Below are positions 1-64,000 of a DNA stretch of 64,000 nt, piece by piece. Both the position numbers and the translations under genes were made by a program. Position 1 is the stretch's first letter. Every line of letters starts with the position of its first letter. The notes under the pieces were generated by a model that saw only the letters and a list, made by a program, of their open reading frames with translations, did no database searches and was not told the origin of the DNA. The stretch spans positions 1 to 64,000 of the forward strand of contig JAFRXY010000025.1 of NCBI GenBank assembly GCA_017441385.1. Direction: 5' to 3'. This DNA comes from Clostridia bacterium (lineage in GTDB: Bacteria > Bacillota > Clostridia > Oscillospirales > Acutalibacteraceae).

Positions 1-1068
1 ACCAACCATCTGGACATTCAGGCCATCATATGGCTGGAGGATTTTCTGATGGATTATGTCGGTACCGTTATTGTCGTGTCGCATGACCGTCACTTCCTCA
101 ACAACGTCTGCACCCACATCGTCGATATCGACTACACCAAGATCAAGATGTACGTCGGCAACTACGACTTCTGGTACCATTCCAGCCAGCTCATGCAGCG
201 GCTGCTCAACGACCAGAACAAGAAGCGCGAGGACAAGATCAAGGAGCTGCAATCCTTCATCGAACGCTTCTCCGCCAACAAATCCAAGGCCAAGCAGGCG
301 ACCGCCCGCCGCAAGCTGCTCGACAAGCTGACGGTGGAAGAAATGCCCGCTTCTTCGAGAAAATATCCCTTTGTGGTCTTCAACATGGACAGAGAGGCCG
401 GCAAGGAAATTCTTTGGGTGGAAGGCCTCAGCAAAACGGTCAACGGCGTGAAGGTGCTGAATAACGTGTCCTTCCGTGTCAACAAGGGCGATAAGATCGC
501 CTTCGTCGGCGACAACGAGATTGCCAACACCACCTTATTCCAGATTCTCATGGGCGAGCTGGAACCCGACGAAGGTTCCTTCAAGTGGGGCGTCAGCACC
601 ACCCAGTCCTACTTCCAGAAGGACAGTTCGGAATACTTCAACGACTGCGATCTGACCATCATCGACTGGCTGGCACAGTATGCGCCCGACGCATTGCAGA
701 CCACCCTGCGCGGATTCCTCGGCAAGATGCTCTTTTCGGGCGACGACGTGCTCAAGCCGGTCAAGGTTCTCTCCGGCGGCGAGAAGGTGCGCTGCATGCT
801 CTCCCGCATGATGATGTTCGGCTCCAACGTGCTGGTAATGGATCAGCCCACCAACCACCTCGACCTCGAAAGCATTACCGCCGTCAACGACGGACTCATC
901 GCCTTCAAGGGCAACATCCTCTTTGCCTCCCACGACCACCAGTTCATTCAGACGGTGGCCGACAGAATCATCGAGATCATGGACGAAGGCTGCATTGACA
1001 GAATGATGTGCTACGACGACTATATCGAAGCCAGACCCTCCATCGTCGCGGCGCGCAACAAGGATTAA
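1..1068 (+). CDS. ABC-F family ATPase, C-terminal part (5' end outside window)
   Basis: The reading frame is open from base 1, where the D-loop TNHLD of the first ATPase domain is already under way, so the N-terminal part lies upstream. The remaining 355 residues show the end of domain 1 (VVSHDRHFL), the charged linker typical of ABC-F proteins, and a complete second ATPase domain with signature LSGGEKVR and switch histidine SHDH. ABC-F proteins act on the ribosome (translation rescue or antibiotic protection) and lack membrane segments, as here. Two catalytic motifs of domain 2 are unusual. The P-loop reads GDNEIANTTLF, with Asn where Walker A has Lys, and Walker B reads VLVMDQPTNHLD, with Gln instead of Glu. 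The family call is firm; the subfamily is not assigned. Confidence 0.9.
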   Translation, partial: TNHLDIQAIIWLEDFLMDYVGTVIVVSHDRHFLNNVCTHIVDIDYTKIKMYVGNYDFWYHSSQLMQRLLNDQNKKREDKIKELQSFIERFSANKSKAKQATARRKLLDKLTVEEMPASSRKYPFVVFNMDREAGKEILWVEGLSKTVNGVKVLNNVSFRVNKGDKIAFVGDNEIANTTLFQILMGELEPDEGSFKWGVSTTQSYFQKDSSEYFNDCDLTIIDWLAQYAPDALQTTLRGFLGKMLFSGDDVLKPVKVLSGGEKVRCMLSRMMMFGSNVLVMDQPTNHLDLESITAVNDGLIAFKGNILFASHDHQFIQTVADRIIEIMDEGCIDRMMCYDDYIEARPSIVAARNKD

Positions 1069-1103
1069 TTCCTCTTTGAAATCGTCAGAACGGCGGTGAC
1101 AAT

Positions 1104-3248
1104 ATGAATTTCCATGCTCGTTTCAGCAAAAAATTCATCTCCTTTGTGACGGTATTATTGATCGGGATATCGGTCTTTACCCTTTTGCCGCAGCAGACGT
1201 ATGCCGCTTCGGCTTATATTGAGATTACAGCCGGCACAGTCAATGTCCGCAGTAATGCAGGAACATCCTATTCCGTGATAGGAAAGGTTCACAAAGGAAA
1301 TAAATTCACCTATCTCAGCCAGAAGAAAGCCTCCAACGGTCAGAAATGGTATCAGATTCAGTTCACCGGCAGCAAGAAAGGCTGGGTCATTTCCAAATAC
1401 GCCAAGTATAAGGCGGCGACCGCCACCACCGCCAAGACAAGCGCCGCCGGCCACACGGTCAAAATGGTTCAGATCACCGGCAGCGCGGTCAATATCCGGA
1501 GCGGCGCGGGAACCTCCTATTCCAAGCTGGCAACGGTCAAAAAAGGGAGCAGGTATGATTACCTCGCTCAGAAAAAGGACTCATCCGGCAAGCTGTGGTA
1601 TCAGATCAGGCTGAACGCCTCCAAGAAGGGATGGGTTATCGGCCGCTACAGCAAGATCGTCACGGTCACGGTTTCCACGTCCAAGGCTGCCGCTTCCACT
1701 TCCGTCACAACCGGTATGACAACAACGGCTTCGACTCCGGTGATTCATTCCACATCGACTTCCTTTGTGACAGCGGCGGCGACATCCGTCCAGCCGGATT
1801 CCACGACGGCCACGGAACCCACATCGGCGTCCTCATCCGACCCGGATGCCACCACGTCTACGGAACCCACGTCGGCGTCCTCATCCGACCCGGATGCCAC
1901 CACGTCTACGGAACCCACGTCGGCATCCTCATCCGACCCGGATGCCACCACGGCGACTGACCCCGCGTCGGCGTCCTCATCCGACCCCGATTCCACGACG
2001 GCCACGGAACCCACGTCGGCGTCCTCATCCGACCCCGATTCCACGACGGCCACGGACCCCACGTCGGCTTCGTCATCCGACCCCGATTCCACGACGGCTT
2101 CCGAGCCGGCTTCCACAACTGATTCCACAGCGGCCACTCAACCAACGTCGGCGGTAACCACTACTACCAAACCCACCTCCACGACAACCAAGGCTGCCAC
2201 CATTCCCACCACACCGGCGGAGAAGAAGGCGGCGGCACAGAAGAAGGTCGACGCAGCGGCGAAGAAGTACGGCGCGGTAGGTGTTCAGGTGGCGGTGATC
2301 AAGAGCGGTGTGGTGACCGATACCTACGAATACGGCTACGCCACCAAATTGACGGATAAAATGACCTCCGACCATAAGATCAGAGCAGCCTCCCTGTCCA
2401 AAGTGGTGGTAGGCATGTGCGCCATGAAAATGCAGGAAGAAGGCACCGTCAGTCTGGATAAGAATATCGGCAGTTATTGGGGCGGGAGCCTTTACCAAAG
2501 CGTGACCCTCCGGCAGCTGATGTCGCACAAATCCTATCTGAAGGATAATTCCTATAATTCCACCAAATCGGGAACGCTGAACCAGCTCAAATCCTCCGAC
2601 TGCTATCGTACATCGAACGGCTGGAGCTACAACAATTACGGCATGGGAATCGCAGGCTCAACGCTGGAAGTGGCGTCCGGAAAGACGCTCAACAGCTACG
2701 CCAAGGACAAATTCTTCACGCCGCTGGGCATTGACGCTGCTTTCAGCACGGGAAATCTGAGTAACACCAAGCTGATCGCCACGCTTTATTACCCGAATGA
2801 CAGTGTCGCCAGAAGCGTTGCCAAAGCAAAAGAACTGAAACAGAGAAGCATCGGCGGCAATACGGCCTATTTCGCGGGAGGGCTTACCGTCAGCGCCAAG
2901 GATCTCGCGAAACTCACGGCGATTCTGGCCAATGACGGCGTTTACGGCGGTAAGAAATACCTCTCCGCCGCGTCGGTCAAGACAATGGAAACTTCCCAGT
3001 GCAGCGCCACCTCGCGCGGGCACACTTTCAAGCAGTGCCTGCCGCTCCGGTACCAGACCGATATCTACGGCCAGAGCAAATTGTATTATCATCTTGGCAT
3101 CGCTTACGGGACGCTTGCCTATCTGGGTTACAATCCAGACACACGGGACGGCGTTGTTATCATTACCACCGGCGCTTCCCAGTCCTATGACAGCAGAGGC
3201 ATATGGAATATTTGCGCCGACATCGCAACTTACATGTATAACAACTGA
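1104..3248 (+). CDS. Secreted SH3-domain / beta-lactamase-like serine hydrolase
   Basis: A 714-residue exported protein. Residues 1-35 form a signal peptide ending near TYAASA. Two bacterial SH3 domains follow (about 37-103 and 118-185, each with NVRSNAGTSYS- or NIRSGAGTSYS-like starts and a GWVI end), then a Thr/Ser/Asp-rich linker with tandem 16-residue repeats, then a beta-lactamase/penicillin-binding-like domain (about 375-712). That domain keeps SxxK as S430-L-S-K433 and YxN as Y509-N-N. Likely role: binds the cell wall through the SH3 domains and acts on peptidoglycan or peptides as a serine hydrolase; the substrate is unknown. It starts 35 bases after the ABC-F gene and ends in its own terminator. 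Confidence 0.85.
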   Translation: MNFHARFSKKFISFVTVLLIGISVFTLLPQQTYAASAYIEITAGTVNVRSNAGTSYSVIGKVHKGNKFTYLSQKKASNGQKWYQIQFTGSKKGWVISKYAKYKAATATTAKTSAAGHTVKMVQITGSAVNIRSGAGTSYSKLATVKKGSRYDYLAQKKDSSGKLWYQIRLNASKKGWVIGRYSKIVTVTVSTSKAAASTSVTTGMTTTASTPVIHSTSTSFVTAAATSVQPDSTTATEPTSASSSDPDATTSTEPTSASSSDPDATTSTEPTSASSSDPDATTATDPASASSSDPDSTTATEPTSASSSDPDSTTATDPTSASSSDPDSTTASEPASTTDSTAATQPTSAVTTTTKPTSTTTKAATIPTTPAEKKAAAQKKVDAAAKKYGAVGVQVAVIKSGVVTDTYEYGYATKLTDKMTSDHKIRAASLSKVVVGMCAMKMQEEGTVSLDKNIGSYWGGSLYQSVTLRQLMSHKSYLKDNSYNSTKSGTLNQLKSSDCYRTSNGWSYNNYGMGIAGSTLEVASGKTLNSYAKDKFFTPLGIDAAFSTGNLSNTKLIATLYYPNDSVARSVAKAKELKQRSIGGNTAYFAGGLTVSAKDLAKLTAILANDGVYGGKKYLSAASVKTMETSQCSATSRGHTFKQCLPLRYQTDIYGQSKLYYHLGIAYGTLAYLGYNPDTRDGVVIITTGASQSYDSRGIWNICADIATYMYNN
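1812..2099 (+). repeat. Six tandem 48-bp coding repeats
   Basis: Six in-frame 48-bp units encode 16-residue repeats of the type TEPTSASSSDPDATTS or TDPTSASSSDPDSTTA. The first three units are nearly identical in DNA and the last three carry the DPDSTTA variant. The array forms the flexible linker between the SH3 and hydrolase domains and is likely to vary in copy number between strains. Confidence 0.9.
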
Positions 3249-3255
3249 TCTTTTT

Positions 3256-3296
3256 CCCGGCTTTCCTATTCATTGCAAAGGAAAGCCGGGATTTTT
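3256..3296 (+). terminator. Rho-independent terminator after serine hydrolase
   Basis: An 11-bp perfect stem CCCGGCTTTCC / GGAAAGCCGGG with a 13-base loop, followed by ATTTTTGATTT. It begins 8 bases after the stop codon. The next 195 bases, up to the promoter at 3492, hold nothing recognisable. Confidence 0.85.
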
Positions 3297-3491
3297 GATT
3301 TGGTTACAAAAAATAACAAATTAGTTTCGGCAGCTTTACCAATTTTTTATCTTCACGATTTAAAGCGGTGAAATGATTCCGAGAACCATTTTGTGCTATA
3401 TACATAAAAAGAATTTACAATACGAATTTTTACTTGTCTGCTGTGAAAAGCTATCTGTTAAAAATAAATAAAAGTTATTATATTGATTCGT

Positions 3492-3520
3492 TTGACAAAC
3501 GGAAAAAGAGGGGGTATAAT
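3492..3520 (+). promoter_or_regulatory. SigmaA-type promoter of the G5/3D gene
   Basis: Consensus TTGACA (3492-3497), a 17-base spacer, and consensus TATAAT (3515-3520). Transcription would start near 3527, leaving a leader of about 130 bases before the start codon. Confidence 0.88.
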
Positions 3521-3526
3521 AGGCAC

Positions 3527-3657
3527 ATCGTTCGGGAGATGCTCCCGGCGGCCGTAAAACAAGGCCTCACCGTTACGGTAGGCTGAGCGGAACGGTAACC
3601 TGCTATGAGCGGCGCAAAATGATAAGCGCGGCGTTACAGAAAGTGGAGGAAATGATT
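3527..3657 (+). promoter_or_regulatory. Structured 5' leader of the G5/3D cell-wall gene
   Basis: The leader can fold into a CGGGAG/CTCCCG hairpin (3533-3547) and a GGCC/GGCC hairpin (3550-3566). ACCGTT at about 3569 can pair either locally with ACGGT or with AACGGT near 3591, so two folds exclude each other. That suggests a regulatory RNA, but I do not recognise a known riboswitch class. The c-di-AMP (ydaO) signature was looked for and not found. Confidence 0.4.
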
Positions 3658-4713
3658 TTGGGTAAGAAAGCAGATTTCATAAGGAGCCGCAAGGGTGCGA
3701 CCATCATTCTTGCTTCCGCTGCCTTGGTCGGCTCAATATTCCTTTCATCGAATCTCTCAGTCGTAAAGGTAACCGACGGCGATCAGACAAACAAGGTCGT
3801 CACGGTCAAAAACAGAAGCTCTTTTGAGATTATCAGACAGGCGGGCTTTTCCCTTTCAGGCAATGATGCCTATTCCGTCGACAGCAACGAAGATTCCGTC
3901 AAGGCAATCAAAATCATCAGGGCATTTGAAATGAAGGTGGTAGACGGCGGCGAGGAAAAGACGGTTTCCGCCGTCAACGGCACGGTGGGCGAAGCGCTGG
4001 AGAATGCCGGCATAGCCCTTCCCGGCAAGGACGACATCATCAGCGTTGATCTCACAGCCGACGCGCAGGAAGACATGACCGTCAGAATCGACCGTGTCAG
4101 ATATGTCAGCGACACCAAGACCAAGACAATTAAATACAAGACCGTCACCAAGAACGACAAGACGCTGGAAAGCGGCAAGACGAAGGTTTCCGTTGAAGGC
4201 GTGAACGGCGAGAAAGAAGTCACCACCACCAAAAAATACGTCAACGGCAAGCTGACCGATACCAAGGTGACGGAGAAGGTCATCAAGAAGGCCGTCAATA
4301 AAGTAGTGCTGAAGGGAACCAAAAAGGCGGCAACCGGCAAGACGAATTCCAGCAAGACCAAGGCCAAGGTCAACACCCAGAGCAAGACCCTTACCATCAA
4401 CGGCAGGGAAGTCAGCTATTCCAAAGTGCTCACCGGTCCCGGCACGGCCTACACCGCCCGCAGAGGCGCCCGCACGGCTACCGGAAAGGCTGTCAAGGTG
4501 GGTCTGGTCGCGGTGGATCCCAGAAAGATTCCCTACGGAACCAAGCTATACATCGTTTCGGCGGACGGCAGATACACATACGGCTACGCCGTCGCCGCCG
4601 ACACCGGCGGAGCGCTCAGAAGCGGCAGAGTGCTTGTGGATCTCTTCTACAACACCGAGCGCGAATGCCGCAACTTCGGCAGACGTCAGGTCAAGATTTA
4701 CGTGCTCGACTGA
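3658..4713 (+). CDS. G5 and 3D domain cell-wall protein (YabE/Rpf-like)
   Basis: About 351 residues. An N-terminal membrane or signal segment (ATIILASAALVGSIFLSS) is followed by DUF348-like ubiquitin-fold repeats (VTVKNRSSFEIIRQAG and a second copy), a G5-type domain (about 160-220), a Lys/Thr-rich linker, and a C-terminal 3D domain with the AADTGG motif in which the Asp is catalytic in the family. Such proteins are peptidoglycan-cleaving resuscitation factors, probably lytic transglycosylases. The frame is open from ATG 3619, but a GGAGGA site at 3645-3650 sits 7 bases before TTG 3658, so I chose TTG. Own promoter, long leader and strong terminator: a single-gene unit. Confidence 0.85.
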   Translation: MGKKADFIRSRKGATIILASAALVGSIFLSSNLSVVKVTDGDQTNKVVTVKNRSSFEIIRQAGFSLSGNDAYSVDSNEDSVKAIKIIRAFEMKVVDGGEEKTVSAVNGTVGEALENAGIALPGKDDIISVDLTADAQEDMTVRIDRVRYVSDTKTKTIKYKTVTKNDKTLESGKTKVSVEGVNGEKEVTTTKKYVNGKLTDTKVTEKVIKKAVNKVVLKGTKKAATGKTNSSKTKAKVNTQSKTLTINGREVSYSKVLTGPGTAYTARRGARTATGKAVKVGLVAVDPRKIPYGTKLYIVSADGRYTYGYAVAADTGGALRSGRVLVDLFYNTERECRNFGRRQVKIYVLD

Positions 4714-4747
4714 GCGGACAGTTCCATATCGGCTCCATGCAATCCAG

Positions 4748-4792
4748 CGCCGCCCCGCAGTGGTTTTTACCGACTGCGGGGCGGCGTTTTTT
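4748..4792 (+). terminator. Strong rho-independent terminator after G5/3D gene
   Basis: A 14-bp perfect GC-rich stem (4748-4761 with 4773-4786) followed by TTTTTT. Confidence 0.95.
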
Positions 4793-4853
4793 GCGCTCCG
4801 CAAGAAAATTTACAAAATTCACTTGTGAATTGTTCGATTGATTCAAAATTCAC

Positions 4854-4882
4854 TTGATGAAACCGGAGTTGTGTAGTATAAT
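4854..4882 (+). promoter_or_regulatory. Promoter of the phosphohexomutase operon
   Basis: TTGATG (4854-4859), a 17-base spacer, and consensus TATAAT (4877-4882). Its position argues that the gene starts at 4956 and not at the in-frame codons further upstream. Confidence 0.75.
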
Positions 4883-4955
4883 ATCTTCATATGACCCTAT
4901 ACTATATTGTCATTATTGGAAAAGCACCGATTTCTTGCAAAGGAAGGTTTTATGT

Positions 4956-6473
4956 ATGGATAAATTCTGGAAGAACTTCAAAAGCGGCACCGATATCCGC
5001 GGCGTGGCTGTGGACGGCGTAGAAGGAGAACCCCTCAACCTCACTGATGAAGTCGTGGGCAAGATGGCCAAGGCGTTCCTGCTCTGGCTGTCCGGCAGAA
5101 CCGGCAGGAAGCCGGACGGGCTGAAGGTCGCGGTCGGTCACGACAGCCGGATTTCCGCCGGCAGAATCCGTTCGGCGGTGGTGTCCGCCATGACGGAATG
5201 CGGCGCGAAGGTGCTGGACTGCGGGCTTTCGTCTACCCCCTCCATGTTTATGATTACGCTGGACAAGCAGCTGGACGGTTCGGTGCAGATCACCGCCAGT
5301 CATCACCCTTATCACCGCAACGGACTTAAATTCTTCACTCCCGCAGGAGGTCTGGACGGCTGCGACATCGAGGCTATTCTGGGTTTCTGCGACGCGGATA
5401 CCTTTCCGGCGCCCGCGGAAGGAGGCAGTTCGGAACGCGTTGACTACATGAAGGAATATTCCGCCCATCTTCGCGACATCATCTGCAAGGGAATCAACGC
5501 GGCACATTACGACCGTCCGCTGGAAGGGCTGCATATCGTGGTGGACGCGGGCAACGGCGCGGGCGGTTTCTATGCCTACGACGTGCTGGAACCGCTCGGC
5601 GCGGATATTTCGGGCAGCGTCTATCTGGAACCCGACGGCATGTTCCCCCATCACATTCCCAATCCCGAGGACAAGAATGCCATGAAGTCCATCTGCGGCG
5701 CCGTTCTGCGTTCCAAAGCCGATCTGGGTGTGATATTCGATACCGATGTGGACAGAGGAGGCGCGGTGGACAGCCTCGGCGCTGAAATCAACCGCAACAG
5801 GCTGGTGGCGCTTGCTTCCGCGATTGCGCTGGAGAACTGCCCGGGCGGCACAATTGTAACCGATTCCACCACTTCGGCAGGGCTGAGGAAATTTATCGAG
5901 GGAACGCTGGGCGGCGTGCATTACCGCTACCGCAGAGGTTACCGCAACGTCATCAACCGCGCCGTCGAGCTGAATGAACAGGGGATAGAATGCCCCCTTG
6001 CCATTGAAACCAGCGGTCACGCCGCCATGAGGGAGAATTACTTTCTCGACGACGGCGCCTACCTTGTCACCATGATTATTATCAAAATGGCGCAGCTCAG
6101 AGCAAAGGGCGAATGCCTTGCCATGCTGACAGCCGATCTGGAAGAACCTCTTGAGGAAAGCGAACTTCGCTTTAAGATAAAGGCGGAGGATTTCAGGGAA
6201 TACGGCAGGCAGGTGCTCCGTGATCTGGAGGAATACGCCGCCGCGCAGGAGAACTGGATTATCGCCGATGACAACCGTGAAGGTCTCCGCGTTTCGTTCG
6301 AGGAAGAAGCCGGCTGGTTCCTGCTTCGTCTGAGCGTACACGACCCCATCATGCCGCTGAATCTCGAAAGCATGAAGGAGGGCGGCTGCAAGGCAATCGC
6401 CGCTAAGTTGTACAGATTTTTGAAGAAATGCGACGGTCTTGATCTTACCGCCATAGAAAAATTCATCGGCTGA
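4956..6473 (+). CDS. Phosphoglucomutase/phosphomannomutase family protein
   Basis: A 505-residue alpha-D-phosphohexomutase, which moves phosphate between C6 and C1 of a hexose phosphate through a phosphoserine. The phosphoserine loop reads TASHHPYHRNGLKFF (S115; the usual form is TASHNP), the metal loop is DTDVDRGG (usual DGDGDR), and the sugar-binding loop is ETSGHAAMRENYFLDDGA. The variant loops point to a branch other than classical ManB/GlmM, so substrate specificity is open. The ATG at 4956 follows AAAGGAAGG at the right distance and lies downstream of the promoter. It is the first gene of a run reaching 12,687 with short gaps. Confidence 0.88.
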   Translation: MDKFWKNFKSGTDIRGVAVDGVEGEPLNLTDEVVGKMAKAFLLWLSGRTGRKPDGLKVAVGHDSRISAGRIRSAVVSAMTECGAKVLDCGLSSTPSMFMITLDKQLDGSVQITASHHPYHRNGLKFFTPAGGLDGCDIEAILGFCDADTFPAPAEGGSSERVDYMKEYSAHLRDIICKGINAAHYDRPLEGLHIVVDAGNGAGGFYAYDVLEPLGADISGSVYLEPDGMFPHHIPNPEDKNAMKSICGAVLRSKADLGVIFDTDVDRGGAVDSLGAEINRNRLVALASAIALENCPGGTIVTDSTTSAGLRKFIEGTLGGVHYRYRRGYRNVINRAVELNEQGIECPLAIETSGHAAMRENYFLDDGAYLVTMIIIKMAQLRAKGECLAMLTADLEEPLEESELRFKIKAEDFREYGRQVLRDLEEYAAAQENWIIADDNREGLRVSFEEEAGWFLLRLSVHDPIMPLNLESMKEGGCKAIAAKLYRFLKKCDGLDLTAIEKFIG

Positions 6474-6492
6474 CCGAAGGACGGAGAATGTT

Positions 6493-6849
6493 TTGGACAA
6501 AGAGAAGAAAACTATCAATCATAAGAGATTGTTTGACGAGTCTTTGATTAATGAGCTGAACGGGTTTGAAGAGAACGGTGAAAAGGACAAAACCGAATCC
6601 GGAGAAACGTTCGTTCCCCCCTCGACAGAGCAGAATAACGGGAAATTATTCATCATACGGGTGGCGGCAGTGGCTGTGGCGGTAGTGGGAATTATCATGC
6701 TTGTCAGCGGAATGGTGCTTCACAGGCTGGACGAGGAAAGCCGCAAGACCCCTGCAAAAGCCCAGATGCCGGAGGAATACATCGAGGAATTCTTTACCGG
6801 TGAAAATTACGAGCCGGATATCGAAGATTATATCGAGCCGGAGGCGTGA
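6493..6849 (+). CDS. Small single-pass membrane protein, unknown function
   Basis: 118 residues from a TTG start preceded by GGAG. It has a charged cytoplasmic-type N-terminus (about 1-52), one hydrophobic helix (IIRVAAVAVAVVGIIMLVSG) and a short, very acidic C-terminus (YEPDIEDYIEPEA). No family is recognised. It lies 19 bases after the phosphohexomutase and 16 bases before yfmF, so it is probably cotranscribed with them. Confidence 0.65.
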   Translation: MDKEKKTINHKRLFDESLINELNGFEENGEKDKTESGETFVPPSTEQNNGKLFIIRVAAVAVAVVGIIMLVSGMVLHRLDEESRKTPAKAQMPEEYIEEFFTGENYEPDIEDYIEPEA

Positions 6850-6865
6850 GGAGGTGGAATGAAGT

Positions 6866-8188
6866 TTGGAAACCAATATGTACCTGAGCACCGTTTCTGA
6901 GGGAATCACATTTCGCGCCGTGCGTGAAACACGCTTTAAAAACGCCTGCATCGGGGTGCACTTCTTTTTCCCGCTGAAAAGGGAATTTCTCACGCTGAAC
7001 GCCATTCTCATTGCCATGCTGCGACGTTCATGTGCCAGATATCCCGAATACAACGAACTTCGCCGCGCACATGCCATGCTTTACGGCGCTGATTCAGACA
7101 CTTCGGCGGCCATTATCGGCAACTGCCAGATGATTTCGGTGGAAATGGAAATGACCGACGACCGGTTCATTCCCGATGGCGAATGTATTTCGGGAGAATG
7201 CGCGGGGCTGCTGAGCGAAATGATTTTCCGTCCGGCAGTTGGCGACGACGGCGGACTGTTCCGGCAGGATGACCTTGATGTGGTTCTGAGAAACGCGGAG
7301 GAACGCATCAAGTCGCTCATTATCGACAAAGAATCATACGCTTCTCACCGCTGCTATGAAATTATGTGCGAAGGCGAGGCGGCCGGACTGGAACCCGGAG
7401 GCTATCTGGAAGATTTGCCGGGCATCACCCGGGAAGCCCTTGCGCAGGCATGGGAGAGAATGCTCACATCGTCCATGGTGGAGATCATTGTGGTAGGAGG
7501 CATGGATTATAAGCCCGTCGAGCGTATATTCAAAAAGGAATTCGGAGCGATAACACGCCGACCGGCACCTTTGCCCACACCTCCCGCCTATAAAGAAGCG
7601 GAGACAATCAGGGAAGTCACCGAGAGAGTGGAGGAAAAGCAGAGCAGGATGATCATGGGCTACCGTCTGCCGGTGATTGAGCCGGATGACCGCACCATGG
7701 CGGCACGTCTGATGTCGCTGATGTTCGGCGGAGGCACCGCCAGTCTGCTTTTCAAGCATGTGAGAGAAAAACTGAGTCTGTGCTATTACTGTTCTTCGTC
7801 CTATGGAAGGACGAGCGGACTGCTGTTTGTCAGAAGCGGCATTGATGAGGTCAATTACAACCAAGCAATTGATGAAATAAAGAAACAGCTTGCGGTAATA
7901 GCCGAAAATGCATTCAGCGATGATGAATTCAACGCCGCCCGACTGGTGGCGCTCAGCGCGTATGACAATATCAGCGACTCTGTAAGCTCCATCGAAAGCT
8001 GGTACGCCAATCAGTATCTGGACGGCTGTGTGCGCACACCCGCTCAGGCTGCCGAAAGAATGATGGCCGTCACCCGGGAACAGCTTGCGGAATGCGCTTC
8101 GCTGGCCCGGCTGGACACGATCTATATGCTTTCGCCGGAGCTGTCCGGACAGAGCGGTGACGAGCGGGAAGGAGGGGAAGAACCTTGA
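6866..8188 (+). CDS. yfmF: M16-family peptidase-like protein, YfmF type
   Basis: 440 residues with the two-lobed M16 (pitrilysin/insulinase) fold. The N-terminal half lacks the HXXEH zinc motif, as in known inactive YfmF partners, while the C-terminal half keeps the M16 R/Y-type segment (FKHVREKLSLCYYCSSSYG). YfmF and YfmH form a pair; in Bacillus subtilis they are linked to the 5-aminopentanol modification of EF-P. TTG start with GGAGGT 9 bases upstream. Its stop overlaps the yfmH start by 4 bases, indicating translational coupling. Confidence 0.88.
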   Translation: METNMYLSTVSEGITFRAVRETRFKNACIGVHFFFPLKREFLTLNAILIAMLRRSCARYPEYNELRRAHAMLYGADSDTSAAIIGNCQMISVEMEMTDDRFIPDGECISGECAGLLSEMIFRPAVGDDGGLFRQDDLDVVLRNAEERIKSLIIDKESYASHRCYEIMCEGEAAGLEPGGYLEDLPGITREALAQAWERMLTSSMVEIIVVGGMDYKPVERIFKKEFGAITRRPAPLPTPPAYKEAETIREVTERVEEKQSRMIMGYRLPVIEPDDRTMAARLMSLMFGGGTASLLFKHVREKLSLCYYCSSSYGRTSGLLFVRSGIDEVNYNQAIDEIKKQLAVIAENAFSDDEFNAARLVALSAYDNISDSVSSIESWYANQYLDGCVRTPAQAAERMMAVTREQLAECASLARLDTIYMLSPELSGQSGDEREGGEEP

Positions 8189-9474
8189 GCGAACTGACCG
8201 ACAGATTCGATATCCGCTATGACGAGCTGACGAAAGAAACGGTGTATTACACGACGCACCCCACAGGCGTAAAAATCGCAATCTGTCCCAAGCCGGAATT
8301 GAAGTCTTCCTACGCGGTTTTCGGGACAAAATACGGATCCATAGACAATGATTTCAGCATTGACGGAGGTGAATTTCTCCGCGTTCCCGACGGACTTGCT
8401 CATTATCTGGAACACAAGCTCTTCGAAAACGAGGACTGCGAAGCCTTCGAGAAGTACTCAAAGATCGGCGCCTGTGCCAACGCCTACACAGGATTTGACA
8501 AGACCTGCTATCTCTTTTCCTGCACAAGGGAATTTGAGCAGGCTTTCCGCATCCTGCTCGATTTCGTGCAGAATCCCTTCTTTACCGAGGAATCGGTGCG
8601 CAAGGAGCAGGGCATTATCGCGCAGGAGATCGACATGTACCGCGACAATCCCGGCTGGCATCTGTTCTTCAACCTGATGAAGTCGATGTACCGTGAACAT
8701 CCCATCAGGAATGACATTGCCGGCACCGCCGAATCCATCGCACAGATTACGCCGGAACTGCTGTATCAATGCTATGAAGCCTTCTACAATCCCGACAACA
8801 TGGTGCTGAGTGTAGCCGGCAATGTCGATCCGCTGAAAGTGCTGGAAATGTGCGACGAACTGCTCCTTCCAAAACAAAGGCATGAGATCGTCAGCCGCTG
8901 CCCCGAAGACGACGGGACAGTCGCGCAGCCCTATGTGGAGTGCCGGTTTGACGTGCCGATGCCGCTCTTCCAGCTGGGATTCAAGAAAAAATACAGAGAG
9001 CTGACCGAACGGGAAAGAGTGCTGATCGGCATCGTAAGATCAGCGGTATTCGGTCCTGTGTCGGATTTCTATACCCGCATGATGAACAAGCAGCTGATCG
9101 GTTCCGACTTCGCTCCCGGATTTACCTATCTGAGAGGCGTGTTTGTTTCCTTGTTCCAAGGGATGAGCTGTTCGCCGGAGGCCATTCGCGATGAGATTTT
9201 TGAAGAAATTGAAAGGGTGAAGCGGAACGGAATTTCTCCGAGGGTCTTTGAATGCGTGCGGCGCAGCAGCTACGGAGGGCAGATTCTCATGTATAACAAC
9301 CCCGATGACATAGCTGAAAATCTGCTGGGCGATCTGATGACCGGCACCGATGTATTTAAAGGACTAAAAGCAGCGTCCACCGTAACGGTGGACGAAGGCA
9401 ATCAGGTGTTCTCGGAGTTGTTTGATATTTCTAACAGTACGCTGTCTGTTGTCAGACCGTGCAAGGAGGCATAA
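8185..9474 (+). CDS. yfmH: M16-family zinc peptidase, YfmH type
   Basis: 429 residues and the catalytic partner of the preceding gene. The inverted zinc-binding motif is intact as H73-Y-L-E76-H77, and the distal glutamate region lies in QGIIAQEIDMYRDNPGW. The C-terminal half has the second M16 domain. TTG start overlapping the yfmF stop (TTGA), with GGAGGGG just upstream. lgt follows 4 bases later, an arrangement often seen in Firmicutes. Confidence 0.9.
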   Translation: MSELTDRFDIRYDELTKETVYYTTHPTGVKIAICPKPELKSSYAVFGTKYGSIDNDFSIDGGEFLRVPDGLAHYLEHKLFENEDCEAFEKYSKIGACANAYTGFDKTCYLFSCTREFEQAFRILLDFVQNPFFTEESVRKEQGIIAQEIDMYRDNPGWHLFFNLMKSMYREHPIRNDIAGTAESIAQITPELLYQCYEAFYNPDNMVLSVAGNVDPLKVLEMCDELLLPKQRHEIVSRCPEDDGTVAQPYVECRFDVPMPLFQLGFKKKYRELTERERVLIGIVRSAVFGPVSDFYTRMMNKQLIGSDFAPGFTYLRGVFVSLFQGMSCSPEAIRDEIFEEIERVKRNGISPRVFECVRRSSYGGQILMYNNPDDIAENLLGDLMTGTDVFKGLKAASTVTVDEGNQVFSELFDISNSTLSVVRPCKEA

Positions 9475-9477
9475 TAA

Positions 9478-10500
9478 ATGGAAGTGAGTTTCCCGAAGCT
9501 GGGACTTGAATTTGAAATCAACCGCGTGGCGTTCACGCTGTTCGGAATGGATATCTACTGGTATGCCGTGCTGATTATGACAGGCTTTATTCTTGCCGTT
9601 CTATACGCGTGGAAAAGCACAAAGACCTTCGACGTGAAGTTTGATCCCCTGATAGACATCGTGCTTGTGGGACTTTTCTGCGGTATTGCCGGCGCGAGAA
9701 TCTATTATGTCATATTCCGTCTGAACAGCTACAACAGCCTGTGGGATATGATCAATATCCGTGACGGAGGTCTTGCCATTTACGGCGGAGTGATTATGGC
9801 ATTCCTTTCCGGTCTGATCATGTGCAGATATATCGAAAAGGTTGAAATTCTCCCTGTTTTTGACATTGCCGCCGTCGGGTTCCTCATCGGTCAGTGTATA
9901 GGCCGCTGGGGGAATTTCATGAATCAGGAGGCATTCGGCAGTGAAACGAGCCTTCCATGGGGTATGTATAGCGCTCATACCTATTATTACAATACGGTGG
10001 ACGGCGTTTCACAGAAAGTCGGCCCCACCACGGTACACCCGTGTTTTCTGTATGAATCACTATGGTGTCTTACAGGATTTCTGCTGCTGCATTTCATCAG
10101 CAGGAGGTATTATAAATTCAAGGGGCAGATGTTCCTGAGTTATCTGGTCTGGTACGGTCTTGGCAGAGCGTGGATAGAAGGTCTCAGAACCGACAGCCTG
10201 TGGCTTGTGGAAGATGTGATCAAGGTGTCTCAGCTTCTGGCGATCGTCTGCGTGCTGGCAGCGGGAGCGCTTCTTTTCATGGGCTGGAATGACATTCCCG
10301 TCAGGCTTCCGAGAATCAGACGTGCCCAAAACGGGAAGGGTATTGCCGGACTCGGCTTTGAGGCGGAGGTTTTCGATCTGCCTTTCCAGCCGACAAAACT
10401 ATGGCTGGTATCTCACCGGGAAGCTACCGAACCGCAGACTTCGCAGGAGACGCCCGAAACCGAAACAGAAACGGTTGAGGAGATTGTTCCGGAGGAATGA
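9478..10500 (+). CDS. lgt: Prolipoprotein diacylglyceryl transferase
   Basis: 340 residues, polytopic. It transfers diacylglycerol from phosphatidylglycerol to the lipobox cysteine, the first step of lipoprotein maturation. Signature segments: YWYAVLIMTGF, the GGLAIYGGV substrate loop, GRWGNFMNQEAFG (conserved Arg and Asn) and IEGLRTDSL (second essential Arg). A tail of about 60 residues rich in Glu/Thr/Pro after the last helix is longer than in most Lgt. It lies 4 bases after yfmH. The window encodes several lipoproteins that need this enzyme, and a second, altered copy lies at 35,114-36,916. Confidence 0.95.
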   Translation: MEVSFPKLGLEFEINRVAFTLFGMDIYWYAVLIMTGFILAVLYAWKSTKTFDVKFDPLIDIVLVGLFCGIAGARIYYVIFRLNSYNSLWDMINIRDGGLAIYGGVIMAFLSGLIMCRYIEKVEILPVFDIAAVGFLIGQCIGRWGNFMNQEAFGSETSLPWGMYSAHTYYYNTVDGVSQKVGPTTVHPCFLYESLWCLTGFLLLHFISRRYYKFKGQMFLSYLVWYGLGRAWIEGLRTDSLWLVEDVIKVSQLLAIVCVLAAGALLFMGWNDIPVRLPRIRRAQNGKGIAGLGFEAEVFDLPFQPTKLWLVSHREATEPQTSQETPETETETVEEIVPEE

Positions 10501-10533
10501 TAATTCTCATCAATACAAGTGAGGTGATTTACG

Positions 10534-11799
10534 ATGGAGAGCGTTAACAGCGGAGGATATGAATTTGAAACCGACAGAAAAATTTCCGCCGATGACGAAG
10601 ATGAGGAAATGGCGGCGTTTGAAGCCGAATGCGCCAGACTTCTGGAACAGGAGCACGAGCGTCTGGCGAACGAGGAAAAGGCAGCCGAGATAGCCAAGGC
10701 GGCAGAGGTGGCGCACTCTATTGCCAAGCCGGAATCCGAACCGGAGCCGGAACCCAAGCAGGAATCCGAGTCGGCACCTGAGCCGGAACCGGAACCGAAG
10801 CCGGAACCCAAGCAGGAACCCGAGCCGGAACCCAAGCAGGAGCCGGAACCCAAGCAGGAGCCGGAACCCAAGCAGGAGCCGGAGCACAAGCAGGAGCCGG
10901 AATCCAAGCAGGAGCCGGAACCCAAGCAGGAGCCGGAGCACAAGCAGGAGCCGGAACCCAAGCCGCAACCCGACATTCGGAACGAAACACAGCAGGAAAA
11001 CCGCAACAGGCATCATGACGAACTTGCCGCCATCATGCAGGCGGAATCAACCGAAACCATTAAGCATGACTTTACCGCGGAGGCAAAAGCGAGAACCGAA
11101 TATGTCGAAGAACTTGCGTCCGGTGAAACGGACGAGGGAATTCCTGTGTGGCTCAGACTGATTTTTACCGTGCTGCTGCTTCTTCTTGGCGCGACAGGTG
11201 TGTATGTAATGGTTTTCTCCGATTATCATTCAGACATTTTTGATCCGCTTTGCTTTGTGGAAATAACAGTTTGTCTGTTGACCGCAGTGGGACTTAACGC
11301 GTCACGCATTGCTTTCAGAGTGGGAAAAGAGATCATCATGAGACTGGGAGCGTACTTTCTGTTTGCTTATTATATTATTTTCGCGGCGGATCGTCTGTTC
11401 CTCAAAAGACTGTTAGCATACGGCATTGATAAGGATCACGCTCTGGCTTTTGCCAGATCAAACATTGATTCTGATCTGCTCAACGGCCTTGCGGCGATGG
11501 GAAACAGAGGAATGCTGGGATGCGCGCTGTTCGTCATTCCGTTTGCATACTTACTTCTCATGCTGTTTAAGCCCTTCCGGAATGTCTTGCTGTATCTGCT
11601 GACCATATCTTTTGCATTTGTCGCGGCAAGCCTGCTGCGCATTATCACGCTGTCCGGGCCGTTTGTTCTGGCACAGGGATGCATGACAATTACAGGAGCC
11701 GTTGCGGCTTATGTCCTGTTCGTATTTCCGCCGCTGCAAAGGCTGATCAGTGATTGCGGGCTGATTACATGGGAATATGACGACGACGATGACGATTAG
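10534..11799 (+). CDS. Membrane protein with Pro/Glu/Lys/Gln repeat domain, unknown function
   Basis: 421 residues. The N-terminal part is acidic and helical (about 1-60), then comes a long low-complexity tract built on EPEPKQ (about 65-145), a short charged segment, and five or six hydrophobic helices (about 205-400: [19 protein letters not shown], then [14 protein letters not shown], and more), ending in an acidic DDDDDD tail. No family is recognised; the hydrophobic part could be a small transporter or an anchor. GAGGTG precedes the ATG, and it follows lgt by 33 bases. Confidence 0.7.
10726..10970 (+). repeat. 18-bp coding repeats (EPEPKQ)
   Basis: Degenerate tandem repeats of an 18-bp unit of the type CCGGAACCCAAGCAGGAG, encoding six-residue EPEPKQ-like units with H/S variants. 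They form the charged stalk of the surrounding membrane protein. Confidence 0.85.
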
Positions 11800-11832
11800 T
11801 ATTTTTATTTTCAGTTTACGGAGATGATTCAC

Positions 11833-12687
11833 ATGGCAAAAATAATAGACGGAAAGGCGGTTTCCGCCCGTGTCCGTGCGGAAGTCGCGGCTGAAACGGC
11901 TGCACTGAAAGAAAAGGGCATTGTCCCCGGTCTTGCGGTGATCATTGTGGGCGACGATCCCGCTTCCAGAGTCTATGTCAACAACAAAAAGAAAGCCTGC
12001 GCGGAAGTCGGATTCCGTTCGGAAGAATTTGCGCTTCCTGCCGATACCGATCAGAGCGAGCTGCTTGCGCTTGTGAAATGCCTGAACGACCGCAGCGACA
12101 TCAACGGCATTCTCTGTCAGCTTCCGCTTCCCAAGGGCCTCGACGACAAGGCTGTCATCAAGGCGATCGCGCCCGAAAAGGATGTTGACGCTTTCAGTGA
12201 GGAAAATGTCGGCAAGATCATGATAGGCAAGTACGATTTCCTTCCCTGTACCCCCGCCGGCGTTATGGAATTGATCAAGGAAAGCGGCGTAGAGGTTGCC
12301 GGCAAGGAATGCGTCGTGATAGGCAGAAGCAACATTGTCGGAAAGCCCATGGCGATGCTCCTGCTTCACCAGAACGGCACTGTCACTATCTGCCACAGCC
12401 GTACCGCGAATCTTGCGGAGGTCACAAGGCGTGCCGATATCCTTGTGGCCGCTGTAGGCAAGGCGAAATTCGTCACCCCCGACATGGTGAAGGAAGGCGC
12501 GGTGGTCATTGATGTGGGAATGAACCGCGATGAGAACGGCAAGCTCTGCGGCGACGTGGACTTCGCCTCGGTAGAGCCGAAATGTTCGGCCATTACGCCC
12601 GTCCCCGGCGGCGTCGGCCCCATGACGATTGCCATGCTGATGAAGAATACCCTGAAAGCGGCAAAGCTCCAGAACGGAATCAAATAA
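11833..12687 (+). CDS. folD: Methylenetetrahydrofolate dehydrogenase/cyclohydrolase
   Basis: 284 residues. FolD interconverts 5,10-methylene- and 10-formyl-tetrahydrofolate (NADP-dependent dehydrogenase plus cyclohydrolase). Visible are the substrate and catalytic segment with YVNNKKKAC, the QLPLPKGLD loop, the Rossmann motif [14 protein letters not shown] and the closing [14 protein letters not shown]. The ATG at 11,833 is preferred over ATG 11,824 because GGAG at 11,820-11,823 is correctly spaced only for the former. A terminator follows. Confidence 0.95.
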
Positions 12688-12707
12688 TTCTTTTTCACAA
12701 TAACAAT

Positions 12708-12748
12708 ATCCCTGTGCGCTTCAGAAGGGAACCGCACAGGGATTCTTT
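12708..12748 (+). terminator. Rho-independent terminator after folD
   Basis: ATCCCTGTGCG / CGCACAGGGAT, an 11-bp stem with a 14-base loop, followed by TCTTTT. Confidence 0.85.
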
Positions 12749-12834
12749 TCGGCGACAAAATACGCAAAAGATTTTACCATTCAGCGTTCCGCTATGGTAA
12801 TTAGGTAAATTATGACGGCGCGTTCCGAAAAAAC

Positions 12835-12863
12835 TTGACTTTATGCCGGAATTTTTTTATACT
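12835..12863 (+). promoter_or_regulatory. Promoter of the decarboxylase gene
   Basis: TTGACT (12835-12840), a 17-base spacer, and TATACT (12858-12863). It lies about 40 bases before the ATG at 12,904 and sits inside the longer open frame, which supports the downstream start. Confidence 0.8.
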
Positions 12864-12903
12864 GTTATACAATCATTCCAGAAAAAATGAAAGGAAAATC
12901 CTC

Positions 12904-14172
12904 ATGCATAAGACGCCTTTTGTCACACTCGAACAGCTCAAGGAGATTGAGAAGACCTATCCGACCCCCTATCACATTTACGATGAAAAGGGCATACGCG
13001 AAAACGCCCGCCGCCTGTATAAAGCATTCTCGTGGAATAAAGGCTTCAAGGAATATTTCGCCGTCAAAGCCACTCCGAATCCCTATATCATGAAGATTCT
13101 TGCCGAGGAAGGCTGCGGTTCCGACTGTTCCTCCTACACAGAACTGTTGCTCGCGAAATCCATAGGCAATACCGGCAGCGAGATTATGTTTTCCTCCAAC
13201 ACCACTCCCGCGGAGGACTTTGCGCTTGCCCGCAAGCTGGGCGCGATCATCAACCTCGACGATATCACCCATATTGACTTTCTGGAAAAGGTCGCCGGAA
13301 TACCCGATACTGTCTGCTGCCGTTTCAATCCCGGCGGATATTTCGAGCTGGGAACGGATATCATGGACAACCCCGGCGAAGCCAAGTACGGCATGACCCA
13401 TGAGCAGATCATCAAAGCGTTCAGGATTCTCATGGAAAAGGGCGTGAAGCACTTCGGCATTCACAGCTTTCTCGCCAGCAACACCGTTACCAACGACTAC
13501 TACCCCGAACTTGCCCGCCAGCTCTTTGAGCTTGCCGTCGAGCTGAAGGAAAAGACCGGCGCGTCGATCGAATTCATCAATCTTTCGGGCGGCGTGGGAA
13601 TCGCTTACCGTCCCGGACAGGAGCCGAACGACATTATGGTCATCGGTGAGGGCGTGCGGAAGCAGTATGAGGCGATTCTTACCCCCGCGGGAATGGACAA
13701 TGTCGCCATCTTCACCGAGCTGGGAAGATTTATGCTGGCCCCCTACGGACATCTGGTGACCAAGGCGATTCACCGCAAGGAAACCTATAAACATTATATC
13801 GGCGTGGACGCCTGCGCCTGCAATCTCATGCGTCCGGCCATGTACGGCGCCTATCATTACATTTCGGTCATGGGGAAGGACGAGCACGGCAAGCGCGCTA
13901 TTTATGACGTGACCGGCTCCCTCTGCGAGAACAACGACAAATTCGCCATCGACCGCGACCTTCCGGTCATCGACATCGGGGATTTTCTCGTGATACACGA
14001 TACCGGCGCACACGGATTCTCTATGGGCTACAATTACAACGGCAAGCTGCGTTCCGCCGAGCTGCTTCTCTGCGAGGACGGCAGCGTGAAGATGATACGC
14101 CGCGCGGAAACGCCCGCGGACTACTTCGCGACCTTCGACTTTGAAGGCGCCACCATCAGGGTGGAAGAATAA
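12904..14172 (+). CDS. lysA: Fold-III PLP decarboxylase, probable diaminopimelate decarboxylase
   Basis: 422 residues of the alanine-racemase-fold decarboxylases, which convert meso-diaminopimelate to lysine. The PLP lysine is K55 in YFAVKATPNP. The glycine-rich phosphate loop is NLSGGVGIAYRPG, and the C-terminal catalytic region has GVDACACNLMRPAMYGAYH and DTGAHGFSMGYNYNG. The segment around residues 180-190 reads FGIHSFLASNT in place of the usual HIGSQ, which marks a divergent branch, so another amino-acid substrate remains possible. AAAGGAAAA precedes the ATG. Single gene with its own promoter and a shared terminator. Confidence 0.8.
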   Translation: MHKTPFVTLEQLKEIEKTYPTPYHIYDEKGIRENARRLYKAFSWNKGFKEYFAVKATPNPYIMKILAEEGCGSDCSSYTELLLAKSIGNTGSEIMFSSNTTPAEDFALARKLGAIINLDDITHIDFLEKVAGIPDTVCCRFNPGGYFELGTDIMDNPGEAKYGMTHEQIIKAFRILMEKGVKHFGIHSFLASNTVTNDYYPELARQLFELAVELKEKTGASIEFINLSGGVGIAYRPGQEPNDIMVIGEGVRKQYEAILTPAGMDNVAIFTELGRFMLAPYGHLVTKAIHRKETYKHYIGVDACACNLMRPAMYGAYHYISVMGKDEHGKRAIYDVTGSLCENNDKFAIDRDLPVIDIGDFLVIHDTGAHGFSMGYNYNGKLRSAELLLCEDGSVKMIRRAETPADYFATFDFEGATIRVEE

Positions 14173-14185
14173 TCTGATAAAAAAC

Positions 14186-14230
14186 AACCGGTCGGAATGG
14201 ATTGTGATCATCCATTCCGACCGGTTTTAA
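14186..14230. terminator. Bidirectional terminator between converging genes
   Basis: A 17-bp perfect stem (14186-14202 with 14210-14226). It has TTTTAACTTTT on the plus side and, read on the minus strand, TTGTTTTTTATC after the hairpin. It separates the decarboxylase gene from the minus-strand gene ending at 14,234. Confidence 0.9.
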
Positions 14231-14233
14231 CTT

Positions 14234-15151
14234 TTATTTCTTTTTCTTGGCTTTAACTTCGGTGATGCTGTCGCCTTCGACTTTGTAGGTGTATTTTTTG
14301 ACAGATTTGCCTGTGTCGTAATTCTTCTTGGAATAGGTAACCGTGCCGCTGCCGCTGTCGTCGCCTTTCCACTTTACCGAATAGACGTAACGCACGCCCG
14401 ATTCGATCTTTTCAAATTCGCCCAGATAAAGACCGTATTCAGGACGGCGTTTGAGCAGCTCGTTGCAGACGTCGTCAGACACGCCGTAATCCGACAGAAG
14501 CTTGAAATCTTCTTCGTAATAGCTGCCGACTTTGGCTTCACGGCCTATGGCTTTGAGGTAAGCCGCCGCACAGGAATCGCATTGACCCTGCAGATTATCT
14601 CTGATATCATCGTCACTCTGCGCGGAAAGAGCCTTCTTGGCAATCTCGGCGGGGAACATTTTCTTGATGGAGGGCACATTCTCGCTGCCGTCCTCGGCTT
14701 CCTGCGCTTCTTTGAAGACGTAACCTCCGTCGGCGCTCTTGCTGAGTTGAATCAGCGTGGGAATGCAGAAAGATCCGGAGTTGTCCACAAACATTCCGTC
14801 ACGGAAGCCGTAGCCGATAGTGCTGCACAGGGCATATACCTCCACTGTGTCCCCCTTGTCGGTATATCCCAGTGTCAGATGGCCTTCGCCCAGACACTCA
14901 GTCTCAAAAAATGCCTCTGAATCTCTGACAGCGGCGTAATGAACCGTCTGACCGTCCATAGAAATATCCGACGCGGATACTCCGTTCATTGCGTAAATGC
15001 TCAGCCCGACCGCTTCGTCAAGCTCGTTGGGGATATCGGTGCTGTAGAAAGAAGAAGGTCTGCGAAAAACTGCCGATACGATAATTGCCGCGACAATGGC
15101 GACAACGCCGAGGCAGATAAATCCCATTGCGGTTTTTTTGTTGTTAAGCAT
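14234..15151 (-). CDS. Membrane-anchored extracytoplasmic protein, unknown function
   Basis: 305 residues. One N-terminal helix (AMGFICLGVVAIVAAIIVSA) after a short positive stretch is followed by a soluble domain of about 270 residues that should lie outside the membrane. The domain carries two Cys-containing stretches (ALCSTIGYG; QGQCDSCAAAYLKA, a CxxC) and a Lys-rich end. No family is recognised. It is an isolated gene converging on lysA with a shared terminator. Confidence 0.7.
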   Translation of the reverse strand: MLNNKKTAMGFICLGVVAIVAAIIVSAVFRRPSSFYSTDIPNELDEAVGLSIYAMNGVSASDISMDGQTVHYAAVRDSEAFFETECLGEGHLTLGYTDKGDTVEVYALCSTIGYGFRDGMFVDNSGSFCIPTLIQLSKSADGGYVFKEAQEAEDGSENVPSIKKMFPAEIAKKALSAQSDDDIRDNLQGQCDSCAAAYLKAIGREAKVGSYYEEDFKLLSDYGVSDDVCNELLKRRPEYGLYLGEFEKIESGVRYVYSVKWKGDDSGSGTVTYSKKNYDTGKSVKKYTYKVEGDSITEVKAKKKK

Positions 15152-15290
15152 AGTAATTGACTCCCTTCACCGCCTGTTTATATTCTATTTTACTATACAT
15201 GAGATGAACTGTCAATATTTTTATGCCATTTTCCGACAAAAAACACGAATCTCCCCCATAGTCCATGTCGGGTCGCAATCCCGAATCAAT

Positions 15291-15334
15291 CAGAAAACCC
15301 CCGTAAATCGCCTGAATAGGCGAATTTACGGGGG
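15291..15334 (-). terminator. Terminator of the small ORF at 15,355
   Basis: On the minus strand CCCCCGTAAATTCGCCT pairs with AGGCGATTTACGGGGG (one bulge), followed by TTTTC. It lies about 20 bases after the stop of the 53-residue gene. Confidence 0.8.
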
Positions 15335-15354
15335 AATTGAAAATGATATGGGGT

Positions 15355-15516
15355 TTAACCTCTCTGCTTGAATGTAATGATAGCGCCGCAGTTAGGGGTA
15401 GATGTCACGCAGACAACCTCCCAGCCCTGCGCGTACATCTCGTTGGCCTTGTCCTCGATGAGCTTGGCACGCTGAACGGCGTCCTTTGTAAATCCGATTA
15501 CGACTGTCTTGTACAT
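15355..15516 (-). CDS. 53-residue protein, DUF4177-like
   Basis: A short ORF with a complete start, stop and downstream terminator. The sequence begins MYKTVVIGFTKDAVQRAKL and continues with a helix (EDKANEMYAQGWEVVCV) and a strand ending ITFKQRG. The pattern Tyr-Lys-Val strand, helix, then GWEVV resembles the small DUF4177 family of unknown function. AAAGGTTGGA lies upstream. Its clean terminator and compact alpha/beta pattern argue that it is a real gene. Confidence 0.7.
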   Translation of the reverse strand: MYKTVVIGFTKDAVQRAKLIEDKANEMYAQGWEVVCVTSTPNCGAIITFKQRG

Positions 15517-15607
15517 TGTTGATTCCAACCTTTCTTTTTGATGTTGGCTACAGTATAAAGCCGACAGGTTGAGAAAAGGTTAAGAAAGGGATAGATTAGG
15601 GATAAGA

Positions 15608-15934
15608 TTATAAATCTTCAATGTCCGTTTCACCGTAAAGATTTCGTGACCCGTACAAGACACGCACGATTATCACCCTACGATTCATTTCGTCAACAAT
15701 ATAGAAAATGCAGTATTTATTGACAGAAACGATACGCAATTCATCCTTGCCTTTATCCTTTCGGGGAAATCTGCGAAATCGGAAGGGCATTTCATCAAGT
15801 GAAAAAATCATTTTATACAGCCGATCCACCTGACCAGCAGCGTTATCCAGAGAGCACAGATTAAAAGCGATGTATCTGTAAATGTCTTCAATGTCGTTTT
15901 CCGCCTCAACGGATATTTCAACAGAATACTTCAT
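15608..15934 (-). CDS. RelE/ParE-family toxin
   Basis: 108 residues with the RelE/ParE pattern: KYSVEISVEAENDIEDIYRYI at the N-terminus, a central helix (AAGQVDRLYKMIFSL), RRFP, and LRIVSVNKYCIFYIVDE followed by VIIVRVLYGSRN. Toxins of this fold either cleave mRNA on the ribosome or block gyrase; which applies here is not resolved. The gene starts 4 bases inside the antitoxin stop (ATGA overlap), the normal antitoxin-then-toxin order. Confidence 0.88.
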   Translation of the reverse strand: MKYSVEISVEAENDIEDIYRYIAFNLCSLDNAAGQVDRLYKMIFSLDEMPFRFRRFPRKDKGKDELRIVSVNKYCIFYIVDEMNRRVIIVRVLYGSRNLYGETDIEDL

Positions 15935-16239
15935 AAGCCATATTTACCGCGTAAGTCCTCGTAAGCCTTCGCAGCAGGTTTGATTCGCCCGGCTCTGACA
16001 GAGGACATTCCTTTTTCAAGCTCTGTGTCAAGTTCTTCTTCGCTGAGGTCGTCCATCGACAACGGTTTGCCGCAGGGAAGCTTTACATCAAAAGGAATTC
16101 CTCCCTGAAGCACAATCTGCTTGTAAAACATAGTGATAGCGTATGACGCGGGAATTCCCAGCGCGGAGAGAATCTGCTCCGCCTGCTCTTTCAGATTAGG
16201 TTCAATACTTGCGCTTACAGTTGAGGATTTTACAGCCAT
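15931..16239 (-). CDS. RelB/DinJ-family antitoxin
   Basis: 102 residues. The N-terminal ribbon-helix-helix reads STVSASIEPNLKEQAEQIL and LGIPASYAITMFYKQIV, typical of RelB/DinJ, and the acidic C-terminal tail (SMDDLSEEELDTELEKG) would wrap the toxin. It should neutralise the following toxin and repress the pair. GGAGGTATTATC precedes the ATG. It lies only 51 bases from the end of the pheA operon, on the same strand. Confidence 0.9.
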   Translation of the reverse strand: MAVKSSTVSASIEPNLKEQAEQILSALGIPASYAITMFYKQIVLQGGIPFDVKLPCGKPLSMDDLSEEELDTELEKGMSSVRAGRIKPAAKAYEDLRGKYGL

Positions 16240-16290
16240 GATAATACCTCCGTTTCCTACCCTGTATTATACACAAAAAAACGGGTGAAA

Positions 16291-17451
16291 TCAATAATTC
16301 CCCAGAAATTTAAAATAGCTCATCTCGGTGCTGAGGGAACAGATCAGGGCGCAGACCCTTTCGTCGTGGACATTTCCGTTGAAGTCGAGGTAGAAGCGGT
16401 ACTGGAAATTCTGCCCCTTGAGCGGGCGGGATTCTATCTTGGAAATATTCATGCCGTTGGCGGCAAATCTCGACAGCACGCGGTAAAGGCTGCCCGTGCG
16501 GTGGGGAAGGGTGAAGGTCAGGCTGATTTTGTCGGCACCGTCGCGTATCACCATGTGCTTGGAAATGATGATGAAGCGCGTCTGGTTGCCGTCGATGTCC
16601 TGAATACCCTCCTCCAGCACGTCCAGCCCGAACTGCTTGCCCGCGACGCTGGATGCAATCGCCGCCTTGGTCGGGTCGTTCCAGCGGGCGACATTCTTTG
16701 CCGCGACCGCGTTGTTGCTGTATTCGTTGGTGTTGAAGCCGTGGGTCTGGGTGTATCTCGCGCACTGGGCAAGCGCCTGCGGATGGGCGTAGACCTCGGT
16801 GATGTCCTCGATTTTGGCTCCCTTGGGCGCAAGAAGACAGTGATTGATGGCAACGTCGGTCTCGCCGACGATATAGAAGCCGTGCCGGGTCAGCAGGTCG
16901 TAAACGTCGTTGACCGCCCCGGCGGTGGTGTTTTCCAGCGGCAGCACGCCGAAATCGGCGTATTCCTCCGTCACCGCTTCAAACACATCCTGAAACTTCG
17001 GCAGGAAGATCGGTTCGGTGTCCTCCCCGAAGAACTGCTTCGCGGCGAGGTGGGAATACGCTCCCGCGGCTCCCTGGCAGGCGATTTTCGAGCCCTTGAT
17101 GATCCTGCCTGCGGTCATGAATTTCTTGCGCAGTTTGCCGTCGTCGCCGTAGAGCAGCATCTGCTGATAGGTGGAGCTGATGTCGATGATGGTCGCCATC
17201 AGCGTTCGGGCACCGCCGCCGAATTCGCCCCCTTCGCGTTCCACACGCTCCAGAATTTCACGCTCCCTGTCCGGCTGGAAGATCGGCGCGCCTGTGCGTT
17301 TCTTGACCGCTGCTACCTTCTCGGCGACATGCATTCTGCGCACAAAGAGGTCGAGAAGCTGCCGGTCTATGTCGTCAATTTCCTTCCGGACGTCCGAAAG
17401 GTCGAAATCCTCGGGTAATGCGGGAAGATTGGAACTGTTGGAAAAACTCAT
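16291..17451 (-). CDS. pheA: Bifunctional chorismate mutase / prephenate dehydratase
   Basis: 386 residues with three domains in order. A chorismate mutase helix bundle (about 18-100: DVRKEIDDIDRQLLDLFVRR) is followed by prephenate dehydratase (about 112-290: QGAAGAYSHLAAKQFF and LPLENTTAGAVNDVYDLL) and an ACT regulatory domain (about 305-380: HRTGSLYRVLSRFAANGMN, then ESRP, the phenylalanine-binding signature). It converts chorismate through prephenate to phenylpyruvate, with probable feedback inhibition by phenylalanine. Last gene of the tyrA-aroB-aroA-aroC-pheA operon; its ATG overlaps the aroC stop by 4 bases. Confidence 0.95.
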   Translation of the reverse strand: MSFSNSSNLPALPEDFDLSDVRKEIDDIDRQLLDLFVRRMHVAEKVAAVKKRTGAPIFQPDREREILERVEREGGEFGGGARTLMATIIDISSTYQQMLLYGDDGKLRKKFMTAGRIIKGSKIACQGAAGAYSHLAAKQFFGEDTEPIFLPKFQDVFEAVTEEYADFGVLPLENTTAGAVNDVYDLLTRHGFYIVGETDVAINHCLLAPKGAKIEDITEVYAHPQALAQCARYTQTHGFNTNEYSNNAVAAKNVARWNDPTKAAIASSVAGKQFGLDVLEEGIQDIDGNQTRFIIISKHMVIRDGADKISLTFTLPHRTGSLYRVLSRFAANGMNISKIESRPLKGQNFQYRFYLDFNGNVHDERVCALICSLSTEMSYFKFLGNY

Positions 17452-18536
17452 AACTTGCCCACCTCCTTCATCAGGTCGGCAAGTCCGATCGCGACAGCCG
17501 ATTCAATGGCGGGAAGGGCGCGGGGAACGATACAGGGGTCGTGTCTGCCGCCAACGGTGAGAATGGCGTCGCGCTGTTCCTTGAGGTCGATGGTGTGCTG
17601 CTCCTGCGAAATGGAAGGCGTCGGCTTGATTGCTGCGCGGAGTATGATGGGCATGCCGTCGGTAATGCCGCCCAGAATGCCGCCGCAGACGTTGCGGGTG
17701 GTGATGACGCGGTTGCCGGAAAGGGTGAAGGGGTCGTTGGACTCGCTGCCCCTCATGCGGGCCACGTCGAATCCCGCGCCGAATTCCACCCCCTTGACCG
17801 CCGGAACGCCGAACACGATGGAGGACAGCACATTTTCCACGCCGCCGAACATGGGCGAACCGACTCCCGCCGGAACGCCGACCGCGGCGATCTCCACAAT
17901 GCCGCCGACGCTGTCCCGCTCCGAACGCGCCTCGTCAATCCTGCGCCGCATGCCGCGCTCGGCTTCGGGACGGTTGAGGGCGAAGAATTTTTCCTGTAAG
18001 GCAAGAAGCTGGTCGGCATTGACCGCTACCGGGTCAAAGGGGTCGTCGTACATATTGCCGATGGCGAAGATATGCCCGCCGACCGTCACGCCGCGCCGTT
18101 CCAGAATCTGACGGCAGACAGCGCCGGCGAAGGTGAGCGGCGCGGTGAGTCTGCCGCTGAAATGACCGCCGCCGCGCACATCGTTGTAGCCGTTGTAGCG
18201 CACCGCGCCGGTGTAATCGGCATGTCCCGGACGGGGCAGCCGCTGGAGCTTGTCGTAATCCACCGAGCGGGTGTTGGAATTTTCAATCACCGCGCATAGC
18301 GGAGCGCCGGTGGTGGTGTCTCCCAGAATACCGGAGCAGACCTCCGGCATGTCCTCCTCCTTGCGTGGAGTGGAAGTTGAATCGTTGCCGGGCGCGCGGC
18401 GGTTCATCTGGAACTGAATCTCGTCAAAATCCAGCTTTTCGCCCGCCGGCAGACCGTCGATCACGACCCCTATTCCTATTCCGTGGCTCTCGCCGAATAT
18501 GGAAATCTTTATGTTATTGCCCCATGTCGATGACAT
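17448..18536 (-). CDS. aroC: Chorismate synthase
   Basis: 362 residues. It makes chorismate from EPSP using reduced FMN. Family signatures: FGESHGIGIGVVIDGLP at the N-terminus, RRAPG and STPRKEEDMPE, RPGHADYTGAVRYN, and the C-terminal RHDPCIVPRALPAIESA. An upstream Met exists at 18,569, but GGAGGTAAAG directly precedes ATG 18,536 and the family starts at this Met. The start lies 23 bases inside aroA; it is coupled to pheA by an ATGA overlap. Confidence 0.96.
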   Translation of the reverse strand: MSSTWGNNIKISIFGESHGIGIGVVIDGLPAGEKLDFDEIQFQMNRRAPGNDSTSTPRKEEDMPEVCSGILGDTTTGAPLCAVIENSNTRSVDYDKLQRLPRPGHADYTGAVRYNGYNDVRGGGHFSGRLTAPLTFAGAVCRQILERRGVTVGGHIFAIGNMYDDPFDPVAVNADQLLALQEKFFALNRPEAERGMRRRIDEARSERDSVGGIVEIAAVGVPAGVGSPMFGGVENVLSSIVFGVPAVKGVEFGAGFDVARMRGSESNDPFTLSGNRVITTRNVCGGILGGITDGMPIILRAAIKPTPSISQEQHTIDLKEQRDAILTVGGRHDPCIVPRALPAIESAVAIGLADLMKEVGKL

Positions 18537-19809
18537 TTGCTTTACCTCCAAGAGAATTATATACTTCAAAGAATGACGGATAGCTCTTGCTGACGCTGTG
18601 CGGTGTGGTAATGGTCACCTCTCCGTCGGCGCAGAGCGCTCCGATGGCAGCCGACATCACGATCCGATGGTCGCGGAATCCGTCCACAACGCCGCCGGTG
18701 AATTTTTCAATGCCCTCGATGATCAGTCCGTCGTCCGTGACCTGTGCCTTGCCGCCGAGTGAATGGATCATCGCGGCGGTGGAAGTCAGGCGGTCGCTTT
18801 CTTTGATGCGCAGCCGTTCGGCGTGGTCGATGATTGTCGTCCCTTCACAAAGCGCCGCACATACCGCCAGACAGGGAACAAGGTCGGGAATCTGTCCGGC
18901 ATTGATGTGCTGGGCAAGCCTTTTGCCGGCACGCACATGGATTTCTGTTCCGTCAATATCAATCTCCGCGCCGAAATTTCTGAATAATTCAACCGCCGCC
19001 TTGTCCCCCTGCGCGGAATCCAGACGCAGTCCCCGAAGAGTCAGTTCGCTGCCCATAGCGCCGGCAGCGAGAAAGAATCCCGCCTGCGACCAGTCGCCTT
19101 CTACGGTATAATCCCTCGCGGAATAATGCTGACCGCCCGGAATGAACCAGCCGCTTTCGTCCGGAATGACCTTCACGCCGAAGTCCGCCATGCAACGGAT
19201 TGTCATATCGACATACGCCGACGATTGCAGCGGCGTGGTAAGTCGGAGAAAACTGTCGCCGTCGCAGAGCGGCAGCGCCATGAGCATTCCGGTGATGAAC
19301 TGGGAACTGATATTGCCCGGTATTTCGTATTTACCGGACTGCAATTTTCCCTTGCAGACCAGCGGGAGTCCGCTTTGTGAAAAACATTCCACGCCCGCCT
19401 GCGGAAGAAGATCACTGTAAAGCCCGATCGGACGTGTGACGAGCGTGCCTTCTCCTATGAAGCGCCCGTTGATGCCGGCGGCGCAGGCAATGGGAATGAT
19501 GAACCGCAGCGTCGAGCCGGATTCAATGCAGTTAATATCCGTCGGCTCGTTGTCGGCGCTGCCGAATCGTCCGCCGATACCGTCGATGGCAAGCGTATCG
19601 CCCGAAAGATCAGCCTTTGCGCCGAGAGCGGTAACCGCGTTGAGGGTGGCCTTCATGTCGTTGGAAAGCTCGATGGGGGAGAGGACGCTCCTTCCGTCCG
19701 CCAGTGCCGCGCAGAGCATGGCCCGGTGCGCCGCGCTCTTGGAAGGAGGAATTTTTACTGTACCCCTCAGAATGCCCCCGCCGGGAATTTTGCAGACTAA
19801 ATTACTCAT
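18514..19809 (-). CDS. aroA: 5-enolpyruvylshikimate-3-phosphate synthase
   Basis: 431 residues. It joins shikimate-3-phosphate and PEP. Visible are KSAAHRAMLCAALADG (shikimate-3-phosphate binding), SGSTLRFIIPIA (the family SGT-R loop), the QFITGMLMALPL segment, RIKESDRLTSTAAM and DGFRDHRIVMSAAIGAL. AAAGGAA precedes the ATG. It overlaps the aroB stop by 4 bases and runs into aroC. Usual length, all key residues present. Confidence 0.96.
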   Translation of the reverse strand: MSNLVCKIPGGGILRGTVKIPPSKSAAHRAMLCAALADGRSVLSPIELSNDMKATLNAVTALGAKADLSGDTLAIDGIGGRFGSADNEPTDINCIESGSTLRFIIPIACAAGINGRFIGEGTLVTRPIGLYSDLLPQAGVECFSQSGLPLVCKGKLQSGKYEIPGNISSQFITGMLMALPLCDGDSFLRLTTPLQSSAYVDMTIRCMADFGVKVIPDESGWFIPGGQHYSARDYTVEGDWSQAGFFLAAGAMGSELTLRGLRLDSAQGDKAAVELFRNFGAEIDIDGTEIHVRAGKRLAQHINAGQIPDLVPCLAVCAALCEGTTIIDHAERLRIKESDRLTSTAAMIHSLGGKAQVTDDGLIIEGIEKFTGGVVDGFRDHRIVMSAAIGALCADGEVTITTPHSVSKSYPSFFEVYNSLGGKANVIDMGQ

Positions 19810-20891
19810 TGGTTCATTCCTTTCCGGACGAAGTCAAGGAGATCGGCGCATCTGATTTTGTGTACGAAGGAATTTCCGATTTCCCTGAGCAGCACGATGT
19901 TCATGTACTCGCCGCGTCGCTTCTTATCCAGCATAGCGGCGTCGCATATCATTTCGGGAGAAAAACCGCAGCCTGTCGGCATACCGCATTTTTTCAGTAC
20001 CGCTCCGATTCTTCCCGAAGTTCCGATAGCAGATAATCCTGCCGCTTCTCCGGCTCTCGCCATAATCAGCATACCGATGCCCACCGCCTCGCCATGGGCA
20101 ATGCCGGTGTAATGGGCGCATTTCTCGATGGCGTGACCGACGGTGTGCCCGAAGTTGAGTAGCATCCGCTCGCCCGATTCCTTCTCGTCGCGCTCGACCA
20201 CGCCGGCTTTGATTTCAATGGAACGGGCGGTGAGTTCTTCGATTTGATGCATGTCGGTGCCGTGTTCTTCGATCAATTCAAAGAGATCTGCCGATTTAAT
20301 GCAGCCGTGCTTGATGATCTCCCCGAAGCCGTCGGTGACGTATCTGGGCGGAAGTGTATAAAGCGTATCCGCGTCGGCGAGCACCAAGCAGGGCTGGTGA
20401 AAGCTGCCCACCAGATTCTTGCCGCAATCGAGGTCGATGCCGGTCTTGCCGCCGACAGAGGAATCATTTTGTGAAAGCACCGTGGTGGGAATCTGCACGA
20501 AGGAAATGCCGCGCAGGTAGGTTGCCGCCGCGAATCCGCACATATCCCCCGTCACGCCGCCGCCAAGCGCCACCGCGAAGTCGCTGCGGCTGAGTTCCGC
20601 CTGCGTGAAGGCTTCATACATTCCCACAATGGCGGGAAGTTTTTTATGTTCCTCGCCCGCGGGAAATATATTGACAGATACTTTGTACCCGGCTGCCTCC
20701 AGTGATTGTTTCACCGTGTCGGCATAAAGCGGCGCCACATTGCTGTCGGATACAATGACACACCGTGACGCTTTCGGCAGGATTTTTTTGACCAGCCCTC
20801 CGCATTTACTCAAAATTCCCCGTTCAATGATCACGTCATACGGCTTCCCCGTGTTGACGTGAATGGTATGTGAAAATGTTGAAGAAATCAT
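19806..20891 (-). CDS. aroB: 3-dehydroquinate synthase
   Basis: 361 residues. It cyclises DAHP to 3-dehydroquinate with catalytic NAD and zinc. Motifs: GGGVTGDMCGFAAATYLRG (dinucleotide loop), PTTVLSQNDSSVGGKTGID (the family usually has Asp where this has N-D), and HGCIKS with zinc ligands in ALAHAEAV-like HGEAVGIGM and LLNFGHTVGHAIE. ATG 20,891 is preceded by GGAGGAA at 8 bases; frame-open residues upstream belong to tyrA. ATGA overlap with tyrA. Confidence 0.95.
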   Translation of the reverse strand: MISSTFSHTIHVNTGKPYDVIIERGILSKCGGLVKKILPKASRCVIVSDSNVAPLYADTVKQSLEAAGYKVSVNIFPAGEEHKKLPAIVGMYEAFTQAELSRSDFAVALGGGVTGDMCGFAAATYLRGISFVQIPTTVLSQNDSSVGGKTGIDLDCGKNLVGSFHQPCLVLADADTLYTLPPRYVTDGFGEIIKHGCIKSADLFELIEEHGTDMHQIEELTARSIEIKAGVVERDEKESGERMLLNFGHTVGHAIEKCAHYTGIAHGEAVGIGMLIMARAGEAAGLSAIGTSGRIGAVLKKCGMPTGCGFSPEMICDAAMLDKKRRGEYMNIVLLREIGNSFVHKIRCADLLDFVRKGMNQ

Positions 20892-21733
20892 TCGCCCAGT
20901 TCCTCCTTGACCATGCGGCCTCTGCCCAGAATAGTTTCCAGCGTTTCGCGGTCGCCGGCCTTGATCGCGTCGCACATTTCGGTGATGTTTTTGATGAGAA
21001 GATCAAGCTCCTGCGTCAGCGCGTCGGCATTCTGAAGGAAAAGCTCCGCCCAGAGGTGCTCATTCAGCCGCGCGACGCGGGAAACGTCGCGGTAGCTGCC
21101 GGCGGAGAATCCCCTGTGATGCAGGCATTGCGGACTCTGCACATAGGCATTCGCCAGCACATGCGGCAGCTGGGAAGTGAAGGCGATCATGCGGTCGTGC
21201 TCCTCCGGAGAGCAGACCACCTGCATGCCGAAGCCGATCTGCGCTGCGAAGCCTTTCAGCCATTCCACCTGCTCGGAAGAAGAATCGCCGGTCGGGGTGA
21301 TAATGAAACTGGCCCCCTTGAAGAGCGCCGCTTCGCTGTTGGCGTAACCGCTTTTTTCCTTACCTGCCATGGGATGCGCGCCGACGAACACGAACCCGTA
21401 TTTTTCCGCGATAGGGGGCATATGTCGGCAGATATAGCGCTTGATGCCCGACACGTCGATGACCAGCGCACCTTTTTTTACCCTGTTACCGATTTCCTCC
21501 ATGTATTCCACGGCTTCTTCAGGGTAAAGACCCAGAATGATCATATCCGCCTGTCCGATATTGTCATCGGTCAGTTCCTCATGCACAGCGCCGTCCGCGA
21601 TGGCTTGCAGCAGCGTCGCGCGTGTGCGGTTGCGAGCCATAATATGACAATCTGTATGTGCTGTAATCGCCTTTGCCATCGAACCGCCGATCAGTCCAAG
21701 CCCGATAATGGCTATGTTTTTTATCTCAGTCAT
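20888..21733 (-). CDS. tyrA: Prephenate dehydrogenase
   Basis: 281 residues. It oxidatively decarboxylates prephenate to 4-hydroxyphenylpyruvate for tyrosine. The N-terminal Rossmann motif is GLGLIGGSMAKAI, HPMAGKEKSGY is the substrate and catalytic His segment, and SQLPHVLAN follows. No ACT domain follows, so tyrosine control, if any, is not through one. First gene of the operon, behind a consensus promoter and an inverted repeat. Confidence 0.93.
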   Translation of the reverse strand: MTEIKNIAIIGLGLIGGSMAKAITAHTDCHIMARNRTRATLLQAIADGAVHEELTDDNIGQADMIILGLYPEEAVEYMEEIGNRVKKGALVIDVSGIKRYICRHMPPIAEKYGFVFVGAHPMAGKEKSGYANSEAALFKGASFIITPTGDSSSEQVEWLKGFAAQIGFGMQVVCSPEEHDRMIAFTSQLPHVLANAYVQSPQCLHHRGFSAGSYRDVSRVARLNEHLWAELFLQNADALTQELDLLIKNITEMCDAIKAGDRETLETILGRGRMVKEELGE

Positions 21734-21784
21734 GTATTTTCGCCCCTTGCAAATGGCTTTTGCTAAAAATGTATGTTACCTTTT

Positions 21785-21813
21785 ATATTATCAAATTACA
21801 GCGGTATTGTCAA
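21785..21813 (-). promoter_or_regulatory. Promoter of the aromatic amino-acid operon
   Basis: On the minus strand: TTGACA (21808-21813), a 17-base spacer, TAATAT (21785-21790). It drives tyrA, whose ATG lies about 50 bases downstream. No T-box or other leader structure fits in that space. Confidence 0.8.
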
Positions 21814-21819
21814 GACACT

Positions 21820-21841
21820 TTCATACACTAATGTGTATGAA
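21820..21841. promoter_or_regulatory. Inverted repeat, candidate operator
   Basis: TTCATACAC-TAAT-GTGTATGAA: perfect 9-bp arms around 4 bases. It lies directly upstream of the tyrA -35 and about 75 bases before the opposite-strand promoter at 21,915. There is no T-tract, so it reads as a protein-binding site rather than a terminator. Confidence 0.5.
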
Positions 21842-21914
21842 GCGCCATTGTTTCAATGCAATGAATGAAAAAAATAGGAAATAAAAAAAATAGTATAGAA
21901 AAGCATATCGTTTG

Positions 21915-21942
21915 TTGACATTATTACTGTATGTGGTATAAT
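21915..21942 (+). promoter_or_regulatory. Promoter of the radical SAM/lipoprotein operon
   Basis: TTGACA (21915-21920), a 16-base spacer, TATAAT (21937-21942), leaving a leader of about 105 bases before the glycosyltransferase. No other promoter of comparable quality was seen before 26,353, so one transcript could cover all five genes. Confidence 0.8.
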
Positions 21943-22054
21943 TAATATGAGGGGATTTTGGGTTTTACGGGTATTTTCACTATCTATGCCCCTTTCCTTC
22001 CTTCCACAAGCCTGCAAAACAACCCAACGTATTTGAACGGAGGATTATTCGGAT

Positions 22055-23008
22055 ATGAATATTCATGTTATCGGCACGGTAAACGGCGAGGTCAACGAGG
22101 GTATGAGAAATATCGCTACTCACATTTCCCACGCCTTTGAGAAAGAACACACTGTCATCTATTCCGGATTGAGACAGCTTCCCAAGATTATCTTTGACTC
22201 GAAGAAAGCGGACGTTACCCTGATCTTCGCTTGGGCTGACAAGCGGATTTATGATCTGGTCAAGGCTGTTTCCACCATCTGTCCCCATATCTGGGTCGTG
22301 CTGGTTCAGAAGCCTGCCGGAGAATTTCTCGCCCTTGCCCGCGAAAACCCGCTGGAATGCAGCTATCTTTACATATTCGACGATGATGTGAAGGAATTGA
22401 CTGTCGCGGAAGGTCGGGCGCTCAGAAGATTTTCCGTAGGCATCAACACCGACAAATTCCTTCCGCCCAAGGGCGTTGACACCAAGGAACTGAAAGAAAA
22501 GTACGGCTTTGATCCCGTGCAGCCCCTTGTGCTGCATGTCGGGCATTGTTCCGGCGGCAGAGGGCTGGAGGATTTTCTCTGTATCAAGGGAGCGCAGCGT
22601 CTGATCATCGCCAGCGGCATGTTCGAGGACGAACAGCTTGTCAAGAGGCTGGAAGAGGACGGCGTTACCGTTATGTCGGGCTATCTCGATAACGTCGAGG
22701 AGATTTTCCAGATGGCGGATGCTTACCTTTTCCCGACCCGCAGCACGCAGAACGTCATTTCCATTCCCCTGTCAGTCATGGAAGCGCTGGCCTGCGGGGT
22801 GCCGGTTATCGGCTACTCTTCTTTTGAAAACCTCGGAGGAATAGGCTGTGCTGACGGCGCTGTGACATTTATTGATTCCCCTGACGAAATAGACAGGGTT
22901 CTTCCCTCTGTCATGGCGAAGAAATCCCGGACTTCCATGCTTCACAGCGTCGGTTCATGGAGCGACACTGCCGCCGAAATACTGAGAATCATTTCCGAAG
23001 AAGGTTAA
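22055..23008 (+). CDS. GT-B type glycosyltransferase (group 1-like)
   Basis: 317 residues. The C-terminal half fits a GT4-type nucleotide-sugar domain: LVLHVGHCSGGRGLEDFL (acceptor/donor hinge start), GVTVMSGYLDNVEEIFQMADAYLFP, and IPLSVMEALACGVPVIGYSS, the family signature before the donor-binding loop. The N-terminal half is short for the family and has no signal peptide, so it should be a cytoplasmic enzyme that adds a sugar to an acceptor. Acceptor and sugar are unknown. GGAGG sits 10 bases before the ATG, and it is only 4 bases from the first small lipoprotein gene. Confidence 0.75.
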   Translation: MNIHVIGTVNGEVNEGMRNIATHISHAFEKEHTVIYSGLRQLPKIIFDSKKADVTLIFAWADKRIYDLVKAVSTICPHIWVVLVQKPAGEFLALARENPLECSYLYIFDDDVKELTVAEGRALRRFSVGINTDKFLPPKGVDTKELKEKYGFDPVQPLVLHVGHCSGGRGLEDFLCIKGAQRLIIASGMFEDEQLVKRLEEDGVTVMSGYLDNVEEIFQMADAYLFPTRSTQNVISIPLSVMEALACGVPVIGYSSFENLGGIGCADGAVTFIDSPDEIDRVLPSVMAKKSRTSMLHSVGSWSDTAAEILRIISEEG

Positions 23009-23012
23009 GACG

Positions 23013-23264
23013 ATGAAAAAGAGTAAAATGTTGGCGGCGGCCATGGCTTCGATCGCGTTGACCGGCTCGCTTGGTTCGTGCGCCTTCAATGCCTGCGAGA
23101 ATGTGGAACCGGACGTATACGGCCCGCCGCAGCCCTATGAAGACCCGGTGGAGGAGCCGGAATCGGCCGAAGAGCCAGCACCGTCGGGGGAATATGACCC
23201 CATATATAACATGCAGCCCGGAGTGTACGGCCCGCCCGAAACAATGGAAGGCACGAAAGGGTAA
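23013..23264 (+). CDS. Small lipoprotein with two VYGPP motifs (putative radical SAM substrate)
   Basis: 83 residues. Lipoprotein signal peptide with lipobox LGSC (Cys23), then an acidic, Pro-rich mature part with a second Cys (28) and VYGPP at 35-39 and again at 71-75. Its first 23 residues are nearly the same as those of the next gene (MKKSxxLAAAMASxxLTGxLxSC). Small lipoproteins with YG-P motifs next to a radical SAM/SPASM gene are known as the rSAM/lipoprotein arrangement, whose product is undescribed as far as I know. Modification of the Tyr in VYGPP is my inference. Confidence 0.75.
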   Translation: MKKSKMLAAAMASIALTGSLGSCAFNACENVEPDVYGPPQPYEDPVEEPESAEEPAPSGEYDPIYNMQPGVYGPPETMEGTKG

Positions 23265-23325
23265 GGGAACATCCGGAGATCGTAAATGCACTTGGCATTC
23301 ACTGAATTAAGGAGGACGATAGAAT

Positions 23326-23559
23326 ATGAAAAAAAGCAGAATACTTGCAGCCGCCATGGCTTCGGTCATGCTGACCGGAGCGCTTGCATCATGCGGCCAA
23401 GATGAGGAATTCGAATCTGAAAACAACACAAATGTATGCGTATACGGCCCACCGCCCGCATACAGTGATGACAGGGAAGACAATACCGCTGACGGACGGG
23501 AATTTTTCGAGACAAGTTCGGCGGATGAAGCGCAGGCAGACGCTTCACAGGGTGACTGA
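23326..23559 (+). CDS. Small lipoprotein with one VYGPP motif (putative radical SAM substrate)
   Basis: 77 residues, a sibling of the preceding gene. Lipobox LASC at Cys23, a second Cys at 38, and VYGPPP at 39-44. The mature part is acidic (DDREDN, SSADEAQADAS) and has little other structure. AAGGAGGACG precedes the ATG. It ends 2 bases before the radical SAM gene, the tightest spacing in the operon, supporting a functional link. The twin leaders with diverged tails look like tandem duplication followed by divergence. Confidence 0.75.
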   Translation: MKKSRILAAAMASVMLTGALASCGQDEEFESENNTNVCVYGPPPAYSDDREDNTADGREFFETSSADEAQADASQGD

Positions 23560-23561
23560 AC

Positions 23562-24638
23562 ATGAACCCTATTGAAGTTAAAACCCGTCACATGCGGCAG
23601 CTGGCCGCCTACCGGAAGGGTATTCTTGCTTCCCCTCCGCTGAAGAATCTCTTTCTGGAACTGACCCTGCGCTGCAATGAGCGGTGCATTCACTGCGGCA
23701 GCCGGTGCGGCGAGCACGACGATGTGCCGGAGCTTTCGCCTGAACAGTACCGGAAGATTCTCGACGATGTGAAACGCGACTTCGGCACCGCGCAGGTTGA
23801 ACTGGATATTACAGGCGGTGAACCGCTGCTGCGGAAGGATTTCTACGACATCATGGGCTACGCCCATAAGCTGGGATTCCGCTGGGGAATGACCAGCAAT
23901 GCTACGCTCATCGACGATACCGCCGCGCACAGGCTCTACGAAGGCGGGATGAAGACCATTTCGGTGAGCATTGACGGTCTGGAACAGACACACGACAGCC
24001 TTCGCGGCATGAAGGGGGCTTTTTCCCGCGCCATGAAGGGCGTCAATGCCCTGATCCGTCACGGCGGCTTTCAGCATATCCAGATCACGACGGTGGTCAA
24101 TCACCGGAATTTTCCCGAATTGCCGGAGTTATTTGCTGTTCTTCGGGATATTGATATTGACTCATGGCGGGTCATCAATATCGAGCCGATCGGCAGGGCG
24201 CTGGATACCCCCGATCTCATGCTGACCGGGGACGAATACCGGCGCCTGTTCGACTTCATCCGGGAGAAGCGCATGGAAGGCTATCCCCTGACCTACGGGT
24301 GCAGCCATTTTCTCGGCGCGGAATATGAACGGCAGGTGCGCGACTGGTATTTTTTGTGCAATGCGGGCATTTACACTGCGAGTATCGCTTCCAACGGGGA
24401 CATTCTCGCCTGTCTGGACATCGAGCGGCGTCCGGAACTGGTGCAGGGCAATATCCTGCGTGACAGCCTGAAGGAAGTCTGGGAGCGGGAATTCAAAATC
24501 TTCCGTCACGATCTCAGCGACCTCAGCGAAACCTGCCGCGCCTGCGACCAATGCGAATTCTGCCACGGCGGAGCGCATCACAGCTGGGACTACGATCGCA
24601 ACCGGCAGCGGGTGTGCTTCAAGGATATATTATTCTGA
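23562..24638 (+). CDS. Radical SAM/SPASM-domain enzyme
   Basis: 358 residues. The [4Fe-4S] SAM motif CX3CX2C is C38-NER-C42-IH-C45, followed by the DITGGEPLLRKDF loop (GGE, SAM binding) and SVSIDGLEQTHDSLRG. The C-terminal region is a SPASM-type domain: FLCNAG, SNGDILACLD, and a Cys cluster CRACDQCEFCHGGAHH for auxiliary Fe-S clusters, with a last Cys near the end. Such enzymes commonly modify ribosomal peptides. It sits directly after two small VYGPP lipoproteins and before a flippase. The reaction is unknown; a crosslink or other change at the VYGPP tyrosine is a hypothesis. Confidence 0.9.
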   Translation: MNPIEVKTRHMRQLAAYRKGILASPPLKNLFLELTLRCNERCIHCGSRCGEHDDVPELSPEQYRKILDDVKRDFGTAQVELDITGGEPLLRKDFYDIMGYAHKLGFRWGMTSNATLIDDTAAHRLYEGGMKTISVSIDGLEQTHDSLRGMKGAFSRAMKGVNALIRHGGFQHIQITTVVNHRNFPELPELFAVLRDIDIDSWRVINIEPIGRALDTPDLMLTGDEYRRLFDFIREKRMEGYPLTYGCSHFLGAEYERQVRDWYFLCNAGIYTASIASNGDILACLDIERRPELVQGNILRDSLKEVWEREFKIFRHDLSDLSETCRACDQCEFCHGGAHHSWDYDRNRQRVCFKDILF

Positions 24639-24659
24639 CACAGAAAAGGAGACAACACT

Positions 24660-26246
24660 TTGAGAGGAGAAAAACTCTTTAAAAACACGGTGGTAGGCGT
24701 GCTTTCGCAGGGCATGGCCGCTTTGACCGGCGCTGTGGTGCATCTCTTCTTTATCAAGTACATGATAAAGGAATATCTCGGCGCCAAAACCCTCTTTTCC
24801 AATATACTGGATTTTCTGTCGCTGGCGGAGCTTGGCATCGGTCTGGTGCTGGTCTACAGCATGTATCAGCCCCTTGCCGAAAAGAACGAGCGCAAGCTGA
24901 TTGCCCTCACCCGGTTTTACCGTAAGGCCTACAACCTGATCGCCGCGATGGTCTTTTGCTCCGGGCTTTGTCTGATGCCCTTCCTTTCCTTTTTCATCAA
25001 CAACATGGAGGATGTTCCGCACGCGCATCTGATCTTCTTTCTGTATCTGGTCAGCTCGGCGTCGTCCTACCTCTTTGTGTATAAGCAATCCATTCTCAAC
25101 GCCGACCAGCGGATCTATATCACCCATCTGTTCAGCATGGCGTTTTCCGTCATTCAATGTGTGCTACAGATCGCGGTGCTGGTCAGCGGCAGCAGGTACC
25201 GGTTTTTTTATTACCTCATCGTGCAGACGGTGCTTGTCGTATTCAAGAATTTCCTGCTCACCCGGAAGGCGGAAAGGCTGTATCCCTTCCTGAAAAGCAA
25301 AGAGAAAATCCTGCTCACCAAGGACGAGAAAAAGGCCATCTACAAGAACGTCTTCGCCATGTTCAATCACCGGGTAGGCGCGGTGGTGCTTGGTTCCACC
25401 GACAATCTGCTGATTTCAAAATTCATCGGCATTGTCTACTGCGGATTCTACGGCAATTTCAAGATGATCGTCAACCTGATGACCGCCTTCATCAGCCAGT
25501 TCTTCAACGCCATGCTGTCCAGCATCGGCAATATGAATGCGCTGGAATCGAAGGAAACGGTCTATAAGACCTTCAAATACCTGCATTTTCTCAGCTTCTG
25601 GCTGTATACCTTCTCCACCGTAGCCTTTATCGAGCTGGCCAATCCCGTTCTGATGAAGGTACTCACTCTCATGGGCGTGGAGGACGTGCAGGCCTACGGC
25701 TTCACCTATCCCACTATCCTCATGATCGGACTGAACTTTTATGTCATCGGCATCCGCAAGGTGCCGCTTACCTTCAAGGAGGCTATGGGACTGCTGTGGT
25801 ATGACCGCTACAAACCCATCGTGGAGGCGGTCATCAATGTCGTGGTTTCCATTGCCGCCATACAAAGCATGGGCATTGCCGGCATTTTCTTCGGCACGAT
25901 ATTCAGCATGGTAGCCACCTCGCTCTGGGTGGAACCGCTGGTGCTCTTCCGTCACGGGCTGAAACGCTCCATGAAGGAATTCTGGGGGAAGGAATGCGTC
26001 TACATCGCCTTTTCAGGCGGCATGATCGCCCTCACCCATTATGCTGACCTTAAGCTGGTGGACGAAGCCCTCCGGCTTACCGGATGGCCTGAAATTCTAG
26101 TCAAGCTGGGCGTCTGCCTTGTTCTTCCCAACGCGCTGACTGCCCTCTGCTTCTTCTGGATGAAGGATTTCCGTGAGCTGTTCGGAGCGATCGGACACAT
26201 CGTCTTCAAAAAGAGCAGGCCAGTTCCCGTTGAAGCCGCGGAATAA
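24660..26246 (+). CDS. Polysaccharide-type flippase (Wzx/MATE-like), multipass
   Basis: 528 residues with about 12-14 hydrophobic segments in the layout of Wzx-like lipid-linked oligosaccharide flippases: LLVYKQ-type SYLFVYKQSILNADQRIYI in the middle of the first half, FAMFNHRVGAVVLGSTDNLLISKFIG opening the second. TTG start with AAAAGGAGA upstream. As last gene of the operon, it could move a glycolipid or glycosylated lipid precursor to the outer face, which fits the glycosyltransferase at the operon start. Substrate unknown. Confidence 0.85.
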   Translation: MRGEKLFKNTVVGVLSQGMAALTGAVVHLFFIKYMIKEYLGAKTLFSNILDFLSLAELGIGLVLVYSMYQPLAEKNERKLIALTRFYRKAYNLIAAMVFCSGLCLMPFLSFFINNMEDVPHAHLIFFLYLVSSASSYLFVYKQSILNADQRIYITHLFSMAFSVIQCVLQIAVLVSGSRYRFFYYLIVQTVLVVFKNFLLTRKAERLYPFLKSKEKILLTKDEKKAIYKNVFAMFNHRVGAVVLGSTDNLLISKFIGIVYCGFYGNFKMIVNLMTAFISQFFNAMLSSIGNMNALESKETVYKTFKYLHFLSFWLYTFSTVAFIELANPVLMKVLTLMGVEDVQAYGFTYPTILMIGLNFYVIGIRKVPLTFKEAMGLLWYDRYKPIVEAVINVVVSIAAIQSMGIAGIFFGTIFSMVATSLWVEPLVLFRHGLKRSMKEFWGKECVYIAFSGGMIALTHYADLKLVDEALRLTGWPEILVKLGVCLVLPNALTALCFFWMKDFRELFGAIGHIVFKKSRPVPVEAAE

Positions 26247-26352
26247 GCATTTCGAGGAATTTTGAGACTTTCCCTGAATGAACCGAACAGAATAATAAAA
26301 CCGACAAAACGCAGTAAATTTATAATTGCGTAACATTTTTCTTTTGCGGATA

Positions 26353-26381
26353 TTGTAAAATCTTACTATGTATGCTATACT
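26353..26381 (+). promoter_or_regulatory. Promoter of secA
   Basis: TTGTAA (26353-26358), a 17-base spacer, TATACT (26376-26381). About 95 bases of leader before ATG 26,480. Confidence 0.6.
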
Positions 26382-26479
26382 GGATATGTTGTATCAACGC
26401 ATACATGAGATGGCATATCCGCAATTTTCATTTTTGCTGTTTATTTTCTTTTTTCACGGAAGGACGGTTACAATTTACC

Positions 26480-29215
<2,736 letters not shown>

Positions 29216-29251
29216 TGGCTTTTGCGTGATTCTATATCAACAGGAGTGAAA

Positions 29252-29893
29252 ATGAAAAAAAATAACAGATTCCGTCTCAGACTGGCGGTCAATGTCTTTC
29301 TACTGGCGGGGACGCTGTTCGCTTTTTATCTGATGTATTTCAGGAATGAAGGCTTGCTTCTTGCCAAGGGAATTGCCGCGTTCAAATATTTCACAGTGCT
29401 GTCGAATTTCTTCGGCGGCGTTATGGCAGCGGTGTGGCTGGTGTCTGCGGCCGTCGGCAGAGGAAAGATTCCTCGCGCTGTAACGCTTCTGAAATTCACT
29501 GCGGCGGTCTGTCTCGGACTGACCTTCTTAACCGTCATGGTTTTTCTTGGCCAGCTTTACGGATATATCGCCATGCTCCGGAATGCCAATCTCTGGTTTC
29601 ATCTGCTGATACCGGTTGCGGCCATGGGGGAGATTATCTTTTTCAACGATCAGAAGCTGAGCCTGAAAAACTGCGCGGGGGCAATGATTCCCATGCTTGC
29701 GTATGCCTTCTATTATCTCCTCTACAACCTGATCATGGGCAGGGATGAAAATCCGCTGCGTTACGACTGGTACGGCTTTCTGCTGTGGGGCTGGGGCATT
29801 GGATGCTGCATTTTAGCGGTCATTTGTGTGGCGACATTCCTCATAGGGGCTGTGCTGCTGTTTTTCAATAACGTCGTGAGAAAAAATAAATAA
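29252..29893 (+). CDS. Six-helix membrane protein, possibly Pr6Pr family
   Basis: 213 residues, six predicted helices. FKYFTVLSNFFGG near residue 40 and NLWFHLLIPVAAMGE near 115 resemble the FTxxSN and H-x-P signatures of the small Pr6Pr integral-membrane family of unknown function. ATG 29,252 has AGGAG 7 bases upstream; upstream GTG 29,222 has no such site. Probably cotranscribed with secA. Confidence 0.6.
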   Translation: MKKNNRFRLRLAVNVFLLAGTLFAFYLMYFRNEGLLLAKGIAAFKYFTVLSNFFGGVMAAVWLVSAAVGRGKIPRAVTLLKFTAAVCLGLTFLTVMVFLGQLYGYIAMLRNANLWFHLLIPVAAMGEIIFFNDQKLSLKNCAGAMIPMLAYAFYYLLYNLIMGRDENPLRYDWYGFLLWGWGIGCCILAVICVATFLIGAVLLFFNNVVRKNK

Positions 29894-29898
29894 AAAAT

Positions 29899-29944
29899 GA
29901 TGCCCTGCGTCACTTCGTATCTGATACGGAATGCGCAGGGCATC
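29899..29944. terminator. Bidirectional terminator
   Basis: GATGCCCTGCG / CGCAGGGCATC, 11-bp stem, with a further internal TTCGTAT/ATACGGA pairing. On the minus strand it is followed by TCATTTTTTATTTATTTTTT, so it should stop the minus-strand flavin reductase gene and probably plus-strand transcripts too. Confidence 0.8.
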
Positions 29945-29959
29945 TGTCTGGTTGTGTTT

Positions 29960-30460
29960 TTATTTTACAAGCGTTTCCACTATCTCGCCGATATAGATGA
30001 TGTGGTAGTCCTTTGTCGGGTAATTGGCGGAGTCAAGCTCCGGATACTGAATGCCCTCGGGATTGATCTCCCCTACATAAATCTTTTTGCAGATCAGCAC
30101 AGTGCCGGCTTCCTCAAAATAAGGAGCCTGTCTGTCGTTGCAGAGGGTGAGGCCGGAGCCGGCCATCTTATCCTCCTCCCTGCCGCTTACTCTGCCGCAA
30201 TAGACCAATTGCCTGCGGAATTCTTCAGGCAAAAAGCTCAGGGAGAAGAATTCTCCTGCGTCGATGAATTCCTTTGTGTATCTCTGGGGTCGGACATAGC
30301 AGGTGACGACATTTTTATTCCACAGCACGCCTGCACCGCCCCAGCTGGCGGTCATGGTGTTGGCCTTGCGGGAATCGCCGGCAGTGATAAGCATCCAGCG
30401 GTCGCCGATTTCCTTGAAGGGATTGAAGTCAAGTTCTTTTGGGTCGATCTGATGAAACAT
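29960..30460 (-). CDS. Flavin reductase-like domain protein
   Basis: 166 residues of the split-barrel flavin reductase family, which binds FMN and reduces it or uses it on a substrate. KEIGDRWMLITAGDSRKANTM at the N-terminus, TASWGGAGVLWNKNVVTCYVRPQRYT (FMN phosphate site) and FFSLSFLPEEFRRQLVYCG are characteristic. Met at 30,460 has AGGA upstream and matches the family start; the longer frame to 30,514 is unlikely. Confidence 0.88.
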   Translation of the reverse strand: MFHQIDPKELDFNPFKEIGDRWMLITAGDSRKANTMTASWGGAGVLWNKNVVTCYVRPQRYTKEFIDAGEFFSLSFLPEEFRRQLVYCGRVSGREEDKMAGSGLTLCNDRQAPYFEEAGTVLICKKIYVGEINPEGIQYPELDSANYPTKDYHIIYIGEIVETLVK

Positions 30461-30609
30461 TGATGAAGCATCCTTTCCGTAGAGTAATAGTAGAATAATA
30501 TGAATTGATATCACCGTTTATGCGTTATGCGCGGCTATCCAAAAAAGCGCTTCGCTGTCAGTGCAATGGAAGATCTCATGCACGGCGGCGAAGCACTTGG
30601 GTTCAGGGA

Positions 30610-31668
30610 TTAATAGTAGCTGTAATTGGACGGAATGGACAGGTTGCTGAAATCGCGTGTAGCGGAACCGAACTTGTCAAAAGCAGCCTGATTGAAGCTG
30701 ACAGACTTATCACTCTCTGCCTTGGCAATGAGATCCTTGACAAAGTCGTTATATTTATATTGGATAAGTATGCTGTCGCGGTATGTCTTGATGCCTGCGT
30801 CGTTGTAGTCAATCTTTTGCTTCTGAAGAAGAACAATTGCGGAATCGGTTTCCAGGAATGTCAGCTGACCTTCTTTAAGACTCAGGACTTTCTGGCCGTC
30901 CTCGTCAGCGGCGTTCCAGGCACAGGTATATTTTGTGGAGCCGCTCTTGTAGCTGGTGGCGTTTTCCTGAAATTCCTTGCACTTGTCGGCGAACTTGATC
31001 TTGCCGCTCTCTGCCTGCTTCTTGATCTTTTCGTACTGCTTCTTGATCTTTGCTTTTTCGGTATCACTCATCATAGAACCGTCGTCTTTATAGTAATACT
31101 GCTGAATGTAGCTGATAGTGGCGTAATTGTCCTTGATGTACTGTTTCAGTTCCTTATCCGTAACGGGCTCTGTGCCGTCTTTACCGTAGATAGCGTTGAA
31201 GAGTTTGTTCTGAAGCGTCAGATTTTTGTAATACTCGGTAATGGAGCTTTGAGCGATTCCGTTCTTTTCATAGACTTCCTTGTCGGTTTCATATTCCTTT
31301 TTCGCGCTTGATTCGGCAGCGGCAATTTCATCCTCGGTAAGTTCCTGTTCCATCTCCTTGGCAAGAATACAGGCGCCGGTGTAGGCCTTGACCGTCTTGA
31401 GCGCTTCGGTGTCGAGGTATTCGGTGGCATTCTTGTCGGAATCCGATACCTTGATCGTCTGTTCATCAAGCTTGGAAGATGTGGTGAGAAGTCCGCTCTG
31501 CGCGTTGGTGCGGAAATTGACCGCCTGGGTGTATATGTAGAGACCGATCGGAACAGTGGTATCCTTGCCTATTTTAGCCGCCCAGCTGACGTCTGTGCCG
31601 CAGGATGTCAGAGAAAGCGCCAGAGAGATCGCTGCCACTGTGGCAGCAGCCTTTTTCATAAATCTCAT
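30610..31668 (-). CDS. SurA/PrsA-like foldase lipoprotein
   Basis: 352 residues. Lipoprotein signal with lipobox LTSC (Cys23), then a helical Lys/Glu-rich domain like the N-terminal part of SurA/PrsA chaperones (LTEDEIAAAESSAKKEYETDKEVYEKNG), a central region where a parvulin domain would sit but whose catalytic signature I cannot see, and a Ser/Tyr-rich end. Probably an extracytoplasmic chaperone, perhaps without isomerase activity. Met4 is an alternative start. Confidence 0.72.
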   Translation of the reverse strand: MRFMKKAAATVAAISLALSLTSCGTDVSWAAKIGKDTTVPIGLYIYTQAVNFRTNAQSGLLTTSSKLDEQTIKVSDSDKNATEYLDTEALKTVKAYTGACILAKEMEQELTEDEIAAAESSAKKEYETDKEVYEKNGIAQSSITEYYKNLTLQNKLFNAIYGKDGTEPVTDKELKQYIKDNYATISYIQQYYYKDDGSMMSDTEKAKIKKQYEKIKKQAESGKIKFADKCKEFQENATSYKSGSTKYTCAWNAADEDGQKVLSLKEGQLTFLETDSAIVLLQKQKIDYNDAGIKTYRDSILIQYKYNDFVKDLIAKAESDKSVSFNQAAFDKFGSATRDFSNLSIPSNYSYY

Positions 31669-31874
31669 TTAGAAACCATACCCTTCGCATATTAATTAGA
31701 TAAATGATAAACATGAACATTTCTGCAAATTCTACGTGTAAAACACTCATCTGCAACGGCCTTTATTATACACCTCCGATTTGAATTTGTCTACAGTTTT
31801 TGGGGAATATTCATCTTATATTTAAATATTGTTATCAATTTGCCGGATGTCTTTCATTTTTTTTTAAAAATCTC

Positions 31875-31903
31875 TTGACATTTGCTATAAAATAAATTAT
31901 AGT
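31875..31903 (+). promoter_or_regulatory. Promoter of rpmB
   Basis: Consensus TTGACA (31875-31880), a 17-base spacer, TATAGT (31898-31903). The 339-base gap before rpmB otherwise holds only the start region of the minus-strand foldase gene and the rpmB leader. Confidence 0.82.
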
Positions 31904-31909
31904 ATTAGC

Positions 31910-32000
31910 TAGTGCTGATTGAAAAAAAGGCAAAAGCGACGCGGTTTTCCGTGTCGGTGATCAAGGATTCACCCCTTTGGGGCGGTATTAACAGGAGGTG
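31910..32000 (+). promoter_or_regulatory. Leader of rpmB with three hairpins
   Basis: About 95 bases that can form GACGCGG/CCGTGTC, GGTGA/TCACC and CCCC/GGGG hairpins before AGGAGGTG. Could serve ribosomal-protein feedback; no known motif is recognised. Confidence 0.3.
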
Positions 32001-32007
32001 TATTTGC

Positions 32008-32196
32008 ATGGCAAAGTGTGATTTTTGTGGTAAGGAAGTATCCTTCGGCATCAAGGTATCCCATTCACACAGAAGAAGCAACAGAGCATGGAAGCCCAAC
32101 GTAAGACGCGTGAAAGCTATCGTTGACGGAACTCCCAAGAGAGTGCACGCATGTACCCGCTGCCTGCGTTCGGGCAAGGTCACAAGAGCTGTCTGA
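32008..32196 (+). CDS. rpmB: 50S ribosomal protein L28
   Basis: 62 residues. MAKCDFCGKEVSFGIKVSHS and the NVRRVKAIVDGTPKRVHACT region are typical. It keeps two CxxC pairs (CDFC, CTRC), the zinc-binding form. ATG 32,008 follows AGGAGGTG, while the longer open frame from 31,912 runs through the promoter and leader. Confidence 0.96.
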   Translation: MAKCDFCGKEVSFGIKVSHSHRRSNRAWKPNVRRVKAIVDGTPKRVHACTRCLRSGKVTRAV

Positions 32197-32218
32197 TACT
32201 TTAAATTCTTCACATTAT

Positions 32219-32270
32219 ACCCACTGTACGGTGCTTGTTTTGGCAGTACGGTGGGTGTTTTGTTTTTTTT
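32219..32270 (+). terminator. Terminator after rpmB
   Basis: ACCCACTGTAC / GTACGGTGGGT (one G-U pair), followed by GTTTTGTTTTTTTT. Confidence 0.9.
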
Positions 32271-32300
32271 GATACGATCAATCAAAGGAGCGAGAAATAT

Positions 32301-33296
32301 ATGGCAGGAAGTCAGAAGCAGAAGTTTCTCATGCTGCTAAAAATTCTCTATGAAAGAACCGATGAAAATCATCCCCTCAGCGCACCGCAATTGATAGAAC
32401 TTCTCGCCGAAAAGGGCATATCCTGCGAGCGGAAGGCGATTTATCGGGATATCGAATCACTTGTCGGTTTCGGTTTTGATATTATGCAATCGGCAGCTCC
32501 TCAGGGGTATTTCTGGGGCGGCAGGCTTTTTGAGATGCCGGAACTGAGAATGCTGGTGGATTCCATCAAGTCGTCTGAATTTATTACCGAAAAAAAGACC
32601 GGTGAGATGATTGAAAAGCTCCAGCACCTTACCAGCGTCTATCAGGCGAAGGAATTGGAGCGGGTCAAGGGAATAACGGATCGCCCGAAGAACCGGAATG
32701 AAGGAATTTTCTACAACATTGACAGTCTGCATTACGCCATTCAGAGCAAGCGCAAGGTTCATTTTTCCTATTACAGGCATGTCATACGCAACGGGAAGAT
32801 TGTCCCTCAAAAAAATCATGAATTCACTGTCAGTCCTTATGCGCTGATATGGGACGACGGCAAATATTATCTTGTCGCCAACTATGAAAAATACGACAAC
32901 TTTTCACACTACCGTCTGGACCGCATCAGGCAGGTGGAAATTCTGTCGGATGCGTCCCGCCCGCTGAATGAATTCAGTAAATACAGCGGGATTTTTGACG
33001 AAGACGATTATCTCAGCGGGGTATTCGGAATGTACGCGGGAAACAGTGAGGACTATGTTTATCTCAGATGCAGTACCGGCTGTCTGGAACATCTGATAGA
33101 CCGCTTCGGAAATGAAATCGTCTGTGAAGAATACGGAGATGATTTTTTTACCGTTCGCATCAAAGCGTCGATTAACGACGGTCTGGTAAGCTGGATTCTT
33201 GCACAGCGCGGCGGTGTATCGGTAATCTATCCACCTGAGCTTGCCGAAAGAGTCAAAGGAACACTGGAAGGGATGTTGGGTCAATACCGGAAATAA
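32301..33296 (+). CDS. WYL-domain transcriptional regulator
   Basis: 331 residues. An N-terminal winged helix (SQKQKFLMLLKILYERTDEN, then SAPQLIELLAEKGISCERKAIYRDIESL) and a central WYL domain (about 135-215, with KVHFSYYRHVIRNGK, VSPYALIWDDGKYYLVA and HYRLDRIRQVEIL), followed by a WCX-like C-terminal extension. Such proteins sense a ligand, often nucleic-acid or nucleotide derived, through the WYL domain; here the target is unknown. ATG 32,301 follows AAAGGAG. Confidence 0.92.
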   Translation: MAGSQKQKFLMLLKILYERTDENHPLSAPQLIELLAEKGISCERKAIYRDIESLVGFGFDIMQSAAPQGYFWGGRLFEMPELRMLVDSIKSSEFITEKKTGEMIEKLQHLTSVYQAKELERVKGITDRPKNRNEGIFYNIDSLHYAIQSKRKVHFSYYRHVIRNGKIVPQKNHEFTVSPYALIWDDGKYYLVANYEKYDNFSHYRLDRIRQVEILSDASRPLNEFSKYSGIFDEDDYLSGVFGMYAGNSEDYVYLRCSTGCLEHLIDRFGNEIVCEEYGDDFFTVRIKASINDGLVSWILAQRGGVSVIYPPELAERVKGTLEGMLGQYRK

Positions 33297-33327
33297 TATA
33301 AGAAATAATATAATTTACAATTTGCTA

Positions 33328-33356
33328 TTGTATTTTGAATGTGTAAATGATACAAT
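33328..33356 (+). promoter_or_regulatory. Promoter of the envelope operon 33,401-36,916
   Basis: TTGTAT (33328-33333), a 17-base spacer, TACAAT (33351-33356). Confidence 0.6.
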
Positions 33357-33400
33357 ATAAACATTTCAAGAATAATAAATGGAACTGAAGGCGAGATAGT

Positions 33401-34048
33401 ATGCTCTTTGAGATAAAGCGCGAAATGATACGCGTATTAATGCTGGTATCCCTTTTCTGTGCATTGATGTTAACTTCCTGTGAAATAAAGACCTACAACA
33501 TGACAGACCCGGGAAAGCCGTCAGATACCTTCACCGCCTTTTACAGCGCGGTTCTGGAAGGCGACGACGCTGCCGCCAATCAGCTGCTATATAATTATTC
33601 ATGGAATTCCTACATGCCGAAGGGCTATCAGAACAGTGATTCCTACACAGTCAATGGAATCATTATCAGCGGCTCGGATGCGGCCGTGATGAATTGCCTG
33701 ATGGAAAGCCGCAGCTGCCGCGTTGTCAGCGAAAGCGACTATACAAAGGACGACCTGAACGCCTTTGTGACGGTGGAGTACACATCCTTTGATTTATCCG
33801 GATTTCAGCAGGAACTTGCCGCCAGAGCAAAAAAGGAAGTCAAAGAAAAACAGTACCATGGCAAGGTATTTAAAGATGAAAAGGATACAAAGGAAATCAT
33901 AGAGACTATCAAAGCCAAGCTGCTGAAAGATCCTCAGCCGTTCTGCAAGACGCAAAAATACAGAATCGAGCTTATCAGTGTAAAAGGCAAATGGAAAGTC
34001 AATATGACCGAGGAGTTTTATAAAGCGCTTTCCGGATATCCGAACTGA
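33401..34048 (+). CDS. Lipoprotein, unknown function
   Basis: 215 residues. Lipoprotein signal ending LTSC (Cys27). The mature part starts with a short Asp/Thr linker and a domain whose pattern DTFTAFYSAVLEGDDAAANQLL resembles DUF4878/NTF2-like extracytoplasmic domains, ending WKVNMTEEFYKAL. No family is assigned with confidence. It lies 15 bases before the phosphodiester glycosidase gene. Confidence 0.65.
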   Translation: MLFEIKREMIRVLMLVSLFCALMLTSCEIKTYNMTDPGKPSDTFTAFYSAVLEGDDAAANQLLYNYSWNSYMPKGYQNSDSYTVNGIIISGSDAAVMNCLMESRSCRVVSESDYTKDDLNAFVTVEYTSFDLSGFQQELAARAKKEVKEKQYHGKVFKDEKDTKEIIETIKAKLLKDPQPFCKTQKYRIELISVKGKWKVNMTEEFYKALSGYPN

Positions 34049-34063
34049 AGAAGGGGATATTTC

Positions 34064-35089
34064 ATGAACAATTCCGTGATCAAGGGCATAGTGTTATTTC
34101 TGATTCTGATTGTTTTTTGCTTTGCAACCGTCTTTTTAGTGCCGTCATCCGATAAGATTATGCAGTCTTCCGAAACCGCGCTGAGCCAGAAGAAACTGTA
34201 TATGGATATGGCTCAGTCGGTTATACGAATGAATGAAAATGTCAATAATGAAATATTTGACATGCCTAAATTTTATACGCTGCCCCTTGACCTTTCACCT
34301 GCGCCGAAACCTGATCCTTCCAAATTTACGGAAGACAGCTACAGCGACGATACCATTACCGTAAAATGCTGGCGTGAGAGAATCGAAGTGAATAACCGAA
34401 CCGTCACGGCCAATTTTGCCGATGTTACCATCGTACACCCCACACAGCTTCGGACGGCCTTTGCCGGAGGAACCTACGGCACCACCAAACGGACGCACGC
34501 TTCAAAAATGGCAGCCGCCAATAACGCGGTACTTGCCGTCAACGCGGATTTTTACAACTGCCGAACGGAAGGCCTGATCATTCGTCAGGGTACCGTTTAC
34601 AGAAAGAAGCCTTTCGGGATAGACACGCTGTTCATCGATTCAAACGGTGATCTCAGCGTGATGAAGGATTATCTGGCAGTCAATACGCAATATTACGTAA
34701 AGCATGAAATATATCAGACTGTGGTTTTCGGCCCGGTAATCGTGGAAGACGGGAAGGCCGTCAAGAAGCTCGAAAAGTTCAACAGCATTGCCTGCGGCCC
34801 CCGTGCCAAAAATCCCCGCACGGCAATCGGCCAGCTTGGCAGGCTGCATTACCTGATATGTGCGATCGATGGCCGTTCGGAGATTTCGTCCGGCGTTACC
34901 ACCAACGAACTGGCTGTGATCATGGCGGATAAGAAGTGCCGGATTGCTTACAATCTCGACGGAGGACAGTCTACAACGATGGTATTTAACAACAAGCTGT
35001 ATAATGTGGTATCCGACGGAGGGGAACGGACTATGACTGACATATTGTACTTTGCCACTTCGATGCCTGAGTCAGAATGGAATAAGTAG
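34064..35089 (+). CDS. NAGPA-domain phosphodiester glycosidase-like protein, membrane anchored
   Basis: 341 residues. N-terminal helix (IVLFLILIVFCFATVFLVP), a spacer, then the NAGPA domain (about 140-335): AVNADFYN, CGPRAKNPRTAIGQ, YNLDGGQSTTMVFNNKLYN and DGGERTMTDILYF are its conserved blocks. The family removes alpha-linked GlcNAc from phosphodiesters in animals; bacterial members are linked to wall teichoic-acid and exopolysaccharide turnover. It should act outside the membrane. Confidence 0.88.
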   Translation: MNNSVIKGIVLFLILIVFCFATVFLVPSSDKIMQSSETALSQKKLYMDMAQSVIRMNENVNNEIFDMPKFYTLPLDLSPAPKPDPSKFTEDSYSDDTITVKCWRERIEVNNRTVTANFADVTIVHPTQLRTAFAGGTYGTTKRTHASKMAAANNAVLAVNADFYNCRTEGLIIRQGTVYRKKPFGIDTLFIDSNGDLSVMKDYLAVNTQYYVKHEIYQTVVFGPVIVEDGKAVKKLEKFNSIACGPRAKNPRTAIGQLGRLHYLICAIDGRSEISSGVTTNELAVIMADKKCRIAYNLDGGQSTTMVFNNKLYNVVSDGGERTMTDILYFATSMPESEWNK

Positions 35090-35113
35090 GCTCTGCCGGA
35101 TGGAGGTTTCTGA

Positions 35114-36916
35114 ATGTCAGACAACATAGTGTTTTTGGAGTACGGTAGCTTTTCCGTATATTGGTATGGGTTGTTTATCGCGGCAGCGGTGTTTCTCGCC
35201 GCAGTGTCCTTTTCGGTTTTCAGAAAGCTGCAGGGCAACGGTTTCCTGAACGGACTGGCAGTCGCTCTGGCCTGTATGCCGGCCGCTCTGATTTTCGGAA
35301 GGATCTATTACTGCTGGTTTGCCAGAGCCTCCTTTGCGGGGGGAATTGCTGACTGCGCGGATATTTCGAAAGGCGGATATGCGTTATTCGGCGCCTTGAC
35401 AGGGGTACTTGCAGTGATGGCGGTTTATTCCGCCGTTTTCCGGAAACCGCTGCTTCCGCTGCTTGACGCCGCGGCGCCTTCGGTTGCTCTTGGGGTTGCC
35501 ATCGGAAGATTTTCAAGCATTGTCAGCGGTGACGATATAGGCTTTGAGCTGTCCGTGAAGGACGCTTCCTCTCTTCCGTTTGCCGTTTGGTCAGAGGGAG
35601 ATCATTCGTGGATACTGTGGGTCGGTTTTTTTGAAGGGGCGTTTGCTGTTGCGGCGTTTATTTTTTCAATAACTCTGTTTTTTCTAAAATATCTCGGCAA
35701 AAAGCCGGGAATCAGGAGCGGTGGATGCACTCTATCTTTTATGCTTGTTTACGGCTATTCACAGGCTATATTGGAAAGTATGCGCAATGATTCGCTCTTT
35801 ATGGTTACGCTGGGATTTGTTCGTATCAGTCAGATCATAAGCATTGTCATGGCACTGACCGCTACGGTCATCATTTCGGTCAATCTCTGCCGTATCAGCA
35901 AACCGATTCGGATTCAGTATGCCATCTGGGGCATATCCGCCATGGCTCTTGCGGCGGCGGTATACTGCGAATTCGAGATGAATGCGCTTGTTATGGTGCA
36001 GAATTATGTAATAATGGGTATTTCGCTGTTCTTTCTGCTGGGTGCTTCGCTGTATTTGTATTGTTACTTGGTAAGTATCAGCAAGTCGCTGCCGGAGAAG
36101 GAAACAGAACGGAATATTCACACAACGCAGACAAGAGACAGACAGACCACGGGCTTCAATGAAGTCAGGCCTACCGGAAACAGTCAGACCGCAGGCTTCA
36201 ATGAAGTCAGGCCTACCGGAAACAGACAGACCGCAGGTTTCAATGAAGTCAGGCCTACCGGAAACAGACAGACCGCAGGTTTCAATGAAGTCAGGCCTAC
36301 CGGAAACAGACAGACCGCAGGCTTCAATGAAGTCAGGCCTACCGGAAACAGACAGACCACGGGCTTCAATGAAGTCAGGCCTACCGGAAACAGTCAGACC
36401 GCAGGTTTCAATGATGATTTGAATGACGATCTCAACGATGGTTTTGACGAAAATCTGTATGACGGCTTTGATGAAAATCTGGATGACGACGATTATGATG
36501 AGCATTCCGATGAGTATTACGATGAATATTATGATGAATATTACGGGGATTATTACGACGGTTATTATGATGATTACGATGATTACGATGATTACGATGA
36601 TTACGATGATTATGATGATTACGATGATTACGATGATTACGGATATCGGATGGCAGTTGACCGTCGAATGAGAATGAATCCCGACTATCGCTCAAATTAC
36701 TACAGAACAGACGACAGGATGGAACGGAGCCGTCGCAGAGATACCGGTTATGCCCGTGACGACCGGCGCTATGACTATAGAGAACCGTATTATCATAGGG
36801 GAGAGGAAAGGCGAGCGGCACCTGATCGGAATGATTCCGGATACTATGCTCCCTTACCCAATACGGGAAGAGCGCCCGGGAATTCCCGTGGCAGAGGTAA
36901 CAGATCAGGCAGATAG
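35114..36916 (+). CDS. Degenerate Lgt paralogue with repetitive C-terminal tail
   Basis: 600 residues. Residues 1-330 align with prolipoprotein diacylglyceryl transferase: VYWYGLFIAAAVF, FGRIYYCWFA, GGYALFGALTG, GVAIGRFSSIVSGDDIGFE and LESMRNDSLFMVTLG. The two essential arginines (GR and RNDS) are kept, but GNFxNQE of the catalytic loop is replaced by SSIVSGDD, so normal activity is doubtful. Residues 343-600 are low complexity: six 14-residue repeats, an Asp/Tyr-rich tract (eight DDY), then an Arg/Tyr-rich basic end. GGAGG precedes the ATG. Third gene of an envelope operon. It may have moved to another lipid or substrate. Confidence 0.8.
   Translation: MSDNIVFLEYGSFSVYWYGLFIAAAVFLAAVSFSVFRKLQGNGFLNGLAVALACMPAALIFGRIYYCWFARASFAGGIADCADISKGGYALFGALTGVLAVMAVYSAVFRKPLLPLLDAAAPSVALGVAIGRFSSIVSGDDIGFELSVKDASSLPFAVWSEGDHSWILWVGFFEGAFAVAAFIFSITLFFLKYLGKKPGIRSGGCTLSFMLVYGYSQAILESMRNDSLFMVTLGFVRISQIISIVMALTATVIISVNLCRISKPIRIQYAIWGISAMALAAAVYCEFEMNALVMVQNYVIMGISLFFLLGASLYLYCYLVSISKSLPEKETERNIHTTQTRDRQTTGFNEVRPTGNSQTAGFNEVRPTGNRQTAGFNEVRPTGNRQTAGFNEVRPTGNRQTAGFNEVRPTGNRQTTGFNEVRPTGNSQTAGFNDDLNDDLNDGFDENLYDGFDENLDDDDYDEHSDEYYDEYYDEYYGDYYDGYYDDYDDYDDYDDYDDYDDYDDYDDYGYRMAVDRRMRMNPDYRSNYYRTDDRMERSRRRDTGYARDDRRYDYREPYYHRGEERRAAPDRNDSGYYAPLPNTGRAPGNSRGRGNRSGR
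36140..36411 (+). repeat. 42-bp coding tandem repeats
   Basis: Six full and one partial 42-bp units encoding [RS]QT[AT]GFNEVRPTGN. Units differ only at two codons, indicating recent expansion. There are no spacers between units, so this is not a CRISPR array. Confidence 0.92.
36569..36640 (+). repeat. Eight 9-bp repeats (Asp-Asp-Tyr)
   Basis: Perfect or near-perfect GATGATTAC units, eight in a row, encoding (DDY)8 in the tail of the Lgt paralogue. In-frame slippage would change length without a frameshift. Confidence 0.92.
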
Positions 36917-36930
36917 TAATATAATAAGAA

Positions 36931-36970
36931 AACCAGCCCTGAAGTGAGATGCATGCAGGGCTGGTTTTTT
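36931..36970. terminator. Terminator between converging genes
   Basis: AACCAGCCCTG / CAGGGCTGGTT with TTTT following on the plus strand; T-rich on the other side too. Confidence 0.88.
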
Positions 36971-37011
36971 GTGCGTATTTGGATGTTGAAAAAAGGATGA
37001 AGGAAATGAGT

Positions 37012-37632
37012 CTATTCTCTGCCGTTGATAAGGGGAGTGAGCTTTTTGTATACGGCGATGGTGATGACGGCGCTTACCATGCCCTTGATGAAAGTAAATG
37101 GCATGTTGAAGATGATCAGGCAATCCCACAGCGTCCTGACGGAGGGATTAATGGCCTGATACATCCCGATAATGGCTTCCATAGGCATAAAAGCTGTATA
37201 TATCGGATACACCACGTAATAATTGCTGAAAATACTGAGCAATGCCATCATGGCGGCTCCTACAATGCTGCCTATGACTGCGCCGCTGAATTTCGGACGT
37301 ATTTTGTAGATGATTCCGGCGGGAACTACAAAGAATACACCCAGAATGAAGTTGGAAAGCTCGCCCACCCCACCGGTTGTCGTTGAAAAGAGATTGACCA
37401 GATTTTTGATCAGGCATACCAATGCACCGTAGAGCGGCCCCATGGACAGGGCGGCAATCAGCGCGGGAAGCTCGGAAAGATCCATTTTAATAAAGGACGG
37501 CATGAGCGGCACATTGAAGCTGAAAAACATCAGTACCGACGACAGCGCCGACAGAATAGCTGTCATAACGATGCGGCGCGTGTGGTTGATACGCTTCTGG
37601 GACTGGGTTTCGATTTTCTTTGTCTTTTTCAT
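37012..37632 (-). CDS. ribU: ECF transporter substrate-binding subunit, riboflavin type
   Basis: 206 residues, about six helices. SELPALIAALSMGPLYGALVC and KNLVNLFSTTTGGVGELSNFILG are hallmarks of riboflavin S-components, which bind the vitamin and pair with the shared EcfT and ATPases encoded elsewhere. An FMN riboswitch and terminator directly upstream confirm flavin control. The AAAGGTGTTG site precedes the ATG. Confidence 0.92.
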   Translation of the reverse strand: MKKTKKIETQSQKRINHTRRIVMTAILSALSSVLMFFSFNVPLMPSFIKMDLSELPALIAALSMGPLYGALVCLIKNLVNLFSTTTGGVGELSNFILGVFFVVPAGIIYKIRPKFSGAVIGSIVGAAMMALLSIFSNYYVVYPIYTAFMPMEAIIGMYQAINPSVRTLWDCLIIFNMPFTFIKGMVSAVITIAVYKKLTPLINGRE

Positions 37633-37671
37633 GAAACAACAACACCTTTCTTTTGACGGACTGTCTGCGCA

Positions 37672-37708
37672 AAGAAAAGCCCTGCGAAACTTTCCGGTCT
37701 CGCAGGGC
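37672..37708 (-). terminator. Riboswitch-controlled terminator before ribU
   Basis: On the minus strand GCCCTGCGA / TCGCAGGGC followed by TTTTCTTT. It lies between the FMN aptamer and the ribU ATG and fits transcription attenuation when FMN is bound. Confidence 0.88.
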
Positions 37709-37775
37709 GTAACATATGCAGGTGTTTGCCGCTTTTTTCTGCCTTATAATAATAAGCGGTTTGGCTTGCACATAT

Positions 37776-37926
37776 CTTCTTTCATCCGGACTCCTGCTGT
37801 CGAATCATCGACAGCATTACCGTCGGTTTCGGAATCGCACCGAATCAGCTTTCGCGCGCGGACTAACACATTACGCTCTGTGCGTAACAGGTATTACCGC
37901 CGGTGAGGAATTTCACCTCGCCCTGA
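37776..37926 (-). ncRNA. FMN riboswitch
   Basis: On the minus strand the aptamer blocks are all present in order: GGCGAGGTGAAATTCC, TCACCGGCGGTAA, GATTCGGTGCGATTCCGAA, ACCGACGGTAA and AGTCCGGATGAAAGAAG. It should sense FMN and shut off the riboflavin transporter through the downstream terminator. Confidence 0.97.
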
Positions 37927-37953
37927 AGACAGTTCAATTGAATTTTCAACCTT

Positions 37954-37982
37954 ATTGTAACTCATTGACAAACATTTGTCAA
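37954..37982 (-). promoter_or_regulatory. Promoter of the FMN riboswitch/ribU transcript
   Basis: On the minus strand TTGACA (37977-37982), a 17-base spacer, TACAAT (37954-37959). The -35 overlaps a perfect dyad TTGACAAATGTTTGTCAA. Confidence 0.78.
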
Positions 37983-38000
37983 TAGGCTGCGAACATTTTT

Positions 38001-41000
38001 TTATTTCTTTGCGCCTTTGTTGTCTTCGGTTATCTCAAAGACTTCGCCGGTTGAATAGATGGGCGGCTTATTCGCGGGCTGTTCCGTCAGCACAGCCGGT
38101 TTGTCAGGAATATTCTGATGGGACGGCTGTTTGGGCGGGATTGATGTTTTATGCTGCTCGGTCAGCACTGCGGGCATGTCCGGAATATTCTGCCGTTCGG
38201 GCTGCTTTTGCTGCGGCTTGGGCTGAGCAGGCTGCTGTTTGGGCTGAACAGGCTGCGGCTTTGGCTGAACGGGCTGCTGTTTGGGCTGAGCAAGCTGCTG
38301 TTTGGGCTGAGCAGGCTGCGGTTTGGGCTGAACGGGCTGCGGCTTGGGCTGAGCGGGCTGCGGCTTGGGCTGAGCGGGCTGCGGTTTGGGCTGAGCGGGC
38401 TGCGGTTTGGGCTGAGCGGGCTGCGGTTTGGGCTGAACAGACTGCGGTTTGGGCTGAGCAGGCTGGGGTTTGGGCTGAGCAGGCTGGGGTTTGGGCTGAG
38501 CCGGCTGTGAATTTGGCTGAGCGGGCTGGGGCTTAGGCTGAACAGGCTGGGGTTTGGGCTGAGCCGGCTGCACTGCATCTGATTCGGTCTGAAGATTCTT
38601 TATTTCTCCGTCCTCAATAATCATTACAGGTTCTTCTTCAGGTGAATTTTGCTCAGTGATTCCGTCTTTGAATTCGAGACTGCCATAGGACTCATTGCCG
38701 CCTGATTCTTCTCCGAAATCGTCCACATGATGGGGTGATTCGTCCGGCAAAGAATTCATTTCATCGATATATTGGCCAAGAACCGGCACATATTCTCTCA
38801 GCAGAGGATAGACTGCTTTTTTTCTCAGATACCACAGCACCAGAAGCAGTATTCCGGCGAGGCTGAGAATAATTCCAAGGGGGAATCCTGATGTGGAATA
38901 ATCCATCGCAACAGTATGATTGCCGGGTGAGAGGTATACGCCAAGGAGAGCATCCCCGATACGGATGATATCAGCGGGTTTGCCGTCCACGGTCACTTTC
39001 CAACCGTCGCTGTAGGGAATGGAAGTAAACATGACACAGTTGTCAGAGGCGGAAATGGTTCCCTTGAAGTGGCCGTCACCGTACTCGGTAATGTTCCACT
39101 GATTCTGCCCCAGCGCACTGATAGCCGCGTTAAGAGCCTCTGTGTTCATTTCGGCGATAAATATATTGCCGCTGCAAGTGGAATCGGCATTGACCGTAAC
39201 GCGTACTTCGGTATTTTCAGAGAGCCTGCCCATATCGATAATATAAGGCTCATATGGGGTTACATTCCAATTGGAACTGCCCACATTGACATTAATGGAA
39301 GACGCGGCGCGGCAGTCAACATAAATATAGCACTGTGCCTTGTTTTCGATTGTGTGAAGCGCTGTGAATGAACCGGAATCCCCTTCCGATTCAGCGTAGA
39401 AATAGGAACCTGTTATTTCCACATTCATTCCGTCAGCGCTTTCTACTTCCGGTTCGAGCATGTTGTAGACCGGAGCGCCGTTCACAGCGTACTCCACAAA
39501 TTTATTCTGAACCTCAAAGGGGTTTTCATATCTTTCGGAATTATTGGTGCTCCAGTAAATGATGTCGTTATCCACTGTAAAACCGCGGGAGAGGGCAAGT
39601 GAATTTTCATATATATATCTGTAGCTTCCTGTGCTGTCAGAGAGCTGATCGACATAAGTGAGCTGTGCGTGCTTTCTCAGCTCATGGTTGAACACGACAT
39701 ATTTCAGATTGAGAATGGAGTCCACAAGCGGTACATAACTATTGTAGATATAGCTGTTTACGCCGTTGATGGCAAATCCCAACTTACCCATGAGAGTAGT
39801 GGTGGCTTTGGGATTGCTGGAAGCAAACACCGTAAGTCCCGGATACCCGTAAAGAGCGTTGTCGTTGCAGGTCTTGCGGGGAAGTATTTCCATGCGGCTG
39901 CCGTCCTTGTTGTATTTTCCGACAAGTTTTACCGCCGCCTTGTTGATATCGTAATCCTCCACAAAAGCCGCGCGATCGGTAAATACTTCGTTATCATTGA
40001 GCTGATGAATCATTTCTACCGAATTCGCAGACACTTCGAAGAAGCAAAGCGCAAGAGCAACTGTGATAGCTGTTCCCTTTGCGGCGTATTTCCCTACAGG
40101 GAACGCGCCGAATAGGATGGCGTATGCACCGGCGAGCGCAAGGCTGTACCAGATCACTGTATATCCGCCGTTATTCCCGAATTTCTGTTCGATAATGATC
40201 ATGGCGGCAAAGAGAGCAAAAGCTCTGAATAGTTCTTCGCGGCTGATGGTTTCAATTCTGTCGAGTGTCAAAGCCGCTATGGACAGCAATGTAAAGCACA
40301 CCAGGAAGGAATTTCTGTAGGGAAGATCATTTGGAAAATGAAAACCGTGGAAGGCGAAATTCGTCCAGTTGTTTGCCATAAGCATGACCAGCAGACCAAG
40401 CAATCCGCCAAAGCAGACGCGGGTACGGAGTCTGATTCTGCGGCAGGTGATAAAGACCGCTGCCAAAAACACCGCAAGCACAGAGCAATAGACGTTAGGC
40501 AGATTGTCTCCGCGCTCTGTAGGGGTATTGCCATAGAGGGTGCGGGAGAAAATATCCCAGAATTCAAAATTACTTGTTACAGCGCGTGCGAATTTATCTT
40601 CCGCCCCCGATGTTTCGCGCAAAGAAATAGCCGTTGGAATCAGAATCCACATGGAGAGCATGCCGCCGACGGCAGATGTCCAGACGAAGCGCATGAAATT
40701 TTTAAGATAGGCGGTGGCTTTCCTGTCCGGCGACAGACCGGAGTAACGTCCGTTGTTTTCAAATGTGCGCATTGCGTACCACAGCACGAGAAAAATGCAG
40801 ATCATGTAACCGATGTAGTAGTTGGTTGTGACCGCCATACCGAGTGTAATGCAGTAGAGCAGGGGACTCTTGCCGTTCATCACCTTTTCAAGTCCGTAAA
40901 CGATCAGCGGCAAAAGAACAAGACAATCAAGCCACATAACGTCCCAGGAATAAGCAATGAAGTATGCATTCAGCGCATAAGCGACAGAAAGAGCCACCGT

Positions 41001-41612
41001 TCCGTAATCATCTTTTTTAAAGACGCCGCGGCAGAAAATCGCAAATGTCGCTCCGGCCGTCGTAATTTTCAGTATTTCTATCAGAGCGATGGCTTCGGTC
41101 AGATTACCTCTGGGAAAAATAAGCGCAATGATGTTGTACGGGCTGCAAAGGTAATAGGCTATCAGAGGCAGAAATCCGCTCCCCATACCTATGTTGTCAG
41201 AATATGTGACCGAACCGAATGAAAATGCTTTTTCGCGCATCAAGGAGAAAAAAGCAGAGTATTGATGATGCATGTCGATGATCATGACTGACTCTTCGCC
41301 AAAGGGATAGATTCCAAGGGCGGTGTAGCAAATGATTATCCCGCAGAATGAGAGAAGAGCGGACATCCAGATATGATAATGCTTAATACCTGGTTTTCCG
41401 CCGTCAAACATAGCATGGCAAACGATCAGCGCGAGTATTCCGGCCGCTATAGCCGAAGTCAGACTGAACCATGCCGAACCTTTATGAACGGTGCAGGAAA
41501 TGTAAGTTATCAGCATGATCATGAAGAATGACAGAATATACTTGAGCATAGAAACGAATGTTTCCACTCCGTTCTGCTGATCATGAATTGGGGGTGGCGT
41601 TTGTTGTTCCAT
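38001..41612 (-). CDS. YfhO-family giant membrane protein with Gln/Pro/Lys repeat tail
   Basis: 1203 residues. About 12-13 N-terminal helices (to residue 540), with motifs of the YfhO/GT-C-like family: GEESVMIIDMHHQYSAFFSLMR after the first helices (acidic periplasmic loop), LPYRNSFLVCF later. An extracytoplasmic beta domain (about 560-900) is followed by one last helix (PLGIILSLAGILLLVLWYL) and a cytoplasmic tail with QPAQPKP repeats. YfhO in Bacillus is needed for glucosylation of lipoteichoic acid, so this may be a lipid-linked sugar transferase of the envelope. AAGGAA precedes the ATG. Confidence 0.85.
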   Translation of the reverse strand: MEQQTPPPIHDQQNGVETFVSMLKYILSFFMIMLITYISCTVHKGSAWFSLTSAIAAGILALIVCHAMFDGGKPGIKHYHIWMSALLSFCGIIICYTALGIYPFGEESVMIIDMHHQYSAFFSLMREKAFSFGSVTYSDNIGMGSGFLPLIAYYLCSPYNIIALIFPRGNLTEAIALIEILKITTAGATFAIFCRGVFKKDDYGTVALSVAYALNAYFIAYSWDVMWLDCLVLLPLIVYGLEKVMNGKSPLLYCITLGMAVTTNYYIGYMICIFLVLWYAMRTFENNGRYSGLSPDRKATAYLKNFMRFVWTSAVGGMLSMWILIPTAISLRETSGAEDKFARAVTSNFEFWDIFSRTLYGNTPTERGDNLPNVYCSVLAVFLAAVFITCRRIRLRTRVCFGGLLGLLVMLMANNWTNFAFHGFHFPNDLPYRNSFLVCFTLLSIAALTLDRIETISREELFRAFALFAAMIIIEQKFGNNGGYTVIWYSLALAGAYAILFGAFPVGKYAAKGTAITVALALCFFEVSANSVEMIHQLNDNEVFTDRAAFVEDYDINKAAVKLVGKYNKDGSRMEILPRKTCNDNALYGYPGLTVFASSNPKATTTLMGKLGFAINGVNSYIYNSYVPLVDSILNLKYVVFNHELRKHAQLTYVDQLSDSTGSYRYIYENSLALSRGFTVDNDIIYWSTNNSERYENPFEVQNKFVEYAVNGAPVYNMLEPEVESADGMNVEITGSYFYAESEGDSGSFTALHTIENKAQCYIYVDCRAASSINVNVGSSNWNVTPYEPYIIDMGRLSENTEVRVTVNADSTCSGNIFIAEMNTEALNAAISALGQNQWNITEYGDGHFKGTISASDNCVMFTSIPYSDGWKVTVDGKPADIIRIGDALLGVYLSPGNHTVAMDYSTSGFPLGIILSLAGILLLVLWYLRKKAVYPLLREYVPVLGQYIDEMNSLPDESPHHVDDFGEESGGNESYGSLEFKDGITEQNSPEEEPVMIIEDGEIKNLQTESDAVQPAQPKPQPVQPKPQPAQPNSQPAQPKPQPAQPKPQPAQPKPQSVQPKPQPAQPKPQPAQPKPQPAQPKPQPAQPKPQPVQPKPQPAQPKQQLAQPKQQPVQPKPQPVQPKQQPAQPKPQQKQPERQNIPDMPAVLTEQHKTSIPPKQPSHQNIPDKPAVLTEQPANKPPIYSTGEVFEITEDNKGAKK
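38195..38575 (-). repeat. 21-bp coding repeats (QPAQPKP)
   Basis: About 17 degenerate 21-bp units encoding QPAQPKP and variants (QPVQPKP, QLAQPKQ) in the C-terminal tail of the YfhO-like protein. No spacers between units. Confidence 0.88.
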
Positions 41613-41647
41613 AATTAATTCCTTTCTGAAGAAATAATATTATTTCT

Positions 41648-41676
41648 ATTATAACACAAGGAATAGCTATTTACAA
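41648..41676 (-). promoter_or_regulatory. Promoter of the YfhO-like gene
   Basis: On the minus strand TTGTAA (41671-41676), a 17-base spacer, TATAAT (41648-41653). Confidence 0.78.
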
Positions 41677-41718
41677 GAAGATTAGACATGGTTTTTTCTC
41701 CGACCGGGAATTTTTTTA

Positions 41719-41747
41719 TTGACAATTTTGAAAAACCGTGATATAAT
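41719..41747 (+). promoter_or_regulatory. Promoter of tRNA-Pro
   Basis: Consensus TTGACA (41719-41724), a 17-base spacer, TATAAT (41742-41747). Confidence 0.88.
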
Positions 41748-41796
41748 CAAATAGCTCTGAGCAAATCAACCACTAAACAGTATATTTCACACAAAA

Positions 41797-41873
41797 CGAG
41801 GTGTAACTCAGCTTGGTAGAGTGCCTGGTTTGGGACCAGGATGCCGCAGGTTCAAGTCCTGTCACCTCGACCA
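41797..41873 (+). tRNA. tRNA-Pro (UGG)
   Basis: A 77-base cloverleaf with encoded CCA. Acceptor CGAGGTG/CACCTCG, anticodon stem CCTGG/CCAGG around TTTGGGA (anticodon TGG), T-loop TTCAAGT. It marks the left edge of an AT-richer accessory stretch. Confidence 0.97.
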
Positions 41874-41904
41874 ACAGCGCGGCTCAAGCCGCTAAGTGAA
41901 GAGT

Positions 41905-41983
41905 GAATGGTGAATAGTGAATAGAGAATAACGTAAGGAGATAACCTCCGCCGCGCTGCCCAACTATTCACTATTCACCATTC
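41905..41983. repeat. Inverted repeat built of GTGAATA units
   Basis: A 20-bp perfect inverted repeat (41905-41924 with 41964-41983) of GTGAATA-type units, with more units outside on both sides (41,895-42,000). It can form a long hairpin just before the four-helix-bundle gene. Such GTGAATA/ATTCACT clusters look like a mobile or slippage-prone element. Confidence 0.7.
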
Positions 41984-42029
41984 TTTATTCACTATTCACT
42001 GAACTACAATTTAAGGAGATGCCCGATCT

Positions 42030-42386
42030 ATGTCAAGCAGTATCCTTCTTGAAAAATCACTGAAATTTGCGTCGCGGATCATTAAGCTGAACCAGTATCT
42101 GAATAAACAAAAGCACGAAACTATCATCTCCAAACAAATCATCCGAAGCGGCACTTCCATCGGTGCAAACGCCAATGAAGCCGCATACGGAAACAGCAAG
42201 GCTGATTTTATAGCCAAAATGCAGATTGCCCTCAAAGAAACAGCCGAAACCGAGTACTGGCTGCGATTGCTGGTGATGTCGGAATACATCACCGAAGCAG
42301 AAGGCGATTCGCTTATCAACGATTGCCTTGAAATCAAGCGTATTCTGGTTGCAACGCTTAACACAGCCAAGCAGAACAATAAGTAG
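42030..42386 (+). CDS. Four-helix bundle protein (S23 family)
   Basis: 118 residues, all helical. LLEKSLKFASRIIKLNQYL, IIRSGTSIGANANEAAYG (the family signature RSxxSIGANxxE) and FIAKMQIALKETAETEYWL are diagnostic. The family was first met as proteins encoded in intervening sequences of 23S rRNA genes and is common in variable regions; the function is unknown. AAGGAG precedes the ATG. Confidence 0.93.
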   Translation: MSSSILLEKSLKFASRIIKLNQYLNKQKHETIISKQIIRSGTSIGANANEAAYGNSKADFIAKMQIALKETAETEYWLRLLVMSEYITEAEGDSLINDCLEIKRILVATLNTAKQNNK

Positions 42387-42415
42387 TTGGCATCTTTTTT
42401 GTTCAGCACTTCCAC

Positions 42416-42455
42416 GCACATTCATGGTTTTTCTGTGGATGTGCTTTTTTATTTT
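42416..42455 (+). terminator. Terminator after the four-helix-bundle gene
   Basis: GCACATTCA / TGGATGTGC stem followed by TTTTTTATTTTT. Confidence 0.78.
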
Positions 42456-42540
42456 TCTGAATAGCTATTGACAGCGATGTATAATTATATTATAATATGG
42501 TAAGAATATTGCTACAATGAATGAAATGGAGGGGCATTTT

Positions 42541-42825
42541 ATGAATATTCGTCCGTCTGCCGCCATCAGACAAAACTACAATGAAATAGCTGAAATGTGC
42601 CGAAAAACATCTGAACCGGTTTTTCTGACAAAAAATGGCGAAGGCGATTTGGTAGTCATGGATATTGAAACCTTCAATCGCAGAGAAAAAATGCTTCATC
42701 TTAGAGAAGAGCTTCTCGCTGTCGAAGAAGATAGACTGCATGGCGTCAGGGGATATACTGTGGATGAAGTTGCCGCTATGATGAACAGTGTGATTGAGGA
42801 GGCGGCACAAAATGGAGCCGAATAA
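42541..42825 (+). CDS. Phd/YefM-family antitoxin
   Basis: 94 residues. NIRPSAAIRQNYNEIAEMCRK then PVFLTKNGEGDLVVMDIETF is the Phd/YefM DNA-binding fold, followed by a helical toxin-binding tail (REKMLHLREELLAVEEDRL). ATG 42,541 has GGAGGGG upstream; Met 42,517 has none. It overlaps the toxin start by 14 bases. Confidence 0.9.
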   Translation: MNIRPSAAIRQNYNEIAEMCRKTSEPVFLTKNGEGDLVVMDIETFNRREKMLHLREELLAVEEDRLHGVRGYTVDEVAAMMNSVIEEAAQNGAE

Positions 42826-43126
42826 ATATCGTGTCGAAGTATCCCAAAAGGCTGCACAAATGCTGGTTTCACACGCAGCCTTTTTGGCGCAAGTCAGCGT
42901 GAATGCCGCCAAGCGGCTTACGGTTTCATTTCAAGAGGCTGCCAATTCTCTCGAAATCATGCCGCAAAGATGCTCATGGTTAAAAGGCGAGCATATTCCT
43001 AAAAATGCTTATCGGTTTCTGCTTTTTGAAAAACGCTATATGCTGATTTTCCAGATCGCTGATAATACCGTTTATATTGATTACGTTGTTGATTGTCGAC
43101 AGGATTACAGTTGGTTGATAAAGTGA
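42812..43126 (+). CDS. ParE/RelE-family toxin
   Basis: 104 residues. YRVEVSQKAAQMLVSHAAFLAQVS, then an amphipathic helix pair, SLEIMPQRCSWL and YRFLLFEKRYMLIFQIADNTVYI, matches plasmid-stabilisation toxins. Starts inside the antitoxin gene, the normal coupled arrangement. Cellular target (gyrase or mRNA) not resolved. Confidence 0.87.
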   Translation: MEPNKYRVEVSQKAAQMLVSHAAFLAQVSVNAAKRLTVSFQEAANSLEIMPQRCSWLKGEHIPKNAYRFLLFEKRYMLIFQIADNTVYIDYVVDCRQDYSWLIK

Positions 43127-43165
43127 TTTGTTCTGATTTATTAAAAGTGCAACTATAACCCTTGC

Positions 43166-43213
43166 GCATCTTTTTTGTTCAACCCTGCCAGAATAGGTGA
43201 ACAAAAAAGATGC
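43166..43213. repeat. 16-bp inverted repeat, with a third copy at 42,390
   Basis: GCATCTTTTTTGTTCA (43166-43181) and its reverse complement (43198-43213), 16-base loop. The same string, lacking one outer base match, occurs after the four-helix-bundle gene at 42,390-42,405. The copies bracket the Phd/ParE pair. Confidence 0.75.
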
Positions 43214-43220
43214 AGCCGCA

Positions 43221-43247
43221 AAAAACTCCGAATTTTCGGGGTTTTTT
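43221..43247 (+). terminator. Terminator after the ParE-type toxin
   Basis: AAAACTCCGAA / TTCGGGGTTTT hairpin followed by TT, about 95 bases after the toxin stop. No gene is visible between 43,250 and 43,390. Confidence 0.65.
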
Positions 43248-43394
43248 CGCGTTTTAGGGGCAAAAATTATAAAGGTTATACCGTAGATGCATTTGGCTCA
43301 TTTTGCCCTTCTTTACGGAATCGAACCCCTGAAGCATCCTTTTTCGAGCCTTGCATCCCCCCCTATTTCAAGAAAATTCAATACCCAACCAATC

Positions 43395-43427
43395 AAGCGT
43401 GCAGGTAGAAAATCTGTGCGCTTTTTT
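43395..43427 (+). terminator. Orphan terminator
   Basis: AAGCGTGCAG / CTGTGCGCTT (two G-U pairs) followed by TTTTT. No intact gene precedes it, which suggests that a gene has been lost here. Confidence 0.6.
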
Positions 43428-43440
43428 GTAGATAAGCAAC

Positions 43441-43507
43441 AAAGCCGATTGTTTTGAAGAAGGACGTCTGATCAGCGTCCGACAGAAAAAACAGTCGGCT
43501 TTTTTTG
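43441..43507 (+). terminator. Second orphan terminator-like structure
   Basis: AAAGCCGA(TT)GTTTT pairs with AAAACAGTCGGCTTT across an inner GGACG/CGTCC hairpin, followed by TTTTT. It lies 36 bases before the start codon of the conjugation-ATPase remnant, so it may be that gene's former attenuator. Confidence 0.55.
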
Positions 43508-43542
43508 TTTGCTAACGAAAATTTTAGGAGAGTGATTATCAA

Positions 43543-43730
43543 ATGAGATTCAAAAGCCAGCAGCACAAGTCCACATTCAAGAAAGCCATATAATCGACGA
43601 GGCCTACCGGTTCCTCAGTAATCCCACTGCCATCGAGTATATCCGCAACTGCATGAAGCGGGTGCGGAGGAAATATCTTGCGAGAGAGATGATTTTCTGC
43701 GCGATTCCCGTGCAGTTCGGGCAATTCCTC
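43543..43730 (+). pseudogene. Remnant of a VirB4/TraE-like conjugation ATPase
   Basis: A good start survives: AGGAG then ATG 43,543, giving MRFKSQQHKSTFKKAI and a stop after 16 codons. In a shifted frame right at that point comes IIDEAYRFLSNPTAIEYIRN and CMKRVRRKY, the Walker-B-containing segment of VirB4-type conjugation ATPases (VDEAWxFL...IxxxxKxxRKY). So the start and an internal piece are joined by a large deletion with loss of frame, and the sequence then degenerates. Evidence of a former conjugative element. Confidence 0.6.
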
Positions 43731-43814
43731 TTTTTTTGCTTAGCCCTTCCATTGATAGAAAGATCGTTTTGTAGTGAATTTATCGCTAAAATGCGGTCTT
43801 TTTTCCTATTAACA

Positions 43815-43859
43815 ATTATTAAAAAAGTGATATACTATAAATGTACAGAAACATGTACA
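43815..43859 (+). promoter_or_regulatory. Promoter and YefM-type operator
   Basis: TATACT at 43,831-43,836 with a weak -35 upstream, followed by two TGTACA hexamers (43842-43847, 43854-43859) spaced 12 bp centre to centre. TGTACA is the core known from the E. coli yefM-yoeB operator, so this should be the autorepression site. Confidence 0.7.
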
Positions 43860-43889
43860 ATTTATTGAACATCAAAAGAGGGGATAACG

Positions 43890-44147
43890 TTGCCGGCAGT
43901 TAATTATTCTACCATCAGGAACAACCTGAAAGACTATTGCGATAAAGTAACAGATGAAAGTGAAACCGTGATTGTCACAAGAAAACATGAGAAAAATGTT
44001 GTCATCATGAGTTTAGAACAATACAACAGCATGATGAAGGCTCTCAGAAATTCTGAATATCTTGCTAAGATCGACAGAGCATATGAGCAGTTGGAAAGCG
44101 GTCAGGGGCATTCACATGATCTGATTGAGGTTGACGCCGATGAATAA
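43890..44147 (+). CDS. yefM: YefM-family antitoxin
   Basis: 85 residues from TTG 43,890 (GAGGGGA upstream). VNYSTIRNNLKDYCDKVTDE and VTRKHEKNVVIMSLEQYNSM are characteristic, and the acidic C-terminus (HDLIEVDADE) binds the toxin in known pairs. Two TGTACA boxes precede it. Its stop overlaps the toxin start by 8 bases. Confidence 0.93.
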   Translation: MPAVNYSTIRNNLKDYCDKVTDESETVIVTRKHEKNVVIMSLEQYNSMMKALRNSEYLAKIDRAYEQLESGQGHSHDLIEVDADE

Positions 44148-45177
44148 AGTATGGAGTGATATTGCTTGGGATGAATATCTATATTGGCAACAGACCGACA
44201 GGAAAATTGCAAAGAAAATCAATGAACTGATCAAGGATATTGACCGAAACGGTCTATCCAAGGGTACAAGTCAGGAACCTCTAAAATACCGAAAGGGATG
44301 GAGCAGACATAATGATCATGGTAACAGACTGGTTTATAATATTGTTGACGGAAATCTTTGGATTATTTCTTGTAGAGGACATGACTTCGATGATCGCCTT
44401 ACCACCACCGAAGTGACAATTGAAGCGGCACCCACTACCACAACCACTACCACAACCACCACCACAACCACACCCACTACCACAACCACAACTACCACAA
44501 CCACCACCACCACTTCTGCGACATCTGCCACCACGACAACCGCCGCAGCCCATGACGATCAGGACAACACGGTCTATTATGATCTCGAAGTGGTTGACAA
44601 CGACGATCTGGATGAGAATTCTATTGACGATATTGACAGAGCGGATTATTCTGAATTCTTAAAAGCAAATGTCGGAGGCAATGTAGTGGATCTGCACTCG
44701 ATCAAGGGCATTCACCTGACGGTCGGCAATATCGAAAAGAACAAGAAAAAGACGGTTCTTGAAGCGATTGCTCATTACAATGAAACCTTTGACACCGATA
44801 CAAATGACATTGCTCTTTACGACATCGACCTGACAGACGGCACGCACCAGCATATTAAGCTCGTGAACGGTATCATCGCCATCCGCATCAAGTACCCCGA
44901 CAATCTCGCCCGTCAGTCAGAAAAATACGATTTCCATCTCTATCATCAGAAGAATGACGGCACGATTGAAGAAATCCCGCTGATTATTAAATCCAACGGC
45001 TTGTGGTTCTACGCAAGTGATTTCAGTCCCTACGTGCTGTATTGGCATGAGAAATCTGCCGGGTCACCAACCACAGGCGAATCAGCAGTGGGCATCTGGA
45101 TTACTTCCGTACTTGCAATACTCTCATTTGCGGCAGCCGGAGCAATCTTCTACAGAAAGAGAAGAATGGCTGCGTAA
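44140..45177 (+). CDS. YoeB toxin fused in frame to a cell-surface anchor domain
   Basis: 345 residues. Residues 1-86 are YoeB (MNKVWSDIAWDEYLYWQQTD, EPLKY, NRLVYNIVDG, SCRGH), a ribosome-dependent mRNA endonuclease of about 85 residues. The catalytic Glu (EPLK) and Arg (NRLVY) are present, but the C-terminal HY of YoeB is HD here. The frame then continues through a poly-Thr stalk (about 97-132) into an extracytoplasmic-type domain ending in a sorting-like signal: SPTTGE, a helix (IWITSVLAILSFAAAGAIFY), then RKRR. No signal peptide exists for export. It looks like a toxin gene joined to the 3' part of a surface-protein gene; a real rearrangement or an assembly join are both possible. Confidence 0.8.
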   Translation: MNKVWSDIAWDEYLYWQQTDRKIAKKINELIKDIDRNGLSKGTSQEPLKYRKGWSRHNDHGNRLVYNIVDGNLWIISCRGHDFDDRLTTTEVTIEAAPTTTTTTTTTTTTTPTTTTTTTTTTTTTSATSATTTTAAAHDDQDNTVYYDLEVVDNDDLDENSIDDIDRADYSEFLKANVGGNVVDLHSIKGIHLTVGNIEKNKKKTVLEAIAHYNETFDTDTNDIALYDIDLTDGTHQHIKLVNGIIAIRIKYPDNLARQSEKYDFHLYHQKNDGTIEEIPLIIKSNGLWFYASDFSPYVLYWHEKSAGSPTTGESAVGIWITSVLAILSFAAAGAIFYRKRRMAA

Positions 45178-45218
45178 GTTCCTTTCTATGTATCTCTTTT
45201 AGCTTTATCCTGTCACAA

Positions 45219-45266
45219 CACACCGGCTGAGCGAATGAACCTATTTGCCCAGCCGGTGTGATTTCT
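45219..45266 (+). terminator. Terminator after the YoeB fusion gene
   Basis: CACACCGGCTG / CAGCCGGTGTG, 11-bp stem, followed by ATTTCTT. Confidence 0.78.
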
Positions 45267-45344
45267 TAGATTCACTTTTGATCACAGAGAAAATCAATCC
45301 GTTCATAAAGAAACCATAAAGAATCCGCAAAACGCTTGCATTTT

Positions 45345-45664
45345 TGATTTTCCGTGGTATAATGAGAAGCAAGGAAAGGGAATCGCCTTTCTGTGTATAT
45401 TGATAATTTCATACAGCAGCGCAGACAGCGGTTACTTCATGGATCGAATTTTATGCGTTATAGATTTCCATTCTATCTGTTCACCGGAACGTCAGAGTCT
45501 TTATGGAATATAAAGCCGGTTCGCCCGAACAACTTTTGGAATTATTTAAGTGTCTCTACAACTTAATATTTTAATTTTTTTTGTACCGCTGCCGCCCATT
45601 CTCTGTGTGTAATTATACCACTGATCCATTCGCCGCCGGGAATGAACATCCCGGCGGTTTCATA
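45345..45664 (+). ncRNA. Candidate noncoding (Y RNA-like) region upstream of the Ro60 gene
   Basis: A 516-base gap precedes the Ro gene. It has a promoter (TTGCAT, 16 bases, TATAAT at about 45,357-45,362) and no plausible ORF. Downstream lie hairpins GAAAGG/CCTTTC, ATAGA/TCTAT, CTTTAT/ATAAAG nested in ACCGG/CCGGT, GTTC/GAAC, then TTAAGT/ACTTAA followed by a T-rich run near 45,575, and a CCGCCGGG/CCCGGCGG hairpin at 45,633-45,657. Bacterial Ro genes often have a Y RNA next to them; a match to known Y RNA structure was not shown, so this is a candidate only. Confidence 0.4.
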
Positions 45665-45693
45665 CCCATCATTTCATTAAGGAGCTGAGAATT

Positions 45694-47169
45694 ATGGCAA
45701 AATTCAATCAGAAAAACACCGACAAGACCCAAAACCGCCAAGGCTTTCCCGCCTACCGCATGGAACTGAAGGAGCGTCTTGTCACAGCCGTACTCACAAC
45801 GATGTTCGGCGAGCCGAAATTCCACGGCTCCACCGATACCGACATCGTCAGGCTGGCGACACAATGCGCCGCGACCGACCCGGCATTCCTCTGTAAGCTG
45901 GCCTGTTACGCCCGCAACAATAACAACCTCCGTTCGGTCAGCCATGTGCTGTGCTGTGTCATCGCCCGCGAAGCGCATGAATTCACCCGCCGGACGGTGC
46001 GGAATATCGTTGTCCGGCCGGACGACATCACGGAAATTCTCGCCTGCTACAAGCAGATGTACGGCAAGCCCTTCCCCAACGCCCTCAAGCGTGAAATCGC
46101 GCAGGTGATTCAGCGCTTCGACGAGTACCAGCTTGCCAAATACAACCGTTCCGGCGCCGTCAAAATCCGCGACGTGCTGCGGATTACCCACCCCGTTCCC
46201 AAGGACGCGCAGACCGAAGCGCTCTTCCGCAAGGTGCTGGACGATACCCTTGCCACGCCCTATACATGGGAGACGGAACTCTCCCGGAAGGGCAACACCA
46301 AGGAAGTCTGGGATGAGCTGATTGCCTCCGGCAAGGTGGGCTACATGGCGCTGCTGCGCAACCTGCGCAATATCGTCCGCAGCGGAGCGAATATTACCCC
46401 CGTGCTGCACACCCTTTCCGACCCGGAGCAGGTGAAGAAGAGCCGCCAGCTGCCCTTCCGCTTCTACAGCGCCTACCTCACCCTTTTGGGCGAGAATATC
46501 CTGAGCGCCAACATTCACCGCGCTCTTGAAAAGGCGCTGGAGGTGTCGGTGGAAAATATGGAGCAGATTCCCGGCAGGACGCTGATTGCTATCGACGTGT
46601 CCGGCTCCATGGGCAGCCGCGTTTCCGCAAAAAGCGAAGTGCGCTGCTGCGATATCGCCTCCCTGCTCGGTGCCATGGCAAGCCGGATCTGCGATGACGC
46701 GACGGTCTGTTATTTCGACGAGGCAGGCTCGTGGTCTTCCTTCGATCATTCAGGCTACACCGTCAGGCATTACGGCAAGTACGACTCCATTCTGGAAATC
46801 TGCAAAAACAGCCGCTTCTACGGCGGCGGCACACAGATGGATCTTCCCATGGTCTTCGCCCTGCAAGCAGACGGCAGCCGCGACATAAAGCCCTTCGACC
46901 GCGTCATCTATTTCAGCGACAACGAATGCAATTCCTACTCCCGCGGATTCAGCCAGACCGTGCAGAGCATGGTGAACGAATACCGTGAGAAGTACAACAG
47001 GAATTTCTGGGTGCACGGCGTGGATTTGCAGGGCTACGGCACACAGCAGTTCCATGGCGACCGGTTCAACCTCATCGCCGGCTGGAGCGAGAGCGTGCTT
47101 CCCTTCATTCTTCTCGCTGAAAAGGGCATCGGCACACTGGTGGACGCTATCGAGGACTATACCATATAG
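45694..47169 (+). CDS. rsr: Ro60 orthologue (TROVE domain plus VWA domain)
   Basis: 491 residues. HEAT-repeat ring of the TROVE domain (about 1-300: LVTAVLTTMFGEPKF, CYARNNNNLRSVSHVL, GYMALLRNLRNIVRSG) and a VWA domain (about 310-485) with the intact metal site DVSGSMGS and YFSDNE. Ro proteins bind Y RNAs and misfolded structured RNA and, in bacteria, help rRNA trimming and RNA decay under stress. GGAG precedes the ATG. A 17-bp tandem duplication falls on the stop codon. Nearby RtcB or nucleases are not seen in the window. Confidence 0.95.
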   Translation: MAKFNQKNTDKTQNRQGFPAYRMELKERLVTAVLTTMFGEPKFHGSTDTDIVRLATQCAATDPAFLCKLACYARNNNNLRSVSHVLCCVIAREAHEFTRRTVRNIVVRPDDITEILACYKQMYGKPFPNALKREIAQVIQRFDEYQLAKYNRSGAVKIRDVLRITHPVPKDAQTEALFRKVLDDTLATPYTWETELSRKGNTKEVWDELIASGKVGYMALLRNLRNIVRSGANITPVLHTLSDPEQVKKSRQLPFRFYSAYLTLLGENILSANIHRALEKALEVSVENMEQIPGRTLIAIDVSGSMGSRVSAKSEVRCCDIASLLGAMASRICDDATVCYFDEAGSWSSFDHSGYTVRHYGKYDSILEICKNSRFYGGGTQMDLPMVFALQADGSRDIKPFDRVIYFSDNECNSYSRGFSQTVQSMVNEYREKYNRNFWVHGVDLQGYGTQQFHGDRFNLIAGWSESVLPFILLAEKGIGTLVDAIEDYTI

Positions 47170-47185
47170 AGGACTATACCATATA
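47152..47185 (+). repeat. 17-bp tandem duplication at the rsr stop codon
   Basis: GAGGACTATACCATATA occurs twice with no gap (47152-47168, 47169-47185). The rsr stop TAG spans the junction, so the duplication probably altered the end of the gene or its 3' region. Confidence 0.9.
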
Positions 47186-47216
47186 AATATAATATATATA
47201 AAATATATAAAATAGA

Positions 47217-47262
47217 AAGAAAAAGGCGGAGCCGTCAGAAAAACGGTTTCCGCCTTTTTGGT
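47217..47262. terminator. Terminator after rsr, shared with the minus-strand gene
   Basis: AAAAGGCGGAgCCGT / ACGGttTCCGCCTTTT with T-runs on both strands. Confidence 0.88.
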
Positions 47263-47288
47263 TGCTTTTGAAAAAATGCAGAGAGAAA

Positions 47289-47921
47289 TCATTCCTTATG
47301 CATGGTAAGGCTTTCCAGCTTCCAGATGCCCTTCTTGCGCACGAAGGTGATATCGCTGGCGGCCAGTTTGTATTTCTTGCGGCATTCCTCGGTATGTAAC
47401 GCGTTGACAATCAGCTTGGAAGCGTCGTCGATGAAATACTGGCTCTTGTCCCTGACGGTGCGTTCCCTTGCCCCGACGATAAAGCACAGCGCCCCGTCGC
47501 GTTCGCCGAAGTACTGGCTGAATTGGTCAACCGCTTTCGCGCCGGATTTTTTCCTGACGAACTTTTTGAATTCATAATAGGATTTGAACCGCTTGTCGCT
47601 GATTTTATATTGCAATTCACCGTCTGCCTGCGTGCAGACGATTTCGCCGTTTTCGTCGGTTTCGATCTGAATGCCCTTGAAGATGCTCTTACTGCCGAAG
47701 CTGATGATTTCCGCGTCGGGATCTTCCTCGCCGGAAGCCGCGCTGTCGGCCGCCTTGCGCTCGTAGGTGCCGACGGCGTAGGTCTGCTGTGCCGACGCGG
47801 TTTCCGCGCTTTCCGCCGCCGTGCCTTCCGCCGCATTCTCCTTCCTGCCGTCGCCGCAGCCGCAGACGGTCAGCGCCGTGAAGACGGCAAGACAAAACGC
47901 CAAGATCCTCCTATATTTCAT
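47289..47921 (-). CDS. Lipoprotein, unknown function
   Basis: 210 residues. Lipoprotein signal with the modified Cys at 20 or 22 (ALTVCGCGDG), a Gly/Ala/Glu-rich linker, then a domain of about 140 residues (KGIQIETDENGEIVCT, FGERDGALCFIVGARERTV, KGIWKLESLTMHKE) that resembles the NTF2-like/DUF-type extracytoplasmic domains seen in other lipoproteins of this window. ATG 47,921 follows GGGAGTGAG; GTG 47,930 is less likely. Confidence 0.65.
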   Translation of the reverse strand: MKYRRILAFCLAVFTALTVCGCGDGRKENAAEGTAAESAETASAQQTYAVGTYERKAADSAASGEEDPDAEIISFGSKSIFKGIQIETDENGEIVCTQADGELQYKISDKRFKSYYEFKKFVRKKSGAKAVDQFSQYFGERDGALCFIVGARERTVRDKSQYFIDDASKLIVNALHTEECRKKYKLAASDITFVRKKGIWKLESLTMHKE

Positions 47922-48125
47922 AAAAATCACTCACTCCCATAAAGCGAATTTATATCAATATAATTATATTACTATATCGGAAAAAATAAAGCGTTTTACG
48001 AAAGGTGTAACTATTTGTAAATGAGGATAAACAAAGTTGTAACTATTTTACATGTTCATTACAAAAATATATAATAATTAAACAAAATTCTATCGAATAT
48101 CATGCAAAACTCCGTAATAGGGGAC

Positions 48126-50432
48126 TCACCTGATGGCGTTGATTCTTCTGCCGGTGAATTTCACATTGAAGAGCTTTCCGCTGAGATTGATCTTGAAGCG
48201 CTCGTACCGTTCGGCATAGCCGGCGTTGACCAGCTCCACCGAGAGACAGCCGCGCTTGCTGACGAATTTGTAGATGTTGTACTCGCCGTCGCGGTAGGCG
48301 AAGTCGGTGCCGTTGTCCTGATAGTGGAGGTATTCGCCGTCGCCGCCGTAGACCACCAGATCGAGGCAGTCCACCTTCTTCTCGCCGACGTAATTCATCA
48401 CCGGCCACATGGGAAGCACGGCGCCCTCGCGTACATAGATGGGACAGGTGTCGAGCGGAGCCTCGCGGAGAATGCGCGTGCCGCCGGGGAATTTCTCTCC
48501 GGTGTGGAAGTCGTACCAGTTGCAGCCCTTCGGCAGGTAGACGTCGCGGCTGACCCTGCCCTGATCGACAACCGGCGCCACCATCAGCCACTGTCCCACC
48601 ATGAACTGATCGTTGATTTCCAGCACATTCTTGTCCTTCTGGAATTCCAGCACGAGCGGGCGGAATACAGGAAGTCCGGTGCTTTCGGTCTCGTGGAAGC
48701 AGTCGTAGAGATAGGGAATCAGCCTGTAGCGCAGCCGGATGTACTTGCGGCAGATGTCCAGCGTCTGCCCGTCAAACGCCCACGGCTCCTGATGGCGGGT
48801 GCCCTTGGCGGCGTGATTGCGGAAAAGGGGCGTGAAACAGCCCACCTGCGTCCAGCGGCAGAGCAGTTCCGGCGTGCAGTCGGAGCCGAAGCCTCCCACA
48901 TCGGAGCCGATGAAGGCCATTCCGCCCAGCCCCAGACTGCACATCTGGGCGATGGAATAGCGCAGGTGGGACCAGTGGCTCTGGTTGTCCCCCGTCCAGC
49001 CGGTCGTGTACTTCTGCGCCCCGCTGTAGCAGGCGCGTGTGATGACGAAAGGCCGCCTGCCGGTGTGGCGCCTGATGCCTTCATAGGTTGCCTTGCACAT
49101 GAGGGAACCGTAGACGTTGTGCATTTCGGAATGGGTGGTTTTGCGTTCCTCATCGCGGAAGACCACATCGCCGGGAATTTCCCCGCGGAAGCTGGCGGGT
49201 TCGTTCATGTCGTTCCAGATGCCGGCGACGCCGTCGTCGGTCATAAGACGCTGGTTGTCCGCCCACCAGTTGCGGACGGCGCGTCTGCCGAAGTCGGGGA
49301 ATACCGAATCCCCCGGCCAGACCACGTTTTCGTATATTTTCCCGTCGGTGTCATGCACGAAGAAGTCATTCCGCACCCCTTCGTCGTAAATCGAATAGCC
49401 TTCCTGCTTCTTCACGCCAGGGTCGATGATGGTTACGACCTTGAAACCGTGTTCCGACAGGGTTTGGATCATCTCCCTGTGCTGCGGGTACTGCTTCTCC
49501 CCCCATGTGAAGACCTTGAAGTCGTCCATGTAGTCGATGTCGCAGTACAGCACGTCGCAGGGAATTTCGTTCTTTCTCATTGCGACCGCCACCGACATCA
49601 GCTCGTCGCGGTTCTCGTATGACCAGCGGCACTGCTGATAGCCCAGCGTCCAGAGCTGGGGGAGGGGAGTGGTGCCGGTGAGGTAGGTGTAGCCGCTGAC
49701 CACCGACTTGATGGAATCGCCCGAGATGAGATAATAATTCAGATCTCCGTCGTCGGCGGCGAAGGAATAATAGCCCGCGTTCTCCTTGCCCAGATCGAAG
49801 AAGGTGCGGTAATGATTGTCAAAGAAGATGCCGTAGTCCATCTTCTCGCGGTGGACGATCAGGAAGGGAATGGATTTGTAAAGACTGCGCATGGTTTCGT
49901 AATGGGGGTCGGGAATGTCGCTGTTCCACATCTCAAAGGCATAGCCCTTTTTGTTGAGGAAGTTGTATTTGTCCCCCAGACCGTAGAAGCATTCGCTGCC
50001 CTCCATGCATTTGAGCACTTCGATTCTGTGACGGGCGATGCCGTCCGACATGGCGTGCCCTTCCATACGGGCCTGCTCGATGGCCTCCTGTGAAATGACT
50101 GCCGCGCCCTGCGCTTCCCGTTCCCCCCGGTAGTCGCGGCAGATGAGCGTACCGTCGGAGGTCATGATCTGCGTCTGGAAATTGTCATATACATAGACCG
50201 CCAGCTTCGAGGTGGAAATGACGATGTAATTGCCCACCAAATTGGCGATAACGCGGACGTTTTTTGACTTGTCCCCTTCTATGGCAAAGGAATGGCTGCA
50301 TTCCGGCCGGAAGGGAGAGAAGATATTGAGAATCTCCTCCGTGACCGCCGTGATATAGCCGACGGCATTTTCAAAGGTGATCTCCACCCGGTTCCCCTCA
50401 ATGTTGAAGTACTTGATGTTTCCGAAATTCAT
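48126..50432 (-). CDS. Glycoside hydrolase family 31 (alpha-glucosidase type)
   Basis: 768 residues. N-terminal beta domain, GH31 barrel (about 240-580) and C-terminal beta domains. The catalytic nucleophile lies in GIWNDMNEPASF near residue 410 and the acid/base region in WTGDNQSHWSHLRYSI; GLGGMAFIGSDVGGF is also diagnostic. No signal peptide, so it should act on intracellular alpha-glucosides or glycogen-derived oligosaccharides. CGGAGG precedes the ATG. The gap to 48,000 is AT-rich with no gene. Confidence 0.94.
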   Translation of the reverse strand: MNFGNIKYFNIEGNRVEITFENAVGYITAVTEEILNIFSPFRPECSHSFAIEGDKSKNVRVIANLVGNYIVISTSKLAVYVYDNFQTQIMTSDGTLICRDYRGEREAQGAAVISQEAIEQARMEGHAMSDGIARHRIEVLKCMEGSECFYGLGDKYNFLNKKGYAFEMWNSDIPDPHYETMRSLYKSIPFLIVHREKMDYGIFFDNHYRTFFDLGKENAGYYSFAADDGDLNYYLISGDSIKSVVSGYTYLTGTTPLPQLWTLGYQQCRWSYENRDELMSVAVAMRKNEIPCDVLYCDIDYMDDFKVFTWGEKQYPQHREMIQTLSEHGFKVVTIIDPGVKKQEGYSIYDEGVRNDFFVHDTDGKIYENVVWPGDSVFPDFGRRAVRNWWADNQRLMTDDGVAGIWNDMNEPASFRGEIPGDVVFRDEERKTTHSEMHNVYGSLMCKATYEGIRRHTGRRPFVITRACYSGAQKYTTGWTGDNQSHWSHLRYSIAQMCSLGLGGMAFIGSDVGGFGSDCTPELLCRWTQVGCFTPLFRNHAAKGTRHQEPWAFDGQTLDICRKYIRLRYRLIPYLYDCFHETESTGLPVFRPLVLEFQKDKNVLEINDQFMVGQWLMVAPVVDQGRVSRDVYLPKGCNWYDFHTGEKFPGGTRILREAPLDTCPIYVREGAVLPMWPVMNYVGEKKVDCLDLVVYGGDGEYLHYQDNGTDFAYRDGEYNIYKFVSKRGCLSVELVNAGYAERYERFKINLSGKLFNVKFTGRRINAIR

Positions 50433-50548
50433 ACGGTAATCCGCCTCCGTTGTAAATATATTGACAGGAAAACTCCCCTTTGATATACATTATATCAAAG
50501 GGGAGTAAAAATAGCAAGAAAAACAGTGAAAACTTATAAAAATTCGCC

Positions 50549-50671
50549 TCAGAAAGACGGAAGGGAGAGAAGAAGAATGCCGACATAGGCCGCGAGAAGT
50601 CCCATGACCGGCATAGCGATTCCGACGGCTGTGGTGATCAGCTTTGTGCGTCCGCGTGTGGCGGGATCGTA
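50549..50671 (-). pseudogene. Fragment of a membrane-protein C-terminus
   Basis: On the minus strand an open frame without a start codon encodes YDPATRGRTKLITTAVGIAM and PVMGLLAAYVGILLLSLPSF then stop. It has the shape of a last transmembrane helix after a basic loop. A TAA sits in frame just upstream. It may be the decayed end of a lost gene. Confidence 0.3.
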
Positions 50672-50708
50672 GAAATGAAATTTTTATCAAAAAATATGAC
50701 ATAAATCC

Positions 50709-50737
50709 TTTACAATGCGGCATGCATTATGTATAAT
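50709..50737 (+). promoter_or_regulatory. Promoter of psd
   Basis: TTTACA (50709-50714), a 17-base spacer, TATAAT (50732-50737). Confidence 0.78.
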
Positions 50738-50781
50738 ATACATTGTCGAATGATTCCGATGAGAGTTATGGAGGAAACAGT

Positions 50782-51582
50782 ATGAGTGAAGTCAGAGGAT
50801 ACGGTGCAAGACCCATGACAGAGGCAAAAAGAAGCAAATACCTTCCGGCGGTCAACAAGCTGAAACTGGGTCTGTTCCCGAAGGCGGAGATAAAGAATCA
50901 CATGGAGAAATACGACGTTGATCTGTCGGTCTGCGAGCCGGACGACCCGTCCGCCTATGAAAATTTCGGGGATTATCTTGCGAGGGATTTCAAGGAAGGC
51001 GTGCGTCCGCTTGATCAGTCCCATAACGGCCTGCTCTGCCCCTGCGACGGCTGGCTGACGGCGCACTTCATCAACAATCTCTGCACCATTCCGGTCAACG
51101 GGCATATGTATTCGGTGGATAAGCTGATGGGCGGCGAAGGCGACGCAAAGGATTTTGCCGGAGGGCTTGCCCTGATTATCCGTCTGGACGAAGCCGACCC
51201 GCACAGATTTATTTATTTTGACGACGGTGTGGTGTGCGACCTGCGGCAGATCGACGCGGAGAAGAATCAGGAGGATTCCATGTTCTTCGGCCCCAGAACC
51301 TGCACGGTGATGAACACCAAGCGCTTTCACGGCGTGGCGCAGGTGGAAGCCTGCGGCAATGCCAAAGGGGTGGAACAGCTCGGGCAGGGCGAATCCCCCG
51401 CCTTCAGCCGCGGTCAGGTGAAAGGGCGCTTCCTCTGTTCGACGGCGGGCATTATCCTTCTCTTCAAGAAGGGCATGATGTTCCCCGACGACGAATTCAT
51501 GGTGAATACCCGCAATGCCCTCGAAACCCGCGTGAGAATGGGCGAGAGACTCGGCGTGGCCATTTCCATGATGGGCATTTGA
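50782..51582 (+). CDS. psd: Phosphatidylserine decarboxylase-like protein
   Basis: 266 residues. It would make phosphatidylethanolamine from phosphatidylserine with a pyruvoyl group formed by self-cleavage. FGDYLARDFKEGVRPLD, LLCPCDGWL, MYSVDKLMGG, and the Asp-His pair in DEADPHRF are family features. The processing site reads RFLCST where the family has LGST, so the Gly is Cys but the serine that becomes pyruvoyl remains. ATG 50,782 has GGAGG 7 bases upstream. Consensus promoter; single gene. Confidence 0.82.
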   Translation: MSEVRGYGARPMTEAKRSKYLPAVNKLKLGLFPKAEIKNHMEKYDVDLSVCEPDDPSAYENFGDYLARDFKEGVRPLDQSHNGLLCPCDGWLTAHFINNLCTIPVNGHMYSVDKLMGGEGDAKDFAGGLALIIRLDEADPHRFIYFDDGVVCDLRQIDAEKNQEDSMFFGPRTCTVMNTKRFHGVAQVEACGNAKGVEQLGQGESPAFSRGQVKGRFLCSTAGIILLFKKGMMFPDDEFMVNTRNALETRVRMGERLGVAISMMGI

Positions 51583-51597
51583 TTCCCGGCCAGATAG

Positions 51598-51630
51598 CAA
51601 GGTAAACGCAACACAGTTGCGTTTACCTTG
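51598..51630. repeat. 15-bp hairpin after psd
   Basis: CAAGGTAAACGCAAC / GTTGCGTTTACCTTG, perfect stem with a 3-base loop, 16 bases after psd. No T-run follows on the plus strand, so it is not a standard terminator; it may stabilise the 3' end. Confidence 0.75.
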
Positions 51631-51675
51631 ACAATCGGGCGGCAAATTAAAAAATAAAAAAAATAAAAAAAGTTC

Positions 51676-51704
51676 TTGACAAACATAGGAATAGCTGATA
51701 TAAT
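51676..51704 (+). promoter_or_regulatory. Promoter of the tRNA-Asp/tRNA-Thr pair
   Basis: TTGACA (51676-51681), a 17-base spacer, TATAAT (51699-51704). Confidence 0.9.
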
Positions 51705-51728
51705 GATGAAGCTGTGACGAGAAAACTT

Positions 51729-51805
51729 GGCCCGGTAGTTCAGCTGGTTAGAACGCTAGCCTGTCACGCTAGAGGTCGACGGTTCGAGCCCGTTCCGGGT
51801 CGCCA
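51729..51805 (+). tRNA. tRNA-Asp (GUC)
   Basis: 77 bases with encoded CCA. Acceptor GGCCCGG/CCGGGTC, anticodon stem CTAGC/GCTAG around CTGTCAC (anticodon GTC), T-loop TTCGAGC. Confidence 0.97.
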
Positions 51806-51809
51806 ATCT

Positions 51810-51885
51810 GCTGTTATAGCTCAGTAGGCAGAGCACTTCCTTGGTAAGGAAGAGGTCACCAGTTCGAATCTGGTTAACAGCTCCA
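51810..51885 (+). tRNA. tRNA-Thr (GGU)
   Basis: 76 bases with encoded CCA. Acceptor GCTGTTA/TAACAGC, anticodon stem CTTCC/GGAAG around TTGGTAA (anticodon GGT), T-loop TTCGAAT. 4 bases after tRNA-Asp, same transcript. Confidence 0.97.
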
Positions 51886-51890
51886 TATGA

Positions 51891-51930
51891 ACCTCCGAAG
51901 GCCTGTTGGAAGGCGCTTCGGGGGTTTTCT
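51891..51930 (+). terminator. Terminator of the tRNA pair
   Basis: ACCTCCGAAG / CTTCGGGGGT stem followed by TTTTCTTCTTTTTT. Confidence 0.85.
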
Positions 51931-51966
51931 TCTTTTTTGACCCGTATCATGAGGGAGAGTGAAACA

Positions 51967-52518
51967 GTGAATAAATTCAGGACAGAGTATTTCGAAATGA
52001 ACCGGCTCGACTCGACCAATTCCCTTAACACCGACCGGAACGAATACAGACAAAGACCCGCGGTGAAAACGGATGGTTCCCGCACCGCAAAAGCGGACAA
52101 TGCCAATGCCGAACTCAAAAGGGTGGAAAGCAACACCGTTGCCATTGCCCTGATCGCTTCGGTGGCGGTGATTGCGGCCGCCGCGGTGATCATCGGCATT
52201 TCTGTATCGGACAGGAAAAGATTGGGGCAGAATTTCAACGCCGGCGTGTCTTCCGTCACCTCTGTGAATGACAAAGAGGAAAACAATCTGTCTTCGGAGA
52301 AGGTCATTGGCACGGGCGTGCTCATTGAAGACTGCGATATTCTCTCCGAACCGGACGAAAATTCCGTCACGGTGGGTCGGCTGGCGGGCGAAACCGACAT
52401 TCTGGTCTACGCCGCCGAAGGAAAGTATTACAGAATCAGCGATGCCAACCGGCTTCTTGCAGGGTATGTCCTGAAAGAGAAGGTAACCGGGTTTGATGCC
52501 GCGGAGGAACATTCCTGA
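51967..52518 (+). CDS. Membrane-anchored protein with an extracellular SH3-like domain
   Basis: 183 residues from GTG 51,967 (GGGAGAG upstream); the frame is open through the tRNA, so the start is chosen by its ribosome site. A charged N-terminus of about 65 residues, one helix (VAIALIASVAVIAAAAVIIG) and a C-terminal SH3-like module (GVLIEDCDILSEPDENSVTV, then YAAEGKYYRISD and GYVLKEKV). Likely cell-wall contact; function unknown. Confidence 0.6.
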   Translation: MNKFRTEYFEMNRLDSTNSLNTDRNEYRQRPAVKTDGSRTAKADNANAELKRVESNTVAIALIASVAVIAAAAVIIGISVSDRKRLGQNFNAGVSSVTSVNDKEENNLSSEKVIGTGVLIEDCDILSEPDENSVTVGRLAGETDILVYAAEGKYYRISDANRLLAGYVLKEKVTGFDAAEEHS

Positions 52519-52550
52519 CGCCCCGGATTTGTATGCTGTTATAATGAATA

Positions 52551-52592
52551 AAAGGATATGCACGCGGAATGGACGTGCATATCCTTTTTTTT
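52551..52592. terminator. Terminator between converging genes
   Basis: AAAGGATATGCACG / CGTGCATATCCTTT, 14-bp stem, followed by TTTTT. Confidence 0.93.
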
Positions 52593-52607
52593 ACAGAGGA
52601 ATGGTAT

Positions 52608-54557
52608 TCAGCTTTCTTTGAAGAAGAATCGGTAGGCATGCAGATTCTTGTAGGTATCCTTTGTCCTGAAACAGATATAATCGCTCTCCGCCTTCTGCAC
52701 CAAGCGGTTGGCTGCTATTGCGAACGCTCCGGGATTGCTGATATGGATGATATCCGACACGCCCGACGACAGTTCCGTCAATTCCACGGTGCATGATTCC
52801 TTCTCGGGGCAAGTCACCTCGATGCGGTCATTCCGGATGACGCAGGCGCATTTTGCATTGTCGCAGGCAAGGGAATAATGGCTGTCCGACAGTTCGGGAA
52901 TCTCATTGTTGGAATAAAGCCTGAATGCGGAGGTGTCGCTTTCGGCGATGTAGTCATACACGAAGTTGCCCTCCTGATCCGTCAGCTTGATGAAAGTGTC
53001 GTCCTTCTGCCTTTTCGAGCGGAATGCTTCCACTTCGCACAGTCCGGCATTGACGCCTTCTGACGACAGAACGGTAATGTCGAAATAGCTGATTTTCTTT
53101 TTGTTGACCGTGATGGCGGTAACGGCGCCGCTGCTGTTGAGTCTGCCTGTTTCGATGTGTGAGCCGTCGCTGAATGAAATTTTGATGTTGGTAATATTGT
53201 CGTCCGGGGAGGGGTGATCATACAGCTGGATGGAGGCGATATCGGATTTTTCTTTCAGCACGAAGCGAACGGTCTTCTTTTTGTCCTTGCTGTCGGGAAT
53301 CCAGACCCTGTCATAAGGAAGACGGGAGGGGTCATTGATATACACATTGTCAATAATTCTGAAATCCGTAAGGAATGACACGTCGCCCGACGAAGCCTTT
53401 ATTTCGGAATTGTATAACAGCGAGTCCGTCCGCCGCTGCCAGAAGACCTTGTCGCTGTTGATGACACGGCCTGTGTGACCGATGACGCTCTGCTTTCTGT
53501 AGGTCATCAGCGCGTGGTAGGTTTTGGTGGATAAGATGGAACGCGACAGTGAATTGGGGTTGACCGGGAACCGTACCCGTTCCTTCCAGTCGTAGACCAT
53601 CGGTTCATATTGCGAATCCGCCGGTTTCTGCGTGCTTTTCAGATTCAGCCCCCGGAAATCATCCACCGCTTCCCACGCGGTGGAATAAGCGTAGCCTTTA
53701 TACACCAGCGGCTTGTAGTCGGGGTATTCCCGGAGAATCTTCCCGAAAACATACTCCGAAAAGAGCGACGCCGCCTTGTGGTCGGGATGCCTGTCGTAAT
53801 CACAGATAAATAAGACGTCGGGACGCTTTTCCAGAATAAGCTGCATTAAATCATTGGAAAAATTACGGAAGGTATAGGGCGTTCCGTTGTGATAGGCGGG
53901 GTGAGAAGCCGTGCCGTAAGTTTCGGTTCTGCCGAGTCCCGACCGGATCACTTCATCTTCCGGAGCGTTGTAAAGATGGGGGCTTCCGCTGGCCCATCGG
54001 TCGCCGTACCCCAGAAAAATGATGTTCTTTTCGGGAACGCCCAGATAATGCCAGCAGGAAATCGCGTCGTTGATTCTCATTTCGGCCTGATTATAGAGAT
54101 CTCCGTTGGTGGTAAATACCGTATAGATTTCGCTGCCGTTTTCTATGTATTTTTCTATGACGCCGCTGACTACGTTGAGGTCGTCATCTTCGTGAGGCAC
54201 TATCACCATTACCTTTTTATCCGAAAATACCTTCTCGGTTCCGTACTGGATGGGCTTGTAGTCGCAGTAACCGTGAAAGCACCCGTAAACCGCCGCGTAG
54301 AATACCGCGATCAGCAGGAAGACTGCCGGCGGAAGGAGCGACAGCGCCATTCGCTTCTTAAGGCAGGCCACCGGCAGACACGAAATCAGCACAAAAAGCG
54401 CTATCAGCGCAACCGGAAACAGGAGGGAGGACAGACTCACCCTGAGAATTCCTGTGGCAAACAAATCCAGCGCCAGTACGTATTCTCCGGTAAGCAGTAA
54501 ATTGACCGCGACGGCGGCGATGCCGGCTTTATTCTTTTTGATAGTATCTGTTTTCAT
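52608..54557 (-). CDS. PIG-L deacetylase-family membrane protein
   Basis: 649 residues. Three N-terminal helices (about 10-115), then a PIG-L/LmbE zinc deacetylase domain with PHEDDDLNVVSGV and CDYDRHPDHKAAS (metal ligands His and Asp-Asp, and the second His), and a C-terminal discoidin-like carbohydrate-binding region with strands such as FVLKEKSDIASIQLYDHPSP. The family removes acetyl from N-acetylglucosamine-type substrates. Probably extracytoplasmic, acting on a cell-surface glycan. GGAGCG precedes the ATG. Confidence 0.88.
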   Translation of the reverse strand: MKTDTIKKNKAGIAAVAVNLLLTGEYVLALDLFATGILRVSLSSLLFPVALIALFVLISCLPVACLKKRMALSLLPPAVFLLIAVFYAAVYGCFHGYCDYKPIQYGTEKVFSDKKVMVIVPHEDDDLNVVSGVIEKYIENGSEIYTVFTTNGDLYNQAEMRINDAISCWHYLGVPEKNIIFLGYGDRWASGSPHLYNAPEDEVIRSGLGRTETYGTASHPAYHNGTPYTFRNFSNDLMQLILEKRPDVLFICDYDRHPDHKAASLFSEYVFGKILREYPDYKPLVYKGYAYSTAWEAVDDFRGLNLKSTQKPADSQYEPMVYDWKERVRFPVNPNSLSRSILSTKTYHALMTYRKQSVIGHTGRVINSDKVFWQRRTDSLLYNSEIKASSGDVSFLTDFRIIDNVYINDPSRLPYDRVWIPDSKDKKKTVRFVLKEKSDIASIQLYDHPSPDDNITNIKISFSDGSHIETGRLNSSGAVTAITVNKKKISYFDITVLSSEGVNAGLCEVEAFRSKRQKDDTFIKLTDQEGNFVYDYIAESDTSAFRLYSNNEIPELSDSHYSLACDNAKCACVIRNDRIEVTCPEKESCTVELTELSSGVSDIIHISNPGAFAIAANRLVQKAESDYICFRTKDTYKNLHAYRFFFKES

Positions 54558-54718
54558 GGCATGGTGACGCTCCTTCTGGTGATGAATGAAAAACGAAAGG
54601 CGGTTCCTCCCGCCGGAACTCCGGTAATCATTATGTCACAGAATTTTCAACAAGTCAATAACAAAAAGCAGAGGTGATTGATTATTTATCATCCAAAGAA
54701 AAATAATTCAAAAAAGCC

Positions 54719-54747
54719 TTGACAAACCCGGCGGCATTTGATATAAT
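54719..54747 (+). promoter_or_regulatory. Promoter of tRNA-Gly
   Basis: TTGACA (54719-54724), a 17-base spacer, TATAAT (54742-54747). Confidence 0.9.
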
Positions 54748-54771
54748 GATGTGGCAATCGCAAAAAGGTAC

Positions 54772-54847
54772 GCGGAATTAGCTCATCTGGTAGAGCGCCA
54801 CCTTGCCAAGGTGGAGGTAGCGAGTTCGAGCCTCGTATTCCGCTCCA
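54772..54847 (+). tRNA. tRNA-Gly (GCC)
   Basis: 76 bases with encoded CCA. Acceptor GCGGAAT/ATTCCGC, anticodon stem CCACC/GGTGG around TTGCCAA (anticodon GCC), T-loop TTCGAGC. Confidence 0.97.
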
Positions 54848-54851
54848 ATGC

Positions 54852-54886
54852 AAGCGCCACAGTATTCTCATTGTGGCGCTTTTTTC
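54852..54886 (+). terminator. Terminator after tRNA-Gly
   Basis: AAGCGCCACA / TGTGGCGCTT, 10-bp stem, followed by TTTTC. Confidence 0.9.
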
Positions 54887-54921
54887 TTTATTTGATAACA
54901 TGAGACGGAGTGAATTGCGCA

Positions 54922-55464
54922 TTGTTTAAGCCCATTGAAACCGACCGGCTGATCATCAGAAAATTCCGCCCTGACGATTTCACCGAGCTTTATGACTATC
55001 TGTCGGACAGCAACGTGGTCAGATACGAACCTTATGACCCCTACACGCTGGAACAGGCCAAGCGGGAGGCGGAATACCGCTCGAATTCCGACGAATTCTT
55101 TGCCGTGACGCTCAGGGACTGCGGCAGGCTGATAGGAAATCTCTATCTCGGCAAGCGTCAGTTTGACACCTATGAATTAGGCTATGTCTTCAACCGCGAC
55201 TGGCAGATGTCCGGCTATGCCACCGAATCGGCCAAGGCGCTGCTGCATTACGCCTTCGGCACCCTGAAAGCCCACCGCGTTATCGCCGAATGCAATCCTC
55301 TCAATTACCGTTCCCGCAAGCTGATGGAACGCCTCGGCATGCGGCGGGAGGCGGAACTGAAAAAGAACGTCTATTACAGAAGAGACTCCTTCGGCGAACC
55401 CATCTGGCAGGACACGCTGCAATACGCCATTCTGAGCGAGGAATGGAGCGGGAAGCATGAATAA
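54922..55464 (+). CDS. GNAT N-acetyltransferase, RimJ/RimL type
   Basis: About 181 residues. IETDRLIIRKFRPDDFTELYD at the N-terminus, YELGYVFNRDWQMSGYATES (acetyl-CoA loop region) and AHRVIAECNPLNYRSRKLMERLGMRREAEL are typical of the Rim-like acetyltransferases that modify protein N-termini or small amines. GGAG at 54,907-54,910 suits TTG 54,922; GTG 54,910 overlaps that site and is less likely. Ends 8 bases inside nth. Confidence 0.88.
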   Translation: MFKPIETDRLIIRKFRPDDFTELYDYLSDSNVVRYEPYDPYTLEQAKREAEYRSNSDEFFAVTLRDCGRLIGNLYLGKRQFDTYELGYVFNRDWQMSGYATESAKALLHYAFGTLKAHRVIAECNPLNYRSRKLMERLGMRREAELKKNVYYRRDSFGEPIWQDTLQYAILSEEWSGKHE

Positions 55465-56089
55465 AAAAGAACTTGCCGCGCAGACCGTCGCTGCGCTGAA
55501 AAAAATCTACCCCGACGCGATCTGTTCCCTGACCTACCGCGACCCGCTCCAGTTGCTGATCGCCGTGCGGCTTTCGGCGCAATGCACCGACGCACGGGTG
55601 AATCTGGTCACGCCGGCGCTCTTTGCAAAATACCCGACGCTGCAAAGTCTTTGCGAAGCCTCCGCCGAGGACATCGGTGAAATCATCAAATCCTGCGGAC
55701 TTTTCAACACCAAGGCGCGGGACATCCGGCATCTCGCCCTGATGATTCGCGACGAATACGGCGGCAGCGTGCCCGACAGCATGGAGCAGTTGCTCCGGCT
55801 GCCGGGGGTGGGAAGAAAGACCGCCAATCTCATTCTGGGGGATGTTTACGGGAAGCCGGCCATCGTCGCCGACACCCATTGCATCCGCATTTCGGGCAGA
55901 ATCGGCCTGACCGACGGCACCAAAGACCCCCTGAAGGTGGAACGGCAGCTCAGAGAATGCGTCGAGCCGGCGGAAGGCAGCGATCTCTGCCACCGTTTCG
56001 TGCTCTTCGGCCGGGAAACCTGCACGGCACGCTCCCCGAAATGCGAAGCCTGCCCTCTGCAAGCATTCTGCGGAAAAATCACTTTATGA
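55457..56089 (+). CDS. nth: Endonuclease III
   Basis: 210 residues. DNA glycosylase/AP lyase that removes oxidised pyrimidines. Helix-hairpin-helix LPGVGRKTANLIL holds the catalytic Lys, VADTHCIRISGRIG the catalytic Asp, and the C-terminal [4Fe-4S] cluster is C-x6-C-x2-C-x5-C (CTARSPKCEACPLQAFC). Starts 8 bases inside the acetyltransferase gene. Confidence 0.96.
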   Translation: MNKKELAAQTVAALKKIYPDAICSLTYRDPLQLLIAVRLSAQCTDARVNLVTPALFAKYPTLQSLCEASAEDIGEIIKSCGLFNTKARDIRHLALMIRDEYGGSVPDSMEQLLRLPGVGRKTANLILGDVYGKPAIVADTHCIRISGRIGLTDGTKDPLKVERQLRECVEPAEGSDLCHRFVLFGRETCTARSPKCEACPLQAFCGKITL

Positions 56090-56197
56090 GGTAGATAATT
56101 ACAACAAAAACGCCAATAAAAGACAATTCCAAATGTGGATAAGGCTGATTCTGTTTCAGGTTATAAAAAAGCGTTGAATTTAAGGGGGAAATGGTTT

Positions 56198-56941
56198 ATG
56201 ATGATAACAGGAAGGGTTCATTCCACCGAGTCATTCGGTTCGGTGGACGGGCCCGGTGTGAGATTTGTTATCTTCCTGCAAGGCTGCCGTCTGCGTTGCC
56301 GCTACTGCCACAATCCCGACACATGGGACACGGCAGGCGGCGAGGAATTGACGGCGCGGCAGCTTCTGGACAGCGCCGAACGCTACCGCGGCTACTGGGG
56401 CAGGGAAGGAGGCATTACCGTCAGCGGCGGCGAACCGCTGCTGCAAATCGACTTCCTGCTCGATCTCTTCCGCAACGCCAAGCTGCGCGGCATGAATACC
56501 TGCGTCGACACGGCGGGACAGCCTTTTTCCCGCGAGGAACCCTTTCTTTCCAAATTCCGGGAACTGTGCCGGCTGACCGACCTCTTCATCGTGGATATCA
56601 AGCACATCGACCCCCGGCGGCATGTCTCCCTGACAGGGCGGGACAACGGGAACATTCTCACCATGCTGCGCTTCCTTTCCGATAACGGCAATCCGGTCTG
56701 GATACGGCATGTGCTGGTGCCGGGATTGACCGACGACGATGATTTTCTCCGGCGGACAGGGGAATTCATCGCTTCCCTGCGCAACGTCCAAAGGGTGGAA
56801 GTGCTGCCCTATCATTCCTTCGGCGCCTACAAGTGGGAGAAGCTGGGCATTCCCTATTCGCTGGCGGAAACGCTGCCGCCTTCCTCCGACCGGGTGGAAA
56901 ACGCGCGGAAGCTGCTGGGCTGCGGGAATTATGAGAGATAA
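56198..56941 (+). CDS. pflA: Pyruvate formate-lyase activating enzyme
   Basis: 247 residues. Radical SAM activase that puts the glycyl radical on PflB. FGSVDGPGVRFVIFLQG then CX3CX2C at C30, C34, C37 (CRLRCRYC), and TVSGGEPLLQ. ATG 56,198 follows AAGGGGG; the frame is open further up to 56,135. Placed directly before pflB. Confidence 0.94.
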   Translation: MMITGRVHSTESFGSVDGPGVRFVIFLQGCRLRCRYCHNPDTWDTAGGEELTARQLLDSAERYRGYWGREGGITVSGGEPLLQIDFLLDLFRNAKLRGMNTCVDTAGQPFSREEPFLSKFRELCRLTDLFIVDIKHIDPRRHVSLTGRDNGNILTMLRFLSDNGNPVWIRHVLVPGLTDDDDFLRRTGEFIASLRNVQRVEVLPYHSFGAYKWEKLGIPYSLAETLPPSSDRVENARKLLGCGNYER

Positions 56942-56999
56942 CAAACATGGCAATCATCGCAATTGAATCATTTATTATTTTTTGAAAGGAAAATGAGAG

Positions 57000-59246
57000 A
57001 TGAGCAACGCATGGAGAAACTTTAAAGGCAGAATATGGAGAGAGGACGTCAACGTCAGAGATTTCATCCAGTCCAATTACACCCCCTACGACGGCGACGA
57101 GAGCTTTCTGGAAGGCCCCACCGAGGCGACCGACAGACTCTGGGGCAGATTGCAGGAATTGCAGAAGGAAGAACGCGCCCGCGGCGGCGTGCTGGAATGT
57201 GAAACGGAAGTCGTTTCCCGCATGAACGCCTACGGCCCCGGCTATATCGACGAATCGCTCAAAGATTTGGAAAAAATTGTCGGCTTGCAGACCGACAAGC
57301 CGCTCAAAAGAGCCTTCATGCCCTACGGCGGCATCAAAATGGCGGAGCAGGCGGCGGCCACCTACGGCTACACCGTCAACCCCGAGCTGGTCAAGATATT
57401 CACCCAATACCACAAGACCCACAATCAGGCGGTTTTCGACGCCTATACCCCCGAAATGAAACGCGCCCGCCACAGCCACATCATCACGGGACTTCCCGAC
57501 ACCTACGGCAGAGGCAGAATCGTCGGCGACTACCGCCGCGTCGCGCTTTACGGCATTGACTTCCTCATCGCCCAGAAGGAGAACGACCTCGCCCACTGCG
57601 GCGGCGGCAATATGATCGACAAATTCATCCGCCTGCGCGAGGAAATCGCCGAGCAGCTCCGCGCCCTCCGCGGCATGAAGAAGATGGCGCGGCTCTACGG
57701 CTTCGACATTTCCCGCCCCGCCGAGAATGCGCAGGAAGCGGTGCAGTGGCTCTACTTCGGCTATCTCGCCGCCATCAAGACCCAGAACGGCGCGGCCATG
57801 AGCGTGGGCAGAATCTCCACCTTCCTCGATATTTATATAAAGCGCGATCTCGATGAAGGTACCCTCACAGAAAAAGAAGCGCAGGAGCTGATTGACCATC
57901 TGGTCATGAAATTCCGCATGGTCAAGTTCGCGAGAATTCCCTCCTACAACGCCCTTTTCTCCGGCGACCCGGTCTGGGCGACGCTGGAAATGGCGGGCAT
58001 CGGCGTGGACGGCCGGCACATGGTCACCAAGAACGACTACCGCTTCCTGCATACGCTGGAAAACATGGGGCCTTCCCCCGAACCCAACCTGACGGTGCTG
58101 TATTCCTCCCGGCTGCCGGAAAACTTCAAAAAATATGCCGCGAAAATTTCCATCAACACTTCCTCCATCCAGTACGAGAACGACTGCGTCATGCGTCCGG
58201 TATGGGGGGACGATTACAGCATCTGCTGCTGCGTTTCCGCCACCCAGACCGGCAAGGAAATGCAGTTCTTCGGCGCGAGAGCCAACCTTGCCAAGTGCCT
58301 GCTCTACGCCCTGAACGGCGGTGTGGACGCCGGTACCCGCGAGCAGGTGGGGCCTCAGACGCTTCCCGTCAGCGGGGATGTACTGAATTACGACGAAGTG
58401 ATTGAAAAGTTCGACGCGATGATGGATTGGCTGGTGGAGCTGTATGTCAACACCCTCAACCTGATTCATTATATGCACGACAAGTATTACTACGAGGCGG
58501 CGGAAATGGCGCTCATCGACACCGACGTGCGCAGGACATTCGCCACCGGTATCGCGGGATTCTCGCATGTGGTGGATTCTCTCTGCGCCATCAAGTACGC
58601 GAAGGTCAGGCCCGTCCGGGACGAGGAAGGGCTCATTGTGGATTACGAAATCGAAGGCGATTTCCCGAGGTACGGCAACGACGACGACCGCGCGGATGAA
58701 ATCGCCGTCTGGCTGCTCAAAACCTTCATGAACAAGGTCAAGGGCTGCCACACCTACCGCGATTCCGAGCCGACCACTTCCATTCTCACCATCACCTCCA
58801 ATGTCGTCTACGGCAAGGCAACCGGCGCGACGCCCGACGGCCGCAAGGCCTTCACACCCTTCGCCCCCGGCGCGAATCCCGCCTACGGCGCGGAGAAGAA
58901 CGGACTGCTCGCCTCGCTGAATTCCGTCGCCAAGCTGCCCTATGAATACGCGCTGGACGGCATTTCCAACACCCAGACCATCAGCCCCGACGCGCTGGGA
59001 CACAGCGAGAGCGAGAGAATCAATAATCTGTGGCATGTGCTGGACGGCTATTTTGACAAGGGAGCGCACCATCTCAATGTCAACGTCTTCGGCATCGACA
59101 AGCTGAAGGACTGCATGGAGCACCCGGAAAAGCCGGAGTACGCCAACTTTACCATCCGCGTTTCGGGCTACGCGGTGAAGTTCATCGACCTGACGCGTGA
59201 GCAGCAGCTCGACGTCATCGCCCGGTCGGCGCACGAGAAGATGTAA
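57000..59246 (+). CDS. pflB: Formate C-acetyltransferase (pyruvate formate-lyase)
   Basis: 748 residues, usual length. Converts pyruvate and CoA to formate and acetyl-CoA by glycyl radical chemistry. The active-site cysteines lie in a Cys-Cys-Cys run at 409-411 (DDYSICCCVSATQTG), and the glycyl radical site is G723 in RVSGYAV. GGAAAATGAG upstream. Indicates anaerobic mixed-acid fermentation. Confidence 0.97.
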   Translation: MSNAWRNFKGRIWREDVNVRDFIQSNYTPYDGDESFLEGPTEATDRLWGRLQELQKEERARGGVLECETEVVSRMNAYGPGYIDESLKDLEKIVGLQTDKPLKRAFMPYGGIKMAEQAAATYGYTVNPELVKIFTQYHKTHNQAVFDAYTPEMKRARHSHIITGLPDTYGRGRIVGDYRRVALYGIDFLIAQKENDLAHCGGGNMIDKFIRLREEIAEQLRALRGMKKMARLYGFDISRPAENAQEAVQWLYFGYLAAIKTQNGAAMSVGRISTFLDIYIKRDLDEGTLTEKEAQELIDHLVMKFRMVKFARIPSYNALFSGDPVWATLEMAGIGVDGRHMVTKNDYRFLHTLENMGPSPEPNLTVLYSSRLPENFKKYAAKISINTSSIQYENDCVMRPVWGDDYSICCCVSATQTGKEMQFFGARANLAKCLLYALNGGVDAGTREQVGPQTLPVSGDVLNYDEVIEKFDAMMDWLVELYVNTLNLIHYMHDKYYYEAAEMALIDTDVRRTFATGIAGFSHVVDSLCAIKYAKVRPVRDEEGLIVDYEIEGDFPRYGNDDDRADEIAVWLLKTFMNKVKGCHTYRDSEPTTSILTITSNVVYGKATGATPDGRKAFTPFAPGANPAYGAEKNGLLASLNSVAKLPYEYALDGISNTQTISPDALGHSESERINNLWHVLDGYFDKGAHHLNVNVFGIDKLKDCMEHPEKPEYANFTIRVSGYAVKFIDLTREQQLDVIARSAHEKM

Positions 59247-59252
59247 TTTTAA

Positions 59253-59303
59253 AAAAAAGCAAGGCCGCGTCCACAGAGCAAAAGAGGTCCGCCTTGCTTT
59301 TTT
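59253..59303 (+). terminator. Terminator after pflB
   Basis: AAAAAGCAAGGC / GCCTTGCTTTTT around a 26-base loop, ending in TTTTTT. Its right arm belongs to a 21-bp direct repeat found again at 60,148. Confidence 0.85.
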
Positions 59304-59310
59304 GCTTGAC
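59290..59310 (+). repeat. Left 21-bp direct repeat flanking a toxin-antitoxin cassette
   Basis: CGCCTTGCTTTTTTGCTTGAC, exact copy at 60,148-60,168. It covers the right arm of a terminator and a -35 box; in this copy a full promoter follows. Confidence 0.9.
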
Positions 59311-59334
59311 TATTGTAACGGCTTGAATTATACT
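59306..59334 (+). promoter_or_regulatory. Promoter of the UPF0175/PIN cassette
   Basis: TTGACT (59306-59311), a 17-base spacer, TATACT (59329-59334). Confidence 0.75.
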
Positions 59335-59367
59335 GAGAATGTACAACCAATGAAAGGAGTGCGGAAA

Positions 59368-59622
59368 ATGTATCATGTTTCGGTAGCGATTCCCGACGAA
59401 GTTCTGTACGACGCGCATTTATCCAAAAAGAAATCGGAGGAATATGTCAGACAGGCCGCGGCGGTGTTTTATTACACAAAGCTCGGGATCTCTCTTGGCT
59501 ATTGCGCGGACATTGCCAACATGAGCAAGGCTGAATTTATTCGCCTGCTTTCCGCAAGCGGCGTTTCGATATTCAACTATGAGGACGAAAACGAGCTGAA
59601 TGAGGATGTGGAAAATGCGTAA
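59368..59622 (+). CDS. UPF0175-family antitoxin
   Basis: 84 residues. HVSVAIPDEVLYDAHLSKKK then AAAVFYYTKLGISLGYCADIA and MSKAEFIRLLSASGVSIFNY match UPF0175, a ribbon-helix-helix-like antitoxin family paired with PIN-domain proteins. GGAG precedes the ATG. It overlaps the toxin gene by 8 bases. Confidence 0.88.
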   Translation: MYHVSVAIPDEVLYDAHLSKKKSEEYVRQAAAVFYYTKLGISLGYCADIANMSKAEFIRLLSASGVSIFNYEDENELNEDVENA

Positions 59623-60103
59623 AGTGGTCGTCAACACAACTCCGATTCTGATTCTTGGCCATATTGGAAAGCTCGATATACTGAGAAAGCTGTATGGTGA
59701 GATATATATCACAGATGCTGTGTTTCGGGAAATCACGGTTACAAATGACGCGGCAAGCGCGGCACTGCTGTCAGCAAAAGAGTGGATTCATGTCATGTCA
59801 ATAGAAAAACCGCAGGATTACGCCATGTTTCGGGCAAAGCTCCATGCGGGCGAGGTGGAAACGATGATACTGGCCATGCAAAAAGATTTCTGCGCCGATC
59901 TTGTGATTCTCGACGATCTTGCCGCCAGAAAAACGGCAAAGTATCTTGGACTTACAGTCACAGGCACAATGGGCGTTTTGCTTAGAGCGAAGCAAGAAGG
60001 ATTGATTCAGGAGATAAAGCCTTTGTTGGACGAAATCATCGCAAACGGTTTCTATATCAGCGATAAAATGATCAGAATGATACTGGATAATGCCGGAGAG
60101 TGA
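59615..60103 (+). CDS. PIN-like toxin (DUF3368 family)
   Basis: 162 residues. KVVVNTTPILILGHIGKLDIL at the N-terminus, ITDAVFREI, LHAGEVETMILAMQ and LVILDDLAARKTAKYLGL are the blocks of DUF3368, PIN-related nucleases. The acidic residues of GExE, DD are present. The Asn of NTTP at the first block is, to my knowledge, usual for this subfamily. GAGG upstream; Met 59,600 is an alternative. Confidence 0.87.
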   Translation: MRKVVVNTTPILILGHIGKLDILRKLYGEIYITDAVFREITVTNDAASAALLSAKEWIHVMSIEKPQDYAMFRAKLHAGEVETMILAMQKDFCADLVILDDLAARKTAKYLGLTVTGTMGVLLRAKQEGLIQEIKPLLDEIIANGFYISDKMIRMILDNAGE

Positions 60104-60116
60104 TTTTTCCGATCAC

Positions 60117-60161
60117 GCAAGGCAGCGTTTTCCGCAAAGGAAACCGCCGCCTTGCTTTTTT
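60117..60161 (+). terminator. Terminator after the UPF0175/PIN cassette
   Basis: GCAAGGC(A)GCG / CGC(C)GCCTTGC stem followed by TTTTTT. Nearly the same right arm and T-run as the terminator after pflB. Confidence 0.85.
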
Positions 60162-60168
60162 GCTTGAC
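60148..60168 (+). repeat. Right 21-bp direct repeat flanking a toxin-antitoxin cassette
   Basis: Exact copy of the repeat at 59,290-59,310. Here no -10 box follows at the right spacing, so the TTGAC is a leftover. Confidence 0.9.
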
Positions 60169-60199
60169 AATTTCGCATTACCGCAATTGAAAAAAACTA

Positions 60200-60228
60200 T
60201 TGATATTTCCTTCACAATAGAGTATAAT
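60200..60228 (+). promoter_or_regulatory. Promoter of the Mrp-type gene
   Basis: TTGATA (60200-60205), a 17-base spacer, TATAAT (60223-60228). Confidence 0.75.
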
Positions 60229-60264
60229 AACAAATATCATTATTTTTTTAGGAGATAATCTATC

Positions 60265-61098
60265 ATGAGTGAATGTACACACGATTGCAGCACCTGTTCG
60301 GCGAACTGTTCCAGCCGCCAGCCTTCCAAGGAAGATTTTTTGGAAAAGCTCAACGATCTGAGCAGCGTCAAGAAGGTCATCGGCGTTGTCAGCGGCAAAG
60401 GCGGGGTAGGAAAATCCCTTGTCACCTCGCTGCTGGCCGTCACCTTCAACCGCCGCGGCTTAAAGACCGCCATTCTTGACGCGGACGTCACCGGCCCTTC
60501 CATTCCCAAGGCGTTCGGCGTGAAGGAAAAGGCGCACGGCACCGAGCAGTATATCATTCCCGCCGTCACCAAGACGGGCATTCAGATGATCTCGGTCAAT
60601 CTGCTGCTGGAGAACGAAACCGACCCGGTGGTCTGGAGAGGCCCCGTCATTGCCGGCACCGTCAAGCAGTTCTGGACCGACGTCATCTGGAAGGACGTGG
60701 ACTATATGTTCGTGGATATGCCTCCCGGAACGGGCGATGTGCCGCTGACCGTCTTCCAGTCGCTGCCGCTGGACGGCATTGTGATTGTCACTTCGCCGCA
60801 GGAGCTGGTTTCCATGATCGTTTCCAAGGCGGTCAATATGGCAAAGCTGATGGACATTCCGATTCTCGGCATTGTGGAAAACATGAGCTACGTGGAATGT
60901 CCCGACTGCGGCAGGAAGATCAATGTCTTCGGCGAAAGCAAGACCGACGCGGTCGCCGCCGAATTCGGCCTGAAGGTGCTCGCCAAGCTGCCGCTTGACC
61001 CGGTGCTGGCGAATAACTGCGACAACGGCCTCATCGAACTCTTCGAAGGGGACTACATGGAATCCGCCGCCGACGAGATCGAAAAGGCCGTCAACTGA
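60265..61098 (+). CDS. Mrp/NBP35-type P-loop ATPase, Fe-S cluster carrier
   Basis: 277 residues. Four Cys near the N-terminus (C4, C8, C11, C15: CTHDCSTCSANC), deviant Walker A GKGGVGKS at 44-51, DADVTGPSIPKAFG, MPPGTGDVPLT, and the CxxC of ECPDCGRK that carries a bridging Fe-S cluster in dimers. Assembles or transfers Fe-S clusters, which fits the many Fe-S enzymes of an anaerobe. Own promoter. Confidence 0.93.
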   Translation: MSECTHDCSTCSANCSSRQPSKEDFLEKLNDLSSVKKVIGVVSGKGGVGKSLVTSLLAVTFNRRGLKTAILDADVTGPSIPKAFGVKEKAHGTEQYIIPAVTKTGIQMISVNLLLENETDPVVWRGPVIAGTVKQFWTDVIWKDVDYMFVDMPPGTGDVPLTVFQSLPLDGIVIVTSPQELVSMIVSKAVNMAKLMDIPILGIVENMSYVECPDCGRKINVFGESKTDAVAAEFGLKVLAKLPLDPVLANNCDNGLIELFEGDYMESAADEIEKAVN

Positions 61099-61122
61099 GT
61101 TTTATACAATATTGATCGTCAT

Positions 61123-61590
61123 TCAGCTTTTATTGAGCCTGTTCAGTATTTCCGCATACGCGGGAATGCCGGACAGGCTTTTTGTCAGTTCGTTTTTCAG
61201 ATATTCATACCGGAGCCGCTTTTCCTCTTTGGCAAAATGCACCTCGCGGAATTGTTCAGCATTGCCCTCATAGCAGAGCTTTTCCTCCCCGAACTGCTCG
61301 CTGGTCAGGTCGAAAAGGCAGTTCCCGACGACGTTGTAGCAATGGTAATTGCCGCCGTCGCGGAGAATGCCGTATACCTTTCCGCCAAAGATATCCTGCG
61401 CGAGGAATGCCGTGACGGAACACTGCCCCAGCGTAGGATTCTCCCTGCTCCAGCCCGCCCGCAGGCGGGGGGCGCAGGTGTACTGACACCATATGCCGCT
61501 GAGAAGATCATACAGGTCGCGGGGCGTCATGCCGCCTTCCGCCTGCACATCGGCTGTCTCCCAGCCGTAGAAATTGTATTGTTTCATCAT
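61123..61590 (-). CDS. YunG-like protein, unknown function
   Basis: 155 residues. AGWSRENPTLGQCSVTAFLAQ, GGKVYGILRDGGNYHCYN and GNCLFDLTSEQFGEE resemble the YunG family, in which a Cys, His and Asp are spaced like a papain-type triad (C in GQCSVTA, H in NYHCYN, D in FDLT). Function unknown. Starts 1 base after the tyrS stop, so it shares the T-box transcript. Confidence 0.72.
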   Translation of the reverse strand: MMKQYNFYGWETADVQAEGGMTPRDLYDLLSGIWCQYTCAPRLRAGWSRENPTLGQCSVTAFLAQDIFGGKVYGILRDGGNYHCYNVVGNCLFDLTSEQFGEEKLCYEGNAEQFREVHFAKEEKRLRYEYLKNELTKSLSGIPAYAEILNRLNKS

Positions 61591-62817
61591 TTACTTTACC
61601 GCCTTATGGAAGACCTTCTTGCCTTTCCTGATAATAACGTAGCCCTTTTCGGCAAAATCGGCTTCGGTGAGGGTGGCCTTGGGGTCGGTCACCTTTGCTT
61701 CATTCACGGAAACGCCGCCCTGTTCAATCAGCCGGCGTGCCTCGCCGTTGGACTTGCAGAGCTTGCAGCGCACCATGAGATTTAAAATCCCTATGGCGCC
61801 GTCGGTGAAATCAGCATCGTCAAGCTGTGTGGAAGGCATATTCTCGCTGTCGCCGCCTGCCGCGAAGATGGACTTGGCCGCTTCCATCGCCTTGTCGGCT
61901 TCTTCCTTGCCGTGCACAAGGGTGGTCAGCTCGTAGGCGAGAATCTCCTTGGCGCGGTTGAGCTGGCTGCCTTCCCAGCCGCTCATCTTGTCGATTTCCT
62001 CCAGCGGGAGGAAGGTCAGCATGCGTATGCATTTGAGCACATCGGCGTCGTCCACATTGCGCCAGTACTGGAAGAAATCGTAGGGGGATGTTTTGGCGGG
62101 GTCAAGCCAGACGGCGCCCTTGGCGGTTTTGCCCATCTTCTTGCCCTCGGAATTGAGCAGCAGCGTGATGGTCATGGCGTGCGCGTCCTTGCCCAGCTTG
62201 CGGCGGATAAGCTCGGTGCCGCCCAGCATGTTCGACCACTGGTCGTCCCCGCCGAATTGCAGATTGCAGCCGTATTCCTTGAAAAGATGCAGGAAGTCGT
62301 AGCTCTGCATGATCATGTAATTGAATTCCAGGAAGCTGAGTCCTTTCTCCATGCGCTGCTTGTAGCACTCGGCGCGGAGCATGTTGTTGACCGAGAAGCA
62401 GGCGCCCACGTCGCGCAGCAATTCGATGTAATTCAGCCCCAGCAGCCAGTCGGCGTTGTTGACCAGCTGTGCCTTGCCTTCGCCGAAGTCGATGAATTTG
62501 CTCATCTGCTGCTTGAAGCAATCCACATTGTGGGCGATGGTTTCGGTGGTCATCATCTGCCGGAGATCGCTTCTTCCGGAAGGGTCGCCCACCATCGCGG
62601 TGCCGCCGCCCACAAGGGCAATCGGCTTGTTGCCCGCCATTTGCAGCCGCTTCATCAGGCAGAGCGCCATGAAGTGCCCCACATGCAGCGAATCCGCCGT
62701 CGGGTCGAATCCGATGTAGAAGGTAGCCTTGCCGTTGTTGATGAGTTCCTTGATTTCTTCCTCGTTTGTCACCTGGGCAATCAGCCCTCTGGCGACCAGT
62801 TCTTCGTAGATTTGCAT
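61591..62817 (-). CDS. tyrS: Tyrosyl-tRNA synthetase
   Basis: 408 residues. YIGFDPTADSLHVGH holds the HIGH-type motif (H45-V-G-H48), and KKMGKT is the KMSKS-type motif near 230. The C-terminal S4 RNA-binding domain (about 345-405: GEARRLIEQGGVSVNEAKV) is present. AAGGAG precedes the ATG. T-box leader upstream with a TAC specifier. Confidence 0.97.
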   Translation of the reverse strand: MQIYEELVARGLIAQVTNEEEIKELINNGKATFYIGFDPTADSLHVGHFMALCLMKRLQMAGNKPIALVGGGTAMVGDPSGRSDLRQMMTTETIAHNVDCFKQQMSKFIDFGEGKAQLVNNADWLLGLNYIELLRDVGACFSVNNMLRAECYKQRMEKGLSFLEFNYMIMQSYDFLHLFKEYGCNLQFGGDDQWSNMLGGTELIRRKLGKDAHAMTITLLLNSEGKKMGKTAKGAVWLDPAKTSPYDFFQYWRNVDDADVLKCIRMLTFLPLEEIDKMSGWEGSQLNRAKEILAYELTTLVHGKEEADKAMEAAKSIFAAGGDSENMPSTQLDDADFTDGAIGILNLMVRCKLCKSNGEARRLIEQGGVSVNEAKVTDPKATLTEADFAEKGYVIIRKGKKVFHKAVK

Positions 62818-62862
62818 TTTTCAAAACTCCTTAATGAAATAATTTACGGCAAAAAACAAAAA

Positions 62863-63190
62863 GTCCTCTGCCAAAAACGACAGAGGACGAATTCTTTACA
62901 GGAAATCCGTGTTACCACCTCTATTTGCCCATGCTTCACAGCGATGAGCCTCCGTGAGTGACGGCGATTCCTTCACAGACAATCGGAAAAGCGATCACTC
63001 CGCGCTGTAACGTGCGCCCACGTCCGCTCCTACTTGCGTTCATCCGCCGACCGGAAGGAATCCGCCGGAAAACCGTTCAGAGCGGCAGCTCCGCGATGTA
63101 TTTCACCCCTGACCCGCACCGCCTTGCACCGACCGGCGGCTCTCTGTGGCTGAATCGAATGGGCTACTTCTTCGCTTCATCGCCTTGTAT
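62863..63190 (-). ncRNA. T-box riboswitch (tyrosine) of tyrS
   Basis: On the minus strand: long stem I region, a GAAATACATC specifier loop whose TAC (plus-strand 63098-63100) fits Tyr, the T-box bulge AGAGGTGGTAACACGGA (62906-62923), and the terminator GTCCTCTG/CAGAGGAC (62863-62888) followed by TTTTTG. Uncharged tRNA-Tyr should stop the terminator from forming. Confidence 0.93.
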
Positions 63191-63197
63191 GAGATGT

Positions 63198-63226
63198 ATT
63201 AAAGCACATTTTCCCCGGATTGTCAA
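63198..63226 (-). promoter_or_regulatory. Promoter of the T-box/tyrS transcript
   Basis: On the minus strand TTGACA (63221-63226), a 17-base spacer, TTTAAT (63198-63203). Confidence 0.8.
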
Positions 63227-63281
63227 GTGGTAATTCAATGAAAAATATGCAATCAATCATTGTAAAAATTGTTAAAACACA

Positions 63282-63310
63282 TTGACTTTTATTTCGACTT
63301 ATGATAAAAT
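63282..63310 (+). promoter_or_regulatory. Promoter of the last gene in the window
   Basis: TTGACT (63282-63287), a 17-base spacer, TAAAAT (63305-63310). About 145 bases of leader, in which nothing is recognised. Confidence 0.6.
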
Positions 63311-63456
63311 CTTATCAATTTTGTATACGGAAAACAACGTATACTAACAAAATTTTACTTGCGGGAATTTAACTGCGAAAAATACCTTGTTTCAGCAAAT
63401 TCACTGAGTGAGAGCGGTTCTCAATTATTTTACACATTTAAAGGAGCATAATCAAA

Positions 63457-64000
63457 TTGAATCGGGTTAACACGTTATTATCAAAAAAGTATGATTCCAA
63501 ATACTGGAAAATAGGCGTATGTATCTACATGATCACTGCGGCCTATCTCATTCTTTTTCAGTCCTTCAGAGGATTGACAAGCGACGACCTGTTTTATTCT
63601 GATTTTCCCGCACACCTGAACGTCACTTCCCATTCATGGTATTCACTGTACCATTTCCCTGTGCTGATCGCCAATTATATAGGGGGGTATCGCGGCGCCG
63701 CCATTGCCAGCCTGATTGTTATTTTATGCTGTGATTTTCTGTGTATTTACAGCATCAGGAAGTATTTTGCGGAAAAAATATCCAACCGATATATAGTGGA
63801 TTTCTTATCCGTTGCGGTTTTACTGGTCTCCATGATCATTATCGTTTTCCGGGAAAGATGGTATGTGGGAATCGGAACGCCGAATCCGTGGCACACTCCT
63901 ACCTATCGGGTGGCCAAGCCTTTTTCCATTCTGTCGTTTTATTATTTTTTGAGACTGTATGAGAATCTGCATCTGAAAATTGACGGATATAAAAAGGATC
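63457..64000 (+). CDS. Multipass membrane protein, 5' part (runs off window)
   Basis: The frame is open from TTG 63,457 (AAAGGAG upstream) to the window end, 181 codons. Helices at IGVCIYMITAAYLILFQSF, AAIASLIVILCCDFLCIYSI and FLSVAVLLVSMIIIVF. The short motif GTPNPWHTPTYRVAKPFS resembles a loop found in predicted envelope-polysaccharide membrane proteins of Firmicutes, which is a weak clue. The C-terminal part is missing. Confidence 0.7.
   Translation, partial: MNRVNTLLSKKYDSKYWKIGVCIYMITAAYLILFQSFRGLTSDDLFYSDFPAHLNVTSHSWYSLYHFPVLIANYIGGYRGAAIASLIVILCCDFLCIYSIRKYFAEKISNRYIVDFLSVAVLLVSMIIIVFRERWYVGIGTPNPWHTPTYRVAKPFSILSFYYFLRLYENLHLKIDGYKKD

Follow-up and report, generated by a model that had tools for sequence, protein, structure and literature searches.

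The question raised by this locus is whether five closely spaced genes of a rumen bacterium form one conserved pathway, or whether a smaller unit lies within them and what that unit might do. In the window (the whole stretch of 64,000 nucleotides that was analysed), five co-directional ORFs occupy positions 22055-26246 of the + strand, with aro/tyr genes upstream of the run and secA downstream. A sequence-only reading had described a promoter followed by five closely spaced genes, the small lipoproteins lying 2-4 or about 60 bases from their neighbours, and this observation is real: all the ORFs are present, with gaps of 4, 61, 2 and 21 bases in gene order, behind a sigma-70 promoter.

21915..21942, + strand: sigma-70 promoter, TTGACA-16-TATAAT with TG before the -10 (12/12 consensus, best in the region)
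22055..23008, + strand: group-1 (GT4-like) glycosyltransferase (Pfam PF13692, 1e-9; PF00534), a lineage-specific neighbour outside the conserved module
23013..23264, + strand: lipoprotein 1, 83 aa, lipobox LGSC, two motif copies (orthologues aligned)
23085..23129, + strand: extended motif copy 1, in lipoprotein 1, F-N-A-C-E-N-V-E-P-D-V-Y-G-P-P, with F(-11), N(-6) and VYGPP
23193..23237, + strand: extended motif copy 2, in lipoprotein 1, Y-D-P-I-Y-N-M-Q-P-G-V-Y-G-P-P, a full match to the family consensus
23326..23559, + strand: lipoprotein 2, 77 aa, lipobox LASC, one motif (orthologues aligned)
23410..23454, + strand: extended motif copy 3, in lipoprotein 2, F-E-S-E-N-N-T-N-V-C-V-Y-G-P-P
23562..24638, + strand: radical SAM/SPASM enzyme, TIGR04133-like (279 bits; PF04055, PF13186; AlphaFold pLDDT 92.7), the proposed motif modifier
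24660..26246, + strand: MOP-superfamily flippase (Wzx/MurJ-like, from fold search), TTG start, a genus gene outside the conserved module

Co-transcription of the glycosyltransferase, the lipoproteins, the enzyme and the flippase is likely in this subclade. Judged by gene neighbourhoods in related genomes, the conserved machine is nevertheless smaller than the five genes, and consists of the radical SAM/SPASM enzyme and one or more YGPP-bearing proteins.

The relationship of the enzyme to the rSAM/lipoprotein family, which had been suggested from its surroundings, is borne out by its top NCBIfam model, TIGR04133 (rSAM_w_lipo, 279.2 bits, E 4e-83), the next model reaching 150 bits. The score lies below the cut-off of 425 bits, which is passed in none of the 291 genomes of the class (best score 385.6), and from these comparisons the window enzyme is a member of a clostridial sister group of TIGR04133, that is, a sister variant and not a member by the curated definition. 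Pfam matches to Radical_SAM (PF04055) and SPASM (PF13186) were found, and both cysteine groups noted earlier are present, the CX3CX2C motif as C38, C42 and C45 and the SPASM-region cysteines as C247, C266, C284, C325, C328, C334 and C352, each being conserved in 100-101 of 101 relatives. The nearest folds of the AlphaFold model are those of SkfB (6efn), SuiB (5v1s), anSME (4k39) and CteB, and CteB (5wgg) is also the best solved relative by sequence. The enzyme has no RRE: the model places only a helix of about 24 residues ahead of the radical SAM core, and the Pfam search gave no match to one. No relatives were found in the viral contigs scanned.

The neighbourhood comparison, chosen beforehand as the one that could overturn the proposed link between enzyme and lipoproteins, came out in favour of that link. 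It covered 80 loci from a scan with one genome per species, nearly all from Lachnospiraceae and Oscillospiraceae of the rumen or gut. In 71 of them a YGPP-coding sequence lies no more than 3 kb from the enzyme, and the number rises to 73 if the YGSP of a zinc-ribbon protein (L043 and L104) is also accepted. Near the enzyme, 212 motifs lie on its strand and 2 on the opposite one, and the density falls from 214 in 426 kb (within 3 kb) to 1 in 534 kb beyond that distance, counts which include related sequences and are inflated, not independent events. The motif gene mostly stands directly upstream of the enzyme and the remaining neighbours vary, in a table built with a greedy ORF picker that includes false opposite-strand ORFs. 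Seven loci (L080, L084, L091, L096, L108, L112 and L115) show no recognisable motif nearby; their substrates are possibly encoded in trans, or a different substrate is possibly used.

A gene for a cation-diffusion-facilitator-like transporter adjoins the enzyme in L084, L091, L105 and L112, three of these four being without a YGPP gene. Furthermore, the contig of L056 is filed as Alistipes (Bacteroidota), its enzyme and lipoprotein grouping with those of Lachnospiraceae, which may reflect mis-binning.

The sequence-only reading had gone beyond enzyme and lipoproteins, taking the five genes as one pathway: the glycosyltransferase would build a glycan, the flippase would move it, and the modified lipoproteins would bear it or be displayed along with it. 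The close packing of the genes into a single operon behind one promoter agrees with this proposal, as does part of a survey of 18 genomes of the genus: an enzyme of at least 81% identity occurs in 10 of them, the full glycosyltransferase in exactly those 10 (with a fragment in G492), and the flippase follows the enzyme in nine of the 10. Across the 80 loci, however, homologues of either gene near the enzyme were limited to the seven loci that are closest to the window, the other 73 having none, and the genus survey separates the genes as well. None of the three genomes with an enzyme of about 69% (G486, G496 and G500) has the glycosyltransferase; in G486 and G496 the lipoprotein and the enzyme have neither gene beside them, the flippase being on another contig, and G494 and G497 (98 and 94% complete) contain the flippase, present in 16 of the 18 genomes, and lack the lipoprotein-type enzyme. 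Two ABC-transporter genes adjoin the only flippase copy of G498, an arrangement shared with G494 and G492. Moreover, a lone glycosyltransferase is thin for a glycan route, and no further glycosyltransferase, polymerase or ligase accompanies the flippase in the window. The locus neighbourhoods and the genus survey rule out both genes as conserved parts, and by the same gene distributions the five do not constitute a single conserved pathway; the glycan proposal is, in our estimation, improbable. Judging from its distribution, the glycosyltransferase belongs to one subclade of the genus only, and the flippase is a genus gene found alone elsewhere; a local functional tie to the glycosyltransferase is possible within the subclade.

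The earlier naming of the last gene as a Wzx-like flippase agrees with its MOP fold: the AlphaFold model (pLDDT 81.6) matches MATE, MurJ and WzxE (Foldseek probability 1.00, TM up to 0.71 to MurJ). There is no Pfam match above cut-off, and the curated Wzx model NF041503 gives 20.8 bits against the 300 required. More distant homologues stand beside unrelated genes or in an apparent polysaccharide cluster, and secA, considered as the ancestral neighbour of the flippase, was found not to be so.

Turning to the motif itself, the three VYGPP segments of the window's lipoproteins are the sole matches to the DNA pattern GTNTAYGGNCCNCC in the 2.66 Mb genome, and scanning that genome for N-x4-[VI]-Y-G-x-P returned nothing beyond the same three copies. 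In the alignment of lipoprotein orthologues the motifs are kept while the linkers have diverged, so they are not due to chance. The conserved segment is longer than VYGPP, and can be written as [FY]-x-[PA]-x2-N-x4-Y-G-P-P, the consensus of 212 aligned instances being [FY](-11)-D-P-x-x-N(-6)-x-x-x-V(-1)-Y-G-P-P-E-x-F. Among the 211 YGPP instances with enough upstream sequence, F or Y is found at -11 in 149, N at -6 in 151 and both in 116, N(-6) being missing from 60. In 29 instances YGPP stands two residues behind the lipid Cys, and positions -11 to -3 fall inside the signal peptide. The idea that such lipobox-adjacent motifs lack N(-6) proved wrong, the residue sitting in the signal peptide: within it, F(-11) is present in 23/29 and N(-6) in 25/29, and N occupies the equivalent place in none of 40 control lipoproteins. 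The signal peptide of lipoproteins is cut just before the Cys, so an enzyme reading positions -11 to -3 would have to act before cleavage. A thioether was rejected as the general rule, as the motif has no constant Cys (C(-2) in 54/212).

The motif is found in different settings, namely protein linkers, the cleavage site of lipoprotein signal peptides, the region between zinc ribbons and short signal-less peptides, and the range of partners includes the tail of a prolipoprotein diacylglyceryl transferase (Lgt), lipoproteins of 100-250 aa and zinc-ribbon proteins. Up to seven copies occur per protein, and several motif genes are in tandem. In the carriers examined, Tyr and Gly are always present and Pro stands at +2 or +3, the exception being the ORF at 2976-3362 of L030, with Y-A-P-P. 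Three short signal-less ORFs, in L079 (54 aa), L098 (62 aa) and L061 (63 aa), have F(-11), N(-6) and YGPP. Zinc-ribbon partners carry, between their two ribbons, [FY]-x-P-Y-[QD]-[NQE]-x-M-x-x-I-Y-G, in which F/Y(-11), P(-9) and Y-G are retained and N(-6) is changed to Q or E in some; in L043 the segment is F-R-P-H-E-N-F-T-P-C-V-Y-G-S-P. These partners occupy two separate and well-supported positions in the enzyme tree, of which one is inside the starred 12-member clade containing the window, and according to the tree they arose at least twice, a count that rests on its starred branches. The window's own genome has one lipoprotein-type and one zinc-ribbon-type enzyme, the latter of 48% identity and overlapped by a zinc-ribbon gene with MQCIYGPRP, whose product contains FAPYQQIMQCIYGPRP.

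G000:C102:103877-105339 (L033 10878-12337): second enzyme of the window's genome, overlapping the zinc-ribbon gene

The carrier changes and the enzyme and motif stay together, and this is the strongest reason for considering the motif a substrate site. The earlier proposal that the lipoproteins are substrates modified at VYGPP is upheld as far as the linkage to YGPP is concerned, and has to be amended in two respects: proteins other than lipoproteins also occur as partners, and the motif extends beyond VYGPP.

Several observations on individual carriers may be added. The majority of the 18 genus genomes contain matches to the zinc-ribbon-type enzyme. The zinc-ribbon partner at L030:2976-3362, on the same stretch as L009, reads IECIYAPP, with Ala for Gly, and neighbours another zinc-ribbon ORF with QCIYGPPPVW, a tandem of degenerate and intact motif. 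In L079 and L098, a lepA-like gene lies directly upstream of the short signal-less YGPP ORF and the enzyme. An Lgt (PF01790) at L087:6503-7552, whose gene is immediately followed by those of a YGPP lipoprotein and the enzyme, ends in a C-terminal tail NPTVYGPPEMM, whose VYGPP is without F(-11) and N(-6); the window's own Lgt (9478-10500), in a similar M16-M16-lgt-folD neighbourhood, is without such a tail. Lipoproteins of about 230-255 aa are encoded downstream of the enzyme in L046, L047 and L052; they have YGPP and YG[AV]P close to the N-terminus and, behind these, a conserved domain (WYKLT..YAVLRVLSVP) that matches no Pfam family.

The reading that we prefer, with a probability of about 0.78, is that of a two-part cassette, in which the enzyme would recognise and modify a motif of some 15 residues in proteins encoded beside it, before their export; the motif is probably the site that the enzyme both reads and modifies. 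Thus, a cytoplasmic radical SAM/SPASM enzyme would recognise [FY]-x-[PA]-x-x-N-x-x-x-[VIA]-Y-G-x-P in freshly synthesised proteins and alter that segment, most likely at its Tyr-Gly-(Pro)-Pro end, with Tyr as the presumed site. In the window the targets would be two prolipoproteins with three motif copies in total, modification would precede Sec export, lipidation and signal-peptide removal, and the outcome would be a cell surface with lipoproteins bearing modified YGPP segments. In relatives, the same reaction would take place on zinc-ribbon proteins and short signal-less peptides, so that the motif, and not the lipoprotein, would define the substrate. Its chemistry is most likely a radical-made bond or other change at Tyr-Gly-x-Pro, a Tyr-centred crosslink being our guess. 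The full set of SPASM cysteines and a fold like that of the peptide-modifying SkfB, SuiB, anSME and CteB support the substrate reading.

Gene linkage alone cannot separate a substrate from a partner protein, and the YGPP proteins could also be carriers, docking partners or electron-transfer helpers of an enzyme that in reality acts on some other molecule. The shortness and exposure of the motif would suit such a role, as would the seven loci in which the enzyme stands without it. The presence of up to seven copies per protein, the tandem genes and the transfer of the motif between unrelated proteins nevertheless fit a repeated modification site better, and export of a lipoprotein takes the partner away from a cytosolic enzyme; a helper role is in our view a slightly poorer prospect than even the glycan proposal.

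RiPP precursors are the usual targets of SPASM enzymes, and the small lipoproteins might be seen as ordinary precursors of an excised, secreted modified peptide, acting as a signal or bacteriocin, a notion to which the short signal-less partner ORFs of 54-63 aa lend some colour. RRE/PqqD-type leader binding, a peptidase and an exporter were looked for and not found in the window system, however, and the genes around the 80 enzymes differ from locus to locus, with no peptidase, peptide transporter or immunity gene conserved among them. The partners, moreover, include the Lgt tail, the larger lipoproteins and the zinc-ribbon proteins, and we consider a RiPP the least probable of the explanations weighed here. 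CteB and SkfB (thioether), SuiB (Lys-Trp) and PqqE resemble the window enzyme in fold and cluster ligands; unlike them, the window system has no RRE and no leader-core precursor, its product apparently remains a protein, and its targets have no conserved Cys, which excludes a general thioether.

A closer parallel to the cassette reading is offered by anSME, which shares the fold (4k39) and modifies, in the cytosol, a short motif (C/S-x-P-x-R in sulfatases) of a full-size, often exported protein. By analogy, the window enzyme is proposed to work in the same way on a short motif of full-size, often exported proteins, although its motif and targets differ. As regards the maturases of Aro-x-x or 3-residue cyclophanes, for which Aro-Xaa-Asn and Aro-Xaa-Xaa-Asn motifs have been described (PMC9062424), the aromatic residue followed by a short fixed spacing is similar and would suit a Tyr-centred C-C or C-O link, but here +2 is P, S or V and +3 is P, R or M, with no Asn at either position.

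The nearest named system is TIGR04133/TIGR04134 (lipo_with_rSAM), in which the gene next to that of a radical SAM/SPASM enzyme likewise codes for a small lipoprotein, with Y-G-P-P soon after the lipid Cys. In the window, too, a Y-G-x-P lipoprotein is encoded beside the enzyme, but TIGR04134 (cut-off 39.8 bits) is matched neither by the two lipoproteins nor by any protein of the genome; the lipoproteins have no carboxypeptidase-regulatory-like domain, their motif is repeated, and in relatives zinc ribbons or short peptides take its place. A more distant enzyme, in L015 (G407; 386 bits to TIGR04133), adjoins a lipoprotein that passes TIGR04134 (52.3 bits), with G-C-G-M-Y-G-P-P, in which Y-G-P-P follows closely on the lipid Cys, and with the carboxypeptidase-regulatory-like domain.

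A literature search on the TIGR04133 and TIGR04134 names and on YGPP found no paper naming or describing this named system. The present comparison defines a precise recognition motif of 15 residues for it, supplies minimal peptides for tests and natural substrates 54-84 residues long, and predicts the order of events, which makes the reaction directly testable; if confirmed, the modification of surface proteins would be widespread in rumen clostridia. It is somewhat better than an even bet that this family of gut clostridial radical SAM enzymes installs one modification on the 15-residue motif wherever it is present, be it in lipoprotein linkers, the lipobox itself, zinc-ribbon proteins, short signal-less peptides or perhaps the Lgt tail. 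In that event the enzymes would be dedicated to modifying proteins, with separate paralogues for separate targets in one cell, and would not belong to a natural-product pathway; where the motif straddles the cleavage site of signal peptidase II, modification would have to come before the cut and could control it.

Finally, a radical SAM/SPASM protein of 43% identity, with an extra C-terminal part of about 200 residues, is encoded at L031:9407-11002. Near this type lie ORFs of 60-67 aa ending in CYYGCPNSKKA... (L032:3086-3268), and the two together resemble a true RiPP pair with another Y-G-x-P segment.
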